From positions 1-64,000 of the forward strand of contig JAIYDL010000020.1 of NCBI GenBank assembly GCA_027487515.1: DNA of 64,000 nt, written 5' to 3'. Made by a program: the position numbers and the translations under genes. This stretch comes from Pseudomonadota bacterium (GTDB lineage Bacteria; Bdellovibrionota; Bacteriovoracia; Bacteriovoracales; Bacteriovoracaceae). Under the pieces are notes generated by a model. The model was not told the DNA's origin and did no database searches. It saw only the letters and a program-made list of their open reading frames with translations. Positions 1 to 64,000 of the stretch are shown piece after piece. Within the stretch, counting starts at the first letter, position 1. Every line of letters begins with the position of its first letter.

Positions 1-13
1 GAAAAGGTTTACC

Positions 14-47
14 CCCCGTTGTCCGCTAAAGCGGCCCGAGCACGGGG
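14..47 (-). terminator. possible hairpin terminator after rpsP
   Basis: The sequence holds nested inverted repeats: CCCCGT (14-19) pairs with ACGGGG (42-47), and CCGC (23-26) pairs with GCGG (31-34) around a TAAA loop. It lies just after the rpsP stop in the direction of transcription. The following T-run on the minus strand is weak, so it could be an attenuating or processing structure inside an rpsP operon rather than a full terminator. Confidence 0.35.
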
Positions 48-56
48 TTAACAGCA

Positions 57-299
57 TTATAACTTAATGTTGTTATTTTTGAGCAATGTTCTTACGGTAT
101 CAGACATCTGAGCGCCCTTGGAGATCCAAGTTTTGATGGCTTCGATGTTAACTGACTTAATCGTTTCAGTAGCTTTTGGATCGTACTGGCCCAGCTTCTC
201 GAGGAACTCACCGTCCCGTGGAGCGCGCGAATTGGTAGCGACGATTGTATAAACAGGACGGTTCTTACGACCACCACGGGCCATTCTGATTTTTACCAT
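57..299 (-). CDS. rpsP: 30S ribosomal protein S16
   Basis: 80-aa protein with the full bacterial S16 pattern: N-terminal MVKIRMARGG followed by RPVYTIVATNSRAPRDG and LGQYDP. The length is normal for the family. S16 is an assembly protein of the small-subunit body that binds 16S rRNA. A purine-rich ribosome site (GGAGA) lies about 9 nt before the ATG. It is downstream of ffh on the same strand with an 80-nt gap, matching the common bacterial order ffh-rpsP-(KH protein)-rimM-trmD, so the rest of that operon probably lies beyond the left edge. Confidence 0.97.
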   Translation of the reverse strand: MVKIRMARGGRKNRPVYTIVATNSRAPRDGEFLEKLGQYDPKATETIKSVNIEAIKTWISKGAQMSDTVRTLLKNNNIKL

Positions 300-379
300 T
301 TTGGAAATCTCCTATAGATTCACGGAAAAAAATTTAAGCATTTATAGTTCACATGGCCTGTGAAGTCAAAGACTTCACT

Positions 380-1822
380 TTAGAAATACTTTTTCCCAAA
401 GGGAGACTTAGGCTTCTTTTTGTCTTGTTGACCAAAAACCTGCTGATTTTGATGCTGAGGTGCCTGGCGGAAACCCTTCACAGGCCCCATGCCTGGAATG
501 TTGGGGAGACCACCACCCTTCATCATACCCATCATGCCTACCATCATCTGACGCATCTGATCGAAACGCTCCAGGAACTGATTCACTTCTTGAACTGATT
601 GGCCACAGCCTGCGGCGATGCGCTTACGACGCGATCCGTCCACAATGGATACTTCCTCCCGCTCTTTCTTTGTCATGGAGTTGATAATGACGCGCATTTT
701 CTTCATCTCATTTTCGGCCGGCGAGAGGTCACCCATCTGCCGAAGGGCTCCGCCCATGCCAGGGATCATTTTAAGGATGGACCCGAAGGAACCGAGACGA
801 TTGATGGTTTCCATCTGTTTTACGAAGTCATTGATGGTGAACTTTCCGCGCTCGAGGTTGGCCATCATGCCCATGGCGTCGTCTTGGTTGATCGCTTCCT
901 CGGCCTTCTCGACCAAGGAGACAACGTCACCCATATCAAGGATACGCTTGGCGAGCCGGTCCGGATGGAACGGCTCAAGGTCCTTCATTTTCTCACCTAC
1001 GGAAATGAACTTAATAGGAACTCCGGTGACGTACCGGATCGACAGCGCCGCCCCCCCGCGCGCATCGGAGTCCATTTTCGAGAGTACGATGCCGGTGAGG
1101 CCCACTTTCTCGTGGAAAACTTTCGAAACGTTCACCGCTTCCTGGCCCGTCATGGCATCGGCCACCATCAGCACCTCGGGGTGATCCAGGGACTTCCGAA
1201 CGTCCACCAGTTGGGCCATGAGCTCCTCGTCGATCTGAAGGCGCCCGGCGGTGTCGATGATGGCGATCTCTTTATGGAGGCGCCTCGCCTCCTCCAGACC
1301 TTTACGGACGATATCCACGGGTTTCATGGATAGGTCAGAATCAAAGTAGTCCACACCGAGATTTTTGGCGTGAGTGATGAGCTGATCCTTCGCCGCGGGC
1401 CGGAAGTTATCAGCAGGAATAAGGAGCACCTCTTTCTTGGACTTATTCCGAAGATGGAGCGCGAGCTTCCCAGCGAAAGTGGTTTTCCCGGCACCGTTCA
1501 AACCGACGATGAGGATCGGGATGACCGGTGGTCGCTTCAGGTTCAGCTCCGAGTTCTCCCCACCCATGAGGGCGGCGAGCTCGTCGTGCATGATCTTCAC
1601 GAACTGCTGGCCCGGCTCCACTCCGCGGAGGACTTTTTCGCCGAGGGCCTGGGCCTTCACTTTCTCCACGAACTCTTTGACGACCTTGAAATTCACATCC
1701 GCTTCAAGGAGCGCGGTCTTCACCTGCTTTAAGGTTTCTTCGACGTTGTCTTCAGAAATTTTATTCGTGCCTCGGAGTGCGCGAAACGCATCCGAAAACT
1801 TCTCACTAAGATTATCAAACAT
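380..1822 (-). CDS. ffh: signal recognition particle GTPase Ffh (SRP54)
   Basis: 480 aa. The N domain covers about residues 1-95. The G domain has the P-loop GLNGAGKT at 107-114, a DTAGRL motif near 190 and SKMDSDARGG near 250. The C-terminal M domain is methionine-rich (QMMVGMMGMM) and ends in a basic tail. Family knowledge: with 4.5S RNA, Ffh binds hydrophobic signal sequences on nascent chains and delivers them to FtsY at the inner membrane. The P-loop has Asn-Gly-Ala where most Ffh proteins have Gln-Gly-Ser, a mild variation. It is followed by rpsP, and the upstream HAD gene ends 3 nt before its ATG, so the three are probably cotranscribed. Confidence 0.98.
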   Translation of the reverse strand: MFDNLSEKFSDAFRALRGTNKISEDNVEETLKQVKTALLEADVNFKVVKEFVEKVKAQALGEKVLRGVEPGQQFVKIMHDELAALMGGENSELNLKRPPVIPILIVGLNGAGKTTFAGKLALHLRNKSKKEVLLIPADNFRPAAKDQLITHAKNLGVDYFDSDLSMKPVDIVRKGLEEARRLHKEIAIIDTAGRLQIDEELMAQLVDVRKSLDHPEVLMVADAMTGQEAVNVSKVFHEKVGLTGIVLSKMDSDARGGAALSIRYVTGVPIKFISVGEKMKDLEPFHPDRLAKRILDMGDVVSLVEKAEEAINQDDAMGMMANLERGKFTINDFVKQMETINRLGSFGSILKMIPGMGGALRQMGDLSPAENEMKKMRVIINSMTKKEREEVSIVDGSRRKRIAAGCGQSVQEVNQFLERFDQMRQMMVGMMGMMKGGGLPNIPGMGPVKGFRQAPQHQNQQVFGQQDKKKPKSPFGKKYF

Positions 1823-1825
1823 GGA

Positions 1826-2287
1826 CTACTCCGCTTTGGGTTTGGGCCGTATGAGCGTACTACATTCGGAGGGATGAGACACGATAAAATCCGCCCCTGC
1901 CTCGGTCAAATGCGTAGGCCTTACCTCCGGATTCCAGGTCGCGCCGATCGCGAGCACCCCGAACGCCTTCGCTCCCAGCATGTCATTTCTACTGTCGCCG
2001 ATCACACACACCAAATTCCGGGGAGAGTTCCCAACCAGGTCGTAGAGTCCTTGAGTATTTGGCTTGGGGGGAGCGTCATCAGGAGTCGAAACTCCATCAA
2101 AAAATGCGGCGATGTCGAGCTCTTTTAAGATGCGCAAGGTAGAGCTCCGGTCGCGAGCGGTCCAGACGTAAAAGGCGCACTCCCGAGCGTGGGCCTCGAG
2201 GAAATCCCGAATCCCTGGAAAGAGCTTGTACCTTGGGCCCGAAGTATCCACCAGGGTCCCGTCGCAGTCAAAAATTACGTGCTTCAT
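1826..2287 (-). CDS. HAD-superfamily phosphatase
   Basis: 153 aa. Motif I is DCDGT with nucleophile and acid/base Asp7 and Asp9. Motif II is probably the Thr in VWTARD near residue 43. Motif III is the Lys in PPKPN near 75, and motif IV is GDSRND at 97-102. The cap is very small, so this is a compact C0/C1-type phosphatase of the KdsC/GmhB/histidinol-phosphatase size range; the substrate cannot be told. It ends 3 nt before ffh. Its start is divergent from the dus gene with about 70 nt between them, which must hold promoters for both. Confidence 0.8.
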   Translation of the reverse strand: MKHVIFDCDGTLVDTSGPRYKLFPGIRDFLEAHARECAFYVWTARDRSSTLRILKELDIAAFFDGVSTPDDAPPKPNTQGLYDLVGNSPRNLVCVIGDSRNDMLGAKAFGVLAIGATWNPEVRPTHLTEAGADFIVSHPSECSTLIRPKPKAE

Positions 2288-2355
2288 GGAATAAATTCTA
2301 TTCGCCTGGCGGGCCTGTTTACAACACTTGCTGCAGCATATACAACTACGCCCTT

Positions 2356-3450
2356 ATGAAAAACCTGCGTCCCTTTTCCGAGAAGCTATTTCAGAAAATT
2401 GAGACCTTCAGAAAGCACGCCACACCCCTCAAGCTTGGGGCGATCCACTTTGATTCCCGCCTGATCCTGGCCCCGATGGCAGGGATCTGTAATATTCCGT
2501 ACCGCCTCCTGATGGAAGACCTGGGCGCCGGAGGCACGGTCTCCGAGCTCATCTCCTGCCATGGCATCAACTACGGCAACGAGCGCACTCTTGAGATGCT
2601 TAAGATCCACCCCCTCGAGCGCAACGTCGGGATCCAGCTCTTTGGGGAAGACCCCGAGTCCATGGCCCGGGCGGCAGAGGTCGCCGAGAGCTTTGGCCCT
2701 AAGTTCCTCGACATCAACATGGGTTGCCCGGTGAATAAAGTTGTAAGCAAGGGTGGCGGCTCGGCCCTGATGAAGGAGATCGAATCCCTCGCTCCCCTCT
2801 TCGAAGGGATGCGCGCACGGATGAAAGTGCCTCTCTCGATAAAAATCCGGACGGGCTGGGACGCAAACTCGCGCAACGCTCGGGACGTCATTCAGGTCGC
2901 CCAGAACGCGGGCATCGAATGGGTCGCAGTCCACGGCCGCACCAGGACGCAGCAGTACACGGGGCTTGCGGACTGGGACTTTCTGGAAGCATTGAACGAC
3001 GAGAAGAAGCTTCCCCTGATCGGTAACGGTGACCTGCACCACCCGTACGGAGTCTCCGAGCGACTGAAGACCACCCGGTGCGATGCTCTGATGATCGCTC
3101 GAGGTGCGCTCAGGAATCCGTTTATTTTTCTTGAGTCCCTGGATCCAACCTATGCCTCCCAGAAGCGCTCGATCTTCCTCGGCGAAGATTATTGGGAAGT
3201 GGTCCAGCGTCTGCGCCACTACTGCGAGGAGACTTTCCGGGAGGAGCGGACCATTTTAGTCCAGGTCCGGAAGCTCATCGTCTGGTTCGCGGCCGGCTTT
3301 CCACACGCGGCGCACTTTAGAGGTCTGGTCTTCGCCACGCAGAACCTCGACGACTGCATGAAGATCGCCGAGGACTATTTCCTCTCCCTCGGGGCTTCGC
3401 AGAAGTTCATCAACTACGACGAAGTTTTTATGAGTTCGGGGCACGGCTAG
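2356..3450 (+). CDS. dus: tRNA-dihydrouridine synthase
   Basis: 364 aa from the ATG at 2356. An in-frame extension back to 2233 overlaps the divergent gene and lacks family similarity. FMN-dependent TIM-barrel features are present: LAPMAGICN at 38-46, FGEDP at 96-100, and the NMGCPV signature at 121-126 with catalytic Cys124 followed by a Gly-rich segment. VHGRTR and GNGD supply later flavin and RNA contacts. The enzyme reduces specific uridines in tRNA using NADPH. The protein fits the DusB-like group, but the class A/B/C assignment needs a tree. Confidence 0.93.
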   Translation: MKNLRPFSEKLFQKIETFRKHATPLKLGAIHFDSRLILAPMAGICNIPYRLLMEDLGAGGTVSELISCHGINYGNERTLEMLKIHPLERNVGIQLFGEDPESMARAAEVAESFGPKFLDINMGCPVNKVVSKGGGSALMKEIESLAPLFEGMRARMKVPLSIKIRTGWDANSRNARDVIQVAQNAGIEWVAVHGRTRTQQYTGLADWDFLEALNDEKKLPLIGNGDLHHPYGVSERLKTTRCDALMIARGALRNPFIFLESLDPTYASQKRSIFLGEDYWEVVQRLRHYCEETFREERTILVQVRKLIVWFAAGFPHAAHFRGLVFATQNLDDCMKIAEDYFLSLGASQKFINYDEVFMSSGHG

Positions 3451-3516
3451 ACGAGATCTCTGAGCAAAAGACTCCGCATCTTAAGTTCTCAACTCATCTC
3501 TCCGAAACTCTCAAAG

Positions 3517-5472
3517 ATGATAGTGCTTTTACTTATCGCCGCTATTCCTCTTAGTTTCGCGAGTCCGCTCCTGTGCGGCAACCTCGCCAACATCCTCCAG
3601 GCCTCGGAGCGGACACTCTCGCAGAAACCTATCAACGACTGCCGGACGAAAACCGTGAACGACATCCTCGGGTCGGCCGTCGTCCGGGACCGAAGCTTCC
3701 TCGAAGGAAAGCTCTGCCAAGATCAGTCGACCATCGAGGCCCAGCTGGAGAAACTCCGCGCCGAGCTCGCCGTCGCTGAGGGAATCAAAAAGCTCGTGGC
3801 AGAAGTCGAGGCCAGCAAGGCCCAGGCCGAGGCCCGGGGTCCCCAAGCGGCCCGCGCCGGAGGACTCAACTTCGTGCAGAGTCTCGAGACCGCTCAGTCT
3901 CTCGAGCTCATCCTCTCCACTGAACTCAACGGCAACGGCACGCAGCTTCTGCAGAAGATCCGGGAGGCCCCGGAGAACCGGCGCTCCTCTCAGCAAGAGC
4001 TCACCAACCTCTTGCGGGACCTCTGTAAGGATGAAAATAAATCCCGCAATGACGCCTGTAACCCGCGGGTCTTCCGGCCCGGGAGCGAAGCCGCTCGCGA
4101 GCTCCTCGCTCTCATAAACTCCGCCGAGGCGACTCCTTCGCAGATCCAGAGCTGGCGCGATCTGCTGACGATCCGGCGCCGGGGTGCTGCCGACGGTGAG
4201 GCCGGGTACTCGTTCATCCAAATGCAAGCCGAACTCACGGCCGCGTTCGCGGCCATCGACAGTAACGATGTCATGTCCCGAGACCATCTCAATGCCATCC
4301 GACGGCTCGATGATTTTGATTACCGGCCGGGGCTCACGTTCGTCGAACGAATCCGGGACCTCCGGAAAGAGAAAAGTGTCAAGATTCTGGCGAACCAACT
4401 CTACGTGACCCTGGGTGACGCCCGACTTCGATCCCAGTACTCGGTCCAAAGCCAGATCTCCATCGCCTGGGAAAACTACCGCACGCGCCTCGGAACACTC
4501 CCGGCCGAACAGATCGCGAAATGCACTCAGGCCAAGAGTTCCTACGCCGCCGCCAAGGAGTGCAAAGGGTTCCTCGACGCCGCGAACCGGAACTCCGGCA
4601 TCCAAGCACTCCAGGATCTTCTGAACGCCTCCGGGGCCAGCGCCACCTTTGCAGACCGCATCCAGGCCCAGGAAGTCGCCTGCCAGAACGAACTCAAAAC
4701 CACCGGTTCCTTGACCGATGCCTGCTACGGGCAAATGGCCGACGACACCGCCGTCCTCTCCGACAAGATCCTGCAGCTCAATCTTCTGAAAGAGCGCATC
4801 GGTTCGGAGAACCGAGACCAGATGACCATCAGAAATTTTGCCCTCCTCAAGTGGTCAGAGAAATGCAGCTCCCAGGTCAGCACCATCGACCAGTGCGAGG
4901 GTGAGGTCGCCAATCTCATTCCGCGCAATGCGCTTCTCACCGTGAGCGACACGATGGCGATTGCCATCCTCTACGCTCCGACCCCCACGGCGGAAGAAGA
5001 GGCGCGGGAGTACTGCGAGGATGAGAACAAACAGAAGACGGCCCAAGTCGAGCGCACCCTCTGTGCCTTCTTCAATCCGACTCCCAACACTGTGAGAACG
5101 AACAATGCACCGGCCCCGGTGGTGGATGGCCCAACCACAGCACCGGATGGAGGGCACGATGAGGCCCGCATTCGAGACGCCTACATCGCCGGAGGCGCTC
5201 AGCTCCTCGGAGACGTTCTCGGTCAAGTTCTCCGCGCCAACGCTCCAACGACGCCAGTGACGAACCCCTACCCCTACACCCAGGGCCCTTTTAGTGGGGG
5301 GTCTGCACCGATGGGGGTTGCCGACCAGATCCTGACCAACGCCCGCTTTCACGGCGCCTATGGGTTCTACGCTCCGACGCCGGGATACCGGCCCGGCGAA
5401 GCCTTCGGTCCCGCGAGCCCTCTCTCTGCCTACCAGCCCGTGGCAGCGCAGACCCGGTACTTCGGCCGCTAA
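3517..5472 (+). CDS. exported protein of unknown function, alpha-helical
   Basis: 651 aa with a short signal peptide (MIVLLLIAAIPLSFAS). The N-terminal half after the signal is charged and heptad-like (QLEKLRAELAVAEGIKKLV near 90), suggesting coiled coil. The rest is predominantly helical with scattered cysteines. The C-terminal 120 residues are Pro/Gly/Tyr-rich and look disordered. I do not recognise a family. The next gene, 150 nt downstream on the same strand, is a giant lipoprotein, so both may act in the envelope. A 401-aa antisense frame across it is a codon-bias shadow. Confidence 0.8.
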   Translation: MIVLLLIAAIPLSFASPLLCGNLANILQASERTLSQKPINDCRTKTVNDILGSAVVRDRSFLEGKLCQDQSTIEAQLEKLRAELAVAEGIKKLVAEVEASKAQAEARGPQAARAGGLNFVQSLETAQSLELILSTELNGNGTQLLQKIREAPENRRSSQQELTNLLRDLCKDENKSRNDACNPRVFRPGSEAARELLALINSAEATPSQIQSWRDLLTIRRRGAADGEAGYSFIQMQAELTAAFAAIDSNDVMSRDHLNAIRRLDDFDYRPGLTFVERIRDLRKEKSVKILANQLYVTLGDARLRSQYSVQSQISIAWENYRTRLGTLPAEQIAKCTQAKSSYAAAKECKGFLDAANRNSGIQALQDLLNASGASATFADRIQAQEVACQNELKTTGSLTDACYGQMADDTAVLSDKILQLNLLKERIGSENRDQMTIRNFALLKWSEKCSSQVSTIDQCEGEVANLIPRNALLTVSDTMAIAILYAPTPTAEEEAREYCEDENKQKTAQVERTLCAFFNPTPNTVRTNNAPAPVVDGPTTAPDGGHDEARIRDAYIAGGAQLLGDVLGQVLRANAPTTPVTNPYPYTQGPFSGGSAPMGVADQILTNARFHGAYGFYAPTPGYRPGEAFGPASPLSAYQPVAAQTRYFGR

Positions 5473-5628
5473 GTCGCCTCTAATTTTCGGCAGGCCACCC
5501 GAGCAACGGAGTTGAGTTTTCGGAGAATCCGGCAACTTGCGCCCTAGGGGCACATTCTACCCCGCACCCGGTACAATAAAGCTGATCAGAAGAACCTCCG
5601 AAAATGAATGCGGGAGCATACCATTCAC

Positions 5629-8600
5629 ATGGACGTCCGGTACCTCATTCTCACACTCTTTTTCCTTGCTTCGTGCATGCCCTCACCGACGGTGAGCAAG
5701 GGGAATCTTGAGAACTCCGAAACCACCGGCGGAACCACCGGGGGCGCGACGGCCACCGGCCCCACTGCACTCTCCTGGAATTTTCTTGGGGACCTTGCTC
5801 CGAGCATCACCATCAACGTTTCAAATCTTAACTCCGCCTACCTCGTGGGAACACCCGTTGAGACCTACCTCGCCGACGAGAACAACTTCGCAAGTCGAGA
5901 CTACTGTTTAGTCGCCACGGTAAGCGTCGGTGGAGTCCGGCACGAGCTCCGGTCGCGAACGGTGCCGATTTCCTACTACGACTTCAAGGCCAAACGCACG
6001 GTGCGAATCCTCCGGGTCGACTTTCAAGATGAGCCCAACTCCTCATCGCTCTGCAATCTCCCGGCGAGAGTCCGCAGCAGCCGAGGAGACTCCTACGTCC
6101 CAGATCCGGGCACTCCTCCGGCGAACCGGATCTACTATGCCCCAGCGCAGATCTGTCCTCTGTGTTCAAGCATGCTCTTAGCGAACAGTGTGCGCCTCTT
6201 CCGAGTGGAGCGCCTGAGCATCGACCAAGTTCCAGGACCCAACGTCAACACCGAGGGGTTGGGCCTGCAAGTGGACCCGAACTACTCGACCAATAGCGGA
6301 AGTGGGACCTGTGATACCACCAGCTGCCGTGCCCGAGGCTTCGACTGCTGCCTCGAGAACCAGTGCGTCCGCGATCAGGCCGCCAAGCCAGCGGCCTTGA
6401 CGACGCTCCAATCCCTCTACCAGACGGTTGAACTCGAGCGCCTCCAAAACCCTCTCGTCTACCTGAACTACCCGCAGCTCTACTACATTTGCCCTTCGAA
6501 CATTCCGAGCACGGGTGGGGGAACGACCGGGACTTCCTCTGGGGGTTATGCGGAGGGCCTGGCCCAACTCAAAAAAGACTACGCTTGTGTTGAGCACCTT
6601 AAAACCCAGTCCACCACAACGCCGTTCCACCTCGAGGTCCTTTCAAGAAGCTACACCGCGACAACGGACTGCTTAACCGACGCCTCTCAGGAGAGTGAAA
6701 CTTTCCACTACAAGAACGTCTTGAAGCGCCTCTACACCGCCTGCGGCTGTAACCGCACGGAGCTCTCAGACATGGTCACGAACTGCCCCAACTACGACTA
6801 CACCGTCGTCGGGCGGGACACGGCCGGAGCACCGATCCAGATCGAGTGCTATACTCCATCGACCAACACGCCGTCGGTGCCAGCGAACCAAAACGTCTCC
6901 GTTCCAAGTCGGTCCGCCCCCCACCGATTCTTCGACTCGAGCGGAACGGAGCGGGAACCCTCCGACGCAATCGCACAAGAGGGCGAAGCCTTCGACTACC
7001 TCGATGAGGGGAAGATCCTCCCGGTCCAGAGTGACTTTAGCATCAACGCCATCCTGGGTCCCATGAGTGTCGCCCTCAATAAAGCGGTGCCGGCCAAGTC
7101 CGTGGCCGTCGAGCTGGATCAGGTCTACATGATCGCGACCACGTCCGGCTTCTATACCCCGTGCCCCACGTGCGGAAAAGACTCCTGGTTAAATGCGTTC
7201 ACGGCGTTTCCTTCGAGTGCGAGCGGGTCAGGCCTTCAGGCCATCGGACACACCACGGAGCGGGATGCGTTCGGGACCAACACCACGGCCGGGAACTACG
7301 AGGATACGATCTTCGGCCGGGCCTGCTGGGTGCCTCCCACCATGCTCCCCTTCTCGCACGCGGCACGGACGTCTGTTCGAGAACAACGGATGAATCGGCT
7401 CGAGACCCAGGCCGCTCTCTTTGTGAACGGCTATCAGCGAGACTGGTTCGGATTCAACAAAGGAGCGCTCATCGGTTCCTTCGATGGGGTGCGCTGGTTT
7501 GCGATCGGAAAAGGCCGGATCGTAAAATCCACATCCAAGCGCCTGTTCCTTGCCCTGAATGCTCCGTTTGCGGATCTCGCCAACCCCGCCATGCACGTGG
7601 TCCAGGTCGCGGCCTACGATGGCGTGAGCCTTGCCGCGCAGGTCGACTACGATCCCCAGTACCATCAGCAGCACCCCTACCAGAATGAGGCCGGCAACTG
7701 CCAGAAGTATCACCTCTGCGAGACGGACACGGAATGTGTGACTCGGCTCGGTTGGGAGTACGCCTGCGCTGACGTGAAAGACTTGAAGACCAACTGGCCC
7801 TCCTTCGACGCCAACGGGAACGAGGTGGCGGGAACGTCCACCTCACTGACCATCGACCAGATCCTTCAGCAAAAAAAGTTTCCGTCGACGTCCACGAAGC
7901 GCTGCGTGTACCGAGGTGCGGGCGCCGTTTGCCACCAAAACTCCGGCACCCTCCGAGCGGATCTGAACAAGACTAAGCTTCTGACCTGTGCCCCGAACTT
8001 CTACTGCTCTCCGGTTTCGGGAGGAGTGCATAACTCCCAGGTCGCTCGGTACGGGGCGACACTCGAAGAGATCCCCATCTCTCGGAACCACTTCTTTGGG
8101 AAAGACGCGAACGTCCTGGGGCGCCCCCTCGACTACCTCGGCACCGCCGTGCTCCCGACCTCCACCCGCAGCACCATCAGAGAAAACCTGGCCCCCTTCG
8201 AGGCCACACTCGCGACTCAAGCGGGCCTGTGCCAGCCCGGGAAAGCGCTCCCCTCAGCGACGTCGCAAACGGTCCTGTCGGATCCCTTCGTGCAACACTC
8301 GGCCCCGGACTCTGGCCGCCGCACAGACTACATTAGCCAGATCGGAAGCTGCAACTCGACCCTCTTCAGTATCAATCGCCACACCTCGTGTCCGGTGCTC
8401 GACGCCAACGGAAACTACGAAATGTTCAGCGCCGCTTCGATCGCGACCGGCTACGCCTCTCGGGCGACGACGCAGAATGCCTGCGGCCTCGAGTCCCTTC
8501 TGCCCACAGCGGCCCTCACGTCATCGGCCGATAACCTCACCAGTTCATCGCCGTTTCGCCAGATCGAATCCAGGACGCTGAACTCTCAGGTCATCGTCGA

Positions 8601-10677
8601 ACCGACGCTGGCCCGAGACGCTTGCTTCCGCCGCGCGGGGGCCAGCTGCCACACCGACCTCGACTGTTCACCGAACAAGCTCCACGCGGCCCAGGTTGAC
8701 CTCTTCGGAAATTCCTTCTTCGGAAACGCCGTCGAGCGCACCTACTGGAGCGAATACCTCGTCTGTGGTCAAGCAGATCCAAAGCCCTCGATTTCAGACT
8801 CCGAGGAGTTTAAGAACTACGACATGAGTAAGAACACGTGCTGCCGAGAGATCGGGGCGGATCTCACGACCACCACGGCCGACATTCCCTTGGGAACGGC
8901 CGGTGGCGCTTACGACACGAGCACTCGAGACCTTCGCATGTCCATTCACCCGGGTATCTCGCCGAACAACTCCCGCCGCTACACGCGGTTTGCGACGGTT
9001 TCTGAGATCGGATCCGCCGATCGGCCAACCCTCTCTGCCTTCCAAGACCGGTCGAGCGGGACTCTCGGAACAAACTCTTTCGGCGCCAATGTGCGCACTC
9101 CGAAACAGTGGGCCACTCTTTCCGAGGCCAACGGAGACACCTGCTGTGGCGGCGGCTGGGTTCGGAAGTTCTCCGATGGATCAAACGACTGGACCCGCCG
9201 CAACCGCTTGGTCCTCGACGTCACCAACTTCCGGTGCATCAATTCTCGGACCCCCCTGATTTCGTCCCCGACCGATGTCTCGGCCCAGTACACTCCACTG
9301 AATGTGACGGTCCTGGCCCAGACCGACTACAGCCACTACTGTAAGGACCCGACCAACACCACGAACTCCTGTGCTCAGTACACGATCATCGACTCGGCCC
9401 TCGACGTTCTACCGTCGGGCCCCGTGAGCTACGGATCCATCACCGTGAACACCGTCACGCCGAGCTTCAGCTCCACCACGAACCCCGACTTCTACTTCCT
9501 TCCACGGAGTGCGGACGCGGATCCGAGCGTGTCCATTGATCTCACAAACACCGGGGACACCGCCCGCCGCAACATCACTCTCCTGATCCCGAGCTACGTG
9601 CCCTATGACTTCGACAGTCGCATCCTCACCAATACCCCTTCTACCATTTCCCTCTTTAGGAACGGCGACACCACAGGCATCGCGTGCACTCAGGATGCGG
9701 CGTGGGTCCCAACCCTCACGACGGCGCTTCATAGTACCAACGCTGCAGTGGCCTGCTACTATAGCTACGACACCACCAACAGAATCCTCCGCGTAGGCAT
9801 CACCTCCGGGCTCGCCGGCAGTGCCTCCTACTCCACTCGGAAACTGGGCGTCGTCTTCTCGGCCCCGACCCCTGGCTCGAGTGGCATCACTCGGTTCAGG
9901 CCGGGGACGAGCCTGTATTACTTAAAACGTCTCGGAGCTCTGGAACTCACGGGGGTTCCGCAGGTCACGTTCGAAGAAATGTACTGCAGTGACAATGCCA
10001 ACCGACTCGTTCCGGGAATCTTTTCTCCCTCGGTGCAGACGATGGGACAGTTCCGGGGGGCGAACTTTTCTTGGGCCGCAACCTACAACGCTCGCACATC
10101 CTCCGGCGGTACGGTTGGCGTGTCCGGGTACTTCACGAACGTGCATGGCCTTCAGCACGAACCGATCTTCTCCGCCAACGACTACAAGTGCTGCTCTCCT
10201 TTGGGAAAAGTCGTGACCGATGCCACCCGTTGCTGCTCGGGCTTCGGCTTGAACTTTGGAACCAACGGCACTCGCAAGACCTGCGCCTTACCCCCGGCCA
10301 CCGATCTCATGGTCTACTTCAACCGCTTCATCTCGAACGAGGGTGTCGGATCTGACAAACCCGGGGGCGGTCTCGTGGAAACTGACTTCGACGCGCAAAC
10401 GGGGGAGCCACTCACGATCGCCGCTGTGAACGACAAGATCCGGGCCCTGGGGATTGCCCATTGCGCTTCCGGGAAAGTCCGTCAGGGCGGAGTTTTCGGA
10501 CGCTTCGAACCGGAACCCGTTAGTAGCGAAACGAACCTCACCGCGAGGCTCTACACCATCGTGGATTCCTCCCGAGACATCGGTCAGAACTCTAATGCTG
10601 GCACGACGACCGAAACTGGTTATAATGCCTTCATGAACGGGTTCCGCTGGAACCACCATCTTTACTGCGACGACTAA
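5629..10677 (+). CDS. giant cysteine-rich lipoprotein of unknown function
   Basis: 1,682 aa from ATG 5629, which has GGGAG upstream and gives a clean lipoprotein signal (lipobox LASC, Cys about residue 17). An in-frame ATG at 5608 is the alternative start. The mature protein begins with a Thr/Gly-rich linker. Throughout, it has Cys pairs and CCxxx motifs (DCCLENQC near 245, NTCCREIG near 1070, DTCCGGGW near 1170, KCCSPLG and RCCSGFG near 1520), suggesting many disulfides and an extracytoplasmic location. Asn/Thr/Ser-rich beta-type stretches predominate. Size and composition suggest a surface or adhesin-like role, but no known domain is recognised. An acyl-CoA thioesterase gene starts 7 nt after its stop. 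Confidence 0.85.
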   Translation: MDVRYLILTLFFLASCMPSPTVSKGNLENSETTGGTTGGATATGPTALSWNFLGDLAPSITINVSNLNSAYLVGTPVETYLADENNFASRDYCLVATVSVGGVRHELRSRTVPISYYDFKAKRTVRILRVDFQDEPNSSSLCNLPARVRSSRGDSYVPDPGTPPANRIYYAPAQICPLCSSMLLANSVRLFRVERLSIDQVPGPNVNTEGLGLQVDPNYSTNSGSGTCDTTSCRARGFDCCLENQCVRDQAAKPAALTTLQSLYQTVELERLQNPLVYLNYPQLYYICPSNIPSTGGGTTGTSSGGYAEGLAQLKKDYACVEHLKTQSTTTPFHLEVLSRSYTATTDCLTDASQESETFHYKNVLKRLYTACGCNRTELSDMVTNCPNYDYTVVGRDTAGAPIQIECYTPSTNTPSVPANQNVSVPSRSAPHRFFDSSGTEREPSDAIAQEGEAFDYLDEGKILPVQSDFSINAILGPMSVALNKAVPAKSVAVELDQVYMIATTSGFYTPCPTCGKDSWLNAFTAFPSSASGSGLQAIGHTTERDAFGTNTTAGNYEDTIFGRACWVPPTMLPFSHAARTSVREQRMNRLETQAALFVNGYQRDWFGFNKGALIGSFDGVRWFAIGKGRIVKSTSKRLFLALNAPFADLANPAMHVVQVAAYDGVSLAAQVDYDPQYHQQHPYQNEAGNCQKYHLCETDTECVTRLGWEYACADVKDLKTNWPSFDANGNEVAGTSTSLTIDQILQQKKFPSTSTKRCVYRGAGAVCHQNSGTLRADLNKTKLLTCAPNFYCSPVSGGVHNSQVARYGATLEEIPISRNHFFGKDANVLGRPLDYLGTAVLPTSTRSTIRENLAPFEATLATQAGLCQPGKALPSATSQTVLSDPFVQHSAPDSGRRTDYISQIGSCNSTLFSINRHTSCPVLDANGNYEMFSAASIATGYASRATTQNACGLESLLPTAALTSSADNLTSSSPFRQIESRTLNSQVIVEPTLARDACFRRAGASCHTDLDCSPNKLHAAQVDLFGNSFFGNAVERTYWSEYLVCGQADPKPSISDSEEFKNYDMSKNTCCREIGADLTTTTADIPLGTAGGAYDTSTRDLRMSIHPGISPNNSRRYTRFATVSEIGSADRPTLSAFQDRSSGTLGTNSFGANVRTPKQWATLSEANGDTCCGGGWVRKFSDGSNDWTRRNRLVLDVTNFRCINSRTPLISSPTDVSAQYTPLNVTVLAQTDYSHYCKDPTNTTNSCAQYTIIDSALDVLPSGPVSYGSITVNTVTPSFSSTTNPDFYFLPRSADADPSVSIDLTNTGDTARRNITLLIPSYVPYDFDSRILTNTPSTISLFRNGDTTGIACTQDAAWVPTLTTALHSTNAAVACYYSYDTTNRILRVGITSGLAGSASYSTRKLGVVFSAPTPGSSGITRFRPGTSLYYLKRLGALELTGVPQVTFEEMYCSDNANRLVPGIFSPSVQTMGQFRGANFSWAATYNARTSSGGTVGVSGYFTNVHGLQHEPIFSANDYKCCSPLGKVVTDATRCCSGFGLNFGTNGTRKTCALPPATDLMVYFNRFISNEGVGSDKPGGGLVETDFDAQTGEPLTIAAVNDKIRALGIAHCASGKVRQGGVFGRFEPEPVSSETNLTARLYTIVDSSRDIGQNSNAGTTTETGYNAFMNGFRWNHHLYCDD

Positions 10678-10684
10678 GGATTTT

Positions 10685-11170
10685 ATGAAAAAGAGTAAGA
10701 CTCCCTCCGAGTCACAGATCGAGATGCGCGAAATGGTCATGCCGAGCCATACGAATCCCCAGAACACCGTCTTCGGTGGGACCGTGATGAGCTGGATCGA
10801 TATCGCGGCCGCCATGGTGGCCGCCAGGCACTGCGGGAAGCCGGTGGTGACCGCGCACATCGATGACATCGATTTCATCGCTCCGATCAAAATGGGCTAC
10901 CACGTCCTTATCCAGGCATCGCTCAACTACGTCGGCCGAACATCCATGATCGTTGGAGTCAAGGTGACGTCCGAGAATCCGTACACGGGAGAGGTCCGGA
11001 AAACGACCACCGCTTACCTGACCTTCGTGGCCCTCGATGACCTGGGAAAACCCGTAGAAGTCCCGGGCCTCTTACCTGAAACTGAGGACGAGCTCCGGCG
11101 GTATGAAAATGCCAAGAAGAGGGTTCAGATGAAACAAGACGTCCGGAGCACTCTCCGAAACAAGCGCTGA
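10685..11170 (+). CDS. acyl-CoA thioesterase, hotdog fold (YciA/BFIT type)
   Basis: 161 aa with the hotdog thioesterase signature: MPSHTNPQNTVFGG at 19-32, then MSWIDIAA and RH, with the probable catalytic Asn24 and Asp39. The family hydrolyses medium- and long-chain acyl-CoAs in the cytoplasm. RBS AAGGA precedes the ATG by 5 nt. It lies 7 nt behind the giant lipoprotein gene and ahead of a strong terminator, so it is probably the last gene of that transcript. The pairing looks opportunistic rather than functional. Confidence 0.9.
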   Translation: MKKSKTPSESQIEMREMVMPSHTNPQNTVFGGTVMSWIDIAAAMVAARHCGKPVVTAHIDDIDFIAPIKMGYHVLIQASLNYVGRTSMIVGVKVTSENPYTGEVRKTTTAYLTFVALDDLGKPVEVPGLLPETEDELRRYENAKKRVQMKQDVRSTLRNKR

Positions 11171-11176
11171 AAAAAG

Positions 11177-11202
11177 AAAAGCCCCATTCGGGGCTTTTTT
11201 TG
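11177..11202 (+). terminator. Rho-independent terminator
   Basis: AAAAGCCCC, a four-base ATTC loop, then GGGGCTTTT running into seven T residues, starting 7 nt after the thioesterase stop. It is a canonical intrinsic terminator for the upstream plus-strand transcript. Confidence 0.92.
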
Positions 11203-11361
11203 TGTGTGCAGGAATTAAAGCTAAAAATAACTAAGCTGTTAATGGAACTATTTAACCTGTCAAACGATCAACCCGTCAAACATTAAAGACTAGATGTAGA
11301 TTAAATTATTGTCACTTATTTGACGACTTTTACGATTTCAGGGCTTTTGCACTGTGCGAAA

Positions 11362-11396
11362 ATGAAAGGGCCCAGGTCATTCCCGGGCCCTTTCAT
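11362..11396 (-). terminator. 12-bp perfect inverted repeat, terminator of the 37-aa gene
   Basis: ATGAAAGGGCCC (11362-11373) and GGGCCCTTTCAT (11385-11396) are perfect reverse complements around an 11-nt loop. On the minus strand the stem follows the stop of the small basic gene by 21 nt and ends in CCCTTTCATTTT, so it can terminate that transcript. Confidence 0.75.
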
Positions 11397-11417
11397 CAAT
11401 TGGACTATCGGATGAGC

Positions 11418-11531
11418 TTACTTATGATTGTTCAGAAGCTTCTTCTTACGGGCCAGGCGCTTGAGTTTGAGACCGCTTTTCTTGTTCTTAGAAGCTTTCT
11501 TCGCTGGGCGCGATTTTTTTAACTTTTTCAT
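11418..11531 (-). CDS. 37-aa lysine-rich basic protein
   Basis: Open frame of 37 codons plus TAA with a near-perfect ribosome site (AGGAGGATTC directly before the ATG). The product starts MKKLKKSRPAKKASKNKK and ends KKKLLNNHK. It is about half Lys/Arg, has no acidic residues and no signal peptide. It is flanked downstream by a 12-bp perfect terminator stem. These traits match short nucleic-acid-binding proteins (ribosome-associated or histone-H1-tail-like), but no family can be named. The divergent exported-protein gene starts 73 nt away. Because it is short it is easy to miss; the ideal RBS and terminator argue that it is real. Confidence 0.75.
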   Translation of the reverse strand: MKKLKKSRPAKKASKNKKSGLKLKRLARKKKLLNNHK

Positions 11532-11603
11532 GAATCCTCCTGAAATTAAAAATTCGGTTGAGCTTATACTAGAAAAAAGCCTTTGAAAACGACGGGAACA
11601 CGT

Positions 11604-12410
11604 ATGCGTTTATCTTATTTGCTGCTTTTACTCTCCCTCAAGGCCCTGGGCCAGGCCTCGCCGAAGATTGAGGTCATCCCGCCGCCGAAAACTCTAGAGG
11701 ACTATGACCACCAGTTCAAAGGGTGTCCCGAGAACTCCGAGTGCGATCAGGTCATGGGCCACCAGCTATCTCGTTGGAATGAGCTCATCAAAAAGCTCAA
11801 ATCCCCCGGAATGGAAGAAAAAGAGAAGGTTCAGTTCCTCGAACTTTTCCGAGGGAAGTACGGTCTCCCAGTTGAATTCTATACCATTCAGAAATCCCAG
11901 CAGGGGTTTAAACCACTTCTGTTTAACTCCCCTTGCAAGGAACACAATCAAAAAACCGGGGAAAAGATCCTCCGAGGGACTGCATTTCTCAAGGGCCTCA
12001 CCCGGGAGAAAGCCTTCGTCTGGCGGGACCAAACCCAGATCGAAGTTCCCGTGGGAGAACTTCTGACGGCCCAGCCACTCATCGTTTACCGAGACGGCGT
12101 CGAAACGAGGTACGACATTCCCTTGGGAGACCAGCCCCTTTTCATCCGCAAAGGAGACCTTTACCTCCTCCGCGAGGCCGACGATCTCTTTTACTTCTTG
12201 AAGGTTTCCGCCCTTGGCGCATGGAAGGTCGAGCTCGTCGATATGGAGCGGCTCTCCGAGTGGGAACTCAAGCGCACTGAAGTCAGCTGTCCGAAGAAAG
12301 AGTTCCTTGCGCCCCAGAAGCAGTTCTCAGTGAGCTTTTGCAAAACCGTTTGGGACGAAGACCAAAAGCGAGTGCTAACCTTCCGGATGCATCAGGGCTG
12401 TGTTATCTGA
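11604..12410 (+). CDS. exported protein of unknown function
   Basis: 268 aa from ATG 11604; the TTG at 11583 would add seven residues before the signal. The signal peptide is MRLSYLLLLLSLKALGQA with cleavage after GQA. The mature protein is charged and soluble, with a Cys pair near the N-terminus (GCPENSEC) and single later cysteines. The probable -10 TATACT at 11569-11574 lies in the divergent spacer with the 37-aa gene. I recognise no family. Its end overlaps the 3' end of the convergent lipoprotein gene by 8 nt. Confidence 0.75.
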   Translation: MRLSYLLLLLSLKALGQASPKIEVIPPPKTLEDYDHQFKGCPENSECDQVMGHQLSRWNELIKKLKSPGMEEKEKVQFLELFRGKYGLPVEFYTIQKSQQGFKPLLFNSPCKEHNQKTGEKILRGTAFLKGLTREKAFVWRDQTQIEVPVGELLTAQPLIVYRDGVETRYDIPLGDQPLFIRKGDLYLLREADDLFYFLKVSALGAWKVELVDMERLSEWELKRTEVSCPKKEFLAPQKQFSVSFCKTVWDEDQKRVLTFRMHQGCVI

Positions 12411-13074
12411 GCTTGGCCGATCGGACACTTGTCCCGCCCGCACTACAACCGGTACTCGTAACGATTTTCCTCTCGGTAAAGAAGCCGCGCTTTTCGTCAG
12501 TGATCCGGAACTTGATCCATTCCCGAGTGTGAATCTGGTAGGTGTCTGCGTCGGAGAGGATTCCGCGCTCGAGGTAGATGCAATAGTGGTTCGCATCGGC
12601 TTCGCACTCGCCGCCAGCTTGGAAGCTCGAAAACCAAGTAGCACCTTGTCGGGACGTCTGAATCGGGCTCTGGAGCCTCCCGGTATTTTGACAAATCTGG
12701 GCCAGGGCCCCCTTCGATGCTGTTTCAACATCTCGGAATCCGAACTCGTCACCGTTCCGTGGAACGAAGACGTAAGAGCCACCCGAATCGCTGATCTGAG
12801 TCGCGACCGCCTTGGGAACACTGGCCTCTCGGTCCGCGCAGTTCTTTTTGGAGTAGCTGAAGGTGTAGATGGTTGACCCGGAAGCGAGAACTGGAAGGAG
12901 TTCTTCTTTGAGCGTCAGAGCGCGGCAGATGGCATCGATGCGCCGACCGTCTTCGAAGGAAATCTCGACGGGTTCAAATCGGCGTTCCTTATCCGGAGAG
13001 GCTTCTTCAGTCTTAGATGTTTCGTTGCAGGCCGCGAGCACAAGAATAAGAGTGAGTGTCAAAAGGTGCTTCAT
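12403..13074 (-). CDS. lipoprotein, paralogue of the adjacent upstream gene
   Basis: 223 aa from the second of two adjacent ATGs; GAGG lies 5 nt before 13074, too close to serve 13077. The lipoprotein signal is MKHLLTLTLILVLAAC with lipobox LAAC. The mature domain aligns with the 13141-13809 product: an AIC-RAL helix near 60, GGSYVFVPRN, KGALAQIC, a shared CIYLERGILS motif, THTREW-type strand IHTREW, and a C-terminal SAKLR. Four to six cysteines sit at equivalent positions. The fold and function are unknown. It is the third gene of a minus-strand lipoprotein operon. Confidence 0.82.
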   Translation of the reverse strand: MKHLLTLTLILVLAACNETSKTEEASPDKERRFEPVEISFEDGRRIDAICRALTLKEELLPVLASGSTIYTFSYSKKNCADREASVPKAVATQISDSGGSYVFVPRNGDEFGFRDVETASKGALAQICQNTGRLQSPIQTSRQGATWFSSFQAGGECEADANHYCIYLERGILSDADTYQIHTREWIKFRITDEKRGFFTERKIVTSTGCSAGGTSVRSAKLR

Positions 13075-13140
13075 CATTACCTCAGCTATAAAAAACCCGA
13101 TGGTTAAATTATTTACTGGGCGCGGAGACTCCGGCAACTG

Positions 13141-13809
13141 TTATTTGAGTGTGGCACTTTGACTGATGACTTGATTGTCTGGGCAGAAGGAACGGGAAAC
13201 CTTCCGTCGGAAGTTCACGAAACCGATTCTCCCTTGGGTATTATCGGTGACGATCCGGAGCCACTCCCGAGTATGGACCCGTGCCGTTGTCCCGGACACG
13301 AAGCCACGCTCCAGAAGAATGCACTTCTCTGCGGCCCGGGGAACACAGTCATCAGAGCTGATCGCGGAGGTCGTAAAAAACAGCGCCTCGGTTTCGCTCA
13401 CGATCGGAGAAGAAAGGTTCGTCACGGATGCACAGACTTCGGCCAGGGCCCCGCTTCGGGTCGTTTCGATCTCGGGGAAGAGAAAGGTCGCATTATTCGG
13501 GCGCTTAAAAACCAGGTTCGCCCCATCCTGCTGGATCGTTACAGTCGAAGCTTCCGCGCTTTGCGTGCTTCCGTCACAGTTGGTCTGCGACGTGGAGAAC
13601 TGATGGGTTGTGTTCAAAAGCGAGGAGGCAATGGTTTCTTTCTGAAGAAGTGCTTGGCAGATTTCTGTCACCCCTAACCGATCGACCGAGGACACCGCAG
13701 ACACGGCCAGGCTTCGAACCTGACCGATCACTCCCTCGCTGGAGGGAGTGACAGTCGAGCGACCGCAAGCGATGGCCCCGAGGCAGAGCAGTGTCAGGAT
13801 GACCTTCAT
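13141..13809 (-). CDS. lipoprotein, paralogue of the adjacent downstream gene
   Basis: 222 aa with lipobox AIAC (Cys15) after MKVILTLLCLGAIAC. Shared features with its neighbour are EICQALL near 50, ANLVFKRPNN, SGALAEVC, KCILLERGFVSG, VHTREWLRI and a C-terminal SATLK. Overall similarity is moderate, so the duplication is not recent. It starts 1 nt after the stop of the upstream lipoprotein gene, implying translational coupling. The role is unknown; lipidation suggests anchoring in the inner or outer membrane facing the periplasm. Confidence 0.83.
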   Translation of the reverse strand: MKVILTLLCLGAIACGRSTVTPSSEGVIGQVRSLAVSAVSSVDRLGVTEICQALLQKETIASSLLNTTHQFSTSQTNCDGSTQSAEASTVTIQQDGANLVFKRPNNATFLFPEIETTRSGALAEVCASVTNLSSPIVSETEALFFTTSAISSDDCVPRAAEKCILLERGFVSGTTARVHTREWLRIVTDNTQGRIGFVNFRRKVSRSFCPDNQVISQSATLK

Positions 13810-13810
13810 C

Positions 13811-14539
13811 TCAGCGCCTTACCATTTTGTTCTTCACGAAGTTATGCCGCTGGCGACTCGCTTCGGTCACGTACTGACCGAACCAGTGAGTGCGGGTGAC
13901 TTCAATGAATCTGCGTTCCTCAGGAGCTATCGATACGGCGCCTGGTGTTTCAAGCATCTTAATGAGATAGAAGTTCGCGAAAACTGGGATCTTCAGCACA
14001 GAGGCCATGGCCTTCGGGTTTCGATGGAACGAGGCCTTGGGAGCGTAGTGGGTCACCAGGTTCTCAAACTTATAGTAGTTATCTGAGATCCCTTCTTCGC
14101 AGAGAACTTCGATTTCAGTGCGAAGATTCTCGTGATACGCGCCGAGGGCCGTGCGTCCTCTGAAGGCGAGCTCCGGGAAGAACTGACGGCCTTCTTCGCT
14201 CACCGCACTCGCTGGGTACATGCTCACTTTCGGGACGATACCGGCATCTGTTTCGATCTTGTCATGGTGGAACTGAGGGCAAAACGTCGCCGCCGGTTTC
14301 TTGCCCAAGTACTCGCCCAGGGTGAGGTACTGGTGATAGAGGGCGCTGAAGTAGATCCTTCGGGTGGAGCGCTCCTCGAGCTCAAGGGAGTCGAGGTTCG
14401 CCGGCGCTCGGCCACTCCTGAGTTGGACCTCTCGCAGGAGCTCATCTGCGTAAGGAAACTCCACGATCTTCGGCGTCTCTCGCTGGTGGGCGCAGGCCGA
14501 GACGATGAGTGCTACAAAAACGGGGGTTACATGCTTCAT
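13811..14539 (-). CDS. lipoprotein of unknown function
   Basis: 242 aa. The signal MKHVTPVFVALIVSAC carries lipobox VSAC (Cys16). The mature region is mostly helical and charged, with KFENLVTHYAPKASFHRNPKAM near 165. No family is recognised and it is not obviously related to its two downstream neighbours, although it is the first gene of their operon (1-nt spacing). It is divergent from the EVE-domain gene with a 77-nt spacer. Confidence 0.78.
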   Translation of the reverse strand: MKHVTPVFVALIVSACAHQRETPKIVEFPYADELLREVQLRSGRAPANLDSLELEERSTRRIYFSALYHQYLTLGEYLGKKPAATFCPQFHHDKIETDAGIVPKVSMYPASAVSEEGRQFFPELAFRGRTALGAYHENLRTEIEVLCEEGISDNYYKFENLVTHYAPKASFHRNPKAMASVLKIPVFANFYLIKMLETPGAVSIAPEERRFIEVTRTHWFGQYVTEASRQRHNFVKNKMVRR

Positions 14540-14616
14540 TATTCACCTCACTCTTCTCTTCGACACTGGTGGATGAAACTTGATAAATCCGAAAAACTTG
14601 TCCAATATAGTCCTCT

Positions 14617-15081
14617 ATGGCGAACTACTGGCTCATGAAATCTGAACCCGACGTCTTCTCTTTCGCGGACTTGAAAAAACGTCCGAAAAAAACCGAGCCC
14701 TGGAATGGAGTACGGAACTACCAAGCGCGAAACTTCATGCGCGACGACATGAAACAAGGCGACCTGATCCTTTTCTACCATTCTTCTTGTGAGGTACCGG
14801 GTGTGGCCGGGGTAGCGAAAGTGGCCTCAGACGCCTACGCCGATGAGACGCAGTTTGACCCAAAGTCTGAGTACTTCGACCCCAAGGCCACCCGGGAGGT
14901 TCCGCGGTGGTTCCTAGTGGATGTGAGCTTCGAGCGAGACCTTAAACGCCTTGTTCCCCTCGAGGAACTGAAAGGCGAGCCGGCCCTTGCGACCATGCGG
15001 CTCCTCCAGCGGGGTAACCGCCTCTCGATCCTGCCCGTCGCGAAGAAAGAGTTCGATCTGATCGTCGCCCTTGGTTCCTAG
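14617..15081 (+). CDS. EVE-domain protein (Thy28/thymocyte nuclear protein-1 family)
   Basis: 154 aa, the normal length of a stand-alone EVE protein. It has the family signature YWLMKSEPDVFSFADL at the N-terminus, WNGVRNYQARNFMR at 28-41, GDLILFYHSSC, and ITEL-like LPVAKKEFDLIV at the end. EVE domains are PUA-like and are proposed to read modified bases (5mC/5hmC-type) in nucleic acid, though the bacterial stand-alone role is not settled. Its last 4 nt overlap the convergent carboxypeptidase gene. Confidence 0.93.
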   Translation: MANYWLMKSEPDVFSFADLKKRPKKTEPWNGVRNYQARNFMRDDMKQGDLILFYHSSCEVPGVAGVAKVASDAYADETQFDPKSEYFDPKATREVPRWFLVDVSFERDLKRLVPLEELKGEPALATMRLLQRGNRLSILPVAKKEFDLIVALGS

Positions 15082-16388
15082 TTCAGGCGGGTATAGTTCC
15101 CGTTCGGGTAGATCCGGTCTTTCTCAATCCGGACACTGACCTCCTTGGGAGCAGCGTTTTTTTCTCGGACGGTCAACTTGTACTCCCCTTCCGGCAGGAC
15201 CTTAAAGAATTCGGAGCCCTTAAATGCGTAGGAGCCGAGGTTCTTTGGCGCCGGTGCCGTCTGGGTAACATCGATCGTCCCTTCGACGCTTGGCCTTCCG
15301 AACTTCACCCCTGCCCCGCGGTGGACCTGCTTCATGAAGTAGAGCATGGAGTCCCGATTATCCTGGTAGAACTTCGGTATCTCTGAGTAGTTGGGCCACT
15401 TCTGGTGAGACAACTCGATGGTGATCTGAAGGTCGTTGTGCCAGACATAGCTCCAGTCCTGCATGCCACCCTTGACGATGTACCAAGCGGCACCGTTGGT
15501 GATCCCTCCAGGGAATTCCGTTGAGCCTGCCATCTCGGGGTTTCGCTCGGCCCACCCAAGGGAGAGCTCCTTCACGAAGTCTTCTAGAGGATGCGCATCG
15601 TACTTAGCGTCCCACGGGTAGTTGGCCACGATGGTTCCCCCGTGGAAGTTGGCAGAAAGAGCAAACTGCCGAGAAGCCTGGAAGCGCATCACGTGCTGAA
15701 CTTCGGTCTCACGACCCACGGGTGTCGACTCCGTATCCCGAGTCATTTCCGGGAAATTCCGGTTGAGGTCTTTGAAGCTCGCGTTCCCCCGTTGCCGCAG
15801 GTCACTCCCGTCTGGGTTCATGGACGGCATGATGTAAATCTCTGTGTGATTGATGAGTTCCGTGATCTCAGAGTTCGTCCCGTACCCGCGGCCTAGCTCG
15901 TCGATGAACTCCACACTTAGCTCCCGGCCCGTGATCTCATCTCCGTGCATGGACGAGATGTACTTGAACTCGGGCTCCACTTCATCAACGGTCGGATTAT
16001 CCGAGATCTTCATCACCAAGAGGTCGTTGCCCTTGACCGATTTTCCAATGGAAACGAGACTCATGATCCGTGGGTACTTCCGGGCCAGGGCCTGGAGTTT
16101 TTCGACGATCTCCTTCGAGCTCGGGTAATCGGCAAACGTGTTCTTCCGGATCGCTCTCATATCTAGGTAAACGAGGTTCTTCGAATCGAGGTAGCGGCCG
16201 ATCCCTCGCGGGCCATAGAGCTCAAGGCCCTCGCTCGAGACATGATCGATCTCCACTGTGCCGGCGTCGATGAGCTCGCGCACTGACTCTGGGGTGGCCC
16301 CGGGGAGGTAGAGCTCTTCGTGAATGGTAACGGAGGCCATGGCCAGGCCCGGAAGAGCGAGGAGCGAGAACAGTGCGAGTGGTTTCAT
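15078..16388 (-). CDS. secreted zinc carboxypeptidase, M14 family
   Basis: 436 aa with signal MKPLALFSLLALPGLAMA. Zinc ligands are His148 and Glu151 (SSMHGDE) and His249 (SANFHGG); substrate-binding NR is at 209-210 and the catalytic Glu325 is in TIELS. A C-terminal transthyretin-like beta domain (about 360-436) places it in the regulatory carboxypeptidase D/E subfamily. It should remove C-terminal residues from peptides outside the cytoplasm. Its upstream neighbour, bamB, is 100 nt away, so it may be read with that operon or alone. All catalytic residues are present. Confidence 0.93.
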   Translation of the reverse strand: MKPLALFSLLALPGLAMASVTIHEELYLPGATPESVRELIDAGTVEIDHVSSEGLELYGPRGIGRYLDSKNLVYLDMRAIRKNTFADYPSSKEIVEKLQALARKYPRIMSLVSIGKSVKGNDLLVMKISDNPTVDEVEPEFKYISSMHGDEITGRELSVEFIDELGRGYGTNSEITELINHTEIYIMPSMNPDGSDLRQRGNASFKDLNRNFPEMTRDTESTPVGRETEVQHVMRFQASRQFALSANFHGGTIVANYPWDAKYDAHPLEDFVKELSLGWAERNPEMAGSTEFPGGITNGAAWYIVKGGMQDWSYVWHNDLQITIELSHQKWPNYSEIPKFYQDNRDSMLYFMKQVHRGAGVKFGRPSVEGTIDVTQTAPAPKNLGSYAFKGSEFFKVLPEGEYKLTVREKNAAPKEVSVRIEKDRIYPNGNYTRLN

Positions 16389-16489
16389 CGTGAAATCCTT
16401 TGTTTTCTATTCCCTAGATGGTACGCCTCCCCCAGAGAGAAAATCAAAGGCCCGAAGGCAACTGTTAGATTCTTTTAGATAAAAATGTC

Positions 16490-17581
16490 TTAATGGAAGA
16501 CGTAAAGGCGATTCCGAGCGCTGTAAACCACAAGGTAGTCTTCATTGACCACGAGATCCGAAAACACCGCCGAGTACTCATAGCCCATCGCAAATTCTCC
16601 CACGGTCTTTAGGGTCAGTGGGTCGATGGAACGCAACTTCCCATCGAAACTCGCCGCGACGATGTTGCCTTTCCACCACGTGACGGCACTTACGGGCTGA
16701 TCCGAAACCTTCACGCGCTTCAAGATCTCTCCGTTCAGTGCCATCAAAACAACTTCCCCGTCATTGGTGCCGAGCACGAGCTGCTCACCCTTTAAGAAGG
16801 GATGCGCCATCACACTCACGCCATAGCTCCGGGAGACGGCCCCGTTGTCAGGGTTAATGGCCTTGAGTTCCCCCGACGGAGAGCCGGACACCACAGAACC
16901 TGCGACGAGAAGAGGATTGAGGTCAACGTCGATGAACTTCGCCTGATCCACTAGTTTGGTTTCCCAGAGCAGAAGTCCTTCGTCCACTGACAGGGCCCCG
17001 AGGAACCCATCGGCGAAGCCGACGATGATCTTATTGCCGAGGACGAGCGGCTTCGTTGTCCGTTGAAGCGTCGTCGTGACAGGAACGGCGCGTTTATAGA
17101 CCCAGAGGATCTTTCCGGTTTCGGCGTCTAAGTGAACGAGCTGATGACCCCGGAGGTAAACCAGGAGGCGGTCATTGAAATAAAAAGGAGCACTTTCAAT
17201 CGGTGCTCCCAGGTCGATGGCATACTTAAGCGCGCCCGTCAGGTAATGCCGAACAAAGAGCCTGCCCGAAAGACCCCCGTAGGCCACATGGTCTTTAAAG
17301 AATTCCACAGGCCCGCCAAGCGGAGTCTTATCATTTTGCACCCAAAGGACTCGACCGCTCTCGAGGTCATAGGCCGACATGTCACCGCTTAGGCTGCCCA
17401 TGTAAACGATGTCATTGAAGACCCGAGGGGCGCCAAGACCGATGGGCAAGTTGCCACTCTCATAGGAGGGGTCAAGGTTCTTGGACCAAAGAACTCGGAG
17501 ATGATCCACTGAACGGGTCGGCGCCGAGGGGCGCATCCCGCTACAACCAATCAGAAGAATCAGTAAGAAGAAGAATCTCAT
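16490..17581 (-). CDS. bamB: BamB-like beta-propeller lipoprotein
   Basis: 363 aa with lipobox IGC (Cys13). The mature protein is made of PQQ-like WD-type blades, for example SGDMSAYDLESGRVLWV near 70 and HLDAETGKILWVYKR near 150. BamB is the accessory lipoprotein of the BAM complex that inserts outer-membrane beta-barrels. The assignment is helped by the upstream yfgM-like gene, which overlaps it by 4 nt, and by der nearby: the order yfgM-bamB-der is conserved in many proteobacteria. Other PQQ-propeller proteins look alike, so confidence rests partly on context. Confidence 0.82.
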   Translation of the reverse strand: MRFFFLLILLIGCSGMRPSAPTRSVDHLRVLWSKNLDPSYESGNLPIGLGAPRVFNDIVYMGSLSGDMSAYDLESGRVLWVQNDKTPLGGPVEFFKDHVAYGGLSGRLFVRHYLTGALKYAIDLGAPIESAPFYFNDRLLVYLRGHQLVHLDAETGKILWVYKRAVPVTTTLQRTTKPLVLGNKIIVGFADGFLGALSVDEGLLLWETKLVDQAKFIDVDLNPLLVAGSVVSGSPSGELKAINPDNGAVSRSYGVSVMAHPFLKGEQLVLGTNDGEVVLMALNGEILKRVKVSDQPVSAVTWWKGNIVAASFDGKLRSIDPLTLKTVGEFAMGYEYSAVFSDLVVNEDYLVVYSARNRLYVFH

Positions 17582-18258
17582 TGCGCCTGTGTCACCGGAG
17601 CGAGCTGTTGCCGGTAGAGCTTCGCGAGTTTTGCCTCTTCATTATTCGGGTACGTGTTAATGACGTAGTCAAACTGAGTCTGCGCCTTCGCCTTTTCGCC
17701 TTTCACTAAGTAAAGCCGACCGAGTTCCAGGGAAGTTCGAGCGGGCAGGAAGGCGTCTTTGCCCTGGGCCTGGGGCTCAAGCACAGCGATCGCCTCATCA
17801 ATTTTTCCAAGTTTCTCGAGCACCGCGGTCCTCTGGAGAGCGACGAAGAACGCCGACACGGGGTGCGCGCCGGAGACTTTCGAAAGCATGACATCCGCCT
17901 GGGCGACGCTCCCCTTCTCGACCAAGAATTTACTCATTTCAAGAACCATTGGAATCATCACCGGAGCGGTCTGGACGGATGACTCCAGAGCTTCGAATGC
18001 CTTCATGAGGTCTTCTGGTGTTTTTTTACCCGCTTTAACTTCGCTCCAGACCGTGGATTGGAACTCAAAGACCTTCACTGAGGTTTCGAGGGCCGAGGTC
18101 TTCTGTGACTGGCGCCAGAGTGAGAATCCTGTCGCGCTCAGAAGGACTAACACGACCAGCCCAAAGAAAAGATTTCGGTTCTCGTAGATCACGTGACCGA
18201 GGTCGGTTTTGTTAAGCGTTTGTTCGAGAGTCTGAGTCTGGGCCGCATCACTCATCAC
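17578..18258 (-). CDS. yfgM: YfgM-like tetratricopeptide membrane protein
   Basis: 226 aa, or 225 if the second Met is the start. A cytoplasmic N-terminal segment is followed by one transmembrane helix (about 30-48, LFFGLVVLVLLSATGFSL) and a periplasmic TPR-type helical domain ending GRLYLVKGEKAKAQTQFDYV. YfgM is an inner-membrane chaperone-linked protein that associates with SecYEG and PpiD in E. coli. Its stop overlaps bamB by 4 nt (ATGA), so the two are translationally coupled. Confidence 0.8.
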   Translation of the reverse strand: MMSDAAQTQTLEQTLNKTDLGHVIYENRNLFFGLVVLVLLSATGFSLWRQSQKTSALETSVKVFEFQSTVWSEVKAGKKTPEDLMKAFEALESSVQTAPVMIPMVLEMSKFLVEKGSVAQADVMLSKVSGAHPVSAFFVALQRTAVLEKLGKIDEAIAVLEPQAQGKDAFLPARTSLELGRLYLVKGEKAKAQTQFDYVINTYPNNEEAKLAKLYRQQLAPVTQAQ

Positions 18259-18310
18259 ATGTCCTTTTCTTTGAGAAATTCCTTAGAAGTTTAAAACTCC
18301 TCTCCCCTCG

Positions 18311-18339
18311 TTGTCAAAGATCAAAAGATTCCCTAGACT
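18311..18339 (+). promoter_or_regulatory. predicted sigma-70 promoter for the outer-membrane gene pair
   Basis: TTGTCA (18311-18316), 17 nt, then TAGACT (18334-18339). It lies 30 nt before the ATG at 18369 and points into the two plus-strand beta-barrel genes. Box scores are good for both elements, but there is no experimental start site. Confidence 0.5.
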
Positions 18340-18368
18340 TAAAGAAAGATAAAAAGATGTGAGGGGCG

Positions 18369-18857
18369 ATGAAACAGTTACTTTTGATTTTTCTCCTGAT
18401 CTCGACTTCTCACCTCAAGGCCGCAGACCTCCGCGGCAGAATGGGTGTCGGGGCTTCGAACCAACTGGCGAATGAAGTTCCGGCCATTTCTTTAAAGATC
18501 CAACAGACTAAAACTTTCGCGCTCGGAGGAGTCCTAGGCTTCCGCTCTGACCAGGAAGATACGATCTACGGGGCCGGGGTTAAGTTTTACCGCATCATTT
18601 TTGACGAGCCACAGCTCAACTTTTACATGGCCGGGCTTTTCGCTGCTCAGAACTACGTGGATGAGAAGAAGGACAAGGTTCAATCCGGGTACCAAGTTGA
18701 CGGAACCCTGGGCACAGAGTTCAGTTTCACGGGCCTTGAGAGTCTGGGCTTCTCGTTTGAGTTTGGCCTCTCCGCGCGGAAGGCCGACTCTCGTGGAGCG
18801 ACCCTCCAGACACTCGGCGATCAGTTCCTGAAGGCCGCCGTTCACTTCTACCTTTAA
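18369..18857 (+). CDS. small outer-membrane beta-barrel-like protein
   Basis: 162 aa with signal MKQLLLIFLLISTSHLKA. The mature part alternates polar and hydrophobic residues in strands (YGAGVKFYRIIF, LNFYMAGLFAAQNYV, LGFSFEFGLSARKA) and ends in an aromatic C-terminus (HFYL), which is typical of BAM substrates. The length suits an 8-stranded barrel. No family is identified. It is followed 3 nt later by a second barrel gene, and the pair sits between yfgM and der on the opposite strand. Confidence 0.72.
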   Translation: MKQLLLIFLLISTSHLKAADLRGRMGVGASNQLANEVPAISLKIQQTKTFALGGVLGFRSDQEDTIYGAGVKFYRIIFDEPQLNFYMAGLFAAQNYVDEKKDKVQSGYQVDGTLGTEFSFTGLESLGFSFEFGLSARKADSRGATLQTLGDQFLKAAVHFYL

Positions 18858-18860
18858 CGT

Positions 18861-19643
18861 ATGCACCGATTCCTCTGCCTCCTTCTCCTCGCTTTCTCCC
18901 TCGGGGCCCAGGCCCAGAGTACGGAGCAGGTCATGCAGGAGGTCGAAGACGACCTCACACCTGGGGCGGATATCTTTTCGGATTTTAACGAAGACCTCGA
19001 AAGTGCCCAGGTCCTCGAGGACGAGCGCTTCTACCGCTACGCCCGGTTTTTCTCGGTGAACCTCGGCGGCGGCTTCACAACCTTCACGGGGAACCGTGGG
19101 ACGGCCTACGACGACAATCACCCGACTTTTCACCTCTCCATGAATTACTTCCTCGACTTCCAGTCGGCGATCCTCATGGGTCTTGAGTATTCGAAGCACA
19201 CAATGATTCTCGACACCGTCGTGAATGGGTACAAGGACCAAGGTCCACTGGGCGCGGTCGTCACAGATTTCACCCGAGTCTTCGTCGGGTACAAGTACTA
19301 CGTGGATACCACGGACCTCGGAACGGCCATCACCTACTCCAACCCTCACATCATTGGGCGCCTCGAGTACTGGTACCAGACAACCAAGTTCATCGACCGC
19401 CAGGGCCTACCGAAAGACAGCGGGGGTGGCATCGGCACGGGAGTCGGCTTCGGCCTGGACTTCCCGGTGGAGATTAAGAAGTCCTACATCGGCATCGAGG
19501 CGCTTTACCACGTCGTTAACTTCTACGACAAATTCACCCAAGACTTCCGCCAACTCCCGAATAACGCCGCCAGCACCTACGGCTACGAGGACCTCACCGG
19601 AAACGTCATGACGCTCATCATTTCCTACAACTTCACCTGGTAA
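18861..19643 (+). CDS. outer-membrane beta-barrel protein
   Basis: 260 aa with signal MHRFLCLLLLAFSLGAQA. An acidic helical segment (EQVMQEVEDDL and following) precedes a barrel that starts near SVNLGGGFTTFTGN, continues with GLEYSKHTMILD, VFVGYKYYV, and GVGFGLDFPVEI, and ends in SYNFTW, a perfect aromatic C-terminal beta signal. The pattern resembles OmpA-like or uncharacterised barrels found in delta-type bacteria. The function is unknown. It ends opposite der, with a shared terminator stem between them. Confidence 0.78.
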   Translation: MHRFLCLLLLAFSLGAQAQSTEQVMQEVEDDLTPGADIFSDFNEDLESAQVLEDERFYRYARFFSVNLGGGFTTFTGNRGTAYDDNHPTFHLSMNYFLDFQSAILMGLEYSKHTMILDTVVNGYKDQGPLGAVVTDFTRVFVGYKYYVDTTDLGTAITYSNPHIIGRLEYWYQTTKFIDRQGLPKDSGGGIGTGVGFGLDFPVEIKKSYIGIEALYHVVNFYDKFTQDFRQLPNNAASTYGYEDLTGNVMTLIISYNFTW

Positions 19644-19646
19644 AAA

Positions 19647-19672
19647 GAGAGGGCCCGTTCCCGGGCCCTCTC
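19647..19672 (-). terminator. terminator of the der transcript
   Basis: GAGAGGGCCCG (19647-19657) and CGGGCCCTCTC (19662-19672) form an 11-bp perfect stem with a TTCC loop. On the minus strand the stem begins 7 nt after the der stop and is followed by TTTTTA, so it terminates der; on the plus strand it may also stop the barrel transcript. Confidence 0.88.
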
Positions 19673-19678
19673 GCACGA

Positions 19679-21529
19679 CTAGCGCTGTTTTTTCTTTTCC
19701 ACTTTCCGCATCCGCCGCTCGATGTCCGTCGACGTCCGGAAGATCAGGTGGACCGGGGAGTTCGTGAGATCGAACTCCCGCCGAAGACCGTTCACCAGGT
19801 ACCGCTTGTAGTTTTCGGGGATCCCCTGGGACTTGTTGCTAAACAAGAGGAAGGTCGGAGGGCTCGATTTAAGCATGGAGGCGTACTTCACCTTAAAGCG
19901 AGTGCCATTGGTTTTCTTCACCACTACCGGATTGGCGTCGGTCAGATGGAGAAGAGTTCGGTTCAAGGCACCGGTCGGAATCTTCCGGTTCCGGATCACG
20001 ATGGTGCGCTTCACCGCCTCGCGCAGGTAGTTGATGTTCCGGTTCTTCTGGGCCGAAATTGTCACCAGCTGGCAGAAGCTGAGCCACGGAACATCGTCCC
20101 GGAGGTTCTGGAGCCATTCTTTCTTTTTCTTCTGATCCGCGAAGACGTCCCGGAGAAGGTCGATCTTGTTTAAACAAATGATAATGGATTTGCCCTTCTC
20201 GAGGGCGATGTCGCACAGACGGCGGTCCTGGTGGGTAATCCCGAGGGTGGAATCGACCATGAAGAGCACGATGTCCGATTCGGTGATCGCTCGAAGGGAG
20301 CGGTACACCGATTGAGTCTCGATGAAGCCCTCCACCATCTTCGACTTCCGAATCCCCGCCGTGTCGACGAGCTTCACCGATCGCCAGCGGTTCTTGATCT
20401 GCGCGAACTCGAGGTTGGCCACCGGCTCTTCGGCCGCAGAATCCCAGTTCTTCTCGATCTCTGAGAGAATTTCTTTTTCTGAATAAAGGTCCGTGCCAGT
20501 GTTGGACTCGTCGAAGGCGAAGTCCGAAGACTCCCCCACGTCGTCGTCCCCGTCGGAGAACGTCGCCTCGGCGGTCTGTCCGAATTCCACGTAGATCTTC
20601 TTCTCTTCCTCGGTCAGGTCTTCTTCATCGACGGAAAGGTTCAGGTCAACGTCTCCGGATTCCTGAAACCGCTTGAGTTCCTCGAACATCTCCTCGGCGT
20701 TCTTCCGGAACTGATTGTCCCGAGCGCTGAGCATATCCACGTCCGGCCCGAAGTAGAGGTCGATGTAGCCCTCGATCGGATCAACCGTGGTCCCGGCGAT
20801 CTCCGAGACCAGCGCTCGCTGGGCGCCGATGAGGCAGTTCAGGAGGGTCGACTTGCCAGCGTTCGGCGCACCGATGATGGCGACGGCGCCGACGACGTCG
20901 TTCTCTGGCCGCACCCCTTTCTGGAGGAGCTCAAGGCCCGCGGCTTCCGTTTCTTTAAATCGCTTCGAAAAGAGCAGGAGTTTTTCCCGGAGGTCGTAGA
21001 AGCCCCGGTTATGTTCCGCAGAAACTCGTAGCATGTCTTCTTCGTCGAGCCCGAGGGTGTAGAAGTCGTACTGATCCCCTTCTTGCTTTTCTGTGTCAAA
21101 CTTATTCAAGATGAGCCAGAACGGTTTTCGCGTCGACTTGATGTAGTCGCAGATCCCCTTGTCGAACGGGAGAAGGCCCTCGCGCACATCGACGACGAAG
21201 AGGACGATGTCGGACTCGTCGATCGCCAGCCGCGCGTGATCGGCCATGATGTTGAAAAAGGGGTCGACGTTGTTCTTCTTCTTTTTCGGATCGATGTCGA
21301 TCTTCTCCGGGTAGAAACCACCGGTGTCGACGAGGATCACCTCGTCGATCAGGTGTTCGCCTTCGACCACTTCATCGAGCTTCATGATGCCGTAGTGCCG
21401 GTCTCGAGTGACACCGGGTTGGTCATGGGTCATGGCCAGGTGTTGCTTGCGCATGAGGCGATTGAAGATCGTGCTTTTCCCGACGTTAGGTCTCCCGATG
21501 ATCGAGACGACGATGGATCGTTGGTTCAT
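19679..21529 (-). CDS. der: ribosome assembly GTPase Der (EngA) with a large acidic insertion
   Basis: 616 aa, versus about 440-500 usually. GTPase domain 1 has GRPNVGKS at 12-19, DTGG at 68-71 and NKFD at 142-145. Domain 2 has GAPNAGKS at 220-227, DTAG at 389-392 and NKID near 450. The C-terminal KH-like domain ends with a basic tail. Der supports 50S ribosome assembly. Between the switch I GTT (247-249) and DTAG lie about 120 extra residues, strongly acidic ([22 protein letters not shown]). Domain 1 also has a small Lys-rich insertion (PKKKKNN) after DTGG. Switch I reads GTTVD where GTTRD is usual. It overlaps era by 4 nt. Confidence 0.95.
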
Positions 21530-22491
21530 TTTTTCCTCCAGACGCGAGCAGACTTCTGCGTCCGCGGAAGCCCGATCTCATCGAGCACGTAGTTGTTACT
21601 CATCCACTTCGGGCTCACCTTGACGTGGAGATTCAAGTGAACCTTGCCTCCCGTCATGGCCTCGATCTTTTTCCGGGCCGTGACGCCGATCTCTTTGATG
21701 ACCGAGCCTCCTCGCCCAACGACGATGGCCCGCTGGGAAGGGCGATTGACGAGGATGGATGCCGAAATGTGCGCCTCGGTCTGTTCACTATCTTTTTGCT
21801 TCACGTCCTTGTACTCGTCGATGACCACGGCGACCTCGTACGGAAGCTCTTCTTTCAGGAGTCGGAAGGCCTGCTCCCGGATGTACTCGGTGGCAAAAAA
21901 CCGCTCGTTCATGTTGGACGCATCACCCCCCGGGTAGAGGTGAGGCGCGTTTTTCGCCGCGTCCTGGATCGCCCCAGTGAGTTCGTGGATGTTGTGCCCG
22001 TCTTTTGAAGAGATCACAAAGTGCCGTTCGATCGACGGGCAGAGCTCCTGCAGCTTCACCAAAACGGGGGCGATCCCTGGGACGTCCTTGTTCACGAGGT
22101 CGGCCTTGGTGAAGACAACCCAGGTGCGCTCCAGGGGAGCGTCGAAGTTCTTCAGGAAGTCACGGAACTCGGCGACCACGTCGGTGGTGAGATCGAGGAG
22201 GACAAAGTTCAGGTCAACACCTTCGGCCCCGAGCTGGGCTTGACCGTTCATGCGCTTGTTCAGCTCCTGGGGAGTCGAGTGCACGCCCGGAGTGTCGACG
22301 AGGACCACCTCGGTGCGGTCGATGGTGAAAGCGCAATGGAACTGGTTCCGGGTGGTCTGCGGCTTCGAGCTCACGATCGTAAGGTCGAATCCCAGGAGGT
22401 GGTTAATGAAGGAGCTCTTTCCGACGTTTGGCTTCCCGAGCACGGCGATCATGATCGCTTTGTTGTGGGGGTGTTGGTTCTCAAATAACAT
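21526..22491 (-). CDS. era: GTPase Era
   Basis: 321 aa. It has P-loop GKPNVGKS at 18-25, switch I with TTRNQ, DTPG near 62, and TKAD near 128, followed by a KH domain with the [13 protein letters not shown] signature near 262. Era binds the 3' end of 16S rRNA and takes part in 30S maturation. Era, Der and RNase III are all ribosome maturation factors, so the 3-gene cluster is functionally coherent. It overlaps der by 4 nt (ATGA), and rnc ends 9 nt upstream of its start. Confidence 0.96.
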
Positions 22492-22500
22492 AAAATCTCC

Positions 22501-23244
22501 TTAGATTATTCCATTCTTAAGTGCGGTATCGGCGAGCTCTTTTTCGCCCAACTTCTTCGAGGGATACACCCCTCGGCCGATTTCGACGTCGTTGATCCAG
22601 AGGACGACCTCGAAGGCTTCACCCCGGGCCTCGGCGGTGTAGCGCGGGAGCTTTTTGTAGCGAGCAAGAACCCGCTCTTGGAGGGTCGATTTCACGTCGA
22701 AGTTCGCCATGTAATTGGCGTCGAAGGCGGTCGGGATGAACCGCTGGAGCCAGAGGAAGAACATCGCCCTGGCGCCGTCGAGGCCCTGGAAGCGGTAGAC
22801 CTGGGCCAGGAGGGCCTCGAAAGTGTCGGCGAGAACACTCTCCTTCTCGAAGAGACGCTTGTGGTATTCACCTTTGCCGACGATAAGTAACGCCCCAAGG
22901 CCCAGGCCTCGGGCCATCGTCGCAAGGCTTGTGCCGTTAACGATCGCAGACCGAAGCTTCGAGAGCTGCCCTTCGGTGTACTCCGGGAACCGGCGGCAGA
23001 GCTCCTCGGTCAGGATGAGCTGAAGAACGGAGTCGCCCAGGAATTCGAGCTGCTCTTGGTGTGGCACTTGGAATTCGTGGGAAAATGACTTGTGGGTGAA
23101 GGCCAGGACCAACTCTTCCAGAGGAATCTTCAGTCCCTCTGTGTTCGCGAAGACCTGAAAGTCGTGATGCTTTAGGAGCTCGGGCAATAAATCTTTGGAC
23201 TCGAAGACTCTTTCAAGAGTCTCCTGCAATCGAGGATGTGACAT
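22501..23244 (-). CDS. rnc: ribonuclease III
   Basis: 247 aa. The RNase III signature EQLEFLGDSVL occupies 64-74, with catalytic Glu67 and Asp71; Asp140 and Glu143 (LADTFEALL) complete the metal site. A double-stranded RNA-binding domain occupies about residues 168-247 with the GEAFEVVLWI strand and KKLGEKELADTAL helix. It processes rRNA precursors and other dsRNA. It is the first gene of the rnc-era-der cluster; its promoter should lie in the 208-nt spacer upstream. Confidence 0.96.
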   Translation of the reverse strand: MSHPRLQETLERVFESKDLLPELLKHHDFQVFANTEGLKIPLEELVLAFTHKSFSHEFQVPHQEQLEFLGDSVLQLILTEELCRRFPEYTEGQLSKLRSAIVNGTSLATMARGLGLGALLIVGKGEYHKRLFEKESVLADTFEALLAQVYRFQGLDGARAMFFLWLQRFIPTAFDANYMANFDVKSTLQERVLARYKKLPRYTAEARGEAFEVVLWINDVEIGRGVYPSKKLGEKELADTALKNGII

Positions 23245-23384
23245 GGAAAATCACCTTAAGGTCGTCTATCTGGGACCCCTCGCGGACCCCAGCAATAATT
23301 TGAGTTGCACCGTTCTAATGGTTTTGAAGCACTAAGGCAACAAAGTGCGAGACTCTATGAAAAAATTCACAACAACGCACAGCA

Positions 23385-23443
23385 AAAGGTTTCAGCACAC
23401 TTTTACTTAAGCAGCGCTTCCGTAAAAGTGTGCTGGAACCTTT
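23385..23443 (-). terminator. 22-bp hairpin downstream of the cNMP-binding gene
   Basis: The arms 23385-23406 and 23422-23443 pair at 21 of 22 positions (one G-T), with a 15-nt loop that can itself form AAGC/GCTT. It starts 9 nt after the stop of the cNMP-binding gene on the minus strand and ends in CCTTTT. It is much longer than a normal terminator stem, so it could also be a small palindromic repeat element or a structured RNA that protects the 3' end. Confidence 0.65.
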
Positions 23444-23452
23444 AAGAAACTT

Positions 23453-23800
23453 TTAAACTTTGATTCTGGCATTGGCCTTACGGAGGCGCTCAGCAAGAGT
23501 TTTAACGAGGATCTCGAGCCACTTGGGCTGAGTTTTGAAGATCCCATCGATGGTTTCAAGAGGGATCTGGATGAGCTCACAGTCAGTCACGGCCCGCACC
23601 GTGGCACTCCGCGGTTCCTGATCAAGGAAAGAGATCTCGCCCACAAGCTCACCGCTGTAGATGTGTCCGAGGACAACTTCTTCAGCGCCGCGCTTCTTGG
23701 TCACGACCAGCTGACCGGCCTGCACCCAGTACATATTGTTCGAGTGCTCACCCTCTCGTAGAAGGGTCTCGTTAGAACTTAGTTTAACCTGACTTGCCAT
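23453..23800 (-). CDS. cyclic-nucleotide-binding-domain protein
   Basis: 115 aa, consisting of just a Crp/PKA-type beta-barrel. The phosphate-binding cassette is GELVGEISFLDQEPRSATV near 49-67, with the expected Glu and Arg contacts present. There is no DNA-binding helix-turn-helix. Such free-standing domains can sense cAMP or c-di-GMP, or act as regulatory subunits. The ATG overlaps the ABC-F stop by 1 nt (TAATG), so it is translationally coupled to that gene. The partner is unknown. Confidence 0.85.
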   Translation of the reverse strand: MASQVKLSSNETLLREGEHSNNMYWVQAGQLVVTKKRGAEEVVLGHIYSGELVGEISFLDQEPRSATVRAVTDCELIQIPLETIDGIFKTQPKWLEILVKTLAERLRKANARIKV

Positions 23801-25410
23801 TAATGTTCTCCGATGTGCGCGAGGTATTCCGTGTAAGGTCCTGGGTAGAATCGTACACCGCCTTTATCGACCTCCGCAACTTGAGTCGTGATCTGTTTAA
23901 GAAAGTGTCGATCGTGGGAGACGATGAGGATCGTCCCGTCGAAGGCCTTGAGCGCTTCCACCAAAACCTCCCGGGACCGAATGTCCAGATGGTTCGTCGG
24001 TTCATCGAGGATGAGGAGGTTACAAGGGTTGGTGAGGATCGTCGCAAGGATCAGCCGAGACTTCTCTCCCCCGGAGAGGACAGAAACTTTCTTATCCACA
24101 TCGTCGCCGCGGAAGAGGAAAGCCGCGAGGAGGTTCCGCATGTAACCGTCGGACTTATCTTTCACGCGATCGCGGACCTCTTCGAAGACAGTCTTGTTGG
24201 GGTTGAGGACATCCATCGAGTACTGAGAAAAGTAACCGATCGAGACGCTGGCGCCAATGACGGCCTGGCCTTCACTCGCCTCGGTGAGGCCTGCGATGAT
24301 CTTCAAGAGCGTCGACTTCCCGGCCCCGTTGACTCCGACCACGGCAACTCTCTCGAGGCGCCGGACGAGGCCCGAGACACTCGAGAAGACTTTCTTCTCT
24401 TTGCCCTCGGCCGAGACCCAAACCTTCGCGAGGTTCTCCATCTTAACCACGTCGTTGCCGGACCGTGGCGGCTTCGGGAACTCGAAGTTTATCGCCTGAT
24501 CATCGGCGATCACTTCGATGCGCTCGATCTTATCCAGCTTCTTCACTCGGGATTGGACCTGTGCCGCATGGGAAGCCCGGGCGGCGAACTTGGCGATGAA
24601 CTCCTCTTCCTTCTTGAGCATCGCCTCCTGGCGCTCGGAGCTCGCGACTAACTGCTCACGACGGATGCTGCGCTCTCTTTCGTAGTAGTCGTAGTTCCCG
24701 GAGTACACGGTGATGGTCTTGTGGTTCACCTCGATGATCTTCTTCACGATCCCGTTCATGAACTCTCGGTCGTGGCTCGTCATGAAGACCGAGCCCTTAA
24801 AATTCTTGAGCCACGCCTCGAGCCAGATGATCGACTCGACGTCGAGGTAGTTCGTGGGCTCATCCATCAGGATGAACTCGGGCCGCTGGGCCAGGACCTT
24901 CGCCAGAGCGATTCGCATCTTCCAGCCTCCGGAGAATGACTCCACCGGGCGCAGGTGCTCTTCCGGCGGAACTCCAAGGCCCGTCAAGACCTCGGCCGCC
25001 TGGTACTCAGTGTCATAGCCTCCGAGCTTTTCGAATTCGGTCTGGTAGTCCCCGAGCTTTTCGAGCAATTCCTCCGAGTAGTCACCGTCCTCAAGGGCCT
25101 TTTCAATCTTCGAGATTTCCGTCTTGAGGTACCCCAGGCGCACGTTCCCGTGGATCACTTCCTCGAGGGCGCTGCGGCCCCGCAGCTCACCGACACTCTG
25201 GGAGAAGTAGCACAGCCGCAGGCTCTTCGAGTAGTCGACGGAGCCGGCGTCAGGCCTCTCTTCACCGGTGATGAGCCGGAAGAGCGAAGTCTTCCCCGCT
25301 CCGTTGGGCCCGACGAGGCCAACTTTTTCTCCCGGCCCAATGAAAAAGGAGCCGTTCGTATAGAGAACCTGACCTCCATAGGTCTTGGTTAGGTTAGCAA
25401 CTGTAATCAT
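23800..25410 (-). CDS. ABC-F family ATPase, ribosome-associated type
   Basis: 536 aa from the ATG at 25410, which has GGAGG 6 nt before it; the ORF extends 7 codons further. It has two ABC domains in tandem with no membrane segments: Walker A GPNGAGKT near 32 and GVNGAGKS near 345, signatures SGGWKMR and SGGEKSR, Walker B DEPTN twice, and the charged inter-domain linker near 240-290 rich in KKEEEF. ABC-F proteins act on the ribosome to resolve stalled elongation or to confer antibiotic resistance. The exact subgroup (Uup, YbiT, EttA or YkpA-like) cannot be fixed by eye; the arrangement looks closest to YbiT. Confidence 0.93.
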   Translation of the reverse strand: MITVANLTKTYGGQVLYTNGSFFIGPGEKVGLVGPNGAGKTSLFRLITGEERPDAGSVDYSKSLRLCYFSQSVGELRGRSALEEVIHGNVRLGYLKTEISKIEKALEDGDYSEELLEKLGDYQTEFEKLGGYDTEYQAAEVLTGLGVPPEEHLRPVESFSGGWKMRIALAKVLAQRPEFILMDEPTNYLDVESIIWLEAWLKNFKGSVFMTSHDREFMNGIVKKIIEVNHKTITVYSGNYDYYERERSIRREQLVASSERQEAMLKKEEEFIAKFAARASHAAQVQSRVKKLDKIERIEVIADDQAINFEFPKPPRSGNDVVKMENLAKVWVSAEGKEKKVFSSVSGLVRRLERVAVVGVNGAGKSTLLKIIAGLTEASEGQAVIGASVSIGYFSQYSMDVLNPNKTVFEEVRDRVKDKSDGYMRNLLAAFLFRGDDVDKKVSVLSGGEKSRLILATILTNPCNLLILDEPTNHLDIRSREVLVEALKAFDGTILIVSHDRHFLKQITTQVAEVDKGGVRFYPGPYTEYLAHIGEH

Positions 25411-25484
25411 GAATGCCTCCGCGGAACCCAAAGAGTATCGGAAATGCTATACATATCCAAGCCTTTTTCGTAATATACGAAGCC

Positions 25485-26432
25485 ATGAATTGGAACCTCG
25501 TCGATAAAGAACACGAATTTTTAAAGCACCTCGAAGAGCGGGGAAGAAGCTTCAATACGGTGAAAAACTATAAAGCAGATCTGCAGTGCTTTAACGCCTT
25601 CTTGATCCAGAAACAGCAGCACCTGAAGCTCCGATCTTTTTCCCTGCAACAGGTCCAAGAGTACGCGCAGTACCTCGACGGAAAATACGACTCATCGAAC
25701 TCCGTTCGCCGCCGAGTTCAGGCGCTGCGACTGTTCTTCGACTTCCTCCTGGGCCAGAAACTCTTCCCAGATAACCCGCTCAAGAAAATGGCCGTGTCAC
25801 CGAAGGTTCTGGATAATCCCGGACCCACGCCGTTTTCAGACGTCGTGAGAATCTACCAACACCTCAAGCGCAGACTCAAGGGCTCCGAGGGACTCGCCCA
25901 CCTCGTGAACGCTCGGAACCTCGTCCTCTTCCACTTGGTTTACGGGGCTGGTCTGAAGGTGTCTGACCTGGCCAAGCTTTCGGTCGGGGCCATCCTTAAA
26001 GACAAAGGAAATTTCCGGGTTTTAGTCGAGCACCCCAAGCGGGACCCCTATTCCGTGCCTCTGCCCCCGGCGTTCAATAAGGATTACCTCTACTACCGTG
26101 CGCGCATCCAGGAGCACCTCGGCGCCGGCGGCATCGACTTCGAAGAACTCCTGTTCAACGCCAACCCCTACAAGGTCCTCTCTGGGGGCCTTTCGCCGCG
26201 GGGGACGGAGCTCATCTTCGCCGAGCTTCGCCGGGAACTCAAGATCGACCTCACGGCCAAATCCTTGCGGCAGTCGTGCATCTTCAAATGGCTCAACCTG
26301 AACATCAACCATGCGACCATCAAAGAGTGGCTCGGGGTCACACCGGCCTACTCGCTTGAGCTCTACCTCGAAGAACTCAAGAAAGATCCTACGGCGCTGG
26401 TGTTTAAGGATTTGGAAGCATCCGATGAGTGA
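25485..26432 (+). CDS. XerC/D-like tyrosine recombinase homologue with altered catalytic residues
   Basis: 315 aa from ATG 25485; an upstream in-frame extension back to 25413 lacks similarity. A SAM-like N-terminal core-binding domain (NTVKNYKADLQCF) is followed by a catalytic-domain fold. Compared with XerD, Arg I is Lys158 (GLKVSDLAKL), the HxxR His is Lys259 (KSLR262), and the second His position is Val285. Arg262 and the nucleophile position Tyr294, exactly 9 residues after Val285, are kept. Lys185 may match the beta-hairpin Lys. Cleavage activity is therefore doubtful. The gene overlaps ribD by 8 nt. Confidence 0.85.
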   Translation: MNWNLVDKEHEFLKHLEERGRSFNTVKNYKADLQCFNAFLIQKQQHLKLRSFSLQQVQEYAQYLDGKYDSSNSVRRRVQALRLFFDFLLGQKLFPDNPLKKMAVSPKVLDNPGPTPFSDVVRIYQHLKRRLKGSEGLAHLVNARNLVLFHLVYGAGLKVSDLAKLSVGAILKDKGNFRVLVEHPKRDPYSVPLPPAFNKDYLYYRARIQEHLGAGGIDFEELLFNANPYKVLSGGLSPRGTELIFAELRRELKIDLTAKSLRQSCIFKWLNLNINHATIKEWLGVTPAYSLELYLEELKKDPTALVFKDLEASDE

Positions 26433-27492
26433 TGAAGCGTTCATCAGAAGAACGTTTGAGCTCGCCCGCCGAGGTCTAGGAACCACGTGGCCCAATCCGC
26501 TCGTAGGCGCTGTCATCGTCAAAAACGACCAGATCATTTCTGAAGGCTTTCACATCCGCCCGGGTGGCCCACACGCTGAACTCGCCGCTATCGAGGCCGC
26601 CCGAGAGTCCCTCGAGGGTTCAACACTCTACGTGAACCTTGAGCCCTGTTCCCACACCAACAAGCTCACTCCACCGTGTGCCCAGAGGCTGATCAAGGAA
26701 GGCATCCGGAAGGTGGTGATCTCGAACCTCGATCCGAACCCCCAGGTCAACGGCCAGGGCATCGCCCTCCTCCGGGCCCAAGGTGTGGAGGTTGTTCACG
26801 GGATCCTAGCGCCTGAAGGCGAGAAGCTAAACGAAGTCTTTTTCCTCGCGCAGCGGGAGCGACGCCCCTTCCTCAACCTCAAAGTGGCAGCGACTCTCGA
26901 CGGAAAAATGGCCCTCGGCTCGGGTGAATCCCAATGGATCACGGGCCCAGAAGCGAGGGCGCATGTGCACCAACTTCGGGCCCAGCATCAGGCGATTCTA
27001 GTGGGGGGAGGGACCCTGCGCCGGGACAACCCGCGCCTCACCGTGAGGACTCCAGAGTACGCCGGGGTACAGCCGTGGCGCATCGTCGTCTCTCGCTCGG
27101 GACAGCTCAACGTTTCGGCGTCGCTGTTTCAGGACGCGCACCGAGACCGGACCTTGGTCTACACCGAAGCACCACTCTCGTTCTCGTTTCCCGGGGCCCA
27201 GGTGACGCGAGTTAGAAATCTTCGGGACGTGGTTGAGGACCTCTTTCGAAGGCGGATCATCTGTGTGATGCTCGAATGCGGACCGTCCCTTTCTTCGGAG
27301 CTTCTGAAAGAGAGACTCCTCGATCGCCTGACTCTTTATCAGAGCCCGACCCTCATCGGCCGCGGACAAGGGATGCTCGACCATTTTTCGATCGATAAAC
27401 TCTCCCAGAGGCCAAGGCTCACGGAGATCGAAACACGCTGGATCGGAGAAGACCAGCTCATCACAGGAAGGGTACTATGTTCACAGGACTGA
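26425..27492 (+). CDS. ribD: bifunctional riboflavin deaminase/reductase RibD
   Basis: 355 aa from ATG 26425. The deaminase domain has zinc ligands in HAE (His50, Glu52 catalytic), Cys75 and Cys85 (LEPCSH and PPC). The reductase domain starts near 150 (NLKVAATLDGKMA) with a GGGTLRRDNPRLTVR core and LECGPS near 283. It converts the pyrimidine from GTP cyclohydrolase II in two steps, deamination then reduction. It overlaps the Xer-like gene by 8 nt and ribE by 16 nt, so the whole run is tightly coupled. Confidence 0.96.
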   Translation: MSDEAFIRRTFELARRGLGTTWPNPLVGAVIVKNDQIISEGFHIRPGGPHAELAAIEAARESLEGSTLYVNLEPCSHTNKLTPPCAQRLIKEGIRKVVISNLDPNPQVNGQGIALLRAQGVEVVHGILAPEGEKLNEVFFLAQRERRPFLNLKVAATLDGKMALGSGESQWITGPEARAHVHQLRAQHQAILVGGGTLRRDNPRLTVRTPEYAGVQPWRIVVSRSGQLNVSASLFQDAHRDRTLVYTEAPLSFSFPGAQVTRVRNLRDVVEDLFRRRIICVMLECGPSLSSELLKERLLDRLTLYQSPTLIGRGQGMLDHFSIDKLSQRPRLTEIETRWIGEDQLITGRVLCSQD

Positions 27493-28118
27493 TTCAGGAA
27501 GTCGGGACGATCGAAGAAGTCATCGAGAACGCGGAGGGACGAGAGTTCGTCATCCGGGCACCGAGGCTTATCACTGAGATCGCACCTGATGATTCGGTGG
27601 CGACCAACGGCGTCTGCCTCACCGCCACCCGCATTCTGGGCGACCGGTTTCGTGTCCAAGCGATCCACATGACGCTCGAGAAAACCTCCCTCGGAAGGCT
27701 TCGCCCGCAGGATCGAGTGAACCTCGAACTGAGCCTCAGACCCACCGACCGGCTGGGCGGCCATTTCGTCCAAGGGCACGTGAACGCTCTGGGAACAATC
27801 AAGAACATCCACATGACAGGGGCGAACTGGGAGATCGATGTGGCATTCCCCCCGGAACTTCGCAAGTACATGATTTCCGAGGGGTCCATCGCACTGGACG
27901 GGATCAGTCTTACGATCGCTCGACTCCAGGAGATGACCCTCACGGTGGCGATCATCCCTCATACGTTGGAAAAGACTTCACTCTCAACTAAAAGCATTGG
28001 TGATGTCCTCAATATCGAGGTAGACATGATGGCTAAGTACATCGAAAACTTCCTTCGATTGAGTCATGACCAGACCAGAAACGATGAGTGGACACGGAAT
28101 TTTATAACCCCAAGATGA
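27477..28118 (+). CDS. ribE: riboflavin synthase, alpha subunit
   Basis: 213 aa of two lumazine-binding barrels. N-terminal MFTGLIQEVGTIE is the hallmark, with GVCLTA at about 44-49 in repeat 1 and DGISLTI in repeat 2. It dismutates two 6,7-dimethyl-8-ribityllumazine molecules to riboflavin. The final ribBA start overlaps its stop (ATGA at 28115-28118). Note that some nomenclature calls this gene ribC or risA. Confidence 0.96.
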   Translation: MFTGLIQEVGTIEEVIENAEGREFVIRAPRLITEIAPDDSVATNGVCLTATRILGDRFRVQAIHMTLEKTSLGRLRPQDRVNLELSLRPTDRLGGHFVQGHVNALGTIKNIHMTGANWEIDVAFPPELRKYMISEGSIALDGISLTIARLQEMTLTVAIIPHTLEKTSLSTKSIGDVLNIEVDMMAKYIENFLRLSHDQTRNDEWTRNFITPR

Positions 28119-29350
28119 AGACGGACCAATTGCGACCTCTAGATTCGATCGAAACCGCCCTGAACGAGCTTCGCTCTGGCAGAATGATCATCGTGGTCGA
28201 CGACGAAGACCGCGAGAACGAGGGTGACTTCGTGATGGCGGCCGATCTCGTGACGCCGGAAGCGATTAACTTCATGGCGACGATTGGCCGGGGCCTCATC
28301 TGCACGCCAGTCTCCACAGACGTTGCCCGGAAGCTGGACCTGCGCCTCCAGGTCGAAGAGAACACGGCGTCCCTTGGAACAGCGTTCACGATCACCATCG
28401 ACGCTCGCGAAAAGATCAGCACCGGCATCTCCGCTCCAGACCGGGCCCATTCGATAAAGCTCATGACCCGGCCTGAGACCGTGCCGACGGACTTCGTCAG
28501 GCCTGGCCATATTTTTCCGCTCATCGCACGGGACGGGGGTGTCCTCGAGCGCCCAGGACATACGGAAGCTTCCGTGGATTTATCCCGTCTCGCGGGGTTC
28601 ACTTCGGTGGGCGTGATCTGTGAAATCATGAACCCGGATGGCAGCATGGCCCGGTATCCGGAGCTGTGCCAACTCGCTGACCAGCACGACCTTAAAATGA
28701 TTTCGATCGCTGATCTCATCGACTACCGGAAGCGCTCCGAGGGTCTCATTTCAAGTGTCGAAAGCACACCCCTTCCGACGGCCTTTGGTGAGTTCCAGTT
28801 GTTCATCTTCCGGTCGGAGCTCCTGAAGCAGGAGCACGTGGCGATCGTCAAAGGCACCCTCGGGGACCTCAAGGCCAGGCCCGCGCTCGTGCGGGTCCAC
28901 TCCGAGTGCTTCACCGGGGACATCTTCGGGAGTTACCGCTGTGACTGCGGCGATCAGCTGGCAGCGTCCCTCAAACTCATCGAGGAAGCGGGCTCTGGGG
29001 CGATCGTCTACCTTCGGCAAGAGGGCCGGGGCATTGGCCTCTTTAACAAGATCCGGGCCTACAAACTCCAGGACCAAGGATTGGACACGGCCCAGGCCAA
29101 CGAACACCTGGGTTTCCCTGTCGATTCCCGGGACTACACGATGGCAGCACAGATCCTCCGCTACCTCGAGATCACGCACCCCCGGCTCCTCACCAACAAT
29201 CCAAAGAAGATCCAGGCCCTCGAGAAGCTCGGCTTCACGGTCGAGAGAGTCCCTCTTGAAATCAACGCCAATCAGAAAAACTCTCAGTACCTTTTTACGA
29301 AGAAAGTGAAGCTGGGCCATCTCCTCAAACAAACTATTTTCAACCAATAG
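28115..29350 (+). CDS. ribBA: bifunctional DHBP synthase / GTP cyclohydrolase II
   Basis: 411 aa from ATG 28115, whose ATGA overlaps the ribE stop; a GTG at 28088 would add nine residues. The RibB half has [12 protein letters not shown] at 27-38 and the RPGHTE motif at 146-151. The RibA half has the Zn cysteines Cys265, Cys276 and Cys278 (SECFTGD, YRCDCGD) and RQEGRGIGL. It makes the carbohydrate and pyrimidine precursors from ribulose-5-phosphate and GTP. The fused form is common in bacteria. It is the third gene of the riboflavin operon. Confidence 0.95.
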
Positions 29351-29360
29351 AAAGGTCTCC

Positions 29361-29840
29361 ATGAAAATCGAAGGATCCCTGAACGGCCAGCACCTAAAGA
29401 TCGCCATCGTCGCCTCACGGTTCAATGACTTCATCGTTTCGAAACTCGTCGCCGGCGCCCAAGACTGTTTGGCCCGGCACGACGTCAGTGCGCACAACGT
29501 GGATGAAGTGTGGGTTCCCGGGGCCTTCGAAATTCCTGTTGCGACCCTTGCCCTGGCCGAGACCGGAAACTACCACGCCGTCATCTGCCTGGGCGCAGTC
29601 ATCCGTGGCTCAACTTCCCATTATGACTACGTTTGCTCTGAAACGGCGAAGGGCATTTCTCACGTGTCGCTCAAGACCAAGATTCCGGCCATCTTCGGAA
29701 TCGTCACGACGGATACCATCGAACAGGCCATCGAAAGGGCCGGTACCAAAGCGGGCAACAAAGGGTGGGATGCGGCGATGGCCGCTTTGGAAATGGGAAA
29801 CCTGCTCCAGAAGCTCTCCGCGCTGCCGCTAAAGAGGTAG
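29361..29840 (+). CDS. ribH: 6,7-dimethyl-8-ribityllumazine synthase
   Basis: 159 aa. Family signatures are [11 protein letters not shown] near the N-terminus, [10 protein letters not shown] at about 52-61, and the catalytic [14 protein letters not shown] with HYD and [10 protein letters not shown]. It condenses the pyrimidine with the four-carbon unit to make lumazine. The gap from ribBA is 10 nt. The 3' end overlaps a small convergent ORF by 12 nt. Confidence 0.97.
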
Positions 29841-29981
29841 CTCCGGTCGTGTAGGCGCGGCTTCCTGCCGATCGACCCGGTCCTCAATCACGGCCTGTGA
29901 CTTGCGGTCCGGATCTAACTGATTGAGGTAGGTTCCAACTGCCAAAACTAGAAAAAGAAGAACAAAGGCAACAAGATTCAT
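29829..29981 (-). CDS. 50-aa single-pass membrane protein
   Basis: 50 codons from ATG 29981. AAGAAGGG precedes the start by 6 nt; the ATG at 29987 sits inside that site. The N-terminal helix [19 protein letters not shown] is followed by a charged, Pro-ending tail. No family is recognised. It is transcribed against ribH and overlaps its last 12 nt. Single-TM microproteins like this often act as small regulators, but nothing here indicates a partner. Confidence 0.5.
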
Positions 29982-30066
29982 AACCATCCCTTCTTGAGTT
30001 CAATGTGATTATGCCATCAAGAGAACCCCGGCCCCAAGCATCAATTTAAATAAATGCTTTATAAGT

Positions 30067-30095
30067 TTGCCAAAAGGCTAGCTTTTGACTAGGAT
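30067..30095 (+). promoter_or_regulatory. predicted promoter of rpsD
   Basis: TTGCCA (30067-30072), 17 nt, then TAGGAT (30090-30095). It lies 87 nt before the rpsD start, leaving a leader of about 80 nt, which would suit ribosomal-protein feedback control. The box match is moderate. Confidence 0.4.
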
Positions 30096-30182
30096 TCTCA
30101 ATCTCTCAACTGTGCGAGGAATGCAGGCTCCCTGTTGGAGTTTAATTTTATTGTTTCCTGCTAAATGCCTAAAGGAGAATTT

Positions 30183-30815
30183 ATGGCAAAAATCGACATG
30201 GGGCGTGCGCGCTTCAAAATTCAACGTCGTCTCGGCGTTGAACTCCCTGGTCTTGGTAAGGCCGGAGCTCTAGAAAGAAAGCCTTATGGTCCCGGCCAGC
30301 ACGGGATGCAGCGGAAGAAGCTCTCGGACTACACCGTCCGACTTCTCGAGAAGCAGAAGGTTATGTTTAACTATGGTCTCCGCGAGTCTCAACTCCGGAA
30401 CTACGTTACCAAAGCAAAGAAAGTTAAGACGGCTTCTTGGGTTGATACAATGATCATCGCCCTCGAGTCTCGTCTTGATAACGTTGTTTTCCGTGCGAAC
30501 TGGGCGACGTCAACGCCAGCTGCTCGTCAGCTCGTTTCTCACAAGCACATCAAAGTTAACGGCAAAACCGTTAACGTCCCGGGCTACCAGCTTCAGCCAG
30601 GCGACGTGATCGAAGTTTCCGACAAGGGAGCAAAGTCCGCGAGCTTCCTTCAGGCGAAGGTTCGTCCACGGATTTCTTCGATCCCTGCGTTCCTCACGAA
30701 GGAGCCATCAGGCGAGAAAGAAAAAGTAAAACTGGTCGCGCGTCCGCTTGCTGAAGACATTCCGTTTGCCTTCGAAAAGCGCCTCGTGATCGAGTACTAC
30801 TGGAAAGTTAAGTAA
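30183..30815 (+). CDS. rpsD: 30S ribosomal protein S4
   Basis: 210 aa from ATG 30183; AAAGGAG precedes it by about 6 nt. S4 features are RFKIQRRLGVELPGL near the N-terminus, KPYGPGQHGMQRKKLSDY, and an S4 RNA-binding domain RLDNVVFRANWATSTPAARQ near 95-115. No zinc Cys motif is present, so it is the C-minus type. S4 nucleates 16S folding. Here it stands alone instead of in the alpha operon, flanked by its own promoter and terminator. Confidence 0.97.
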   Translation: MAKIDMGRARFKIQRRLGVELPGLGKAGALERKPYGPGQHGMQRKKLSDYTVRLLEKQKVMFNYGLRESQLRNYVTKAKKVKTASWVDTMIIALESRLDNVVFRANWATSTPAARQLVSHKHIKVNGKTVNVPGYQLQPGDVIEVSDKGAKSASFLQAKVRPRISSIPAFLTKEPSGEKEKVKLVARPLAEDIPFAFEKRLVIEYYWKVK

Positions 30816-30835
30816 TCTCTCCATTTGGAGAAACG

Positions 30836-30863
30836 AAAGGGCCCTTTACGGGCCCTTTTTTTT
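30836..30863. terminator. bidirectional terminator between rpsD and the secreted-cassette operon
   Basis: AAAGGGCCC (30836-30844) and GGGCCCTTT (30850-30858) form a 9-bp stem with a TTTAC loop, followed by TTTTTTTT on the plus strand. On the minus strand it begins 2 nt after the stop of the last cassette gene and ends in CCCTTTCG, so it can serve both directions. Confidence 0.92.
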
Positions 30864-30865
30864 GG

Positions 30866-31114
30866 CTATTTTTTTAGAATTTTGAGTTTATTAAGAGTTT
30901 TCTCAGGGATCTCGATCGCGAAACTCCTTCCCTGCTTGATCAGAAGGTCCTTCGGAAACACAGACCGAGGGAGGAAGTAGATCTGATTTTCAGAGTCGAT
31001 CACTTTGACCTTCGTGTCACTGAACTCATTTCCGATCTTGCCACGGATGAAGACGTCTCGGCTGGCGTCAGCTGCAGCGGTTAGAGAGATGATAAGGGCG
31101 ATGAGGTAATGCAT
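30866..31114 (-). CDS. small secreted protein, paralogue of 33786-34037
   Basis: 82 aa with signal MHYLIALIISLTAAADA. The mature 65 residues form a compact domain with FIRGKIGNEF, a shared IYFLPRSVFPKDL block and a C-terminal KKLKILKK-like ending. Pairwise comparison with the second copy shows FIRGKI, NEF, V-DS--Q-Y-LPR, FPKD and LKK invariant. No known family is recognised. It follows the 553-aa Cys-domain gene by 1 nt and ends the operon. Confidence 0.82.
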   Translation of the reverse strand: MHYLIALIISLTAAADASRDVFIRGKIGNEFSDTKVKVIDSENQIYFLPRSVFPKDLLIKQGRSFAIEIPEKTLNKLKILKK

Positions 31115-31115
31115 A

Positions 31116-32777
31116 CTATTGCTCCGATGCCTGGCCAGAGAGGATGTTCTTCAATCGCGGGGAAAGGAACTCCCGCTGCTCTTCAGGTGGTTTTTGAGAG
31201 AAGTAACTCATGTCTTTCGTGCAGTTCGCTGCGTTCTGGTCCCCGGCCCCGCAGTACTGAGGCCGACACGTGGACATGCGAATGAAGCGACCTGCACCCT
31301 CGAGCTGGTTACAGATCACATACCCTGTGCAAACACGGGTGCGTGAGGTGCTATTACACCCAGGGGCATTGACGATCCGACGAGGGAGATCTGCGACCCA
31401 CTTACACGAGGATGGATCATAGTTCCGAGGCGCGTTCTCCTGGTCAGTCAGCCCCGTACCCTCCGGATTCTGTCCACCTCCACCGTCTCTGTCGAGGAGG
31501 GTCTGACAGCGCTTTGGATTGAGTGCTGTCCAGGCCTCGGTGTGCGCCGTCAGTGCGAGAGGCTCCTGGGCATCGCGGGTTAATCTCGTGGCCTGCTTAA
31601 TCCGCCGGTCAACAAAGCACGAGCGCCCAGCGGCCTGTTCACGGAGCTCACGAATGCGCTCTGTGGTCAGACAGAAGTCTGCGTCCCGAGGAAAGCGTCC
31701 GCAGAGCTCTCGGTGACGCTTAAGGACCTGATCGAGGTTCGCCTCGATCGCGAGGCGGACTCGGTCTCGGTTTTGGGTCGTCACGGATTCGGCGTCGCCC
31801 TGAATCACCGTTTCGATGCGTGTGACGATCTCATTGGTCAGTTGCTCAAGCTCTGCCTCGAGGGCACGCTTGGCCTCGTCACGTGGGGTTACGACACCTG
31901 CAGTGTTGCCTCGGCGTTCGGCATCTGCTTGAGTCAGAGCATCGCCTTCGACTCTATTTGGCGTGGCCTCATCTTCAGAGCTATCAGGATTATTTTCAGT
32001 CCGGCCCGGGTTTTCAGTTTGCGTCCGGTTTGGGTTCTCCGTTTGAGTCCGGTTTGGGTTCTCCGTTTGAGTCCGGTTCGGGTTCTCCGTTTGCGTTCGG
32101 TTCGGGTTCTCCGTTTGCGTTCGGTTCTGGTTCTCCGTTTGCGTCCGTGTCGGGTTCTCCGTTTGCGTTCGGTTCGGATTCTCCGTTTGCGTTCGGTTCG
32201 GAGTTTCAGTTTGGTCGCCTCCAGGTGTGACCGTTAAACCACCCGTCGATGGGCCACTTCCTCCCCTCTCCGTCACTCTCTCAGAAGTCTCCCCACTACG
32301 ACCAGTCCGGCCGGCCTCTGATCCGGTGGTCCCTGATGATCCACCTCGAGGCGTCTCCGTCTGACCCGCTGGTCTTCGAGCTTCAGTCTGCTCATACTCT
32401 TGAGCGCGTCGTCGGATCTCGGCCGCAGAGAGGCCTTCTCGGAGCCATCCGTTTCGCCGCTCCTCAACACCCTTGGCGATCCGGACCTGGGACTCAAGGA
32501 CTCGGCGCTGGTGACTGGTGAGACAGTTTGTGGGAGGGGTTCTTCGGCAGTACTCCTGGTGGAGTTCGGTGACTCGTTGTTGGTACTGGTCCCAGGCCCG
32601 TGCGTGTTCGGGGAGGTAGCGGTCGTTGGGTTGGTTTGCGCGCCACTGGACTCGCGCCCGCGCCTGCATCAGTTCATCATCACGTTGCGTGTCGAGTGCC
32701 CTGAGCCGTGTCTGGAAGTCCTCGGCGCAGATCGCACTCGCGGGGAGCAAGAGAATGAGGATTGAGAGAAAGCGCAT
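31116..32777 (-). CDS. secreted protein with C-terminal seven-Cys domain and long Asn-Arg-Thr-Gln repeat
   Basis: 553 aa with signal MRFLSILILLLPASAICA. After the signal comes a helical Arg/Gln-rich region to about residue 140, a Gly/Ser/Thr linker, eight copies of an eight-residue repeat of type NPNRTQTE (about 192-255), a second helical domain with DFC and SCF cysteines (about 300-420), and a C-terminal domain with CKWV, PGC, VCTG, STC, QYCG and NCTK cysteines. The last domain is shared with the two upstream neighbours. The repeat is predicted to be disordered and glycosylation-prone. The function is unknown. Confidence 0.8.
   Translation of the reverse strand: MRFLSILILLLPASAICAEDFQTRLRALDTQRDDELMQARARVQWRANQPNDRYLPEHARAWDQYQQRVTELHQEYCRRTPPTNCLTSHQRRVLESQVRIAKGVEERRNGWLREGLSAAEIRRRAQEYEQTEARRPAGQTETPRGGSSGTTGSEAGRTGRSGETSERVTERGGSGPSTGGLTVTPGGDQTETPNRTQTENPNRTQTENPTRTQTENQNRTQTENPNRTQTENPNRTQTENPNRTQTENPNRTQTENPGRTENNPDSSEDEATPNRVEGDALTQADAERRGNTAGVVTPRDEAKRALEAELEQLTNEIVTRIETVIQGDAESVTTQNRDRVRLAIEANLDQVLKRHRELCGRFPRDADFCLTTERIRELREQAAGRSCFVDRRIKQATRLTRDAQEPLALTAHTEAWTALNPKRCQTLLDRDGGGGQNPEGTGLTDQENAPRNYDPSSCKWVADLPRRIVNAPGCNSTSRTRVCTGYVICNQLEGAGRFIRMSTCRPQYCGAGDQNAANCTKDMSYFSQKPPEEQREFLSPRLKNILSGQASEQ
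32013..32204 (-). repeat. 24-bp tandem repeat, eight copies
   Basis: Eight copies of a 24-nt unit encode eight residues each (consensus NPNRTQTE, with variants TPN, NPT and NQN). Third positions differ between copies, so it is an older array with point changes rather than a fresh expansion. Slippage could alter copy number between strains without shifting the frame. Confidence 0.9.
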
Positions 32778-32900
32778 AGTGGTCCTTAGAGATAAGTTTA
32801 ACCACTATGCGTATCGGACGAAGAAAGGACAATTCAAGAAGCGAGAAACTGAGTAACACAGTTGTACGCTCAACGGCGTGCAACCCTCACACTGATTCGC

Positions 32901-33755
32901 CTACTGGCGACTCCCTCTTCCCGAGAGACGCTCACCCAGTTGAGGCGAAACAGTATCCCGAGTTTCATCACTCGGCCGGGAGGAAGAAAAGTTCATATCC
33001 TGAGTACAACGGACAGCGTTTTCATCTCCGGATCCACAGAACTCAGAGCGACAGGTGGACAGTCGGATGAACTTACCTTCTCCTTCGCTTCGGTCACAGC
33101 TGACGAATCCAGTACAGATTCGGTTTCGAGCACCAGCGGTGCACCCGGGAGCATTAATGATCCGACGAGGAAGATCGGTCACCCACTTACAGGTTTCCGG
33201 CTTAATGGTGCGGAGCTGGGTGTTGGGTGTTTGCGCCGTAGGTTCTGCTGGTGGTGGCGACACCTGAGAGGGTGGTATTGGAGGCACCGGGAGCGCCGCA
33301 GCCTCGGCGGGCACCGTCCGTGCACGGCCAAAGTTGCTGGTATCTCTTCTAAGAAGAGCATTACAGTTTCCGCGGGACTGGGACCAGTCCAGGGAGTGGC
33401 GCTCGAAAGAGAGCGAGAATCTTCCCCGACGTCGATCGGGGCCAGAGGCCCGACCTTCCCAGCGCTTCAGAAAACAATCCGAGGAGCTAAGTCTTTCGTC
33501 CACCCGAAGGGCCTCGAGACACCCCTCGGTCCTAGCTTGGCGGCAGAGGGCCGTTGCACGCTGACGGAGTTCCGCGGCCCGTCGGCGGTACTGGACCTGG
33601 GTATCATCAAAATTCGAATGATCCATGCGGGAAAGCACCGATTCGGTGAGAACTCCAAACAAGCGGTCCATCTCGGTTATAGCGACTTCAGGCGCCGACG
33701 CCCGGGAGTGGGTATGAGAGAGAAGGAGTAGGAAAGAGAAAGCGATTTTATACAC
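32901..33755 (-). CDS. secreted protein with seven-Cys C-terminal domain
   Basis: 284 aa with signal MYKIAFSFLLLLSHTHSRA. An N-terminal helical domain carries a CRQ/GCLEAL Cys pair and a FSLSFERHSLDW block. A Pro-rich linker follows (about 165-185), then the shared domain: TCKWVTDLPRR, NAPGC, RICTGF, STC, EFCG and RCTQDM. The N-terminal domain also resembles its neighbours at RFSLS, the W and the C-ALL motif, so these are full-length paralogues. The function is unknown. A 289-aa antisense frame is a shadow of this gene. Confidence 0.8.
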   Translation of the reverse strand: MYKIAFSFLLLLSHTHSRASAPEVAITEMDRLFGVLTESVLSRMDHSNFDDTQVQYRRRAAELRQRATALCRQARTEGCLEALRVDERLSSSDCFLKRWEGRASGPDRRRGRFSLSFERHSLDWSQSRGNCNALLRRDTSNFGRARTVPAEAAALPVPPIPPSQVSPPPAEPTAQTPNTQLRTIKPETCKWVTDLPRRIINAPGCTAGARNRICTGFVSCDRSEGEGKFIRLSTCRSEFCGSGDENAVRCTQDMNFSSSRPSDETRDTVSPQLGERLSGRGSRQ

Positions 33756-33785
33756 CGTAGGATCCTTTTAACTAGAAAGTTAGAC

Positions 33786-34037
33786 TTACTTCTTCAGAAG
33801 TTTGATCTGAGAGAGGTGTTCCTCAGAAACTTCGAGCGTGAACGTCTTTCCCTGCTTCACCTCGAAGTCCTTGGGGAACGCCGCTCGGGGCAAATAATAA
33901 ACCTGTTGATCTGAGTCCACGATCTTGATCTTTTGATCGTCGAACTCGTTACTTATTTTTCCTCGAATGAAGACTTCTCCGCCGACGTCAGCATGGGAGA
34001 GGGTCGTAAGGATCAAGAGCGAAATGATGAATTTCAT
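33786..34037 (-). CDS. small secreted protein, paralogue of 30866-31114
   Basis: 83 aa with signal MKFIISLLILTTLSHA. The mature region starts VFIRGKISNEF and keeps YYLPRAAFPKDFEVKQGKT and a LLKK end. It follows the 270-aa Cys-domain gene by 2 nt and precedes the next by about 30 nt. Recurrence of the small protein beside a Cys-domain protein twice in one operon suggests that they form a functional pair, for example a subunit or a chaperone; this is inference. Confidence 0.82.
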   Translation of the reverse strand: MKFIISLLILTTLSHADVGGEVFIRGKISNEFDDQKIKIVDSDQQVYYLPRAAFPKDFEVKQGKTFTLEVSEEHLSQIKLLKK

Positions 34038-34039
34038 AA

Positions 34040-34852
34040 TTACTGCCTCGATGCTCGATTGATTGTTTGGTTAAGCTCAGGCGAAACAGTGTCTCGAGTT
34101 TCTCCCGACGGTCGTGTCGACGAATACCCCATGTCCTGAGTACAGCGGACAGCGTTCTCGTCACCGTTACCGCAGTGCTCGGCTCGGCATGTTGAGAGAC
34201 GAGTAAGTCGAGCGCCCCCCTGGGCCTGTTCGCAGCTCACGAATCCTGTGCAGATTCGGTTTCTGGTGGAGGCCGTACAACCTGGGGAATTGATAAGACG
34301 TCGAGGTAGGTCATTGACCCATTTGCAGGTTTCGGCCTTTAAGCCCCGTAGTTGGACAGATGCTGCAGTAGCAGGAGTTTCAGGGGTTGCCGGTCGTGCT
34401 GGAGTTTCAGCAGGTCTGGCCGTCGGCTCAGGGGCTGCGGGAGTTGGCTCTGGTGCAGGACGGCCTGTACCTGGAGGTGCTCGTCGGTCATCTATGGCCA
34501 ACAAGGCTTCACAACTATTTTCCTGCGGTGCTGTCATCCACTGAGTTACGTGAGTTCGAGCGGAGAGAGAAAATCTGGTATTAGGAACATCGGAATTCAG
34601 CGCGCGATCGTAACGGTCTTTAAAGCAGGCCCCAACTGGGGTAAATCGAGTCAGACAAGCTGCATCGGTCCTACATATTTCTCTAATTCTTGTTTGAATT
34701 CGTAGGGACGTCGTACCAATGTTTTCCGGTTTAAAGCTATCTCCATTTAAGCCGTCTAAAACTGAAATCATCTGGCGTTCAAAAGCTGGATCTCGCCGGG
34801 CCATCGCTTGAAAGGACTGGGAAATCAGAACAATAAGTACTAGATATCTCAT
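34040..34852 (-). CDS. secreted protein with seven-Cys C-terminal domain
   Basis: 270 aa with signal MRYLVLIVLISQSFQAMA. The N-terminal domain has CRTDAACLTRF and FSLSARTHVTQW, with NSCEALLAID. The linker is a Pro/Ala/Thr stretch (about 135-165). The C-terminal shared domain has seven cysteines: TCKW, SPGC, ICTG, VSC, STC, EHCG and RCTQD. It ends NRASRQ, as do its paralogues (GSRQ, ASEQ). This is the first gene of the five-gene cluster, with a 76-nt gap from the small histidine-kinase-like gene. Confidence 0.8.
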   Translation of the reverse strand: MRYLVLIVLISQSFQAMARRDPAFERQMISVLDGLNGDSFKPENIGTTSLRIQTRIREICRTDAACLTRFTPVGACFKDRYDRALNSDVPNTRFSLSARTHVTQWMTAPQENSCEALLAIDDRRAPPGTGRPAPEPTPAAPEPTARPAETPARPATPETPATAASVQLRGLKAETCKWVNDLPRRLINSPGCTASTRNRICTGFVSCEQAQGGARLTRLSTCRAEHCGNGDENAVRCTQDMGYSSTRPSGETRDTVSPELNQTINRASRQ

Positions 34853-34928
34853 AAGTGTTCCTTTGTTTAGGACTTACAAGATACCATATCGGAACACTCG
34901 GGAATTTCTTTAGCGGATTAATCTAAAG

Positions 34929-35159
34929 TTATTCTGTACTGCCGGAATCGGCTACAGAATGAACATGCTCTCGGAGCTGTTTAAGTGTATGTATTGATTT
35001 TTTCACGTGCTCATCTGCCTTGCGTAACCTCTGTATCTCATCCGCCAACTGCGGGTGACTACGAGACATAAGGGTGATGACTCTCGTGAGTGAAGCATCA
35101 ATCACTGAAAAAGAGTTCGCAAGATCGTGAATATACTTGCGGGTTTCGTCAAAACTCAT
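34929..35159 (-). CDS. small protein resembling a histidine-kinase dimerisation helix
   Basis: 76 aa, entirely helical, with no signal or membrane segment. It begins MSFDETRKYIHDLANSFSVI: an H-D-L-A-N-x-F pattern like the phospho-acceptor H-box of histidine kinases (HDLNN or HELRN types). It continues with a charged coiled coil (EIQRLRKADEHVKK). There is no ATPase domain. It could be an orphan phosphotransfer or DHp-type domain, or simply a helical protein. It is the last gene of the oxidase locus, 48 nt after subunit IV. Confidence 0.6.
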   Translation of the reverse strand: MSFDETRKYIHDLANSFSVIDASLTRVITLMSRSHPQLADEIQRLRKADEHVKKSIHTLKQLREHVHSVADSGSTE

Positions 35160-35206
35160 GCTGTGCCTTCCTAGAGAGGGGCCAGGATAGGTCCCTTGGA
35201 TTCAGA

Positions 35207-35524
35207 CTAGTACGGCTTGAACATGGCCTCAAGGCATAGGACAGTAGCGTAAACTCCAGCCATGATCGGAATCGCAGCGACGAATTTCATCCACTTTGTT
35301 TCTTCCTTCAAGTGCATGTAGTAGTACGCCACGATGAACGCCTTACCTACCGCAAGACCCGTGAGCGCGGAGCCCTTGCCGAACTTAGAGATGCCCGGAA
35401 TCTCAGCGACCCAAATTTCGATCGCTGTGAGCACCGCAAGGATGATGAAGATAAAGATGTACTCTTTCTTATGGCTCTTGTGCTCAACGTGTTCGAGAGC
35501 ATGAGAATGGTGATTATCGGCCAC
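35207..35524 (-). CDS. cytochrome c oxidase subunit IV
   Basis: 105 aa with a His-rich cytoplasmic start (ADNHHSHALEH) and three membrane helices: IFIFIILAVLTAIEIWV, LTGLAVGKAFIVAYYYMHLK and a last one near VAAIPIMAGVYATVLC. The YYYMHLK motif after helix 2 is typical of the prokaryotic COX4 family. It is an accessory subunit that stabilises the aa3/caa3 oxidase. It starts 3 nt after sco in the operon. Confidence 0.9.
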   Translation of the reverse strand: MADNHHSHALEHVEHKSHKKEYIFIFIILAVLTAIEIWVAEIPGISKFGKGSALTGLAVGKAFIVAYYYMHLKEETKWMKFVAAIPIMAGVYATVLCLEAMFKPY

Positions 35525-35527
35525 GGA

Positions 35528-36193
35528 TTACTCCTTCGTAGAGGGGCGGTTGATCAACAGCCCGACGTCAATCATAAGTTTATTTACATCATTAGTATCG
35601 AATGAATAGTACCCGCGGATCCGACTTTCGCCATCGACGAGGACGATCTTCTCCGAGTGAGCGATCTCTATCAGGCTCTTTGGATTCTGCTCAATGCCGA
35701 CCTTGAAGCCATCACGATAGAGCTTGAAGAGTGCATCCTTGTCAGGACCTGTGAGGAAAGTCCACACATAGGGATTGGCATTGTGCTTTCTCGCCAAATC
35801 ATAGAGGACACGCTCATTGTCATGCTCGGGATCAACCGTAAAGGTCACAACCGCAACTTTTGTGCCGGTGCCACGAACGCGTTTCTGAATCTTCTCAAGA
35901 TCTCCGAGCATCTTCGGACAAACGGAAGGGCACCTAGAAAACACGAAGTTCGCTAGGTAGACGCGACCCTTGAGGTCTTGCGAACCAAAGCGCTGGCCGT
36001 TCTCGGAGATCAGCTGGAACTCCGGAACGGTGGCAATGATAGGCAGATCCGGCGGAAGAGTTCGATTCAGGGACTTCCAGATCGGGTACGAAAACCCGAG
36101 GAGGAGGAAGAGGACCCAGAAGAGCTTCGAGCGAACGAGCTTCTCGATCGCGTTCGTTTTCCTGATGAATGCCGGCCCAACCGCAGTTGCCAT
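35528..36193 (-). CDS. SCO1/SenC copper chaperone
   Basis: 221 aa with one N-terminal transmembrane helix (about 24-42) and a thioredoxin-like periplasmic domain. Copper ligands are Cys88 and Cys92 (SRCPSVCPK) and His179 (IAHSEK). FTVDPEHD sits where the family has its Asp motif. Sco delivers copper to the CuA site of subunit II or keeps its cysteines reduced. It shares a 1-nt overlap with the cytochrome c gene before it. Confidence 0.95.
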   Translation of the reverse strand: MATAVGPAFIRKTNAIEKLVRSKLFWVLFLLLGFSYPIWKSLNRTLPPDLPIIATVPEFQLISENGQRFGSQDLKGRVYLANFVFSRCPSVCPKMLGDLEKIQKRVRGTGTKVAVVTFTVDPEHDNERVLYDLARKHNANPYVWTFLTGPDKDALFKLYRDGFKVGIEQNPKSLIEIAHSEKIVLVDGESRIRGYYSFDTNDVNKLMIDVGLLINRPSTKE

Positions 36194-37080
36194 TACTGTG
36201 AACCGCCGAGCTTATCCATGAGTTTGTTCCGCTCAGTGAGATTCGCTCCCGTTTCCTGGAGATGCTTCACGTAGTAGGCCAGGGCCCAGAGCTCGTCGTC
36301 GGCGACGACGTCTTTCCAGCCCGGCATCCCGGAACCCGTTACTCCGTACATCAACCGCTGGACGATGCTCTGGACATCTGTGATCGAGCGAAGAGGATGG
36401 TAGGTGAAGTCTGGAGGGAGAATTTTGTAATTGTACTCGCCGTCCTGAGATTTGAGTTGGAAGTAGTCGGCTGCGGTGGTGTCGATGTCAGCACCTGCTT
36501 CTTTCGCCCAACCCTGAACCTCTTCGCGAGTGGCGTAGGCCCGGTGGCACTGAGTACACGCGGCAGTCACGTGGTAAACCTTGCGGCCTTTCTCAATGGC
36601 GATGTGCTCATAGGTATCACCGAACGGATCTTTCGGGAGTTCGAACTTTGTTCCAAGAACCTTGTCCTTCCCTTCCCAGGTCTGAGGAGCGTAGGTCTTG
36701 ATGTACTGAATGACCGCATCGAGCCGCTCGTCGGAGATGTCCCACTTAAGCATGGCCGAGCCGTTAAGACCGTGGCGGATGATACGAGCAAAGTCCTCAT
36801 CATGGGGAAGCTCACCGTAAGGAACCCAAGGAAACTTATACAAACCCTGGGTCAAATTCCGTGGTGGTGGCAGAAGACCTTTGGCCGAAGGACCGTTGCC
36901 CTTCCCATCCATGCCGTGGCACTGGATACAGTATTCGACGTAAGTCGTATACCCGAGGTTCAGCGTCGCTGCACTTACCTGCTTTCCGCCGAGGATTTTT
37001 CCCTCCCGGAACGGCTGCTTCTCGACGACGCAAGAAGCGAAGAGGAAAAGGCCCAGGACTAAAATAAGCGAAAGTTTCAT
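36193..37080 (-). CDS. diheme cytochrome c lipoprotein
   Basis: 295 aa from ATG 37080, which gives lipobox FASC with Cys17; the ORF extends back seven codons. It has two CxxCH heme c sites: Cys51-Cys54-His55 (CIQCHGMDGKG) and Cys175-Cys178-His179 (CTQCHRAY). The N-terminal domain resembles a class I cytochrome. The gene lies between subunit III and sco, so the protein is a likely membrane-anchored electron donor to CuA, working like the cytochrome c domain of caa3 oxidases. Subunit II here has no fused cytochrome domain, which supports that idea. Confidence 0.9.
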   Translation of the reverse strand: MKLSLILVLGLFLFASCVVEKQPFREGKILGGKQVSAATLNLGYTTYVEYCIQCHGMDGKGNGPSAKGLLPPPRNLTQGLYKFPWVPYGELPHDEDFARIIRHGLNGSAMLKWDISDERLDAVIQYIKTYAPQTWEGKDKVLGTKFELPKDPFGDTYEHIAIEKGRKVYHVTAACTQCHRAYATREEVQGWAKEAGADIDTTAADYFQLKSQDGEYNYKILPPDFTYHPLRSITDVQSIVQRLMYGVTGSGMPGWKDVVADDELWALAYYVKHLQETGANLTERNKLMDKLGGSQ

Positions 37081-37090
37081 CGTCTTTCCT

Positions 37091-37648
37091 TTATAAAACA
37101 AACAACATTAAATACATCAAAAACCAGATCACACCTAAGAAGTGCCAAAACTTGCCGACGTTGATGAGCTTCACGTCTGTCAGCCCCGTCGGTCGGAAGA
37201 AGATCAAGTATCCGAGCCAAAGGACCAGGGCCAGGGCCAGAACAATGTGGCCCGCGTGCAACCAGGTAAAGGCGTACACCATGCTCGGAACGTTACCGTT
37301 CGACGCCAAGATTCCGGAAGCAGCAAGGGAGTTCCAGAGCAAAAACTGAAGGACTAAAAAAAGAACACCCAGCCCAAAAGTAGCAGACCACAGGGCTTTT
37401 TTCTCAGTCCTTCTCTCGAGGAGCACAAATGTCCAAGAACTAAGCCCCATCACAACGGTGCTCAGAAACGGGAGCAGTTTGGGAAGATTCTCGATCTCCA
37501 CCGGAGGCCAAGCTGGAGCGTTGAATCGGACAAGAAAATAGCCCAGGAAAAGGCTTGAAAACATCATCCCAAAAGAAATCAGAGTGACGGTCATCGCCAC
37601 TGAGTTTTTGAAATGATTCAGCTCGTCCGCTGGGCCCTTGGTGATCAT
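37091..37648 (-). CDS. cytochrome c oxidase subunit III-like protein (shorter copy)
   Basis: 185 aa with five predicted helices. SFGMMFSSLFLGYFLVRF is helix 1, and the family's later features FTWLHAGHIVLAL near 128 and FWHFLGVIWFLMYL near 168 are present. It is a heme-copper oxidase subunit III relative, separate from the 209-aa copy at 42707. The two probably fill one role each in different oxidase assemblies or act as halves; this needs testing. It sits directly after subunit I (1 nt). Confidence 0.88.
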   Translation of the reverse strand: MITKGPADELNHFKNSVAMTVTLISFGMMFSSLFLGYFLVRFNAPAWPPVEIENLPKLLPFLSTVVMGLSSWTFVLLERRTEKKALWSATFGLGVLFLVLQFLLWNSLAASGILASNGNVPSMVYAFTWLHAGHIVLALALVLWLGYLIFFRPTGLTDVKLINVGKFWHFLGVIWFLMYLMLFVL

Positions 37649-37649
37649 C

Positions 37650-39386
37650 TTAGACCTTCACCAGCTCTTCAGTCTGGTACTGGTAATCTCGGCCTGTGGT
37701 CAGATTCGGGTTACCGAATTCATGAGGTCCACACTTCACAACTGGAATATCTTTAAAGTTGTAATGCGGGGCCGGAGAATCGATCTCCCACTCGAGGGTA
37801 CCCACTCCCCACGGATTCTTTCCTGCAGCTGGGTAATTCTTCGCAAATACAGTCTTGAAGAGATTGTAGATAAAAAGGATTTGGGCAGCAGCGGCGAAGA
37901 AAGCCGAGTACGAGATAAAATTATTGATCGGAATGAGTTTATGAAGGAACTCGTAAATAAACGGATTGTAGAGACGCCGGTGCATCCCACCGTAACCTAC
38001 GATCATCATTCCCATGAAGATACCGTTGATACCAATCATCGTGAGCCAGAAGTGCCACTTGGCTAGAGTCTCGTTCATCATCCGGCCAAACATCTTTGGC
38101 ATCCAGAAATAGACCCCAGCGAAGCCACCAAGGAGAACCGATGCGGCCATTGTGTAGTGGAAGTGACCGACCACGAAGTAGGTATCATGGAGGTAGAGGT
38201 CAATCGACGTGGAAGCAAGGTAAAGCCCGGTAAGACCTCCCAGCCCAAACACGAACACAACTCCGAGAGAGAAAAGCATCGGTGAGTGGAACTGGATCGA
38301 CCCCTTCCAAATCGTCCCGAGCCAGTTGGCGAAGAAGATCGCCGACGGGATAGAGATGAGCATGGTAAGAGTCATGAAAGATTGAGTCAGCAGCGGCGAC
38401 ATCTGTGTCGTGTACATGTGGTGACCATACACGACCGTAGAGAGGACTGTGATCGCCGAGAGCGAAAGTGCAGTCATTTTGTAACCGAAGGCAGGCTTTC
38501 GGGCAAAGAAAGAGAGAAGGTCAGATACGATACCCCAGGCCGGGAGAATGAGGATGTACACTTCCGGGTGACCGAAGATCCAGAACACGTGTTGGAAGAG
38601 GATCGGATCGCCTCGACCCGACGTCGCGGCGGCACCGGCCAAGAAGAAGGTTGTTCCAAAGACGCGGTCAAAAGTAAGGAGCAATAAACCAGCTCCGAGA
38701 ACAGGGACGAAAATCGCATTAAGGATCGCCGTCAGCCACAGACCCCAGATCGTCAGAGGCATCTTAAAATAGCCCATGCCTGGTGCGCGGAGGGTAATGA
38801 CGGTGGTGATGTAATTCACGGCCCCCATCGTGGAAGAAATACCGAATAAGAAAAGAGAGATGAGCCACATGGTCTGACCAGCACCCGGCTGACCGATGTT
38901 CGTCGAAAGGGTTGGGTAAGAAGTCCAACCGCCAGCGGCGCCTCCGAGAGGAATGCAGAGGGAGGCAAAGAGCACCAACCCAGATGCCATGGCGAACCAA
39001 AACGAGAGCATGTTCAAGGTTGGAAAGATCATGTCTCGGGCACCGATCATCAAGGGAATGCAGTAGTTTCCGAAGCAACCAATGAGGAGCGGCGTGATGA
39101 AGAAGAAGATCATGATCGTGCCGTGCAAAGTAAAGAGCATGGCATAGGTATCAGGGGGAACCACTCCGCCCGAAGCCGGGAAGAGCATGTTACCAATGAG
39201 AGGAACCGGAACACCTGGGTACGCCAGAGTCCAGCGGATCAAGATCGACATGAGTCCACCGACGAGGCCCCAGAACAGGGCGTACCAAAGGAACTGCTTG
39301 GCGATCACTTTGTGGTCGTAAGAAACGACGTATTTTGACCAGAAGCTCGTTGGAGCATCATGAATGTGTTGTTCGACGAAGGCCAT
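37650..39386 (-). CDS. ctaD: cytochrome c oxidase subunit I
   Basis: 578 aa, multi-pass. The metal ligands are all visible: His88 (heme a), His273 with Tyr277 (HPEVY, CuB and crosslink), His322-His323 (CuB), His408 (heme a3) and His410 (heme a). The PAWG segment follows. The pattern fits A-type aa3 oxidases. It reduces oxygen to water and pumps protons. It shares a 1-nt overlap with subunit II and is followed by subunit III, cytochrome c, sco and subunit IV. Confidence 0.97.
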   Translation of the reverse strand: MAFVEQHIHDAPTSFWSKYVVSYDHKVIAKQFLWYALFWGLVGGLMSILIRWTLAYPGVPVPLIGNMLFPASGGVVPPDTYAMLFTLHGTIMIFFFITPLLIGCFGNYCIPLMIGARDMIFPTLNMLSFWFAMASGLVLFASLCIPLGGAAGGWTSYPTLSTNIGQPGAGQTMWLISLFLFGISSTMGAVNYITTVITLRAPGMGYFKMPLTIWGLWLTAILNAIFVPVLGAGLLLLTFDRVFGTTFFLAGAAATSGRGDPILFQHVFWIFGHPEVYILILPAWGIVSDLLSFFARKPAFGYKMTALSLSAITVLSTVVYGHHMYTTQMSPLLTQSFMTLTMLISIPSAIFFANWLGTIWKGSIQFHSPMLFSLGVVFVFGLGGLTGLYLASTSIDLYLHDTYFVVGHFHYTMAASVLLGGFAGVYFWMPKMFGRMMNETLAKWHFWLTMIGINGIFMGMMIVGYGGMHRRLYNPFIYEFLHKLIPINNFISYSAFFAAAAQILFIYNLFKTVFAKNYPAAGKNPWGVGTLEWEIDSPAPHYNFKDIPVVKCGPHEFGNPNLTTGRDYQYQTEELVKV

Positions 39387-40219
39387 TATCTACTCTCCCA
39401 CTTCCAACCCCAGCGGAGATCCATGCTCTCCGTGTCGTTGGTAGCTAATGCACGTTCATGAGTTTCGTTCAACCAGCGCTGGTAGTTGTCGGCGTCGAGC
39501 ACCTGCAGCCGCGCTTTCATCAGGTAGTGATGTGGTCCGCACATCTCCGCACAGGCGATTTCGTAATCCCCTACTCTGTTGGTATCAAACCAGATTTTAG
39601 CAAACCGACCTGGGATCGCATCGGCCTTGATCCTAGCGTTAACCAGGTAGAAGGCGTGGATGACATCCTTCGAGGTCATCTGGATCATGACTTTCTTGTT
39701 CACCGGAACCACAAGTCTGTTGAGCTCCACCACGTCGTCGGCGGTGTTAAACTCCCCATCTTTCCCGGCGTGCCGGAAGTTCCAGGCCCACTGCTGCGCC
39801 AGGACCTGAACCTTGATGACTTCCGGATCATTCTCCGGAAAGTTCCAAAACACTTCTTTCATGTCGTGGGAAGACACACGAGTGATCACGAGATCCACGG
39901 ATAAGAAAACCCCGAGCCCAATGGCCGCAGTGATCAGGAGGTGATTCTTCTCGTTACCATGGGTGTAGAAAGCTTTCTTGTGCCGTTTGGCCGAGTAGAG
40001 GAAGGAGAACCCGAAGAGTCCAATACACACCAGTGCGAACCAGAAGAGGTTCACATAAGTCGTGTAGTTGAAGAGCCACTCGATTAAGTGCCCAGAGCTT
40101 GAAATGTCTACCGGCGGCTTCACGCGCTCCCAAAAGCTCATCTGCTCCTCTGCTTTGAGGACCAGTTCGCTTCCGGCCGCAATCATTCCGGTCAGACGTT
40201 CATAAAATGAAAAGTCCAT
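39386..40219 (-). CDS. ctaC: cytochrome c oxidase subunit II
   Basis: 277 aa with two membrane helices (about 55-75 and 94-113) and a periplasmic cupredoxin domain. CuA ligands are His188 (VIHAF), Cys223, Glu225, Cys227, His231 and Met234 (CAEMCGPHHYLM). The QWAWNF aromatic motif near 142-148 accepts electrons from cytochrome c. There is no lipobox or fused cytochrome c domain. It starts the second block of the oxidase locus, after a 145-nt spacer that probably carries a promoter. Confidence 0.96.
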   Translation of the reverse strand: MDFSFYERLTGMIAAGSELVLKAEEQMSFWERVKPPVDISSSGHLIEWLFNYTTYVNLFWFALVCIGLFGFSFLYSAKRHKKAFYTHGNEKNHLLITAAIGLGVFLSVDLVITRVSSHDMKEVFWNFPENDPEVIKVQVLAQQWAWNFRHAGKDGEFNTADDVVELNRLVVPVNKKVMIQMTSKDVIHAFYLVNARIKADAIPGRFAKIWFDTNRVGDYEIACAEMCGPHHYLMKARLQVLDADNYQRWLNETHERALATNDTESMDLRWGWKWESR

Positions 40220-40364
40220 CCCACAACATCCTGAGAAAAGATTAATAATAAAGTGCTTTAACTTATCGAATAATATCCCAATTTCTGAGCTTCATCTAGC
40301 CAAAAGGATTGGAAAAATGCTGTGCCTTGTCCCAAACTGGCCAGGTCAAATGTTTAGACAAATG

Positions 40365-42080
40365 TTAGCGCAGCACCAGGAGGATGCCGAGGATCAATGG
40401 GAGGTAAAAGAGGGTCCCAAAAAAATAGATCCTGGCCCAGATCTTCTGCCGATGCTCGTCTCTCATGAAGAGGCCAATGACCGCCAGACTCAAGAGAATG
40501 ACACTGATCATCAGAGAGCCCCAGAGGTAGCCCTCTCCCCTCCAGTTGGCCAAATAAGGAATGAATCCGAACAGCATCAGGAGGAGGCTATAGAGGATAA
40601 TGTTCCACCGCAAAAAGGAGAAAGAATGAGTCTGAGCGAAGGTCACAAAACGAGCGGAGCTGTACTCTGATTTGCGGTACAGGCTGATGGCCATGAAATG
40701 GGGAATCTGCCACAGGAAGAGGATCCCAAAGAGGTAGACCCCGAAACCACCCAGGCCGTTCGTGGTGAGAGTCCACCCCATGAGAGTCGGGATCGCCCCA
40801 GGTATGGCACCTAGGTAAAGGGCGTAGGGTGTTTTCAGCTTAAGTGGGGTGTAAACATAAAGATAAGAGAGAGCAGCGAAGAGGCCCAAAAGAGCTGTCA
40901 AAAGATTGGCGGTAGCCATGAGAATGAGGGTCCCGCAGGCAATCAGGGACCATCCCCAAATTAGGGCCACCCGAGGTTCCAGGCGTCCTGCCGGAAGAGG
41001 CCTATCCTTCGTCCTATCCATGAGCCGATCGAGGTCTCGCTCGATGTACGAATTCAACGCCAAGCTGCCGGCGGCCTGCAACCAGATAGCGACAAGAGAA
41101 ACGAGAAGGAAGATGAGGTTCAATCCCAAGGGTGCCAGGAGGACGCCCACGAGCAAGGTGATCACCACGAGGATGGTGAGCTTTGGTTTAAAGAGGTCAA
41201 GGAGATCGTTCAGATGGGTCGGAACTGGCCTCCCAAAAAAGTGGTACTCGTAGCGGCGCAGTCGCAGGATTAAAAATAGGAGAACCATGAACGAACCGAG
41301 GGCGGCCGTGAAGTGCCAGAAGATCAACTCCCGAGACGAGCTTCGCCCCATCTGCAGGCCCAGCAGGAGCTGACAAACCATCAGGGCAGTTCCGAAGACG
41401 GCGGCCGACTTCCACCGGGGAAGGTGCTTGGCGAGGTAGCTAAAAACGAAGAGGCCCCCGAGGGTGGTTAAGATTCCAAACGAGCGGTGAATGAGGGAGA
41501 GGCTTCCGGCCAGGGGAATCTGACTTTGGAGCTTCCAGCACGCCCAAAAATCAAGCGAGGCCTCGCAGCTCGCAAGGAGAGAGGACTTCCGGAGAATGCC
41601 ACCAAGGATGAACTGGAAGAGGAGGAGGAAGAGAAAAAATCCGGTGACGTCCTTGAGCTTCGGGTTCCAGGTCGAGCGGAGTGCGCTGTCGAAAGAAAGT
41701 GCGCGGGTTCCCTCGAGGGAAGCGAGGTAGAGCAAAGAAAAGATAAGATGGAGCACCGTCGTCACGGTGGGAAGCTTATACGTGAACGTCGCCCACCCCA
41801 AAAGGGACTGCAAAACGATCAGGAAGACTGGAAGGAGGGCCTTGCCTCGGAGGTCACGGAATCGGGCCACGGCCCAGACGAGGCTGCCGACTCCGAGAAG
41901 GCCCGCGAGGAAGCGGTGGAGCGATTCGTAGAAGGCGGGGCCCATGATCAGAGGATGAAACTCACCGTAGCAGAGGGGCCAGTCGGGGCAAACGAGCGCG
42001 GACTTTAGCACCTGTAGCTGGGCCCCGATGAGGAGAACCACCACAGTGCCCAGATAAAGAAGGTAGAAAAGAAAGGTCAT
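40365..42080 (-). CDS. fused heme A synthase (CtaA) and heme O synthase (CtaB)
   Basis: 571 aa from ATG 42080, whose ATGA overlaps the DUF420 stop; the 34-codon extension is dropped. Residues 1-280 are CtaA, with the CPDWPLCYG signature at 31-39 and heme-ligand histidines 55, 111, 198 and 256. From about 290 comes CtaB, with LFKPKLT at 296-302 and the prenyl motif NSYIERDLDRLMDRT near 343 (Glu347 at the usual first Asp) and PLPAG. One polypeptide would farnesylate heme B and oxidise heme O to heme A. The fusion order is the reverse of the reaction order. Confidence 0.94.
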   Translation of the reverse strand: MTFLFYLLYLGTVVVLLIGAQLQVLKSALVCPDWPLCYGEFHPLIMGPAFYESLHRFLAGLLGVGSLVWAVARFRDLRGKALLPVFLIVLQSLLGWATFTYKLPTVTTVLHLIFSLLYLASLEGTRALSFDSALRSTWNPKLKDVTGFFLFLLLFQFILGGILRKSSLLASCEASLDFWACWKLQSQIPLAGSLSLIHRSFGILTTLGGLFVFSYLAKHLPRWKSAAVFGTALMVCQLLLGLQMGRSSSRELIFWHFTAALGSFMVLLFLILRLRRYEYHFFGRPVPTHLNDLLDLFKPKLTILVVITLLVGVLLAPLGLNLIFLLVSLVAIWLQAAGSLALNSYIERDLDRLMDRTKDRPLPAGRLEPRVALIWGWSLIACGTLILMATANLLTALLGLFAALSYLYVYTPLKLKTPYALYLGAIPGAIPTLMGWTLTTNGLGGFGVYLFGILFLWQIPHFMAISLYRKSEYSSARFVTFAQTHSFSFLRWNIILYSLLLMLFGFIPYLANWRGEGYLWGSLMISVILLSLAVIGLFMRDEHRQKIWARIYFFGTLFYLPLILGILLVLR

Positions 42081-42496
42081 GGGAACCAGACGTAGAGCAT
42101 CAAGTAGACAAGGACCCCAGTGACCGAAACGTACATCCAAATCGGAAACGTAATCCGAGCAATCTTTTTGTGCTTCTCCCACTCCTGGCGGTAAGCGTGC
42201 CAGAAGGTTTTCAGAATCATCGGTACCATCAGCGCCGCGAGGATGATGTGGGGGATGAGAATGACGAGGTAGACGGTTTTAATGAAGCCCAGATCCGGGA
42301 ACTTTTTCGAGGGTACGTGGTAGTGGTAGATCAAGTAGCTCGTCAGAAACGCTGCCGAAACCACAAGTGCCGAAACCATCAATCCCCGGTGAAGATCCCG
42401 GTGCTTCTTTTTAATTGCAATGTATCCAGAGAGGAGAAGGACACCGGCCACAGTGTTGAGGCAGGCATTAAGGGTTGGCAGATCCTGGATTGTCAT
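42077..42496 (-). CDS. DUF420 membrane protein (CtaM-like)
   Basis: 139 aa with four predicted helices and family motifs LNTVAGVLLLSGY, KHRDLHRGLM and the His-rich TSYLIYHYHV and IPHIILA. The Firmicute relative CtaM is needed for heme-copper aa3 oxidase maturation; that role here is inferred from family and operon position. It overlaps the small upstream gene by 29 nt and the CtaAB start by 4 nt. Confidence 0.87.
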   Translation of the reverse strand: MTIQDLPTLNACLNTVAGVLLLSGYIAIKKKHRDLHRGLMVSALVVSAAFLTSYLIYHYHVPSKKFPDLGFIKTVYLVILIPHIILAALMVPMILKTFWHAYRQEWEKHKKIARITFPIWMYVSVTGVLVYLMLYVWFP

Positions 42497-42710
42497 GGGC
42501 CTCTTTCAAGCTCTGAGTGAGCACGCGGTGCTTTTTTATCATCCTGTAGATCAGGTAATACGGAATATAGATCGCGAGAATGAATAAGGCCAGAATCAGT
42601 GTTGTGTTTGAGTCCTTCCCGCCCTGAGTACTGCCGGCGCAGTACGGACACGCGAGAAGGTCTGAGACAAATAATAGACTAAAAATAAAGACCAGTGTCC
42701 TGGGGATCAT
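42468..42710 (-). CDS. small exported membrane protein of the oxidase operon
   Basis: 80 aa. A signal-like helix (MIPRTLVFIFSLLFVSDLLA) is followed by CPYCAGS, then a second helix (LILALFILAIYIPYYLIYRM) and a basic tail. The CPYC motif is redox-active in thioredoxin-like proteins or could bind metal; with only this short domain, the role is a guess. It overlaps subunit III by 4 nt and DUF420 by 29 nt, so it is firmly part of the operon. Confidence 0.75.
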   Translation of the reverse strand: MIPRTLVFIFSLLFVSDLLACPYCAGSTQGGKDSNTTLILALFILAIYIPYYLIYRMIKKHRVLTQSLKEAHDNPGSANP

Positions 42711-43336
42711 AGGAGGTAGATGAAGGTGAAGACAAGGATCCAGACCAGATCAACGAAGTGCCAGAAAAGCCCTAGGATCTCGAGGCGGTTGTAATCACCG
42801 TTGTCGTAATCACCATTGCGGGCATTGAGGTATTCGCAGATGAGGTAGCCGACCCCCGTCGCTACGTGAAGTCCGTGGAAGCCGGTAACCAGGTAGAACG
42901 TTGACCCGAAGAGCCCCGTGCCGTGAGTGAACGTGGTGAGTGTGATTCCCTTGTGCACGAGATGGGTGTACTCGTAGGCTTGGATTCCAAGGAAGATGGC
43001 GCCGCCGATGATCGTCACGAGGAGCCAGTTAAGCATGCCCTGACGGTTCTTGGCCTTACAAGCGTCGATGGCAAGCACCATCGAGACAGAAGAGCAGATG
43101 AGAAGAAAGGTCGCGATCCCGGAAAGGAAAATCCCAAGATGATCCGCCGGGTTTGGCCAGTCGAACTTCGTCCGCATCCAAGCGTAGGCGATCAAGAAGC
43201 CGGAGAAAGACATGGCATCGGTGACGAGGAAAATCCACATCCCAATTTTCCCCGGTGTGGCCCGACCAAACTGAGGGTCAACTCCACCGATGAGAGGGTT
43301 TGAAGGGTGATGAGCGTCGTGACCGTGACCTGCCAT
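42707..43336 (-). CDS. cytochrome c oxidase subunit III (longer copy)
   Basis: 209 aa with five helices and a His-rich N-terminus (GHGHDAHH). PGKIGMWIFLVTDAMSF, TFYLVTGFHGLHVATG near 145 and GLFWHFVDLVWI near 190 are the subunit III signatures, with the conserved Glu in YEYTHLV. It is the first oxidase structural gene after the regulator. A second relative lies at 37091, next to subunit I. Confidence 0.93.
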   Translation of the reverse strand: MAGHGHDAHHPSNPLIGGVDPQFGRATPGKIGMWIFLVTDAMSFSGFLIAYAWMRTKFDWPNPADHLGIFLSGIATFLLICSSVSMVLAIDACKAKNRQGMLNWLLVTIIGGAIFLGIQAYEYTHLVHKGITLTTFTHGTGLFGSTFYLVTGFHGLHVATGVGYLICEYLNARNGDYDNGDYNRLEILGLFWHFVDLVWILVFTFIYLL

Positions 43337-43425
43337 AAAATTAACTCCGCGGGAAAATAATCTATAGCTCCGAGTATACAGATCGTCAGATTATCCCGCA
43401 ACCCGAAGAGCGCAGCGAACTAAAT

Positions 43426-44373
43426 TTATTGGCCCCCGACTAGCTGCGCAAGCTTTTTGTCTAACATCGCTAAGTGGTCAATCGGCGTGACGTTAGCTTC
43501 CCGAATCGTGGACATCCGGATGTCGCTGACCGACCCGCCGATCCAGATCTCTGTGTTCGCCGGTAGAGACTTCCGAAGCGTGAGAGCGACCTCGTTGATG
43601 TTCTTGTTCCGGGATCCGTAGGCCGGGCTAATGGCCAGGAGGACGACGTCCGACTTCGTGGCTTTGGCAGCGTCGCAGATGGACTCCTCTGGGAGGTTTT
43701 CCCCGAGGTAGACGAAGCCGACGTTGTGCTCGGCCATCAGGAGACTCGCCAGCATGAGGCCCACGGCGTGGTGTTCGCCGATCGGAGTCGCGAGAGTGAT
43801 TTTAAGGCGACCAGTAGTGTCGTTTCGGTAGTGCTGGGCGATCCGTCGACCGATGAAGAATTTGGTGATGGCCGAGAGGGTGTGCTCTTGAGCGATGCTC
43901 ATGCGGCCGTCGTGAACGTACTCCCCGACTTTCCGGAAGAGCGCCGCCACCACCTCGAGGGCGAAATCCTTGCAGGACAGATCCATCGATGCCTTGTTGA
44001 GCTCGTGGGTGAGGATGTCGAGCTTGTAGGCATTGAGCGCCATGAAAAGGTTATTCAAGTACGTTCTCGGTTCGACCAAGCTCTTCCCGGAGGTCACCGC
44101 AGGAATGTTGCCGGGGGTCCGACCCTGGGTCATTTTCTGAAGCAGTTTCTCGAGCTCGTCATCTGGAAGGTTGGCGATCAAGGAGATCGAGTTCCCGAGG
44201 GAGGAGAGCTTCCCCAGCATCAGGAGGCGATTGAGTTCGAGTTCCGAATAAAGTCTTCTGCCATTGTCCGAGCGGGCCGGCTTTATGGCGCCGTAGCGCT
44301 TCTCCCAAGCTCGGATACAATGAGTCGAAAGGCCACACATCTGGGAAACAGTCTGAATGTTGTAGTACTTCAT
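43426..44373 (-). CDS. MerR-type regulator with B12-binding domain (CarH/LitR-like)
   Basis: 315 aa. The N-terminal MerR winged helix (YNIQTVSQMCGLSTHCIRAWEKRYG) recognises DNA; a cap helix bundle spans about 100-180; the cobalamin-binding Rossmann domain starts near 190. Glu200-His201-His202 with Gly205 (E-x-H-x-x-G) gives the lower ligand His202. The cap motif is GEYVHDGRMSIAQEH: the usual Trp of CarH is Val153, but His154, Glu163 and His164 remain. CarH binds adenosylcobalamin and releases DNA on light. Lying directly upstream of the oxidase genes, it probably controls them; that is inference. Confidence 0.88.
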   Translation of the reverse strand: MKYYNIQTVSQMCGLSTHCIRAWEKRYGAIKPARSDNGRRLYSELELNRLLMLGKLSSLGNSISLIANLPDDELEKLLQKMTQGRTPGNIPAVTSGKSLVEPRTYLNNLFMALNAYKLDILTHELNKASMDLSCKDFALEVVAALFRKVGEYVHDGRMSIAQEHTLSAITKFFIGRRIAQHYRNDTTGRLKITLATPIGEHHAVGLMLASLLMAEHNVGFVYLGENLPEESICDAAKATKSDVVLLAISPAYGSRNKNINEVALTLRKSLPANTEIWIGGSVSDIRMSTIREANVTPIDHLAMLDKKLAQLVGGQ

Positions 44374-44375
44374 TT

Positions 44376-44400
44376 GACACCTCTCTTGGATATAGGTGTC
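44376..44400. promoter_or_regulatory. inverted repeat at the regulator's ribosome site, possible operator
   Basis: GACACCT (44376-44382) and AGGTGTC (44394-44400) are perfect 7-bp reverse complements with an 11-nt spacer. The near arm lies 2 nt before the ATG of the MerR/B12 gene and covers its AGAGGTG ribosome site. It could be an autorepression operator or an mRNA hairpin that hides the ribosome site. The rest of the 276-nt spacer to ycaO holds no gene that I can see. Confidence 0.45.
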
Positions 44401-44649
44401 TCACGTTTGGACTTGCCACATAATGGGCTGAATCATGTTGTTCAATGTTTGTAGAAGAAGTTAGGGCCCTAAAGAATATAAAGACTTAGGCTAGGACACC
44501 GAACTCTTTGATACCTAGTCAAACTCATACTGAATCAAGAGGTTTTCTCCGAGGGTGTCTGCTCTGGGAGAGATCACACACGATGGTTGTTGTTCTGCGG
44601 GATCAAGTGTGAGATGAGAAAGCGAATCATCTCTCTCTAAGGACTCAAA

Positions 44650-46413
44650 ATGACACGACTCACGACCATCCTCGGTAAAGACGCTCCCCTCGAAGAAACC
44701 ATCGACCGCCTGAAGCACAAACTGCTCGACTGGGGGTTCGACGTTGAGGAAGCCTCGTGGCTCAACCCCGTCCCGAACGTCTGGTCGGTCCACATCCGGG
44801 ATCGGTACTGTCCCTACCTTTTCACGAACGGCAAGGGAGTCACGAAAGAGGCCGCACTCGCGAGTGCCCTCGGGGAATTCTTCGAGCGCCTCAACTGTAA
44901 CTATTTCTTCGCCGACTTCTACCTCGGAGACCTCGTGGCAAACTCCGAGTTCGTTCACTACCCTCAGGAGAAATGGTTTCAGTTTGAGGGAGAGGGCATG
45001 CCCGCGGGTCTCATGAACGAAGACCTCTGGTCATTCTACGATCCCGACGGAGAACTGACTCCCTCGCAGCTGGTGGACACCAATTCTGGAAACGCGGAGA
45101 GAGGCATCTGCGCCCTCCCCTATACGCGGCTCTCCGATGATCAGACCACGTACATCCCGATGAACATCATCGGGAACCTGTACGTTTCAAACGGCATGTC
45201 CGCCGGGAACACGAAGACAGAGGCGCGGGTGCAAGCACTGTCTGAAATCTTCGAACGCAGCACGAAGAATAGAATCCTCGCCGAGGGTCTCTCTCTTCCG
45301 GAAATCCCACGGGAAGTTCTGGAACGCTACCCGAAGGTCGTTGAGGCGATCGCTGAGCTCGAGGCCCAGGGGTACCCGATCATCTGTAAAGATGCCTCCC
45401 TCGGTGGGAAGTTTCCGGTCATCAACGTGACTCTCCTGAATCCTAAAGAGGGCACCGCCTTCGCATCGTTCGGGGCGCATCCCAAGTTCCAAGTGGCACT
45501 CGAACGGACCCTCACCGAACTCCTCCAAGGGCGAAGCCTGGATCAGCTGAACGTCTTCTCCCCTCCTACTTTTGGGTTAGAGGACGTGGCCGACACGCTG
45601 AACCTCGAGGCGCACTTCATCGATTCGAATGGGCTGATCCACTGGAACTTCTTTAAGTCCACTCCCGACTTCGCCTTCGTCGACTGGAACTTCGGCGGGG
45701 GAACCACGCAGTCGGAGTACGACGCCCTCATGGAGATCTTTCCTCAGCTAGAAAAAGAAGTCTATGTCATGGACTTCGAGCACCTCGGCGTCTACGGCTG
45801 CCGGATCCACGTGCCGGGGCTGTCAGAGATCTACACCCCAGAGGACCTTACCTGGGATAACAACAATGCCGGAGTTCATTTTCGTAGGCCCATTCTTGGG
45901 TGCCATGAACTAACTCCAGAGGGTCTCGTGGAACTCCACGACGACCTCGAGGAAGCGGGCTACGAGGACATGCTCCTCCTCTCCCATGCCCTCGGCGTCA
46001 TCCCGGACCAAGGAACAGTCTGGTCCAATCTGCGCATCGGCGAGTTCAAGACGATGCTGGCCCTGGCCGCGAAACACCATGAACACGCTAAGGCCGGCGT
46101 CGATTGGTGCCTCCACTTCGCTCCCCTAGACCCAGAGCGACGGACCCTCTACCTTTGCCTCCAGACCCTGCTTCAAATCGAAACCGACGACACCCTGAAT
46201 AGCCATGAGTACCTCCCGACGATTGAGCGGATGTATGGCCGTGACCTCGTCGAGCGCGCCAAGAAGCTCATCGACGGCTTCGAGAAGTTCGATGGTCTCC
46301 ACGAGTCAGACCTGGGACTCCGGGGCTTCGAAATGCACCAGAAGCTCCTCACGAGTTATGAAAAACTCCAACGCGCGAAGGCCCTGTGGTGGGAAACGGC
46401 GGCCCGGGACTAA
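44650..46413 (+). CDS. ycaO: YcaO-domain protein, orthologue of E. coli YcaO
   Basis: 587 aa, matching the E. coli length of 586. It has the N-terminal TFPTNG-like YLFTNGKGVTKEAALASALGEFFERL with ATP-binding Glu residues in ALGE and RVQALSEIFER near 196-206, and the C-terminal TPR-like region. YcaO proteins activate amide backbones with ATP. The E. coli protein supports RimO in methylthiolation of ribosomal protein S12; unlike azole-forming YcaO enzymes it has no precursor peptide nearby. A coupled acetyltransferase follows. Confidence 0.93.
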   Translation: MTRLTTILGKDAPLEETIDRLKHKLLDWGFDVEEASWLNPVPNVWSVHIRDRYCPYLFTNGKGVTKEAALASALGEFFERLNCNYFFADFYLGDLVANSEFVHYPQEKWFQFEGEGMPAGLMNEDLWSFYDPDGELTPSQLVDTNSGNAERGICALPYTRLSDDQTTYIPMNIIGNLYVSNGMSAGNTKTEARVQALSEIFERSTKNRILAEGLSLPEIPREVLERYPKVVEAIAELEAQGYPIICKDASLGGKFPVINVTLLNPKEGTAFASFGAHPKFQVALERTLTELLQGRSLDQLNVFSPPTFGLEDVADTLNLEAHFIDSNGLIHWNFFKSTPDFAFVDWNFGGGTTQSEYDALMEIFPQLEKEVYVMDFEHLGVYGCRIHVPGLSEIYTPEDLTWDNNNAGVHFRRPILGCHELTPEGLVELHDDLEEAGYEDMLLLSHALGVIPDQGTVWSNLRIGEFKTMLALAAKHHEHAKAGVDWCLHFAPLDPERRTLYLCLQTLLQIETDDTLNSHEYLPTIERMYGRDLVERAKKLIDGFEKFDGLHESDLGLRGFEMHQKLLTSYEKLQRAKALWWETAARD

Positions 46414-47018
46414 TGGGTTCGGGCTTTTTCTTCTCGCCCGGGCTCTCGCTGAAGTTCGTGTCCGGCGGAAGAAACCTCCGGATCGGAAGCGTGGGAGCGA
46501 AGGACCAAGGACGGATCTCGGAAGGACTCACCCGGATGTCGCCCGAGTCCATCCGCAATCGTTTCTTGGGTTCGAAGAGTGGGTTCACGCCGACGGAGCT
46601 GAAAGAGCTCACCGAGCTCGACGGAAACACTCACTACGCCATCGGCGTCGAGGACATCGAGGCCGACCGCGGAGTGGCGGTGATCCGCTTGGCGCGCTCG
46701 CGGGAGGACTCGGAGCAAGCCGAAGTTGCCATCACGGTGATTGATGGGTACCAAAAACTGGGCCTCGGGACCGTTCTCCTGAGTCTTCTGATTCTTGCGG
46801 CGAGCGAGCGAGGACTGGCCCGGTTGTCATTTACGTTTCTGCCGACCAACGAAGGCATTCAGAAACTGGTGCGGAAGTTTGGGCCACCGGAACTGGGACA
46901 GAGCAGCCGAGAGACACAGCAGTGGGTCCTGACCCTAGGGCAGGTGAACCTCGTCTCCCTTAAGGCAAGACTGGCGACGTTCCTTCCAGAGATTGGTAGG
47001 TTTCACTTAGAAACTTAA
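46413..47018 (+). CDS. GNAT-family acetyltransferase
   Basis: 201 aa from ATG 46413, sharing 1 nt with the ycaO stop (TAATG). The GNAT core is VAITVIDGYQKLGLGTVLLSLLILAA, containing the QxxGxG/A acetyl-CoA loop as QKLGLGT. The preceding strand carries EVAITV. The substrate is unknown; coupling to ycaO suggests a translation-linked target, but family breadth allows others. The 3' end overlaps the opposite gene by 59 nt. Confidence 0.85.
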   Translation: MGSGFFFSPGLSLKFVSGGRNLRIGSVGAKDQGRISEGLTRMSPESIRNRFLGSKSGFTPTELKELTELDGNTHYAIGVEDIEADRGVAVIRLARSREDSEQAEVAITVIDGYQKLGLGTVLLSLLILAASERGLARLSFTFLPTNEGIQKLVRKFGPPELGQSSRETQQWVLTLGQVNLVSLKARLATFLPEIGRFHLET

Positions 47019-48462
47019 AGTACACTTGCTTCCGGAGCCCGAGGGTTTTGATCACCGCCGAGAGAAGGCCCGGCTCTTTTAGGAAGAGCTTTCCGAGCTC
47101 CACGCGCTTCTGCGCCCAGGGCTTCTCCAGCTGAGCGCGAAAGTCGTCGACGATCCTGCGCAGCTGGGGTTCGGCGTCACAGGCCAGCCACTCCGTCTCG
47201 CAGCGCTCGCGCAGGTGCTCCGTGACTTCATCGAGGTTCTGCTCATCGAGCCCATCGAGCTCCCGCTTCGTGAGTTGAATCCCAAGCTGGGTCACGACGG
47301 TTCCGAAGGGGGCAGTTCGCTCGAGAGTTCGGTTGAAGCCGCGGACCTTGAGGATCCGGGCACGGCCCAAGAACCGGCGCTCGACGTCTTCTCCGATCGC
47401 TCCTTTCATCTCACTGGCCCAGACGAGGACCATCCCTTCTGCGGTCTGGTAGACGAAGTCTTGATGGAAGCGGTGATTGGCGAGGACACCCCGGGTGCGA
47501 GTGTTATTGTAGTCGACTCGAGTGTCGCGCCCGTTGGTGCGAAGATCCACGCTCCCACTGTCCGCGACCTGCATGATGAGGCCTGGGAGGCCGATGAAAA
47601 AGAGCCGATCGCTTCCAACCCAGGTCACGGTCTGAGAAGTGGCGGCGAGCCTCTTTTGCAGAAGCTTCACATTTCCTTTTAGGGCCTCTTCATAAAACTG
47701 ATGGTGCTCAGAATTTCTTAGGTCGAGGTCAAAGTGAACAGAGAAGCGGTTCCCACGAAACGCGGCGAAGGACGCCGAAGCGATGAAGGGCCCGGCCGTG
47801 ACCTGCCGCCGGGTGAGATCCTCTTCAGAGATCGAAAGTCGGACACTGTGAGCGGAGAACTTTCGCAGATCAACGATGAAGTGGTTTTGCACCCCAATCG
47901 CTGCACTCGCGACGTCCACGATGCCGGCCGCAACACTCACGAATGCGGAGATTCCGCCGTACGTTTGATAGGATCCACTATCCTCGACGGACCACGCCTC
48001 GAGGTCTCTTAACTTCGCTGGCAAATTGAGTGAGCGAGAGGGAATCTCTTTTGATGCCTTGTGATGGACCGTGGTCTTGAGGGACCCCCGGTAAACGGAT
48101 AGACCTAGAGTGAGGGCACCAGTGGTCGCGGCAGGCCCGGCTCCACCTTCGATGCGTTCGAGTTTGACGTCGACCCACCCAAGCTCATTGCGACGGGGGT
48201 AGAAATTGAACTGATTGTGGCGAACCGGTCGAACGTAGCCGAGTTCGAGCTTCGAGTACCCCACCTGAAGCACGGGAAGGTATGAAATGGCACGAGTTGC
48301 GTTCCCACCGTAGAGTGAGAGCGCTCCCTGCTGATTGACCGTCACCGGAAGGGTGAAAGGGCCTCCGAAGCTCCGCTGAGTCAAGAGGAAGCGGACATCT
48401 GGGAGTTCCTGTGACCAAGCGGCGTGGGTGAGGAGTGAGAGGATGAGGAGGAGTTTGTTCAT
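46960..48462 (-). CDS. exported protein of unknown family, tandem paralogue B
   Basis: 500 aa from ATG 48462 with signal MNKLLLILSLLTHAAWS; the ORF runs 43 codons further upstream without similarity. It aligns along its length with the 48667 gene: QELPDV at the mature start, PFTLPVTVNQ, LQVGYS, HRFHQDFVY near 370, EDVERRFLGRARILK, TLERTAPFGTVVTQL, HLRERCETEWL, and a LGLRKQ ending. Two C-terminal cysteines (RCETEWLACDA) are conserved. The N-terminal half is beta-rich and the end helical. Function unknown. It overlaps the opposite acetyltransferase gene by 59 nt. Confidence 0.78.
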   Translation of the reverse strand: MNKLLLILSLLTHAAWSQELPDVRFLLTQRSFGGPFTLPVTVNQQGALSLYGGNATRAISYLPVLQVGYSKLELGYVRPVRHNQFNFYPRRNELGWVDVKLERIEGGAGPAATTGALTLGLSVYRGSLKTTVHHKASKEIPSRSLNLPAKLRDLEAWSVEDSGSYQTYGGISAFVSVAAGIVDVASAAIGVQNHFIVDLRKFSAHSVRLSISEEDLTRRQVTAGPFIASASFAAFRGNRFSVHFDLDLRNSEHHQFYEEALKGNVKLLQKRLAATSQTVTWVGSDRLFFIGLPGLIMQVADSGSVDLRTNGRDTRVDYNNTRTRGVLANHRFHQDFVYQTAEGMVLVWASEMKGAIGEDVERRFLGRARILKVRGFNRTLERTAPFGTVVTQLGIQLTKRELDGLDEQNLDEVTEHLRERCETEWLACDAEPQLRRIVDDFRAQLEKPWAQKRVELGKLFLKEPGLLSAVIKTLGLRKQVYFKFLSETYQSLEGTSPVLP

Positions 48463-48569
48463 ACCCAGCATTTTAGCAAGCCCCGCGATGGGCAGAGGAT
48501 TATTGCAATTTTTCAGGAAAATTCTATCTGTCAAAAGTTTAGCTAGTCCGGAGGCTTCAGGAGTGGGAA

Positions 48570-48597
48570 GCCGGTTCCCCGCGAGGGGCAAACCGGC
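48570..48597 (-). terminator. hairpin between tandem paralogue genes
   Basis: GCCGGTT-CCCC (48570-48580) pairs with GGGG-AACCGGC (48585-48597) with a 2-nt bulge, in the 204-nt spacer. There is no T-run after it, so it may be a processing or attenuating stem more than a terminator. Confidence 0.4.
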
Positions 48598-48666
48598 CTC
48601 GCAGAAAAGATCTTGAGGATACGGACCCAGGTTGTAGAAGTCCCCCGGGGGTCCCGTCGTGGCCCC

Positions 48667-50169
48667 CTACCGTGAGAGACCCGCCATGCCTTCGATCGAC
48701 TGGTACTTTTCACTGAGAAACTTAAAGTATGCCTGCTTCCGGAGCCCGAGGGTTGAGAGAACCGCAGACAGGAGCGCCGGGTGCTTTAGGAAGAGCCTTC
48801 CAAGGCCACCGCGCTTCTGGGCCCAGGGCTTTGAGAGCTCCGTTCGATACTCTTCGACGATTCTTCGGAGCTGAGGTTCGGCGTCACAGGGCAGCCACTC
48901 AGTCTCGCAGCGCTCGCGCAGGTGTTCGATCACGGTGCCGAGATTCCGCTCCTCGAGCTGCTCGAGTTCAGGCTTTCGAAGTTGGATGGCAAGCTGAGTG
49001 ATCACGGTCCCAAACGGGGCCCTGCGCTCCAGGGTTCGATCGAAGCCCTGGATCTTCAGGGCCCGGGCACGGCCCAAGAACCGGCGCTCAACGTCTTCAC
49101 CCCTCGCCCCGGTCATCTCGCTGGCCCAAATGAGCACCAGACTGTTCTCGGTGTGGTAAACGAAGTCTTGATGGAAGCGGTGGTTAGCGAGCATTCCGCG
49201 AGTCCTCGAATTGCTGTAATCGACTGTGGCTTGCTGGCCATTCTCGCGAATGTCCACTGTGCCGCTATCGACGATCCGAGAGATCACGTACGGAATGCCG
49301 ACGTAGAAAAGCTGATCGCTTCCAACCCAGGTCACGTTGCGAGCATCGCTCCGCATCGCTTCCTGGACGAGCTGCACATTCCCATTCAGCGCCTCTTCGT
49401 AATAGCGATGGTGCGCAGGGTTTCGGAGGTCGAACTCAAACTGGACAGAGAAGCGGTTCCCACGGAAGGCCGCGAAAGCAGCTGAGGCAAAAAAAGGCCC
49501 GGCCGAAACCTGCCGACGGAAGAGATCGTCCTCGGAGATGGTGAGACTGATCTTATGGGGTGACAGTTTTCGGAGGTCAACGGTGAACTGGTTCTGAAAA
49601 TCAACAGCAATACTCGCAAAGTCGATCAGACCGGCGGAGACACTCACGAACGCCGAGATTCCTCCAGAAGTCTGAAACGAACCACTGTCCTGGACCGCCC
49701 ACGCCCGAAGGTCTGGAAGCGTCTTGGGTATGACGAGCGGAAGAGTGGGAGCAGCTTGGCTCGGTTTATGATGAATCGTTGTGAAAAGCGCTCCTCGGTA
49801 GACGGCCAGGCCCAAGGAGAATGGTCCGCTCGAAATCGCAGGCCCAACGCCTACTTCCATACGCCTGAATTGAACCTCAACCCAGCCTAGACCATCCTGG
49901 CGCGGGTAGAAGTTAAATCTGTTGTACCGCACGGGGCGAGAGTAGCCCATGTCGAGACTTGAATACCCCACCTGAAGAGTTGGCTGAGAAGTGAAGAAGT
50001 GCGCTGAACTTCCGCCGAGGAGCGAGAGCTCCCCGCGCTGATTGATGGTTACCGGGAGCGTGAATGGGCTCCCGAAGCTCAGATCGGTGAATAACGATTG
50101 AACGTCTGGTAACTCCTGAGCGAACGAAGCGCGAGTAAGGAGGAGTCCAAGGAGGATAAGGGTTTTCAT
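48667..50169 (-). CDS. exported protein of unknown family, tandem paralogue A
   Basis: 500 aa with signal MKTLILLGLLLTRASFA and mature start QELPDVQSLF. It is the same size as its neighbour after start correction, with matches spread over the whole chain, including RVDSGTVDIRENG/VDLRTNG, NSRTRGMLANHRFHQDFVY and HLRERCETEWLPCDAEPQLRRIV. The shared upstream 18-nt element and shared order point to a duplication of gene plus promoter. The beta-rich N-terminal part and lack of membrane helices suggest a periplasmic or surface location. Function unknown. Confidence 0.8.
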   Translation of the reverse strand: MKTLILLGLLLTRASFAQELPDVQSLFTDLSFGSPFTLPVTINQRGELSLLGGSSAHFFTSQPTLQVGYSSLDMGYSRPVRYNRFNFYPRQDGLGWVEVQFRRMEVGVGPAISSGPFSLGLAVYRGALFTTIHHKPSQAAPTLPLVIPKTLPDLRAWAVQDSGSFQTSGGISAFVSVSAGLIDFASIAVDFQNQFTVDLRKLSPHKISLTISEDDLFRRQVSAGPFFASAAFAAFRGNRFSVQFEFDLRNPAHHRYYEEALNGNVQLVQEAMRSDARNVTWVGSDQLFYVGIPYVISRIVDSGTVDIRENGQQATVDYSNSRTRGMLANHRFHQDFVYHTENSLVLIWASEMTGARGEDVERRFLGRARALKIQGFDRTLERRAPFGTVITQLAIQLRKPELEQLEERNLGTVIEHLRERCETEWLPCDAEPQLRRIVEEYRTELSKPWAQKRGGLGRLFLKHPALLSAVLSTLGLRKQAYFKFLSEKYQSIEGMAGLSR

Positions 50170-50243
50170 GATCCCATGGTATCAATCCGCAACTTGGGAA
50201 GAGAAAATAAAGAAAAAATGAAGGAAAAATTATCTGTCAAAAG

Positions 50244-50269
50244 TTTAGAGGGCCCAGAGGCCCTCTAAA
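50244..50269 (-). terminator. terminator of the C26-M1 operon
   Basis: TTTAGAGGGCC (50244-50254) and GGCCCTCTAAA (50259-50269) form a perfect 11-bp stem with a CAGA loop, beginning directly at the M1-like gene's stop codon. On the minus strand CTTTTGAC follows, a short T-run that leads straight into the element upstream of the next gene. Confidence 0.8.
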
Positions 50270-51613
50270 TTACAGGAGTTCGAGGAGCTCGGCCCGAGTA
50301 AAACCGCGGTGGTGTGGAGAGGGTGCGCTCCGAGAAGGGATGTCTCGGTTCTCCCCCCAGATGTAGGTCCTGAAGTCCTCGGTGAGGTCAAGCCCAGAGA
50401 AGAACTCGAGGTTGTTTTTAAAATGCTCTTGGGTAATGAGAGTGTGCTTATAGGTCTGAAAATACCCCCGGAGGAAGGCCTTTAATCCCCCCGCATCCTG
50501 GAGGCGGTAATCAAGGTAGGCCAGGAACTCGCGGCCTAGGGCATACGCTCGAGAGTCGGTGTTTCTTTGGTAGGGTGATCCGAGGCCTAGGTCACTGCCG
50601 CCGTAGCCCGGCAGTGGCTTTCTCTGATAGCCGTAGTCCCTCCAACTCGCAATCGCCTCGTCGATCCAGCCAGCGTTTCCGTTCGCCGGGAAGATTCCTT
50701 TGGCGAAGTACGAATGGAGCATCTCGTGGTCCAGGGCCCCGAAAGAAGTCTGGGTCGCTCCGGCGTGTTCCATGCCTCCGGTGCCGGGAAGGGTTTCGTA
50801 GGCGATGAAGCTGTCATGGGCCCACGGTCCGTAGTCCGCTTCAAGCTCAGCAAAGATCTTGAGCGCCTCTTGCTTGAATTTCCCAGGCCGTGACCACCAG
50901 GAGGTATAAACGGTGACGGGGATGTCACGGCCACCGATCGAGCGGTAGATGAAATCCAAGCGCTTCTTCCGGCCCTTGGGCGTGGTGTGAAAGTAATGGG
51001 CCGAAGCCGTGTAGAAAGACGGGAACGTAATTTGGTACTGGTTCGGAGACGTGCGCGTGAGGGTCCCATTCGTGTAAATGTCCTGCCTCGCCTCAGACAC
51101 CCCGGCGAAGGTCACGTTCATCGTCACCGGGTACTGATCAAACTCGAGGTTCGAAGGAACGTACTGCTCGAGGAACTTCCGATACTTCAGGTCTCGGATC
51201 CAAAAGGCGCTAGAGACGCCGCGGGAGAGGAAGCTGTAGCGAACGTTTTCCGAGAAGGAATTGGTGAGTTCAAGAGTGTGCGTCCCTGGAGCGACGGCCT
51301 CATCCACCTGCCGCAGCAGGGCCCCGTCCGGAGCGGCGATCTCCCGGATGCCTACGGGTCTCCCGTTCAAGAGAGCATTCTGCGGGCCCGGGATTAAGTC
51401 GAAGAGGGGTCTTCCTCCCGACGTCGCCTCGAACGTGATTCGACTTTTGACTTGAGTTTGGCGCTTCCGGAGATCGTAGGTGATGTCGTACGTCGCGGCC
51501 TTAAAGTCCACGAACACGGCCCGGCCTTGGATCGTCTCGAAATCCGGCGGGGCCAGATGGAGGTTTGCGAACGCAGGGACCGAAATGAGGGCCCCGAGGA
51601 TGAATGCCTTCAT
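50270..51613 (-). CDS. secreted M1-like metallopeptidase
   Basis: 447 aa from ATG 51613, overlapping the upstream stop by 4 nt (ATGA), with signal MKAFILGALISVPAFA. An N-terminal beta domain leads to a thermolysin-like domain with GGMEHAG (279-285, the GAMEN-type exopeptidase loop), zinc motif His296-Glu297-x-x-His300 (HEMLH) and third ligand Glu319 (WIDEAIAS). It resembles cold-active aminopeptidase-type M1 or M61 enzymes. It should cleave N-terminal residues from peptides outside the cytoplasm. Confidence 0.87.
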   Translation of the reverse strand: MKAFILGALISVPAFANLHLAPPDFETIQGRAVFVDFKAATYDITYDLRKRQTQVKSRITFEATSGGRPLFDLIPGPQNALLNGRPVGIREIAAPDGALLRQVDEAVAPGTHTLELTNSFSENVRYSFLSRGVSSAFWIRDLKYRKFLEQYVPSNLEFDQYPVTMNVTFAGVSEARQDIYTNGTLTRTSPNQYQITFPSFYTASAHYFHTTPKGRKKRLDFIYRSIGGRDIPVTVYTSWWSRPGKFKQEALKIFAELEADYGPWAHDSFIAYETLPGTGGMEHAGATQTSFGALDHEMLHSYFAKGIFPANGNAGWIDEAIASWRDYGYQRKPLPGYGGSDLGLGSPYQRNTDSRAYALGREFLAYLDYRLQDAGGLKAFLRGYFQTYKHTLITQEHFKNNLEFFSGLDLTEDFRTYIWGENRDIPSRSAPSPHHRGFTRAELLELL

Positions 51614-52446
51614 CTTTTCTCTCTTGTTTTGTAGGTACACGCACGATTGAGGAACCAGCGGAACACGGGAGCACTCGCCGCCGTGAACGAGCGCTCTGGA
51701 TGGTACTGAACTCCGAGGGCCGGACGATGCGTGTATTCGATCGCTTCGGCAATTTTCCGGTCATGGGAATAGGCCGTGATTCTCGTGTTGGGGTAGGAGG
51801 CCGAGTTCTCCTCAAGGTAATCGACCCGAATCCCTTGGTGATGAAGCTTGAATCCCAGGACCGTCTCCTGCGGGTAGATCTCATCCATCAGGGAAGACCC
51901 AACGATGCTCGCCCGGTCAAAGCGGCCGATCCGGTTTGGAATTCCAAGCTCTGTTTTTATGTCAAGGTAGAGTGGGATCCCCTGCCCGACCGACATCATC
52001 TGAAGGCCTCGGCAGATCCCCAGGAGCGGAAGGTCCCGGAAGTCATCGTCTTCCGAGTACGTTCTGACGAGCTTGAACTCAACCGGGTCTCGGCGCTCTC
52101 CCTCCTTCGAGAATTTGACGAGCTGAAGATTCTTCTGCGTGTAGCGCTGGAGCTCCTCACTCACTGACGGTAAATAGTACTTCGGATCGATGTCCGCTCC
52201 GCCGGGCATGAGGATCGCGTCCACCGACAGCATCGCCGTCTTGAGGTCAGAAGCTTTGGAGAGGTCTCGGAAGCGCACCTTGTGGCCCATGGCCCAGGCC
52301 GTCGTCTGGACTCGGAAGCGGTAGAAGATATTGCATTCCGTTGAGCACCCAATGGTCAGGACTTCATTCTCAGGAAGAGTACAGGTTTGAGCTGGTTGAG
52401 GAGTAAAGAGCGCAAGGCCCAGGAGGAGGATAGATGTTTTATTCAT
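51610..52446 (-). CDS. secreted class I glutamine amidotransferase-like hydrolase (C26)
   Basis: 278 aa. The PuuD/gamma-glutamyl hydrolase pattern is complete: MPGGADIDP at 80-88, nucleophile Cys145 in GICRGLQ, and His249 and Glu251 in VQYHPE. The N-terminal MNKTSILLLGLALFTPQPAQT looks like a signal peptide, which is unusual because known relatives that remove gamma-glutamyl groups are cytosolic in bacteria. It is coupled to the M1-like gene by a 4-nt overlap. Confidence 0.88.
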   Translation of the reverse strand: MNKTSILLLGLALFTPQPAQTCTLPENEVLTIGCSTECNIFYRFRVQTTAWAMGHKVRFRDLSKASDLKTAMLSVDAILMPGGADIDPKYYLPSVSEELQRYTQKNLQLVKFSKEGERRDPVEFKLVRTYSEDDDFRDLPLLGICRGLQMMSVGQGIPLYLDIKTELGIPNRIGRFDRASIVGSSLMDEIYPQETVLGFKLHHQGIRVDYLEENSASYPNTRITAYSHDRKIAEAIEYTHRPALGVQYHPERSFTAASAPVFRWFLNRACTYKTREKR

Positions 52447-52520
52447 ACCCCCAGTTTACTTCTGGTGGCGGTGCACCCAGGAGGTAGGAAAATTCTGCCT
52501 ACCCTCGGGTTAAGAAGCGC

Positions 52521-53348
52521 CTACCGTCCCAGGAACTTATCCAAGCTAGGGCGGACTTTCTCATCCCACTCTTGTGCACCGAGTGCGTCCGGGTCAATGA
52601 TCAGATGGTTGTATTTCGGGCGAAGCGTTGAGTCCCGGTTATCGACGGTCACGAGCTCCCAGCGATTGAGCCGCTCGACCAGCCGACGGATTTTTCCGTA
52701 GGAGACAAGTTCATCATTCCGGTCCATGAAGACCACGGCCGGGATGTTGATTAAGGAAAAGTCACCCTGGTTGAAGCTCGCCACGGTATCAAAGAGAGCA
52801 TGGTAGGCGGCGACCGTCGTGCCGTGCTGTGCGCGGTAGGCCGTTGGAGAGACACTTGGAATGACTGCCTCACCCCCGAGCACTCGGGCAGCGTTTACGA
52901 AGTAACTCGTGGTGCGAATTTTAAGCGCCGGAGCAAAGAGAATGGCCTGGTCGATGCCATGAGAAGGATTGTGAGCAATAAAATCCATCCCCAGGAGTCC
53001 ACCCAGGGAAAATCCGACGAAAGTGAATTTTCCGCCATGGCCGCGATTGGCCCTCAAGACCTCCGCATGGGCTTCCCGGAACTGGGCCTTCCATTCGTCG
53101 GCAGTGACCTTCTTCATGCGCTCAAGGTCTGCGTTGTGTCCGAGAAGTTTTAACAACAACACATCATGCCCGCGCTGATTAAGCTCGGAGATGAGGTGGC
53201 CCATTTTCTCTGGCTCAGTGTTGAGACCATGCACCACGAGGGCATGACCAAGCTTCACTTCCCTCTGCGTACGGATCCAGCGCTGGTAGTCCTCGGCCGA
53301 GTGGACAAGAGTGGAAAGAAGACCGATGAGGAGAGCGACGATGTTCAT
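52521..53348 (-). CDS. secreted alpha/beta hydrolase (lysophospholipase/esterase-like)
   Basis: 275 aa with signal MNIVALLIGLLSTLVHSA. Catalytic triad: Ser114 in GFSLGG, Asp212 in MDRNDELV, and His248 in YNHLIID. The HGLN at 40-43 gives the oxyanion hole. The family includes monoacylglycerol lipases and carboxylesterases; the substrate is not known. It is separated by 74 nt from the C26 gene downstream and faces the QEGLA gene with a leader of about 170 nt. Confidence 0.88.
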   Translation of the reverse strand: MNIVALLIGLLSTLVHSAEDYQRWIRTQREVKLGHALVVHGLNTEPEKMGHLISELNQRGHDVLLLKLLGHNADLERMKKVTADEWKAQFREAHAEVLRANRGHGGKFTFVGFSLGGLLGMDFIAHNPSHGIDQAILFAPALKIRTTSYFVNAARVLGGEAVIPSVSPTAYRAQHGTTVAAYHALFDTVASFNQGDFSLINIPAVVFMDRNDELVSYGKIRRLVERLNRWELVTVDNRDSTLRPKYNHLIIDPDALGAQEWDEKVRPSLDKFLGR

Positions 53349-53519
53349 GGGAACCGCTTTGTTGGTTAATACCTTAAGATGTTAGTTGGTTTCTGGCCCG
53401 AACTGAGGACTGGGGAAACCATTACAACAGGTTGTCGAAAATCTCGACACCTCCGGAGGGGGCCTGTCAATGGACGGTCTCCGGCTCAGCTCATCAGTGG
53501 TCCCGCCGATAGGGTTTTC

Positions 53520-54713
53520 ATGAACCAGCAGGTCCGAAAGCTCTCACTCGCGCTTAAAGACATCGCCCGAGACCTTGCCTTCCTTGGGAGCCCTCGCTAT
53601 CCCCTTCGGGAGCTGTCTCTCTTGTTTCCCCAGCACCGAAGTTTCATCGCCGGTCTCAAAGACGATGGCGTCCCTTTTCGTCTGAGCGCTCCCGAAAAAG
53701 AACGAGCGATAGAGCGCTTCGAGGCTACCTTAAGTGCTGCAGACATGACTCCGGAGCAGAAATTGCTATTCTCGGCCCGGATCGAGGACTACCGGATCGT
53801 GTTGAAAATGATGGAAAGCTTCGGCACATCGGTCTTCTACGATCAGTGCCGGAGACTCTACGGTACGTCTCTGAACTCACCAACGGATCATGCCCTTCAG
53901 TCCTTCGTTCAACAGATTCCGAAGATCTGCCCCCGAGACTTAAGCCTTCGACGACTCAAAGGCGCCGAGGCCTTGGCCTACCTTCACCAGCGCCTGTCCG
54001 AGACTTTCAATCCCGCGGACTTCGAGGTCCGCGCGTCGAGCTCCCTCTTGGCAGATTCCTCCGCTGGGCGACGGGTCTTGAAGCTTAATCCTCACAAAGA
54101 ATTTACGACGGCCCAGTTAGATATTTTTCTCGTCCACGAAGGCTGGGTCCACCTCGGAACCTCCATCAATGGGGCACTCCAGCATCAACACCCGTGGCTC
54201 GGTACCTGGGCGCCTCGGACCACTCTCCTCCAAGAGGGCCTGGCGGTGACCACTGAACTCGTGAGTGGTGCCATGACTCAGGAGCGGTGGGAGAAGATCG
54301 TCCTGCGCCACTCGGCGACCTCCATGGCCGAGCGCGGGTCTTCGGTGCGAGAGGTCCACCAGTTTTTGCTCCACCAAGGCGTGGAGGATCTGGACGCATT
54401 TAAGCTCGCCCTGCGCATTTTCCGGGGTGTTCCGCTCGACGGTGGAATGGCCTTCACGAAGGAGCTCCTCTACCTCCAGGGTCTGGTTGACCTCGTAGGG
54501 CGGCTCAATCGTGAGAGGCCAGAGCTCAGGTCATTCTTTGTGGGGAAGGTGTCGTTCGAAGAACACCAACTCCTGCAGAGACACCCGGAGCAATTTGACG
54601 CCCGAGTCAGCTACTTCCCCCAGGCGCTAGAAGCGCCTCTGGCGCGGGAGCGCTTGCGATCCCTAACGGAGCTCACCTACCAAGCTCCTAGTCACGAACT
54701 CCGCTCAGCATAG
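53520..54713 (+). CDS. QEGLA-motif metallopeptidase-like protein (DUF1704/MATCAP family)
   Basis: 397 aa from ATG 53520, preceded by AGGG; the 47-codon extension to 53379 is dropped. It carries the gluzincin motif His206-Glu207-x-x-x-His211 (HEGWVH) and the family's QEGLA at 238-242. Bacterial members were named flavohemoglobin expression-modulating proteins; the eukaryotic homologue is a tubulin carboxypeptidase. A leader of about 140 nt with short palindromes precedes it. Its 3' end overlaps a truncated hemoglobin gene by 26 nt on the opposite strand. Confidence 0.88.
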   Translation: MNQQVRKLSLALKDIARDLAFLGSPRYPLRELSLLFPQHRSFIAGLKDDGVPFRLSAPEKERAIERFEATLSAADMTPEQKLLFSARIEDYRIVLKMMESFGTSVFYDQCRRLYGTSLNSPTDHALQSFVQQIPKICPRDLSLRRLKGAEALAYLHQRLSETFNPADFEVRASSSLLADSSAGRRVLKLNPHKEFTTAQLDIFLVHEGWVHLGTSINGALQHQHPWLGTWAPRTTLLQEGLAVTTELVSGAMTQERWEKIVLRHSATSMAERGSSVREVHQFLLHQGVEDLDAFKLALRIFRGVPLDGGMAFTKELLYLQGLVDLVGRLNRERPELRSFFVGKVSFEEHQLLQRHPEQFDARVSYFPQALEAPLARERLRSLTELTYQAPSHELRSA

Positions 54714-55062
54714 CGGCGACCTGCGCGAACGAGGCGAGGAGCTCTTGCTGAAGCCCCGGTTCAATGGGGGAACGGCCGAGGGCCAGGCGCATACAGTAAA
54801 GCCACTGCTCCCCTTCTTTTGAACCGATGCTAAACGGCATGTGCCGCATCCGCAGGCGTGGGTGTCCATAGCGTTCGAGGTAGAGTTGGGGGCCCCCCGT
54901 CCAACCCGAGAGAAAGGCCTTGAGCTTTTCCCCGGACTCTCGGAGGTCCCGCCCGGAGTGGGTGGCAAAACAATCCCGCGCCGCTGGGTCCGTGCTCATG
55001 ATCTGGTAGAAGTCATCGACGAGGGCCTCGATGACAGGAAACCCACCTAAAGCTTGGTACAC
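54688..55062 (-). CDS. truncated hemoglobin, group II-like
   Basis: 124 aa of 2/2 globin fold: Tyr19 at B10, proximal His74 in RMRHMPF, and Trp87 at G8 with the YERYGHPRL segment just before, as in group II (GlbO/YjbI). These proteins bind oxygen and handle NO or peroxide; some donate electrons. It starts 1 nt after the stop of the secreted protein upstream, so it is probably cotranscribed with that gene. Confidence 0.92.
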   Translation of the reverse strand: MYQALGGFPVIEALVDDFYQIMSTDPAARDCFATHSGRDLRESGEKLKAFLSGWTGGPQLYLERYGHPRLRMRHMPFSIGSKEGEQWLYCMRLALGRSPIEPGLQQELLASFAQVAAMLSGVRD

Positions 55063-55063
55063 A

Positions 55064-55960
55064 CTAGATCCAGAAAGGACCGGTGGGGACTTCGCGCTGG
55101 CGCATGTCCAGGCGCACCTTCAGAGTTTCTCCGTCACGGGAGGCTTCGCCTGCCCATTGACCAGGGTAGGTTCCCTCACTGACTTCTTGGTAGACCTGAC
55201 CGACCCAACGGTGCATGGATTCTGGATCCCAAGCTGCGAGGTTAATGTGCGGGATCTGATTACTCCATCGAGTGTACGGATTTCCGAGGAACTTAAGAGG
55301 ATTGATTCGGTAACCCGTGAGGGGTCCACCGATGTATCTCTTTGGGACATCGATGACCTGCTTCCAGGCCTCAAACTCCGGATCCATGAGACCCCCCACC
55401 CGAAGGAAGCTCACCGCGAAAGCGGAACAGCCTGCTCCCTCCCCCTTGAGAGGATCGGCCTGAAGCCCGGAGTAAAGCTTCCCGTATCCTTTCGCTTCGA
55501 ATTCCTCGACGTACGTCACCATCCGAGCACAGGCTTCGGGAGAAACGTCGATCGCAAGCTCTGCGCGGCGTGCCGAGCCCTCGTAGTCTGAGAGATCTGA
55601 AACGATGCTCGCGTCTTTTTCAAGTTTCCCAGCGTAGGTGTGAAAGATGATTCCCAATCCATAGCGCTTTTTGAAGATGAGGTTACGCTCGATTTTCGTC
55701 GACGTGGACTCCGAGGTCATGCCACGGAAAATGTGGGTCCCGGTTGAATCACATTTGAGCTCAACGAAAACGTGTCCGATGGAATAGGTCCTTCGCCCGT
55801 CGCCCCGGACCAGCGAGTTTCGGATCGCACTGATCGCGAAGGCCCAGGGGCTTGACCACTTAATCCCTCGAGGGGAGCGCATGAAGTGGAGCTTGATCTC
55901 GTCGGCGGTAGCAAAGGAAGAAAGAAGACCCAAGATGAGAGCGAGACTGATTTTTTTCAT
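55064..55960 (-). CDS. secreted protein, possible permuted papain-like fold
   Basis: 298 aa from ATG 55960, with GGAAGGA upstream; TTG at 55966 is the alternative. Signal MKKISLALILGLLSSFATA. His63 in a GHVFVELKC strand and Cys178 in GAGCSAF occur in the His-before-Cys order typical of circularly permuted NlpC/P60 (YiiX/LRAT-like) hydrolases. The assignment is inference from motif order and the region C-x-A-F. It precedes the truncated hemoglobin gene by 1 nt. Confidence 0.55.
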   Translation of the reverse strand: MKKISLALILGLLSSFATADEIKLHFMRSPRGIKWSSPWAFAISAIRNSLVRGDGRRTYSIGHVFVELKCDSTGTHIFRGMTSESTSTKIERNLIFKKRYGLGIIFHTYAGKLEKDASIVSDLSDYEGSARRAELAIDVSPEACARMVTYVEEFEAKGYGKLYSGLQADPLKGEGAGCSAFAVSFLRVGGLMDPEFEAWKQVIDVPKRYIGGPLTGYRINPLKFLGNPYTRWSNQIPHINLAAWDPESMHRWVGQVYQEVSEGTYPGQWAGEASRDGETLKVRLDMRQREVPTGPFWI

Positions 55961-56041
55961 CAACAATTCCTTCCTGAGCGTCTAGGTAGCTTCTAGGTAA
56001 AAATACTCACAATTAGACCGACCGGTAAAGGCGAACGGTAT

Positions 56042-56069
56042 TTGTAGCGGCGAATATATGTTCTATACT
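56042..56069 (+). promoter_or_regulatory. predicted promoter of the Cys-rich gene pair
   Basis: TTGTAG (56042-56047), 16 nt, and TATACT (56064-56069) lie about 34 nt before the ATG at 56103, with AAGGA as the ribosome site. The -10 is good and the -35 moderate. Confidence 0.45.
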
Positions 56070-56102
56070 ATCTCTGTTTAACCTACTTCCATAAGGATTT
56101 TT

Positions 56103-56324
56103 ATGAAACACCTCGCCCTTCTGTCATTCGCCACACTTCTCTCACTGGCGTCTTGCTCACATCACAAGAAGCCTTGCTGCGAGGGTAAGGATCAGATGTC
56201 TTGTGCCAAAGAGTCCTGCGCAAAGCCGTGCTGCGACAAAGAAAAGAAAATGTGTAAGGACGGCTCGTGCGAAAAACCTAAGGCAGCTTCCGATTGTGGC
56301 GACTCTTGCCACAAAAAATCTTAA
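56103..56324 (+). CDS. small Cys/Lys-rich lipoprotein
   Basis: 73 aa with lipobox LASC (Cys18) and a mature part with 12 Cys among Lys/Asp/Glu residues, in CC and CxxxC spacings (KPCCEGKDQMSC, AKPCCDKEKKMC). The spacing resembles metal-binding or metallothionein-like peptides; a heavy-metal-buffering role is inference. The next gene starts 12 nt later and is also Cys-rich, so the pair is likely coexpressed. Confidence 0.78.
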   Translation: MKHLALLSFATLLSLASCSHHKKPCCEGKDQMSCAKESCAKPCCDKEKKMCKDGSCEKPKAASDCGDSCHKKS

Positions 56325-56336
56325 GGTTCAGAGCCC

Positions 56337-57257
56337 ATGAAATTCATCGTCGCCCTACTCCTTCTGACCGCAGTTGAAGCCAGGGCCAACTCCTGTGCGG
56401 CAGAGACCCGAAAGTTCTGCGCCGGCGTCGAACCCGGCCGAGGCCAGCTCGCCCGTTGCCTCTCTGATTATCAAGATAGCCTCTCCCCCAAATGCGCCGC
56501 CGAACTTAAGGCCTACAAGCAAGACACTGGGAAAAAGAATCCGTGCTTCGAGGACCTCGCCGAATTCTGCTCCGATCTGCCGTCAGATCCTGCCAACTTT
56601 GAGTACTGCCTACTCCGGAACGAGTCCCGCTTAAGCCCCCGGTGTGCGACGGACTTTAAGGCCAAGAAGGGAAAAATTCTAGTTAAGAACGTGTGTGCTC
56701 AAGACGTGGCCTCACTGTGCTACGCGGACGTCTCGGGCCCCGAGGGCGCAGTGCCGAAGTGCTTGATTCGAAACCGCTTGAAACTCTCAGGGTACTGCCA
56801 GAAGAACGTGGACAGACGAACGGCCGAGCTCCGGAAGAAGAACCCGTGCTTCGACGACACGATGAAGAATTGCCAGAGTGCGGTGAAGTTTGTGGAGATC
56901 CAGGACTGCCTTTCCAAAAAGGTCGCCACCATCGCCCCCGCCTGCCGGAAACTCGTCGACAATGAGAACCTGAAGATGAAGGCCAACCCCTGCTACCGGG
57001 ACCTCATCACTCACTGCCGCCCCGGCATCTCCCCACGGGAGCAAGACGAGTGCCTCACCCTGAATGATGAGCACCTCTCGAAGACGTGCCGCCAGTTCAG
57101 GGTCGTCGAGAAAGAGAAAGTGGAAAGCATGGTGAAACTTTGTGAAAGTGACCGACTCAAACTGTGCAAAGATGCCCCCTTTAAAGACGGCGCCGTGGTC
57201 AAATGCCTTCGCACGAAGAAGGCCCAGGTCTCTCCCGCATGTCAGCGGCTCTTGTAA
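56337..57257 (+). CDS. exported GLG1-type cysteine-rich repeat protein
   Basis: 306 aa with signal MKFIVALLLLTAVEARA. It consists of about five or six repeats of some 45-55 residues carrying C-x3-D-x3-FC-type and CL-x-LSP-x-C patterns (e.g. PCFEDLAEFCSDL, CLLRNESRLSPRC). This is the Golgi apparatus/GLG1 cysteine-rich repeat, otherwise best known in animal FGF-binding protein and in scattered bacteria. Each repeat holds four Cys, likely in disulfides. The function in bacteria is unknown. Confidence 0.86.
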   Translation: MKFIVALLLLTAVEARANSCAAETRKFCAGVEPGRGQLARCLSDYQDSLSPKCAAELKAYKQDTGKKNPCFEDLAEFCSDLPSDPANFEYCLLRNESRLSPRCATDFKAKKGKILVKNVCAQDVASLCYADVSGPEGAVPKCLIRNRLKLSGYCQKNVDRRTAELRKKNPCFDDTMKNCQSAVKFVEIQDCLSKKVATIAPACRKLVDNENLKMKANPCYRDLITHCRPGISPREQDECLTLNDEHLSKTCRQFRVVEKEKVESMVKLCESDRLKLCKDAPFKDGAVVKCLRTKKAQVSPACQRLL

Positions 57258-57272
57258 GTCTCTTCAAATGAA

Positions 57273-57307
57273 GAAGGCTCCCTGAAAAGGGAGCCTTCGT
57301 TTTTTTT
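57273..57307 (+). terminator. Rho-independent terminator
   Basis: GAAGGCTCCC and GGGAGCCTTC form a 10-bp stem around a six-nt loop, followed by a run of eight T residues, 15 nt after the Cys-repeat gene stop. Confidence 0.94.
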
Positions 57308-57321
57308 AACTCAGGAAAGAT

Positions 57322-58314
57322 TTAGAGGAAAAACTTCGCGACGATGAGGGCCATTTTCTCTGGAGAAGTTTCGTTCTTCTCCGCGGCCCGCTCCATCACG
57401 GATTGGAACTCACCAAGGTCGCCTCTCGCACCAGCCTCGTAGGCCCGAGTGATCTCTGAGAAGTTTGACCCGATGATCTCAGTGGCGTAGGCATTCGTAT
57501 CTTCAGCCGTGAGAGCGCGAGAAGTGGCGTACTTCCGGAAGTGGTTCGCCGCCTTTGCGACCTTGAGGGAGCGCTCGGCCGAGAGACCGAACTTCCCCTT
57601 CACTTGCTTGGCCATCTCGATCACGATGTGCTGCTCGACGGCCGCTGCACGCTTCAGAGTGTCCTTGTTGGTGAGTGACGTCTCCGAGAGGAGTAAGCGG
57701 CCATCAACCACGAGCCCGCGGCGAGTTTGTTGTGGCATGGAGATCTGAGAGTAATCGAAGAGGTCGTCGTGGACCATCGAAAGGAGGTTGGCGTAACCCT
57801 GGAGCCGAGGCGCCTTTCCGACGGAAAGACCGTATCGGCCTTTCGAGAACCCGATGTCGTAGCCATCATCCATCCCATCGGCGTAGCCTAGGTCATAGCC
57901 GTCATCCGCGCCGTCGTCGTAGCCCTGGTCGTAGCCGTCGTTTTCTCCATCGTCGTAACCGACGTTGTATCCGGTGGTGTACCCCTGCTTGGCGCCGTCA
58001 GTTTTACCGACCGCGTAGCCTTGAGTGTAACCCTTCGAGACGCCGGCCGCTTCACCGTCGGCGAAGCCTTTATTGTAATCCGCAGACGCAAAGTAGGCCC
58101 TGGCCCGCTCGTATCCGGCGCTGTCACCGTCTTTGTACCCAGCAGTGTACCCAGCGTCGTAGGCCGTTTTGTAGCCCTGCTTCTTCCCTTCTTCGATCCC
58201 TTCCGCGTAGCGGTCGTTGGTTGGAGTGCTACTTCCTCCCGAATTACAGGCGACGGATAAAAAGCCTAGAAGTGAAAGTGTTGCGAGATTAAGAAACCCC
58301 TTACGTAAGATCAT
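57322..58314 (-). CDS. lipoprotein with Gly-Tyr repeat region, paralogue 2
   Basis: 330 aa from ATG 58314, giving lipobox SVAC (Cys23); the ORF runs 12 codons further. Residues about 38-150 are a GYxxGYxDG repeat with a 4-residue rhythm (GYDQGYDDG, GYDLGYADG) that resembles Yae1-type Gly-Tyr helices. The C-terminal domain is helical and shares LSVG, PRLQGYA, QQTRRGLV, LLLSETSLTNKDTL, KGKFGLSAERSLK, NHFRK and SPEKM with its neighbour. The function is unknown; a surface or envelope position follows from lipidation. Confidence 0.8.
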   Translation of the reverse strand: MILRKGFLNLATLSLLGFLSVACNSGGSSTPTNDRYAEGIEEGKKQGYKTAYDAGYTAGYKDGDSAGYERARAYFASADYNKGFADGEAAGVSKGYTQGYAVGKTDGAKQGYTTGYNVGYDDGENDGYDQGYDDGADDGYDLGYADGMDDGYDIGFSKGRYGLSVGKAPRLQGYANLLSMVHDDLFDYSQISMPQQTRRGLVVDGRLLLSETSLTNKDTLKRAAAVEQHIVIEMAKQVKGKFGLSAERSLKVAKAANHFRKYATSRALTAEDTNAYATEIIGSNFSEITRAYEAGARGDLGEFQSVMERAAEKNETSPEKMALIVAKFFL

Positions 58315-58522
58315 GAACTCCCCTTTGGTTAGAAATGCACAGGAATGCATTCAGTGTTTTGGTTAGCAAACACGACAACGAGCTTCCTGCTTTTTGAGTG
58401 TATGGGGAGTAGTTGAGCAAATATCTTGCCAACCGAAGGGGATGAAAACGGAATCAAAATGGCCCCAGACGGGCGCATTAACGCAATGCAAGATGCGATT
58501 CGGAACCACCGGCCGGTTCCAC

Positions 58523-58579
58523 CTTGGCCCTAAAAAGGCCTTAGGGCCCAAGGATCTCCTAGCGGAGGGACCTTGGGCC
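58523..58579 (-). terminator. alternative hairpins between the Gly-Tyr lipoprotein genes
   Basis: A central arm (58541-58553, TTAGGGCCCAAGG) can pair with CCTTGGCCCTAA upstream (58522-58533, one base bulged) or with CCTTGGGCC downstream (58571-58579), so the two stems exclude each other. On the minus strand the region begins 18 nt after the stop of the 58597 gene. It may terminate or attenuate readthrough into the second gene. Confidence 0.55.
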
Positions 58580-58596
58580 ATAGGGATTTTGAGAAA

Positions 58597-59649
58597 CTAG
58601 ATAAAGAGCTGAGTCACGATCTCGGTCATCTTCTCTGGCGAGACACCATTTTTCTCAGCGGCCTGTTCCATGATGGAGCTCAGGTCCGAGAGATTACCAC
58701 GGCGAGAGTTATCAAACGCGCGCTCGATGGACTGGAAGTTCACACCGATGATTTCTTCGGCGTAAGCGTTCGTGTCATCCGGAGTCAGGGCGCGAGTCGT
58801 CGCGAACTTCCGGAAATGGTTCGCGGCCTTCGCGATCTTCAGAGAGCGCTCGGCAGAAAGACCGAACTTCCCTTTCACTTGCTGCGCCATCTCGAGAACG
58901 AGGTACTGCTCAACCACGGCTGCCCGGCGCAGAGTGTCCTTGTTGGTGAGAGAAGTTTCAGAGAGGAGGAGCTGACCGTTGGCAACGAGGCCCCGGCGAG
59001 TTTGCTGTGGAAGCTGGATCTTCGAGTAATCGATCAGGTCATTGTGGAACGCGGAGAGAACGTCAGCGTAACCCTGGAGCCGTGGAGTCTGACCCACGGA
59101 GAGACCGTAGCTCCGAGCGTAACCGAAGTCACCATCCTCGTAACCATCATCGTAGCCGTTCCGGTAACCGCGGGTGTACTCCGTTCTCGCGAAGGCAAGA
59201 CCGTCGGCGTAGCCGTCGGCATCCCCGTCGTTGTACCCTTCACTGTACCCGAGAACAATTCCATCCTCTTCCCCGTCGTCGTAACCGGCGTTGTAGCCGT
59301 TAGTGTAACCCTGAGCAAGACCGGCACTATTCCCGGCAGCGTAGCCCTGGGTGTAACCACTGGCGCGGCCGTCCGCAACACCTTTGTTGTAGTCCGCAGA
59401 TGAGAAATAAACGCGAGCGCGTTCGTACCCGTCACGGTCACCCACTGCGTACCCTGCCGTGTAGCCTTCTTTGTAACCGTCGGCCCTACCAGAGGCGTAG
59501 CCTTCGGTGCGGCCTTGGGTCTGGCCTTCGGACTTACCGGCGGCGAAGCCTTCGGCGTAGCGATCCGTCGTTTTGCTGTCGTTACAAGCGACGCCGAAAC
59601 AAAGGATCGAGAGAGTAGCGAGCGTGGAAAGGGCCTTTTGCGCTTTCAT
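58597..59649 (-). CDS. lipoprotein with Gly-Tyr repeat region, paralogue 1
   Basis: 350 aa from ATG 59649, with lipobox GVAC (Cys22). The repeat domain runs about 30-180 with GYKEGYTAGYAVG, GYNAGYDDGEEDG and GYRNGYDDGYEDG, more acidic toward the C-terminal half. The C-terminal domain is the same as in the next gene, about 70% alike by eye (LPQQTRRGLV, ETSLTNKDTLRRAA, GLSAERSLKIAKAANHFRK). An upstream GGAAATC lies before the ATG. Duplication with divergence only in the repeat points to a structural repeat under loose constraint. Confidence 0.82.
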   Translation of the reverse strand: MKAQKALSTLATLSILCFGVACNDSKTTDRYAEGFAAGKSEGQTQGRTEGYASGRADGYKEGYTAGYAVGDRDGYERARVYFSSADYNKGVADGRASGYTQGYAAGNSAGLAQGYTNGYNAGYDDGEEDGIVLGYSEGYNDGDADGYADGLAFARTEYTRGYRNGYDDGYEDGDFGYARSYGLSVGQTPRLQGYADVLSAFHNDLIDYSKIQLPQQTRRGLVANGQLLLSETSLTNKDTLRRAAVVEQYLVLEMAQQVKGKFGLSAERSLKIAKAANHFRKFATTRALTPDDTNAYAEEIIGVNFQSIERAFDNSRRGNLSDLSSIMEQAAEKNGVSPEKMTEIVTQLFI

Positions 59650-59716
59650 CAGATTTCCTTTTGTTGTCATATCGTTCTCCTATCAGTTGGCTCCCTACTC
59701 CATGGGAAGGTTAAAA

Positions 59717-62599
59717 CTAGTTCAGTTCGAAAGTTCGGATCGCAAAGGTGTTTTCCTCGAGGCAGAGGAAGACGTACTCGTACGCACCTCGGCTCGGGTT
59801 GAACACGGGGTTCAGGGACCTGCAGTTGGCCGGCACCACCACAGAGTTCCGGATGCTCGAGACGAGGTCTCCGTTCTGCTCTTCGAAGAGGTACACACGG
59901 TTCCCGGTGACGGGTGTGGCATCGACGAAGAGCGCGGGCCGCTGCTGCCCACCGCGGGTGTAAGTGACCGGGAAATAGAGCTCCGAGAGAAGACGCTGGG
60001 AGAGGAAGCTGTACCGAAGCTTCGGGCGGGTTGAGCGCTTCTGGGCGGCACCGGCCGTGACGGCGATGAGCTCTTCTCGTGACTGGATGACCGAGAAGCG
60101 AGTCCGCTCCAGGTCAAAGCTCGCCACATGGCCCGCGACGACGTCGGCTTCGGTCTCGTGGCGAAGAACGAATTCACCGAGCTGCGCTTCGGTCCGGGTG
60201 AAGACGAGCTTCGCCCGGGTCCGGTCGTAGACGTTGAAGAACACGTCTCCGGAGACGGAGAGGCCCGCCGGAGTGAGAGAGAAGAGAGAATCGACCTCGT
60301 CCGACTGGAGGACAAGCTGCGGAAGCTTCGCACCCCGAGAAACCGCCTTGGTGTCATAGGTCTGGATGAAAAGCTGCCGGCGCGTGCCCATCCCAACCGA
60401 GAGAAGGACTCGAAGAACTCCACGAGCACGGTCGGCCTCAGACGCGGGAAGAACCTGCTCTGTTTCAACGGTCTCAAACCAGCGAGAGTTCAGATCCTTC
60501 TTCACTTGCTCCTCCCAAACATTGGTCGTGAGGGCGCGGACGTTGAACTTATCTGCTGCTGGCTCGAGGAAGTACAAGCGCTTTTTCCGGGTCGGGTCCA
60601 AGCGCTCCCAGGTCGAGATCGGTTGGTCTGCTCGAGGCAGCATCCCGTTCGAGAAGTACGCCGGAACCAGGATTTTCCCGCGGATCGGATCTTGATACTG
60701 AACTAAGAGGAGGTCGTTTAACCGCTCGACGAAGAGATCGAGGTTTAAGCGAACATGCTGGAACTCGGGCCAGAGCGCATCGAGAGACTCGTTGTAGAAC
60801 GAGAACTGGAAGAAGCGAGTCCCGTCTTTTTCGTTGATCGACTGGATGATGTAGTCTTCTTTACCATCGAAGTTCAGGTCCGCGCGAAGGAAGTTCACCA
60901 GAGAAGTTGCGTCGATGGTGATCTTCTTCTTGGCCTCCTGGTAGGACCCAGCGGCCTTGGTGAAGAGAGTAAGCTCTTGCTTCTTTTCTTCGCGGAGTGT
61001 GCGGCGGATGTAGAACTCGTGCTTCCCCGTGGCACGCCAAGCCTCGACGGTGGAAAGGAGCGGAATCAGGGCGCCTTCACGGATCGTTCCAAGCGGAACC
61101 GGGCGGTCAGCGAAGCTGAAGTTCAGGCGCTTCCAGTTCGGGTCTGTCCGAAGGTCTCGCACGACCGGGACTTCGTTCGTGTACGTTGCACTCGTTCCGT
61201 TGTGCTCGATGATCACGCGGAAGCCGACTTCACTCTCGCCGTTGAGCTCGCGCAGGTTGACGTCGAACTGGAGCTCCCGGAACTCGCCCTGGTTGAGGGC
61301 ACTGATGCGTTGGGCCTGGGCCGTGAAGTTGATCACCGGTGAGAGGCTCTCCACTCTTACGGAAACATCAGAGACCGGAAGACCGAAGTTCCGAATCGTC
61401 ACCGGAAGCTTCGCGTCGCGAGAGTCGCCACGGAAAGTCAGCTGACGGAGGCGCTTAAACACGGGCCGGAGCACAGGGACCTCGACCGGCGTACTCAGAG
61501 CAGCGAAGGTGGCAGCGCCGCCTAAGACATACTTATTTCTTTCAGCTAATGCACGAGTCTGGTAGAGCCGCGCGAAGATCGTATCGATGGTAAGATTCGG
61601 CTCCCTCGCCTTCACAGCGGCGATGAGGCCCGCGACCAACGGGGCGGCCTGTGACGTCCCCGAACGAAGCTCGAACCCGGAGACAGCGAAGAAGTCCGGT
61701 TCGAGGGCGGTTGGGTGAAGACCGAGGATGCCCTCGCCCGGAGCGGCGGTGTCGACGTGGCCCCCGAAATTCGAGAACGAGGCAAAGCGGCCATCCACCG
61801 TTGTGGCACCGACACAGATCACGCCGTCGTAGGCGCAAGGATAGAGCGGCTCAGAGGAATTATTGTTCCCAGCAGCGGCGACGATCGGAACATTCCGTGA
61901 AAGAGCGTAGTTCACCGCATCCCGAAGGAGCTTCGTCTCAAGGGCCCGGGGCCAGCCGAGGGACATGTTGATCACGTCGGCCCCGTTGTCGACGGCGTAG
62001 ATGATCCCCCGAGCGAAGGACTCGGAGCTTGGGACGTCAGAGGTGGAGTTTGAATCCTTCATCACCTTGATCGGCATGATGAGCGCATTCGGAACCACAC
62101 CGGCCATTCCGGTGCCGTTGTTGAGTGCTCCGATGATGCCGGCGATGTGAGTGCCGTGACCATCAAGGTCACCTGGATCTTTCGCGCCATCGGCTTCGAT
62201 CGCCTCCGTGAAGTTCCACCCGTGGCAGTCGCCGGCGAGCTGGTTCCCGTCGTTATCGACTTTCGGATCCTTCCCGCACTCCCGTGAATTTTTCCAAAGG
62301 TTGCCCTGAAGCTCCGGGTGGTTAAGGTCAACCCCAGAGTCAAGGATCGCAATCACGGGTCTCTTTTCTGTGACCGCACCTGCGAGCGGCGCCCAGCCAA
62401 TGTCTTTTCCCGAGACTCCCTTCAGCGGAAGATTGTGGATGTCATCTTTTTCGCGCACCAGAGTCTGGCCCTCGTTAAGAAGTGCCCACTGGTACGGGAA
62501 GAGTTCATCGGCAACTAGCGCTCGGGCCCCGTCGACGGGAACCACGGAGGCGTGAGCGACGGCACTTGTGAGAAGGATGGTCGTGAATAGCTTTTTCAT
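59717..62599 (-). CDS. secreted subtilisin-family serine protease
   Basis: 960 aa with signal MKKLFTTILLTSAVAHA. The S8 domain (about 60-370) has Asp87 (AILDSGVD), His148 (GHGTHIAG), oxyanion Asn245 (AAAGNN) and Ser316 (GTSQAAP). The 590-residue C-terminal region is beta-rich and unassigned; it contains a DLNFDGKED VCBS-like motif near 575 that may bind calcium. The gene's ATG overlaps the upstream stop by 1 nt (TAATG), so it is coupled to its neighbour. Confidence 0.94.
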   Translation of the reverse strand: MKKLFTTILLTSAVAHASVVPVDGARALVADELFPYQWALLNEGQTLVREKDDIHNLPLKGVSGKDIGWAPLAGAVTEKRPVIAILDSGVDLNHPELQGNLWKNSRECGKDPKVDNDGNQLAGDCHGWNFTEAIEADGAKDPGDLDGHGTHIAGIIGALNNGTGMAGVVPNALIMPIKVMKDSNSTSDVPSSESFARGIIYAVDNGADVINMSLGWPRALETKLLRDAVNYALSRNVPIVAAAGNNNSSEPLYPCAYDGVICVGATTVDGRFASFSNFGGHVDTAAPGEGILGLHPTALEPDFFAVSGFELRSGTSQAAPLVAGLIAAVKAREPNLTIDTIFARLYQTRALAERNKYVLGGAATFAALSTPVEVPVLRPVFKRLRQLTFRGDSRDAKLPVTIRNFGLPVSDVSVRVESLSPVINFTAQAQRISALNQGEFRELQFDVNLRELNGESEVGFRVIIEHNGTSATYTNEVPVVRDLRTDPNWKRLNFSFADRPVPLGTIREGALIPLLSTVEAWRATGKHEFYIRRTLREEKKQELTLFTKAAGSYQEAKKKITIDATSLVNFLRADLNFDGKEDYIIQSINEKDGTRFFQFSFYNESLDALWPEFQHVRLNLDLFVERLNDLLLVQYQDPIRGKILVPAYFSNGMLPRADQPISTWERLDPTRKKRLYFLEPAADKFNVRALTTNVWEEQVKKDLNSRWFETVETEQVLPASEADRARGVLRVLLSVGMGTRRQLFIQTYDTKAVSRGAKLPQLVLQSDEVDSLFSLTPAGLSVSGDVFFNVYDRTRAKLVFTRTEAQLGEFVLRHETEADVVAGHVASFDLERTRFSVIQSREELIAVTAGAAQKRSTRPKLRYSFLSQRLLSELYFPVTYTRGGQQRPALFVDATPVTGNRVYLFEEQNGDLVSSIRNSVVVPANCRSLNPVFNPSRGAYEYVFLCLEENTFAIRTFELN

Positions 62600-64000
62600 T
62601 AGATTAACCTCGTCATCATCCAGTAGATGAAGAATTCGCCTTCAAGCATTTCGGTCTGGCGCTGGAGCTGAACCACTGGGCCCAGGATGTTCGCCGAACC
62701 GAATTCGCCGACGGAGTTTGAAATGAGGGCCCGGTCACCGTCTTCGTCGCCCTCCCGGAAACCGTCGATGCGGGAATTAACGAAGATGTTCTCTTCGCCT
62801 CCCATGAGGGCGACGAGGCCCTTGAGGTTCACGCGGTACTCGGCCTGGGAGAGTGCTTTTAAGATGTACTTATTGGCTTTAACTCCGTTCCCTCGAGTTT
62901 CGTAGCGCTTGGCCCGAGCGAGGTAGCGGAGGAAGCTGTCGACTCCGGTCTCGTGATCTTCGAGGGAGGCCGGATTGATCATCAGGTTCAGCTGCACTTG
63001 GTTCTCGCGGAAGATCTTCTTAATGTTGTCATCCGAGAGACTCAGGAGGTGCTCGAGGCCCTTCTGGTAAAAGAAGATGTTCAGCGACAGGTTGTAGAGG
63101 AAGATCCGGCGGGTATCGTTTAACACCGGTGCCGTGAAGAAATCGTGGCGGTAGCGCTGCTTCAGATTGTCGAGGAGGCGCTGCGCTCCGGCGCGGTCGA
63201 TGCTCCAGCCGTTGTAGATCCGAGAGAGCTTCACGAAGGGTTCGAGCTTCCTCCCCTCGCGGTTCACTTCCTCGTCGAGGACCAAGAAGCGAGTTTCCGC
63301 GCGACCCCGGTACGAATACCCAGGATTGTCGCCGCCTTCAGAGAGACCGGCCTTCCGGTCGAAGATGAGGTTCACCCAGTGAGAAATCACTGCGTTAACG
63401 TAGCGCTGGTAGTTTCGGCCCTGCGTGAGACCCTGGTACTGGCGCCGGAAGAAGCGCTCGTCACCTTGTGGGTTCGTGACCGAGATATCTGTCGCGGAGT
63501 TGATCCACTGCCACTGCCAGAAGAAGAGGTTCAAGCGCGGGTTACGCTCCCGGAAGCTGTGCCGGACGATGTAGGGCTTATACTTTTCTTCTTCGTCGAG
63601 CTCCTTCACCGAAGATCTCACGATCGCCCCGCGGAGGAGGCCAGCGTTCCGAACGACGTCCGGGTTCTTCGGGTGGAGGTTCAGGTTGTAGAACTTGACC
63701 CGAGCACCACCCCGTGCGGCCTTGAACGACACTGAGAGGACCGGGACCAGAGAATCGAGGTCGAATCCAACGGTGAAGGCGCCGGCGTGACCCAGGTCTT
63801 TGTAGATTTGAAAGTCGTGCTCACTCCGGCGGTGAACATGGAAGCGCGAGACAACGTTGTAGCCTGCAACGAGGCTTAGGGAAGCCGAGACCCACTTCTC
63901 ATAACCCGCACCAAGTCGCCCACCGAGGCTTGCCGAGACCGCGTCAGTGATGAGGATTGATTCACCCACGTTCATGGAGTCTTTGAAGGGCTTGAGCGCA
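62599..64000 (-). CDS. protein of unknown function coupled to the protease, 5' end outside the window
   Basis: The frame is open from the stop at 62599 to the window edge (at least 467 codons), so the ATG at 63975 is probably not the true start: five sense codons continue upstream of the ATG without a stop. Visible features are an N-terminal barrel-like segment (SASLGGRLGAGYEKWVSASLSLVAGYN), then an alpha/beta region rich in Arg and Tyr. No family is recognised. Coupling to the protease (1-nt overlap) suggests a shared export or substrate relationship. Confidence 0.7.
   Translation of the reverse strand, partial: ALKPFKDSMNVGESILITDAVSASLGGRLGAGYEKWVSASLSLVAGYNVVSRFHVHRRSEHDFQIYKDLGHAGAFTVGFDLDSLVPVLSVSFKAARGGARVKFYNLNLHPKNPDVVRNAGLLRGAIVRSSVKELDEEEKYKPYIVRHSFRERNPRLNLFFWQWQWINSATDISVTNPQGDERFFRRQYQGLTQGRNYQRYVNAVISHWVNLIFDRKAGLSEGGDNPGYSYRGRAETRFLVLDEEVNREGRKLEPFVKLSRIYNGWSIDRAGAQRLLDNLKQRYRHDFFTAPVLNDTRRIFLYNLSLNIFFYQKGLEHLLSLSDDNIKKIFRENQVQLNLMINPASLEDHETGVDSFLRYLARAKRYETRGNGVKANKYILKALSQAEYRVNLKGLVALMGGEENIFVNSRIDGFREGDEDGDRALISNSVGEFGSANILGPVVQLQRQTEMLEGEFFIYWMMTRLI

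Follow-up and report, generated by a model that had tools for sequence, protein, structure and literature searches.

The window, the whole 64,000-nucleotide stretch analysed here, encodes three exported cysteine-rich proteins (CysA, CysB and CysC) and two small exported proteins (smallA and smallC), and the Cys and small proteins are one co-inherited unit that recurs in dozens of genomes of the phylum. Secreted proteins that have a small partner of their own are, as an arrangement, of a known kind; both families appear to be undescribed, and so does the present combination, in which the Cys domain is C-terminal and constant and the partner is exported and lacks cysteine. Back-to-back translation, joint inheritance, one natural fusion, and conservation centred on cysteines and likely structural residues mean that the two proteins are best read as binding partners. 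What had been scattered hypothetical proteins thus becomes a concrete, testable pair, with a set of 40 paired loci.

The five-gene locus and its products

In the list of open reading frames, the five genes lie on the minus strand, running from 34852 to 30866 in the order CysA, smallA, CysB, CysC, smallC. The sequence-only reading had described five exported genes on one strand in this order and of these sizes, and all of the frames were found where it had placed them.

34852-34040, minus strand: CysA, 270 aa, exported; N-terminal Cys region, C-terminal seven-Cys domain and tail
34118-34327, minus strand: seven-Cys core of CysA (profile A10 match)
34037-33786, minus strand: smallA, 83 aa, exported, cysteine-free; partner gene of CysA
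33755-32901, minus strand: CysB, 284 aa, GTG start, exported; architecture like that of CysA; without a small gene of its own
33336-33695, minus strand: helical Cys region at the N-terminus of CysB, about residues 21-140 (alignment and low-confidence model)
32982-33191, minus strand: seven-Cys core of CysB (profile A10 match)
32777-31116, minus strand: CysC, 553 aa, exported; of the three, the one most like the gene that related genomes carry in single copy
31999-32213, minus strand: NRTQTENP tandem array of CysC, 9 x 24 bp
31197-31406, minus strand: seven-Cys core of CysC (profile A10 match)
31114-30866, minus strand: smallC, 82 aa, exported, cysteine-free; partner gene of CysC
30835-30859, no strand assigned: inverted repeat resembling an intrinsic terminator, with smallC on one side and the convergent rpsD on the other, scored on the plus strand

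Each small gene had been said to follow a Cys gene at 1-2 nt, which is borne out by CysA-smallA (2 nt) and CysC-smallC (1 nt); the other gaps measure 30 nt (smallA-CysB) and 123 nt (CysB-CysC). Three Cys genes face two small genes, however, and CysB is unpaired. All five proteins open with an apparent signal peptide, as read by eye. A scan of the locus found promoter-like sites in numbers not above those of shuffled sequence, and this, together with the terminator-like repeat, makes a single operon of five genes plausible. The genome from which the window comes has the Cys domain at this locus only, and likewise the small protein, two noise-level matches (E 0.7-0.9) aside. Comparison with the related genome G088 gave dN/dS values of 0.05-0.10 where dS was measurable, a sign of purifying selection, so the genes are not chance reading frames. 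Positive selection is rejected for the measurable genes, whose dN/dS lies well under 1; CysA, with its saturated dS, stands outside this verdict.

Alignment confirmed that a seven-Cys domain and a C-terminal tail are common to all three larger proteins. The C-terminal pattern reads CKWV.DLPRR .. PGC .. R.CTG.V.C .. R.STCR .. CG..D.NA..CT.DM, with seven invariant cysteines, and the tail ends in SRQ or SEQ. The related N-terminal domain that had also been claimed is likewise common to all three, but its likeness is weaker, and in CysC the copy is internal, lying behind the NRTQTENP array. When the cores are aligned across families, six cysteines remain invariant (C1, then C3-x5-C4, C5, C6 and C7); C2, which in the window proteins is the cysteine of the PGC motif, is absent from several families and is thus the odd, optional one. 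Conservation of the domain is almost confined to cysteines and likely structural residues, the wider family carrying quite different residues between the cysteines from those of the window proteins, and this suits a binding or scaffold domain better than an enzyme. None of the domain's invariant or almost invariant columns is a histidine. A low-confidence model of CysB (pLDDT 56) predicts a helical N-terminal region and a Cys domain made of a short sheet and a helix; it found no match when compared with known structures. The modest quality of the structure models reflects the few input sequences, six for CysB and four for smallC.

Neither smallA nor smallC contains a cysteine, and the mature small protein is about 65 aa long. 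The description of the two as near-identical holds for their pattern and not for their sequence, in which they are 51% identical. The smallC model (mean pLDDT 73) places strands at 20-31, 35-40, 45-49 and 64-70, followed by a C-terminal helix. Foldseek searches with this modest-confidence model gave a best match at E 0.009 and none below E 0.001, listed many OB folds, and aligned it with the RsgI1 domain at a target-normalised TM of 0.66 and an rmsd of 1.7 over 48 columns. With modest confidence, the small protein is modelled as a small beta-barrel, a candidate for the five-stranded OB/SH3-like type.

Searches of Pfam, NCBIfam, PHROGs and PADLOC placed neither protein in a family above a curated cut-off, returning only scattered weak matches to unrelated families; the best hit among PDB sequences was at E 0.21, and the Cys core profile had none there. 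A search of the open literature yielded no description of either family, and one candidate lead, PMC12750041, proved unrelated. The earlier statement that no described family fits thus agrees with these searches, in which a confident match to a characterised family was found for neither half.

Recurrence of the pair

The sensitive search covered one phylum, represented by 369 genomes, of which 26 belong to the window's genus. A Cys profile built from the three window genes matched 14 of the 369, 11 of them in the genus (11/26), and at every clear locus a small gene lay directly 3' of a Cys gene; G184, with a weak match, carries no such pair. Starting instead from the small protein, a profile of 15 sequences reached 27 genomes in 16 genera, and a wider one of 20 sequences reached 73 genomes in 42 genera, a count that includes probable signal-peptide matches; wide-profile matches covering only about positions 1-45 were discarded as such. 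By reading, the gene 5' of the small gene encodes an exported Cys-rich protein in 15 of 18 unfused loci. A Cys-core profile extended the larger family to 43 genomes in 27 genera, and among 19 of its loci that had not been used before, the Cys gene was followed by a small gene in ten, was part of a fusion in one, was accompanied by another small exported protein in four and had no small gene that could be found in four. That the Cys and the small profile, each used alone, lead to the other half supports the partner reading, and the recurrence of the pairing in other genomes, which had been proposed as its test, was seen in other genera and families. By an automatic rule (small gene within 400 nt, E < 0.001), 33 of 54 Cys genes have a small gene nearby, against 20 of 764 other open reading frames of at least 100 aa in the same loci. 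The rule scores as a miss any Cys gene that comes second in an operon, is fused or has a diverged partner, and the background of 20/764 is inflated because the loci were picked for carrying such genes.

In all, 40 distinct Cys-then-small pairs were assembled from several families of the phylum, and their gene neighbourhoods are unrelated, which also favours the partner reading. By the script's measure their spacing is mostly 0-7 nt, and three pairs lie more than 100 nt apart. In those three, from three genomes of two genera, an exported four-cysteine protein of 67-77 aa sits in between (L136:589-813, L140:2606-2836, L179:1708-1908) and is possibly a third component. Some operons contain a single small gene for two Cys genes. 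In G352, a single protein of 404 aa is matched by both profiles, with the small domain at 10-82 and the Cys core at 330-380; this fusion argues for contact between the halves, and it is the only one counted because both profiles detect it. Three further candidates, G040-G042, were left out of the count, since only their small domain scores well and their Cys end is a by-eye pattern at E 0.35 or worse.

Evolutionary distances within the two halves are correlated (Mantel r 0.89 within the genus and 0.67 among the 27 pairs from beyond it, values not reached in 2000 permutations), and since shared ancestry contributes, the correlation speaks for co-inheritance and not for contact. Several observations weigh against the dedicated-partner reading. 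Besides that share of common ancestry in the co-divergence and the weakness of the structure models, there are four Cys loci with no small gene found nearby (G060, G021, G277, G320), three small-profile matches without a Cys neighbour (L133, L134, L139), and G105, where the Cys and small genes lie on opposite strands. Four more genomes have, in the position where the small gene would follow the Cys gene, an exported protein of about 90-110 aa that is either different or very diverged (L186:2225-2503, L193:1670-1954, L176:2463-2792, L191:2270-2533); by eye, those of L186 and L193 look alike.

Genomic setting and possible roles

Within the genus, the usual site of the pair is between a 76-aa gene, which follows an oxidase operon, and rpsD. 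Four relatives (G086, G087, G081 and G080) carry one long Cys gene and one small gene there, and in G082 the pair follows the same oxidase genes with another gene beyond. The additional CysA-smallA-CysB unit is found in the window genome and in G088, whose contigs end at the repeat region.

34929-35159 of the window: gene of 76 aa that separates the oxidase operon from the Cys genes; most relatives, including G089, keep a copy, 65-90% identical; no credible Pfam match

This synteny, seen in the window genome and several genus relatives, is what favours a role for the pair as an accessory of cytochrome oxidase assembly, its genes following COX1, COX2, COX4 and SCO1. Against it, the pair stands among unrelated genes elsewhere, both in the genus (G093, G097) and outside it (G067, G183), and the site in G089 holds a COX4-like gene, the 76-aa gene and rpsD without the pair. 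We consider the accessory role extremely improbable and largely refuted by these other contexts and the empty site, and the oxidase genes are taken to be no more than the usual insertion site in the genus. The window also encodes, at 40368-42182, a protein of 605 aa whose N-terminal half matches COX15-CtaA and whose C-terminal half matches UbiA prenyltransferase, so that two steps of haem a synthesis appear to be fused in it.

Other associations were examined and set aside. Phage or plasmid cargo was rejected, the CysB domain being unmatched in phages and smallC unmatched in plasmids (one query each). A transglutaminase link, suggested by a TGase_elicitor neighbour in G095, was likewise dropped: the small reading frame there has no proper start and is remnant-like, which makes that neighbour weak evidence. 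In four genomes of the genus (G081, G082, G086 and G087), an exported protein of 230-234 aa begins at the end of the small gene; it has no Pfam match, and its identity as a thioredoxin helper was rejected because the likeness is non-significant (E 0.5).

L031:9139-9828, L032:3666-4367, L033:9525-10214, L034:7911-8600: exported 230-234-aa protein

Across the family, variable N-termini are joined to a constant Cys end. In the window's genus the N-terminus is the helical Cys region; in G255 it consists of a signal-peptide-like start and ankyrin repeats (L129:126-1427, L177:1073-2137), in G097 of a CFxGGWP-type Cys region and in G060 of a sub-threshold FecR match, while L179, L187, L189 and L190 have almost no N-terminal part. 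The Cys-rich region CFxGGWP ... CNPxLFG recurs without a Pfam match (L131:624-2453, L095:4495-5775, L142:2200-3507, L143:1383-2699, L123:235-1716), in one genome N-terminal to the Cys domain and in others preceded by a small domain fused at the N-terminus. Of 54 Cys proteins, 31 end in Q or N, compared with 15% of other genes; as a putative C-terminal tail motif this sequence feature is suggestive, with relatedness as a confounder.

With the Cys end constant and the N-terminus variable, the pair probably forms the end by which varied secreted proteins are folded, escorted or docked. The reading that we rank first, tentatively and at somewhat less than an even chance, is that the small protein serves as the dedicated partner of the Cys domain in the envelope, in folding, escort or docking. 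Both proteins would be exported, and the six core cysteines would pair in the periplasm; the small protein would bind the Cys domain, perhaps together with the tail, and would thereby fold, escort or dock the larger protein, whose variable N-terminus may do the actual work. Escort or docking is placed first because two Cys genes often have one small gene between them, a pattern more natural for a common helper than for an inhibitor that works one-to-one. A bolder form of the idea, which we think unlikely, is that the Cys domain and tail constitute a portable module at the C-terminus that serves export, sorting or surface docking; the small partner would read it, and many unrelated N-terminal parts would use it. 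If it were true, the phylum would possess a previously unrecognised protein-handling system that displays or delivers varied parts, and a Cys domain that docks or sorts would mark a whole secreted repertoire, ankyrin-repeat proteins included.

Alternatively, both proteins might belong permanently, as subunits, to an adhesin or other surface structure, the small one having no chaperone or inhibitor role. Export of both, their joint conservation and the G352 fusion are consistent with such a heterodimer, and the repetitive, low-complexity N-terminal stretches are typical of surface proteins; a single common surface structure becomes less likely, however, in view of the ankyrin-repeat members and those nearly free of an N-terminus, and we assign this explanation only a minor share of belief. 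The phylum contains predators of bacteria, if the assignment to Bdellovibrionota in the sequence-only reading is right. In a further reading, the Cys protein would act outside the cell, on prey or competitors, and its co-encoded partner, itself exported, would block it in the periplasm of the producer. The tight order of effector and then partner points this way, as do the fast divergence of CysA (51% identical to its G088 counterpart, compared with 80-100% for flanking genes) and the patchy occurrence in the genus (11 of 26 genomes). An effector-immunity pair is nevertheless quite doubtful, given a constant Cys end with a comparatively conserved partner, the absence of an enzyme signature, operons in which two Cys genes share one small gene, and dN/dS well below 1 in the measurable pairs; an immunity protein fused to its effector, as G352 would then be, would moreover be unusual.

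Comparison with named systems

In the staphopain-staphostatin and SpeB-Spi systems, a secreted protease is followed directly by the gene of a small inhibitor, and staphostatins are cytoplasmic. The pair described here resembles these systems in that the larger protein is secreted and the small protein encoded immediately after it is a putative beta-barrel. In contrast to staphopain, the larger protein has neither a protease domain nor a conserved histidine (searches returned no protease match), and unlike the staphostatins the small protein is itself exported and has no sequence match to them. The predicted strand order of the small protein is like that of small beta-barrels such as IF-1 and the N-terminal domain of RsgI, whereas those proteins are cytoplasmic and show no sequence relation to it or match below E 0.001.

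Duplicated toxin-partner, adhesin-chaperone or envelope-assembly pairs had been suggested from the sequence. The duplication and a real partnership hold up, the latter through recurrence; the classical toxin and adhesin-chaperone forms do not fit, because no usher or Ig-like chaperone is seen nearby and the C-terminus is constant. As in chaperone-usher adhesins, an exported partner is co-encoded with a secreted protein; unlike their chaperones, the small protein measures about 65 aa when mature and has no Ig-like chaperone match, and the neighbours scanned, which are part of all neighbours, include neither an usher nor an Ig-like chaperone. Polymorphic toxins combine a conserved N-terminal delivery part with an exchangeable C-terminal toxin, and the present pair shares with toxin-immunity loci an exported variable protein with a small gene directly downstream. 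The arrangement is nonetheless the reverse of theirs: the N-terminus varies, the C-terminal Cys domain is constant, and the partner is conserved across the different N-terminal types.
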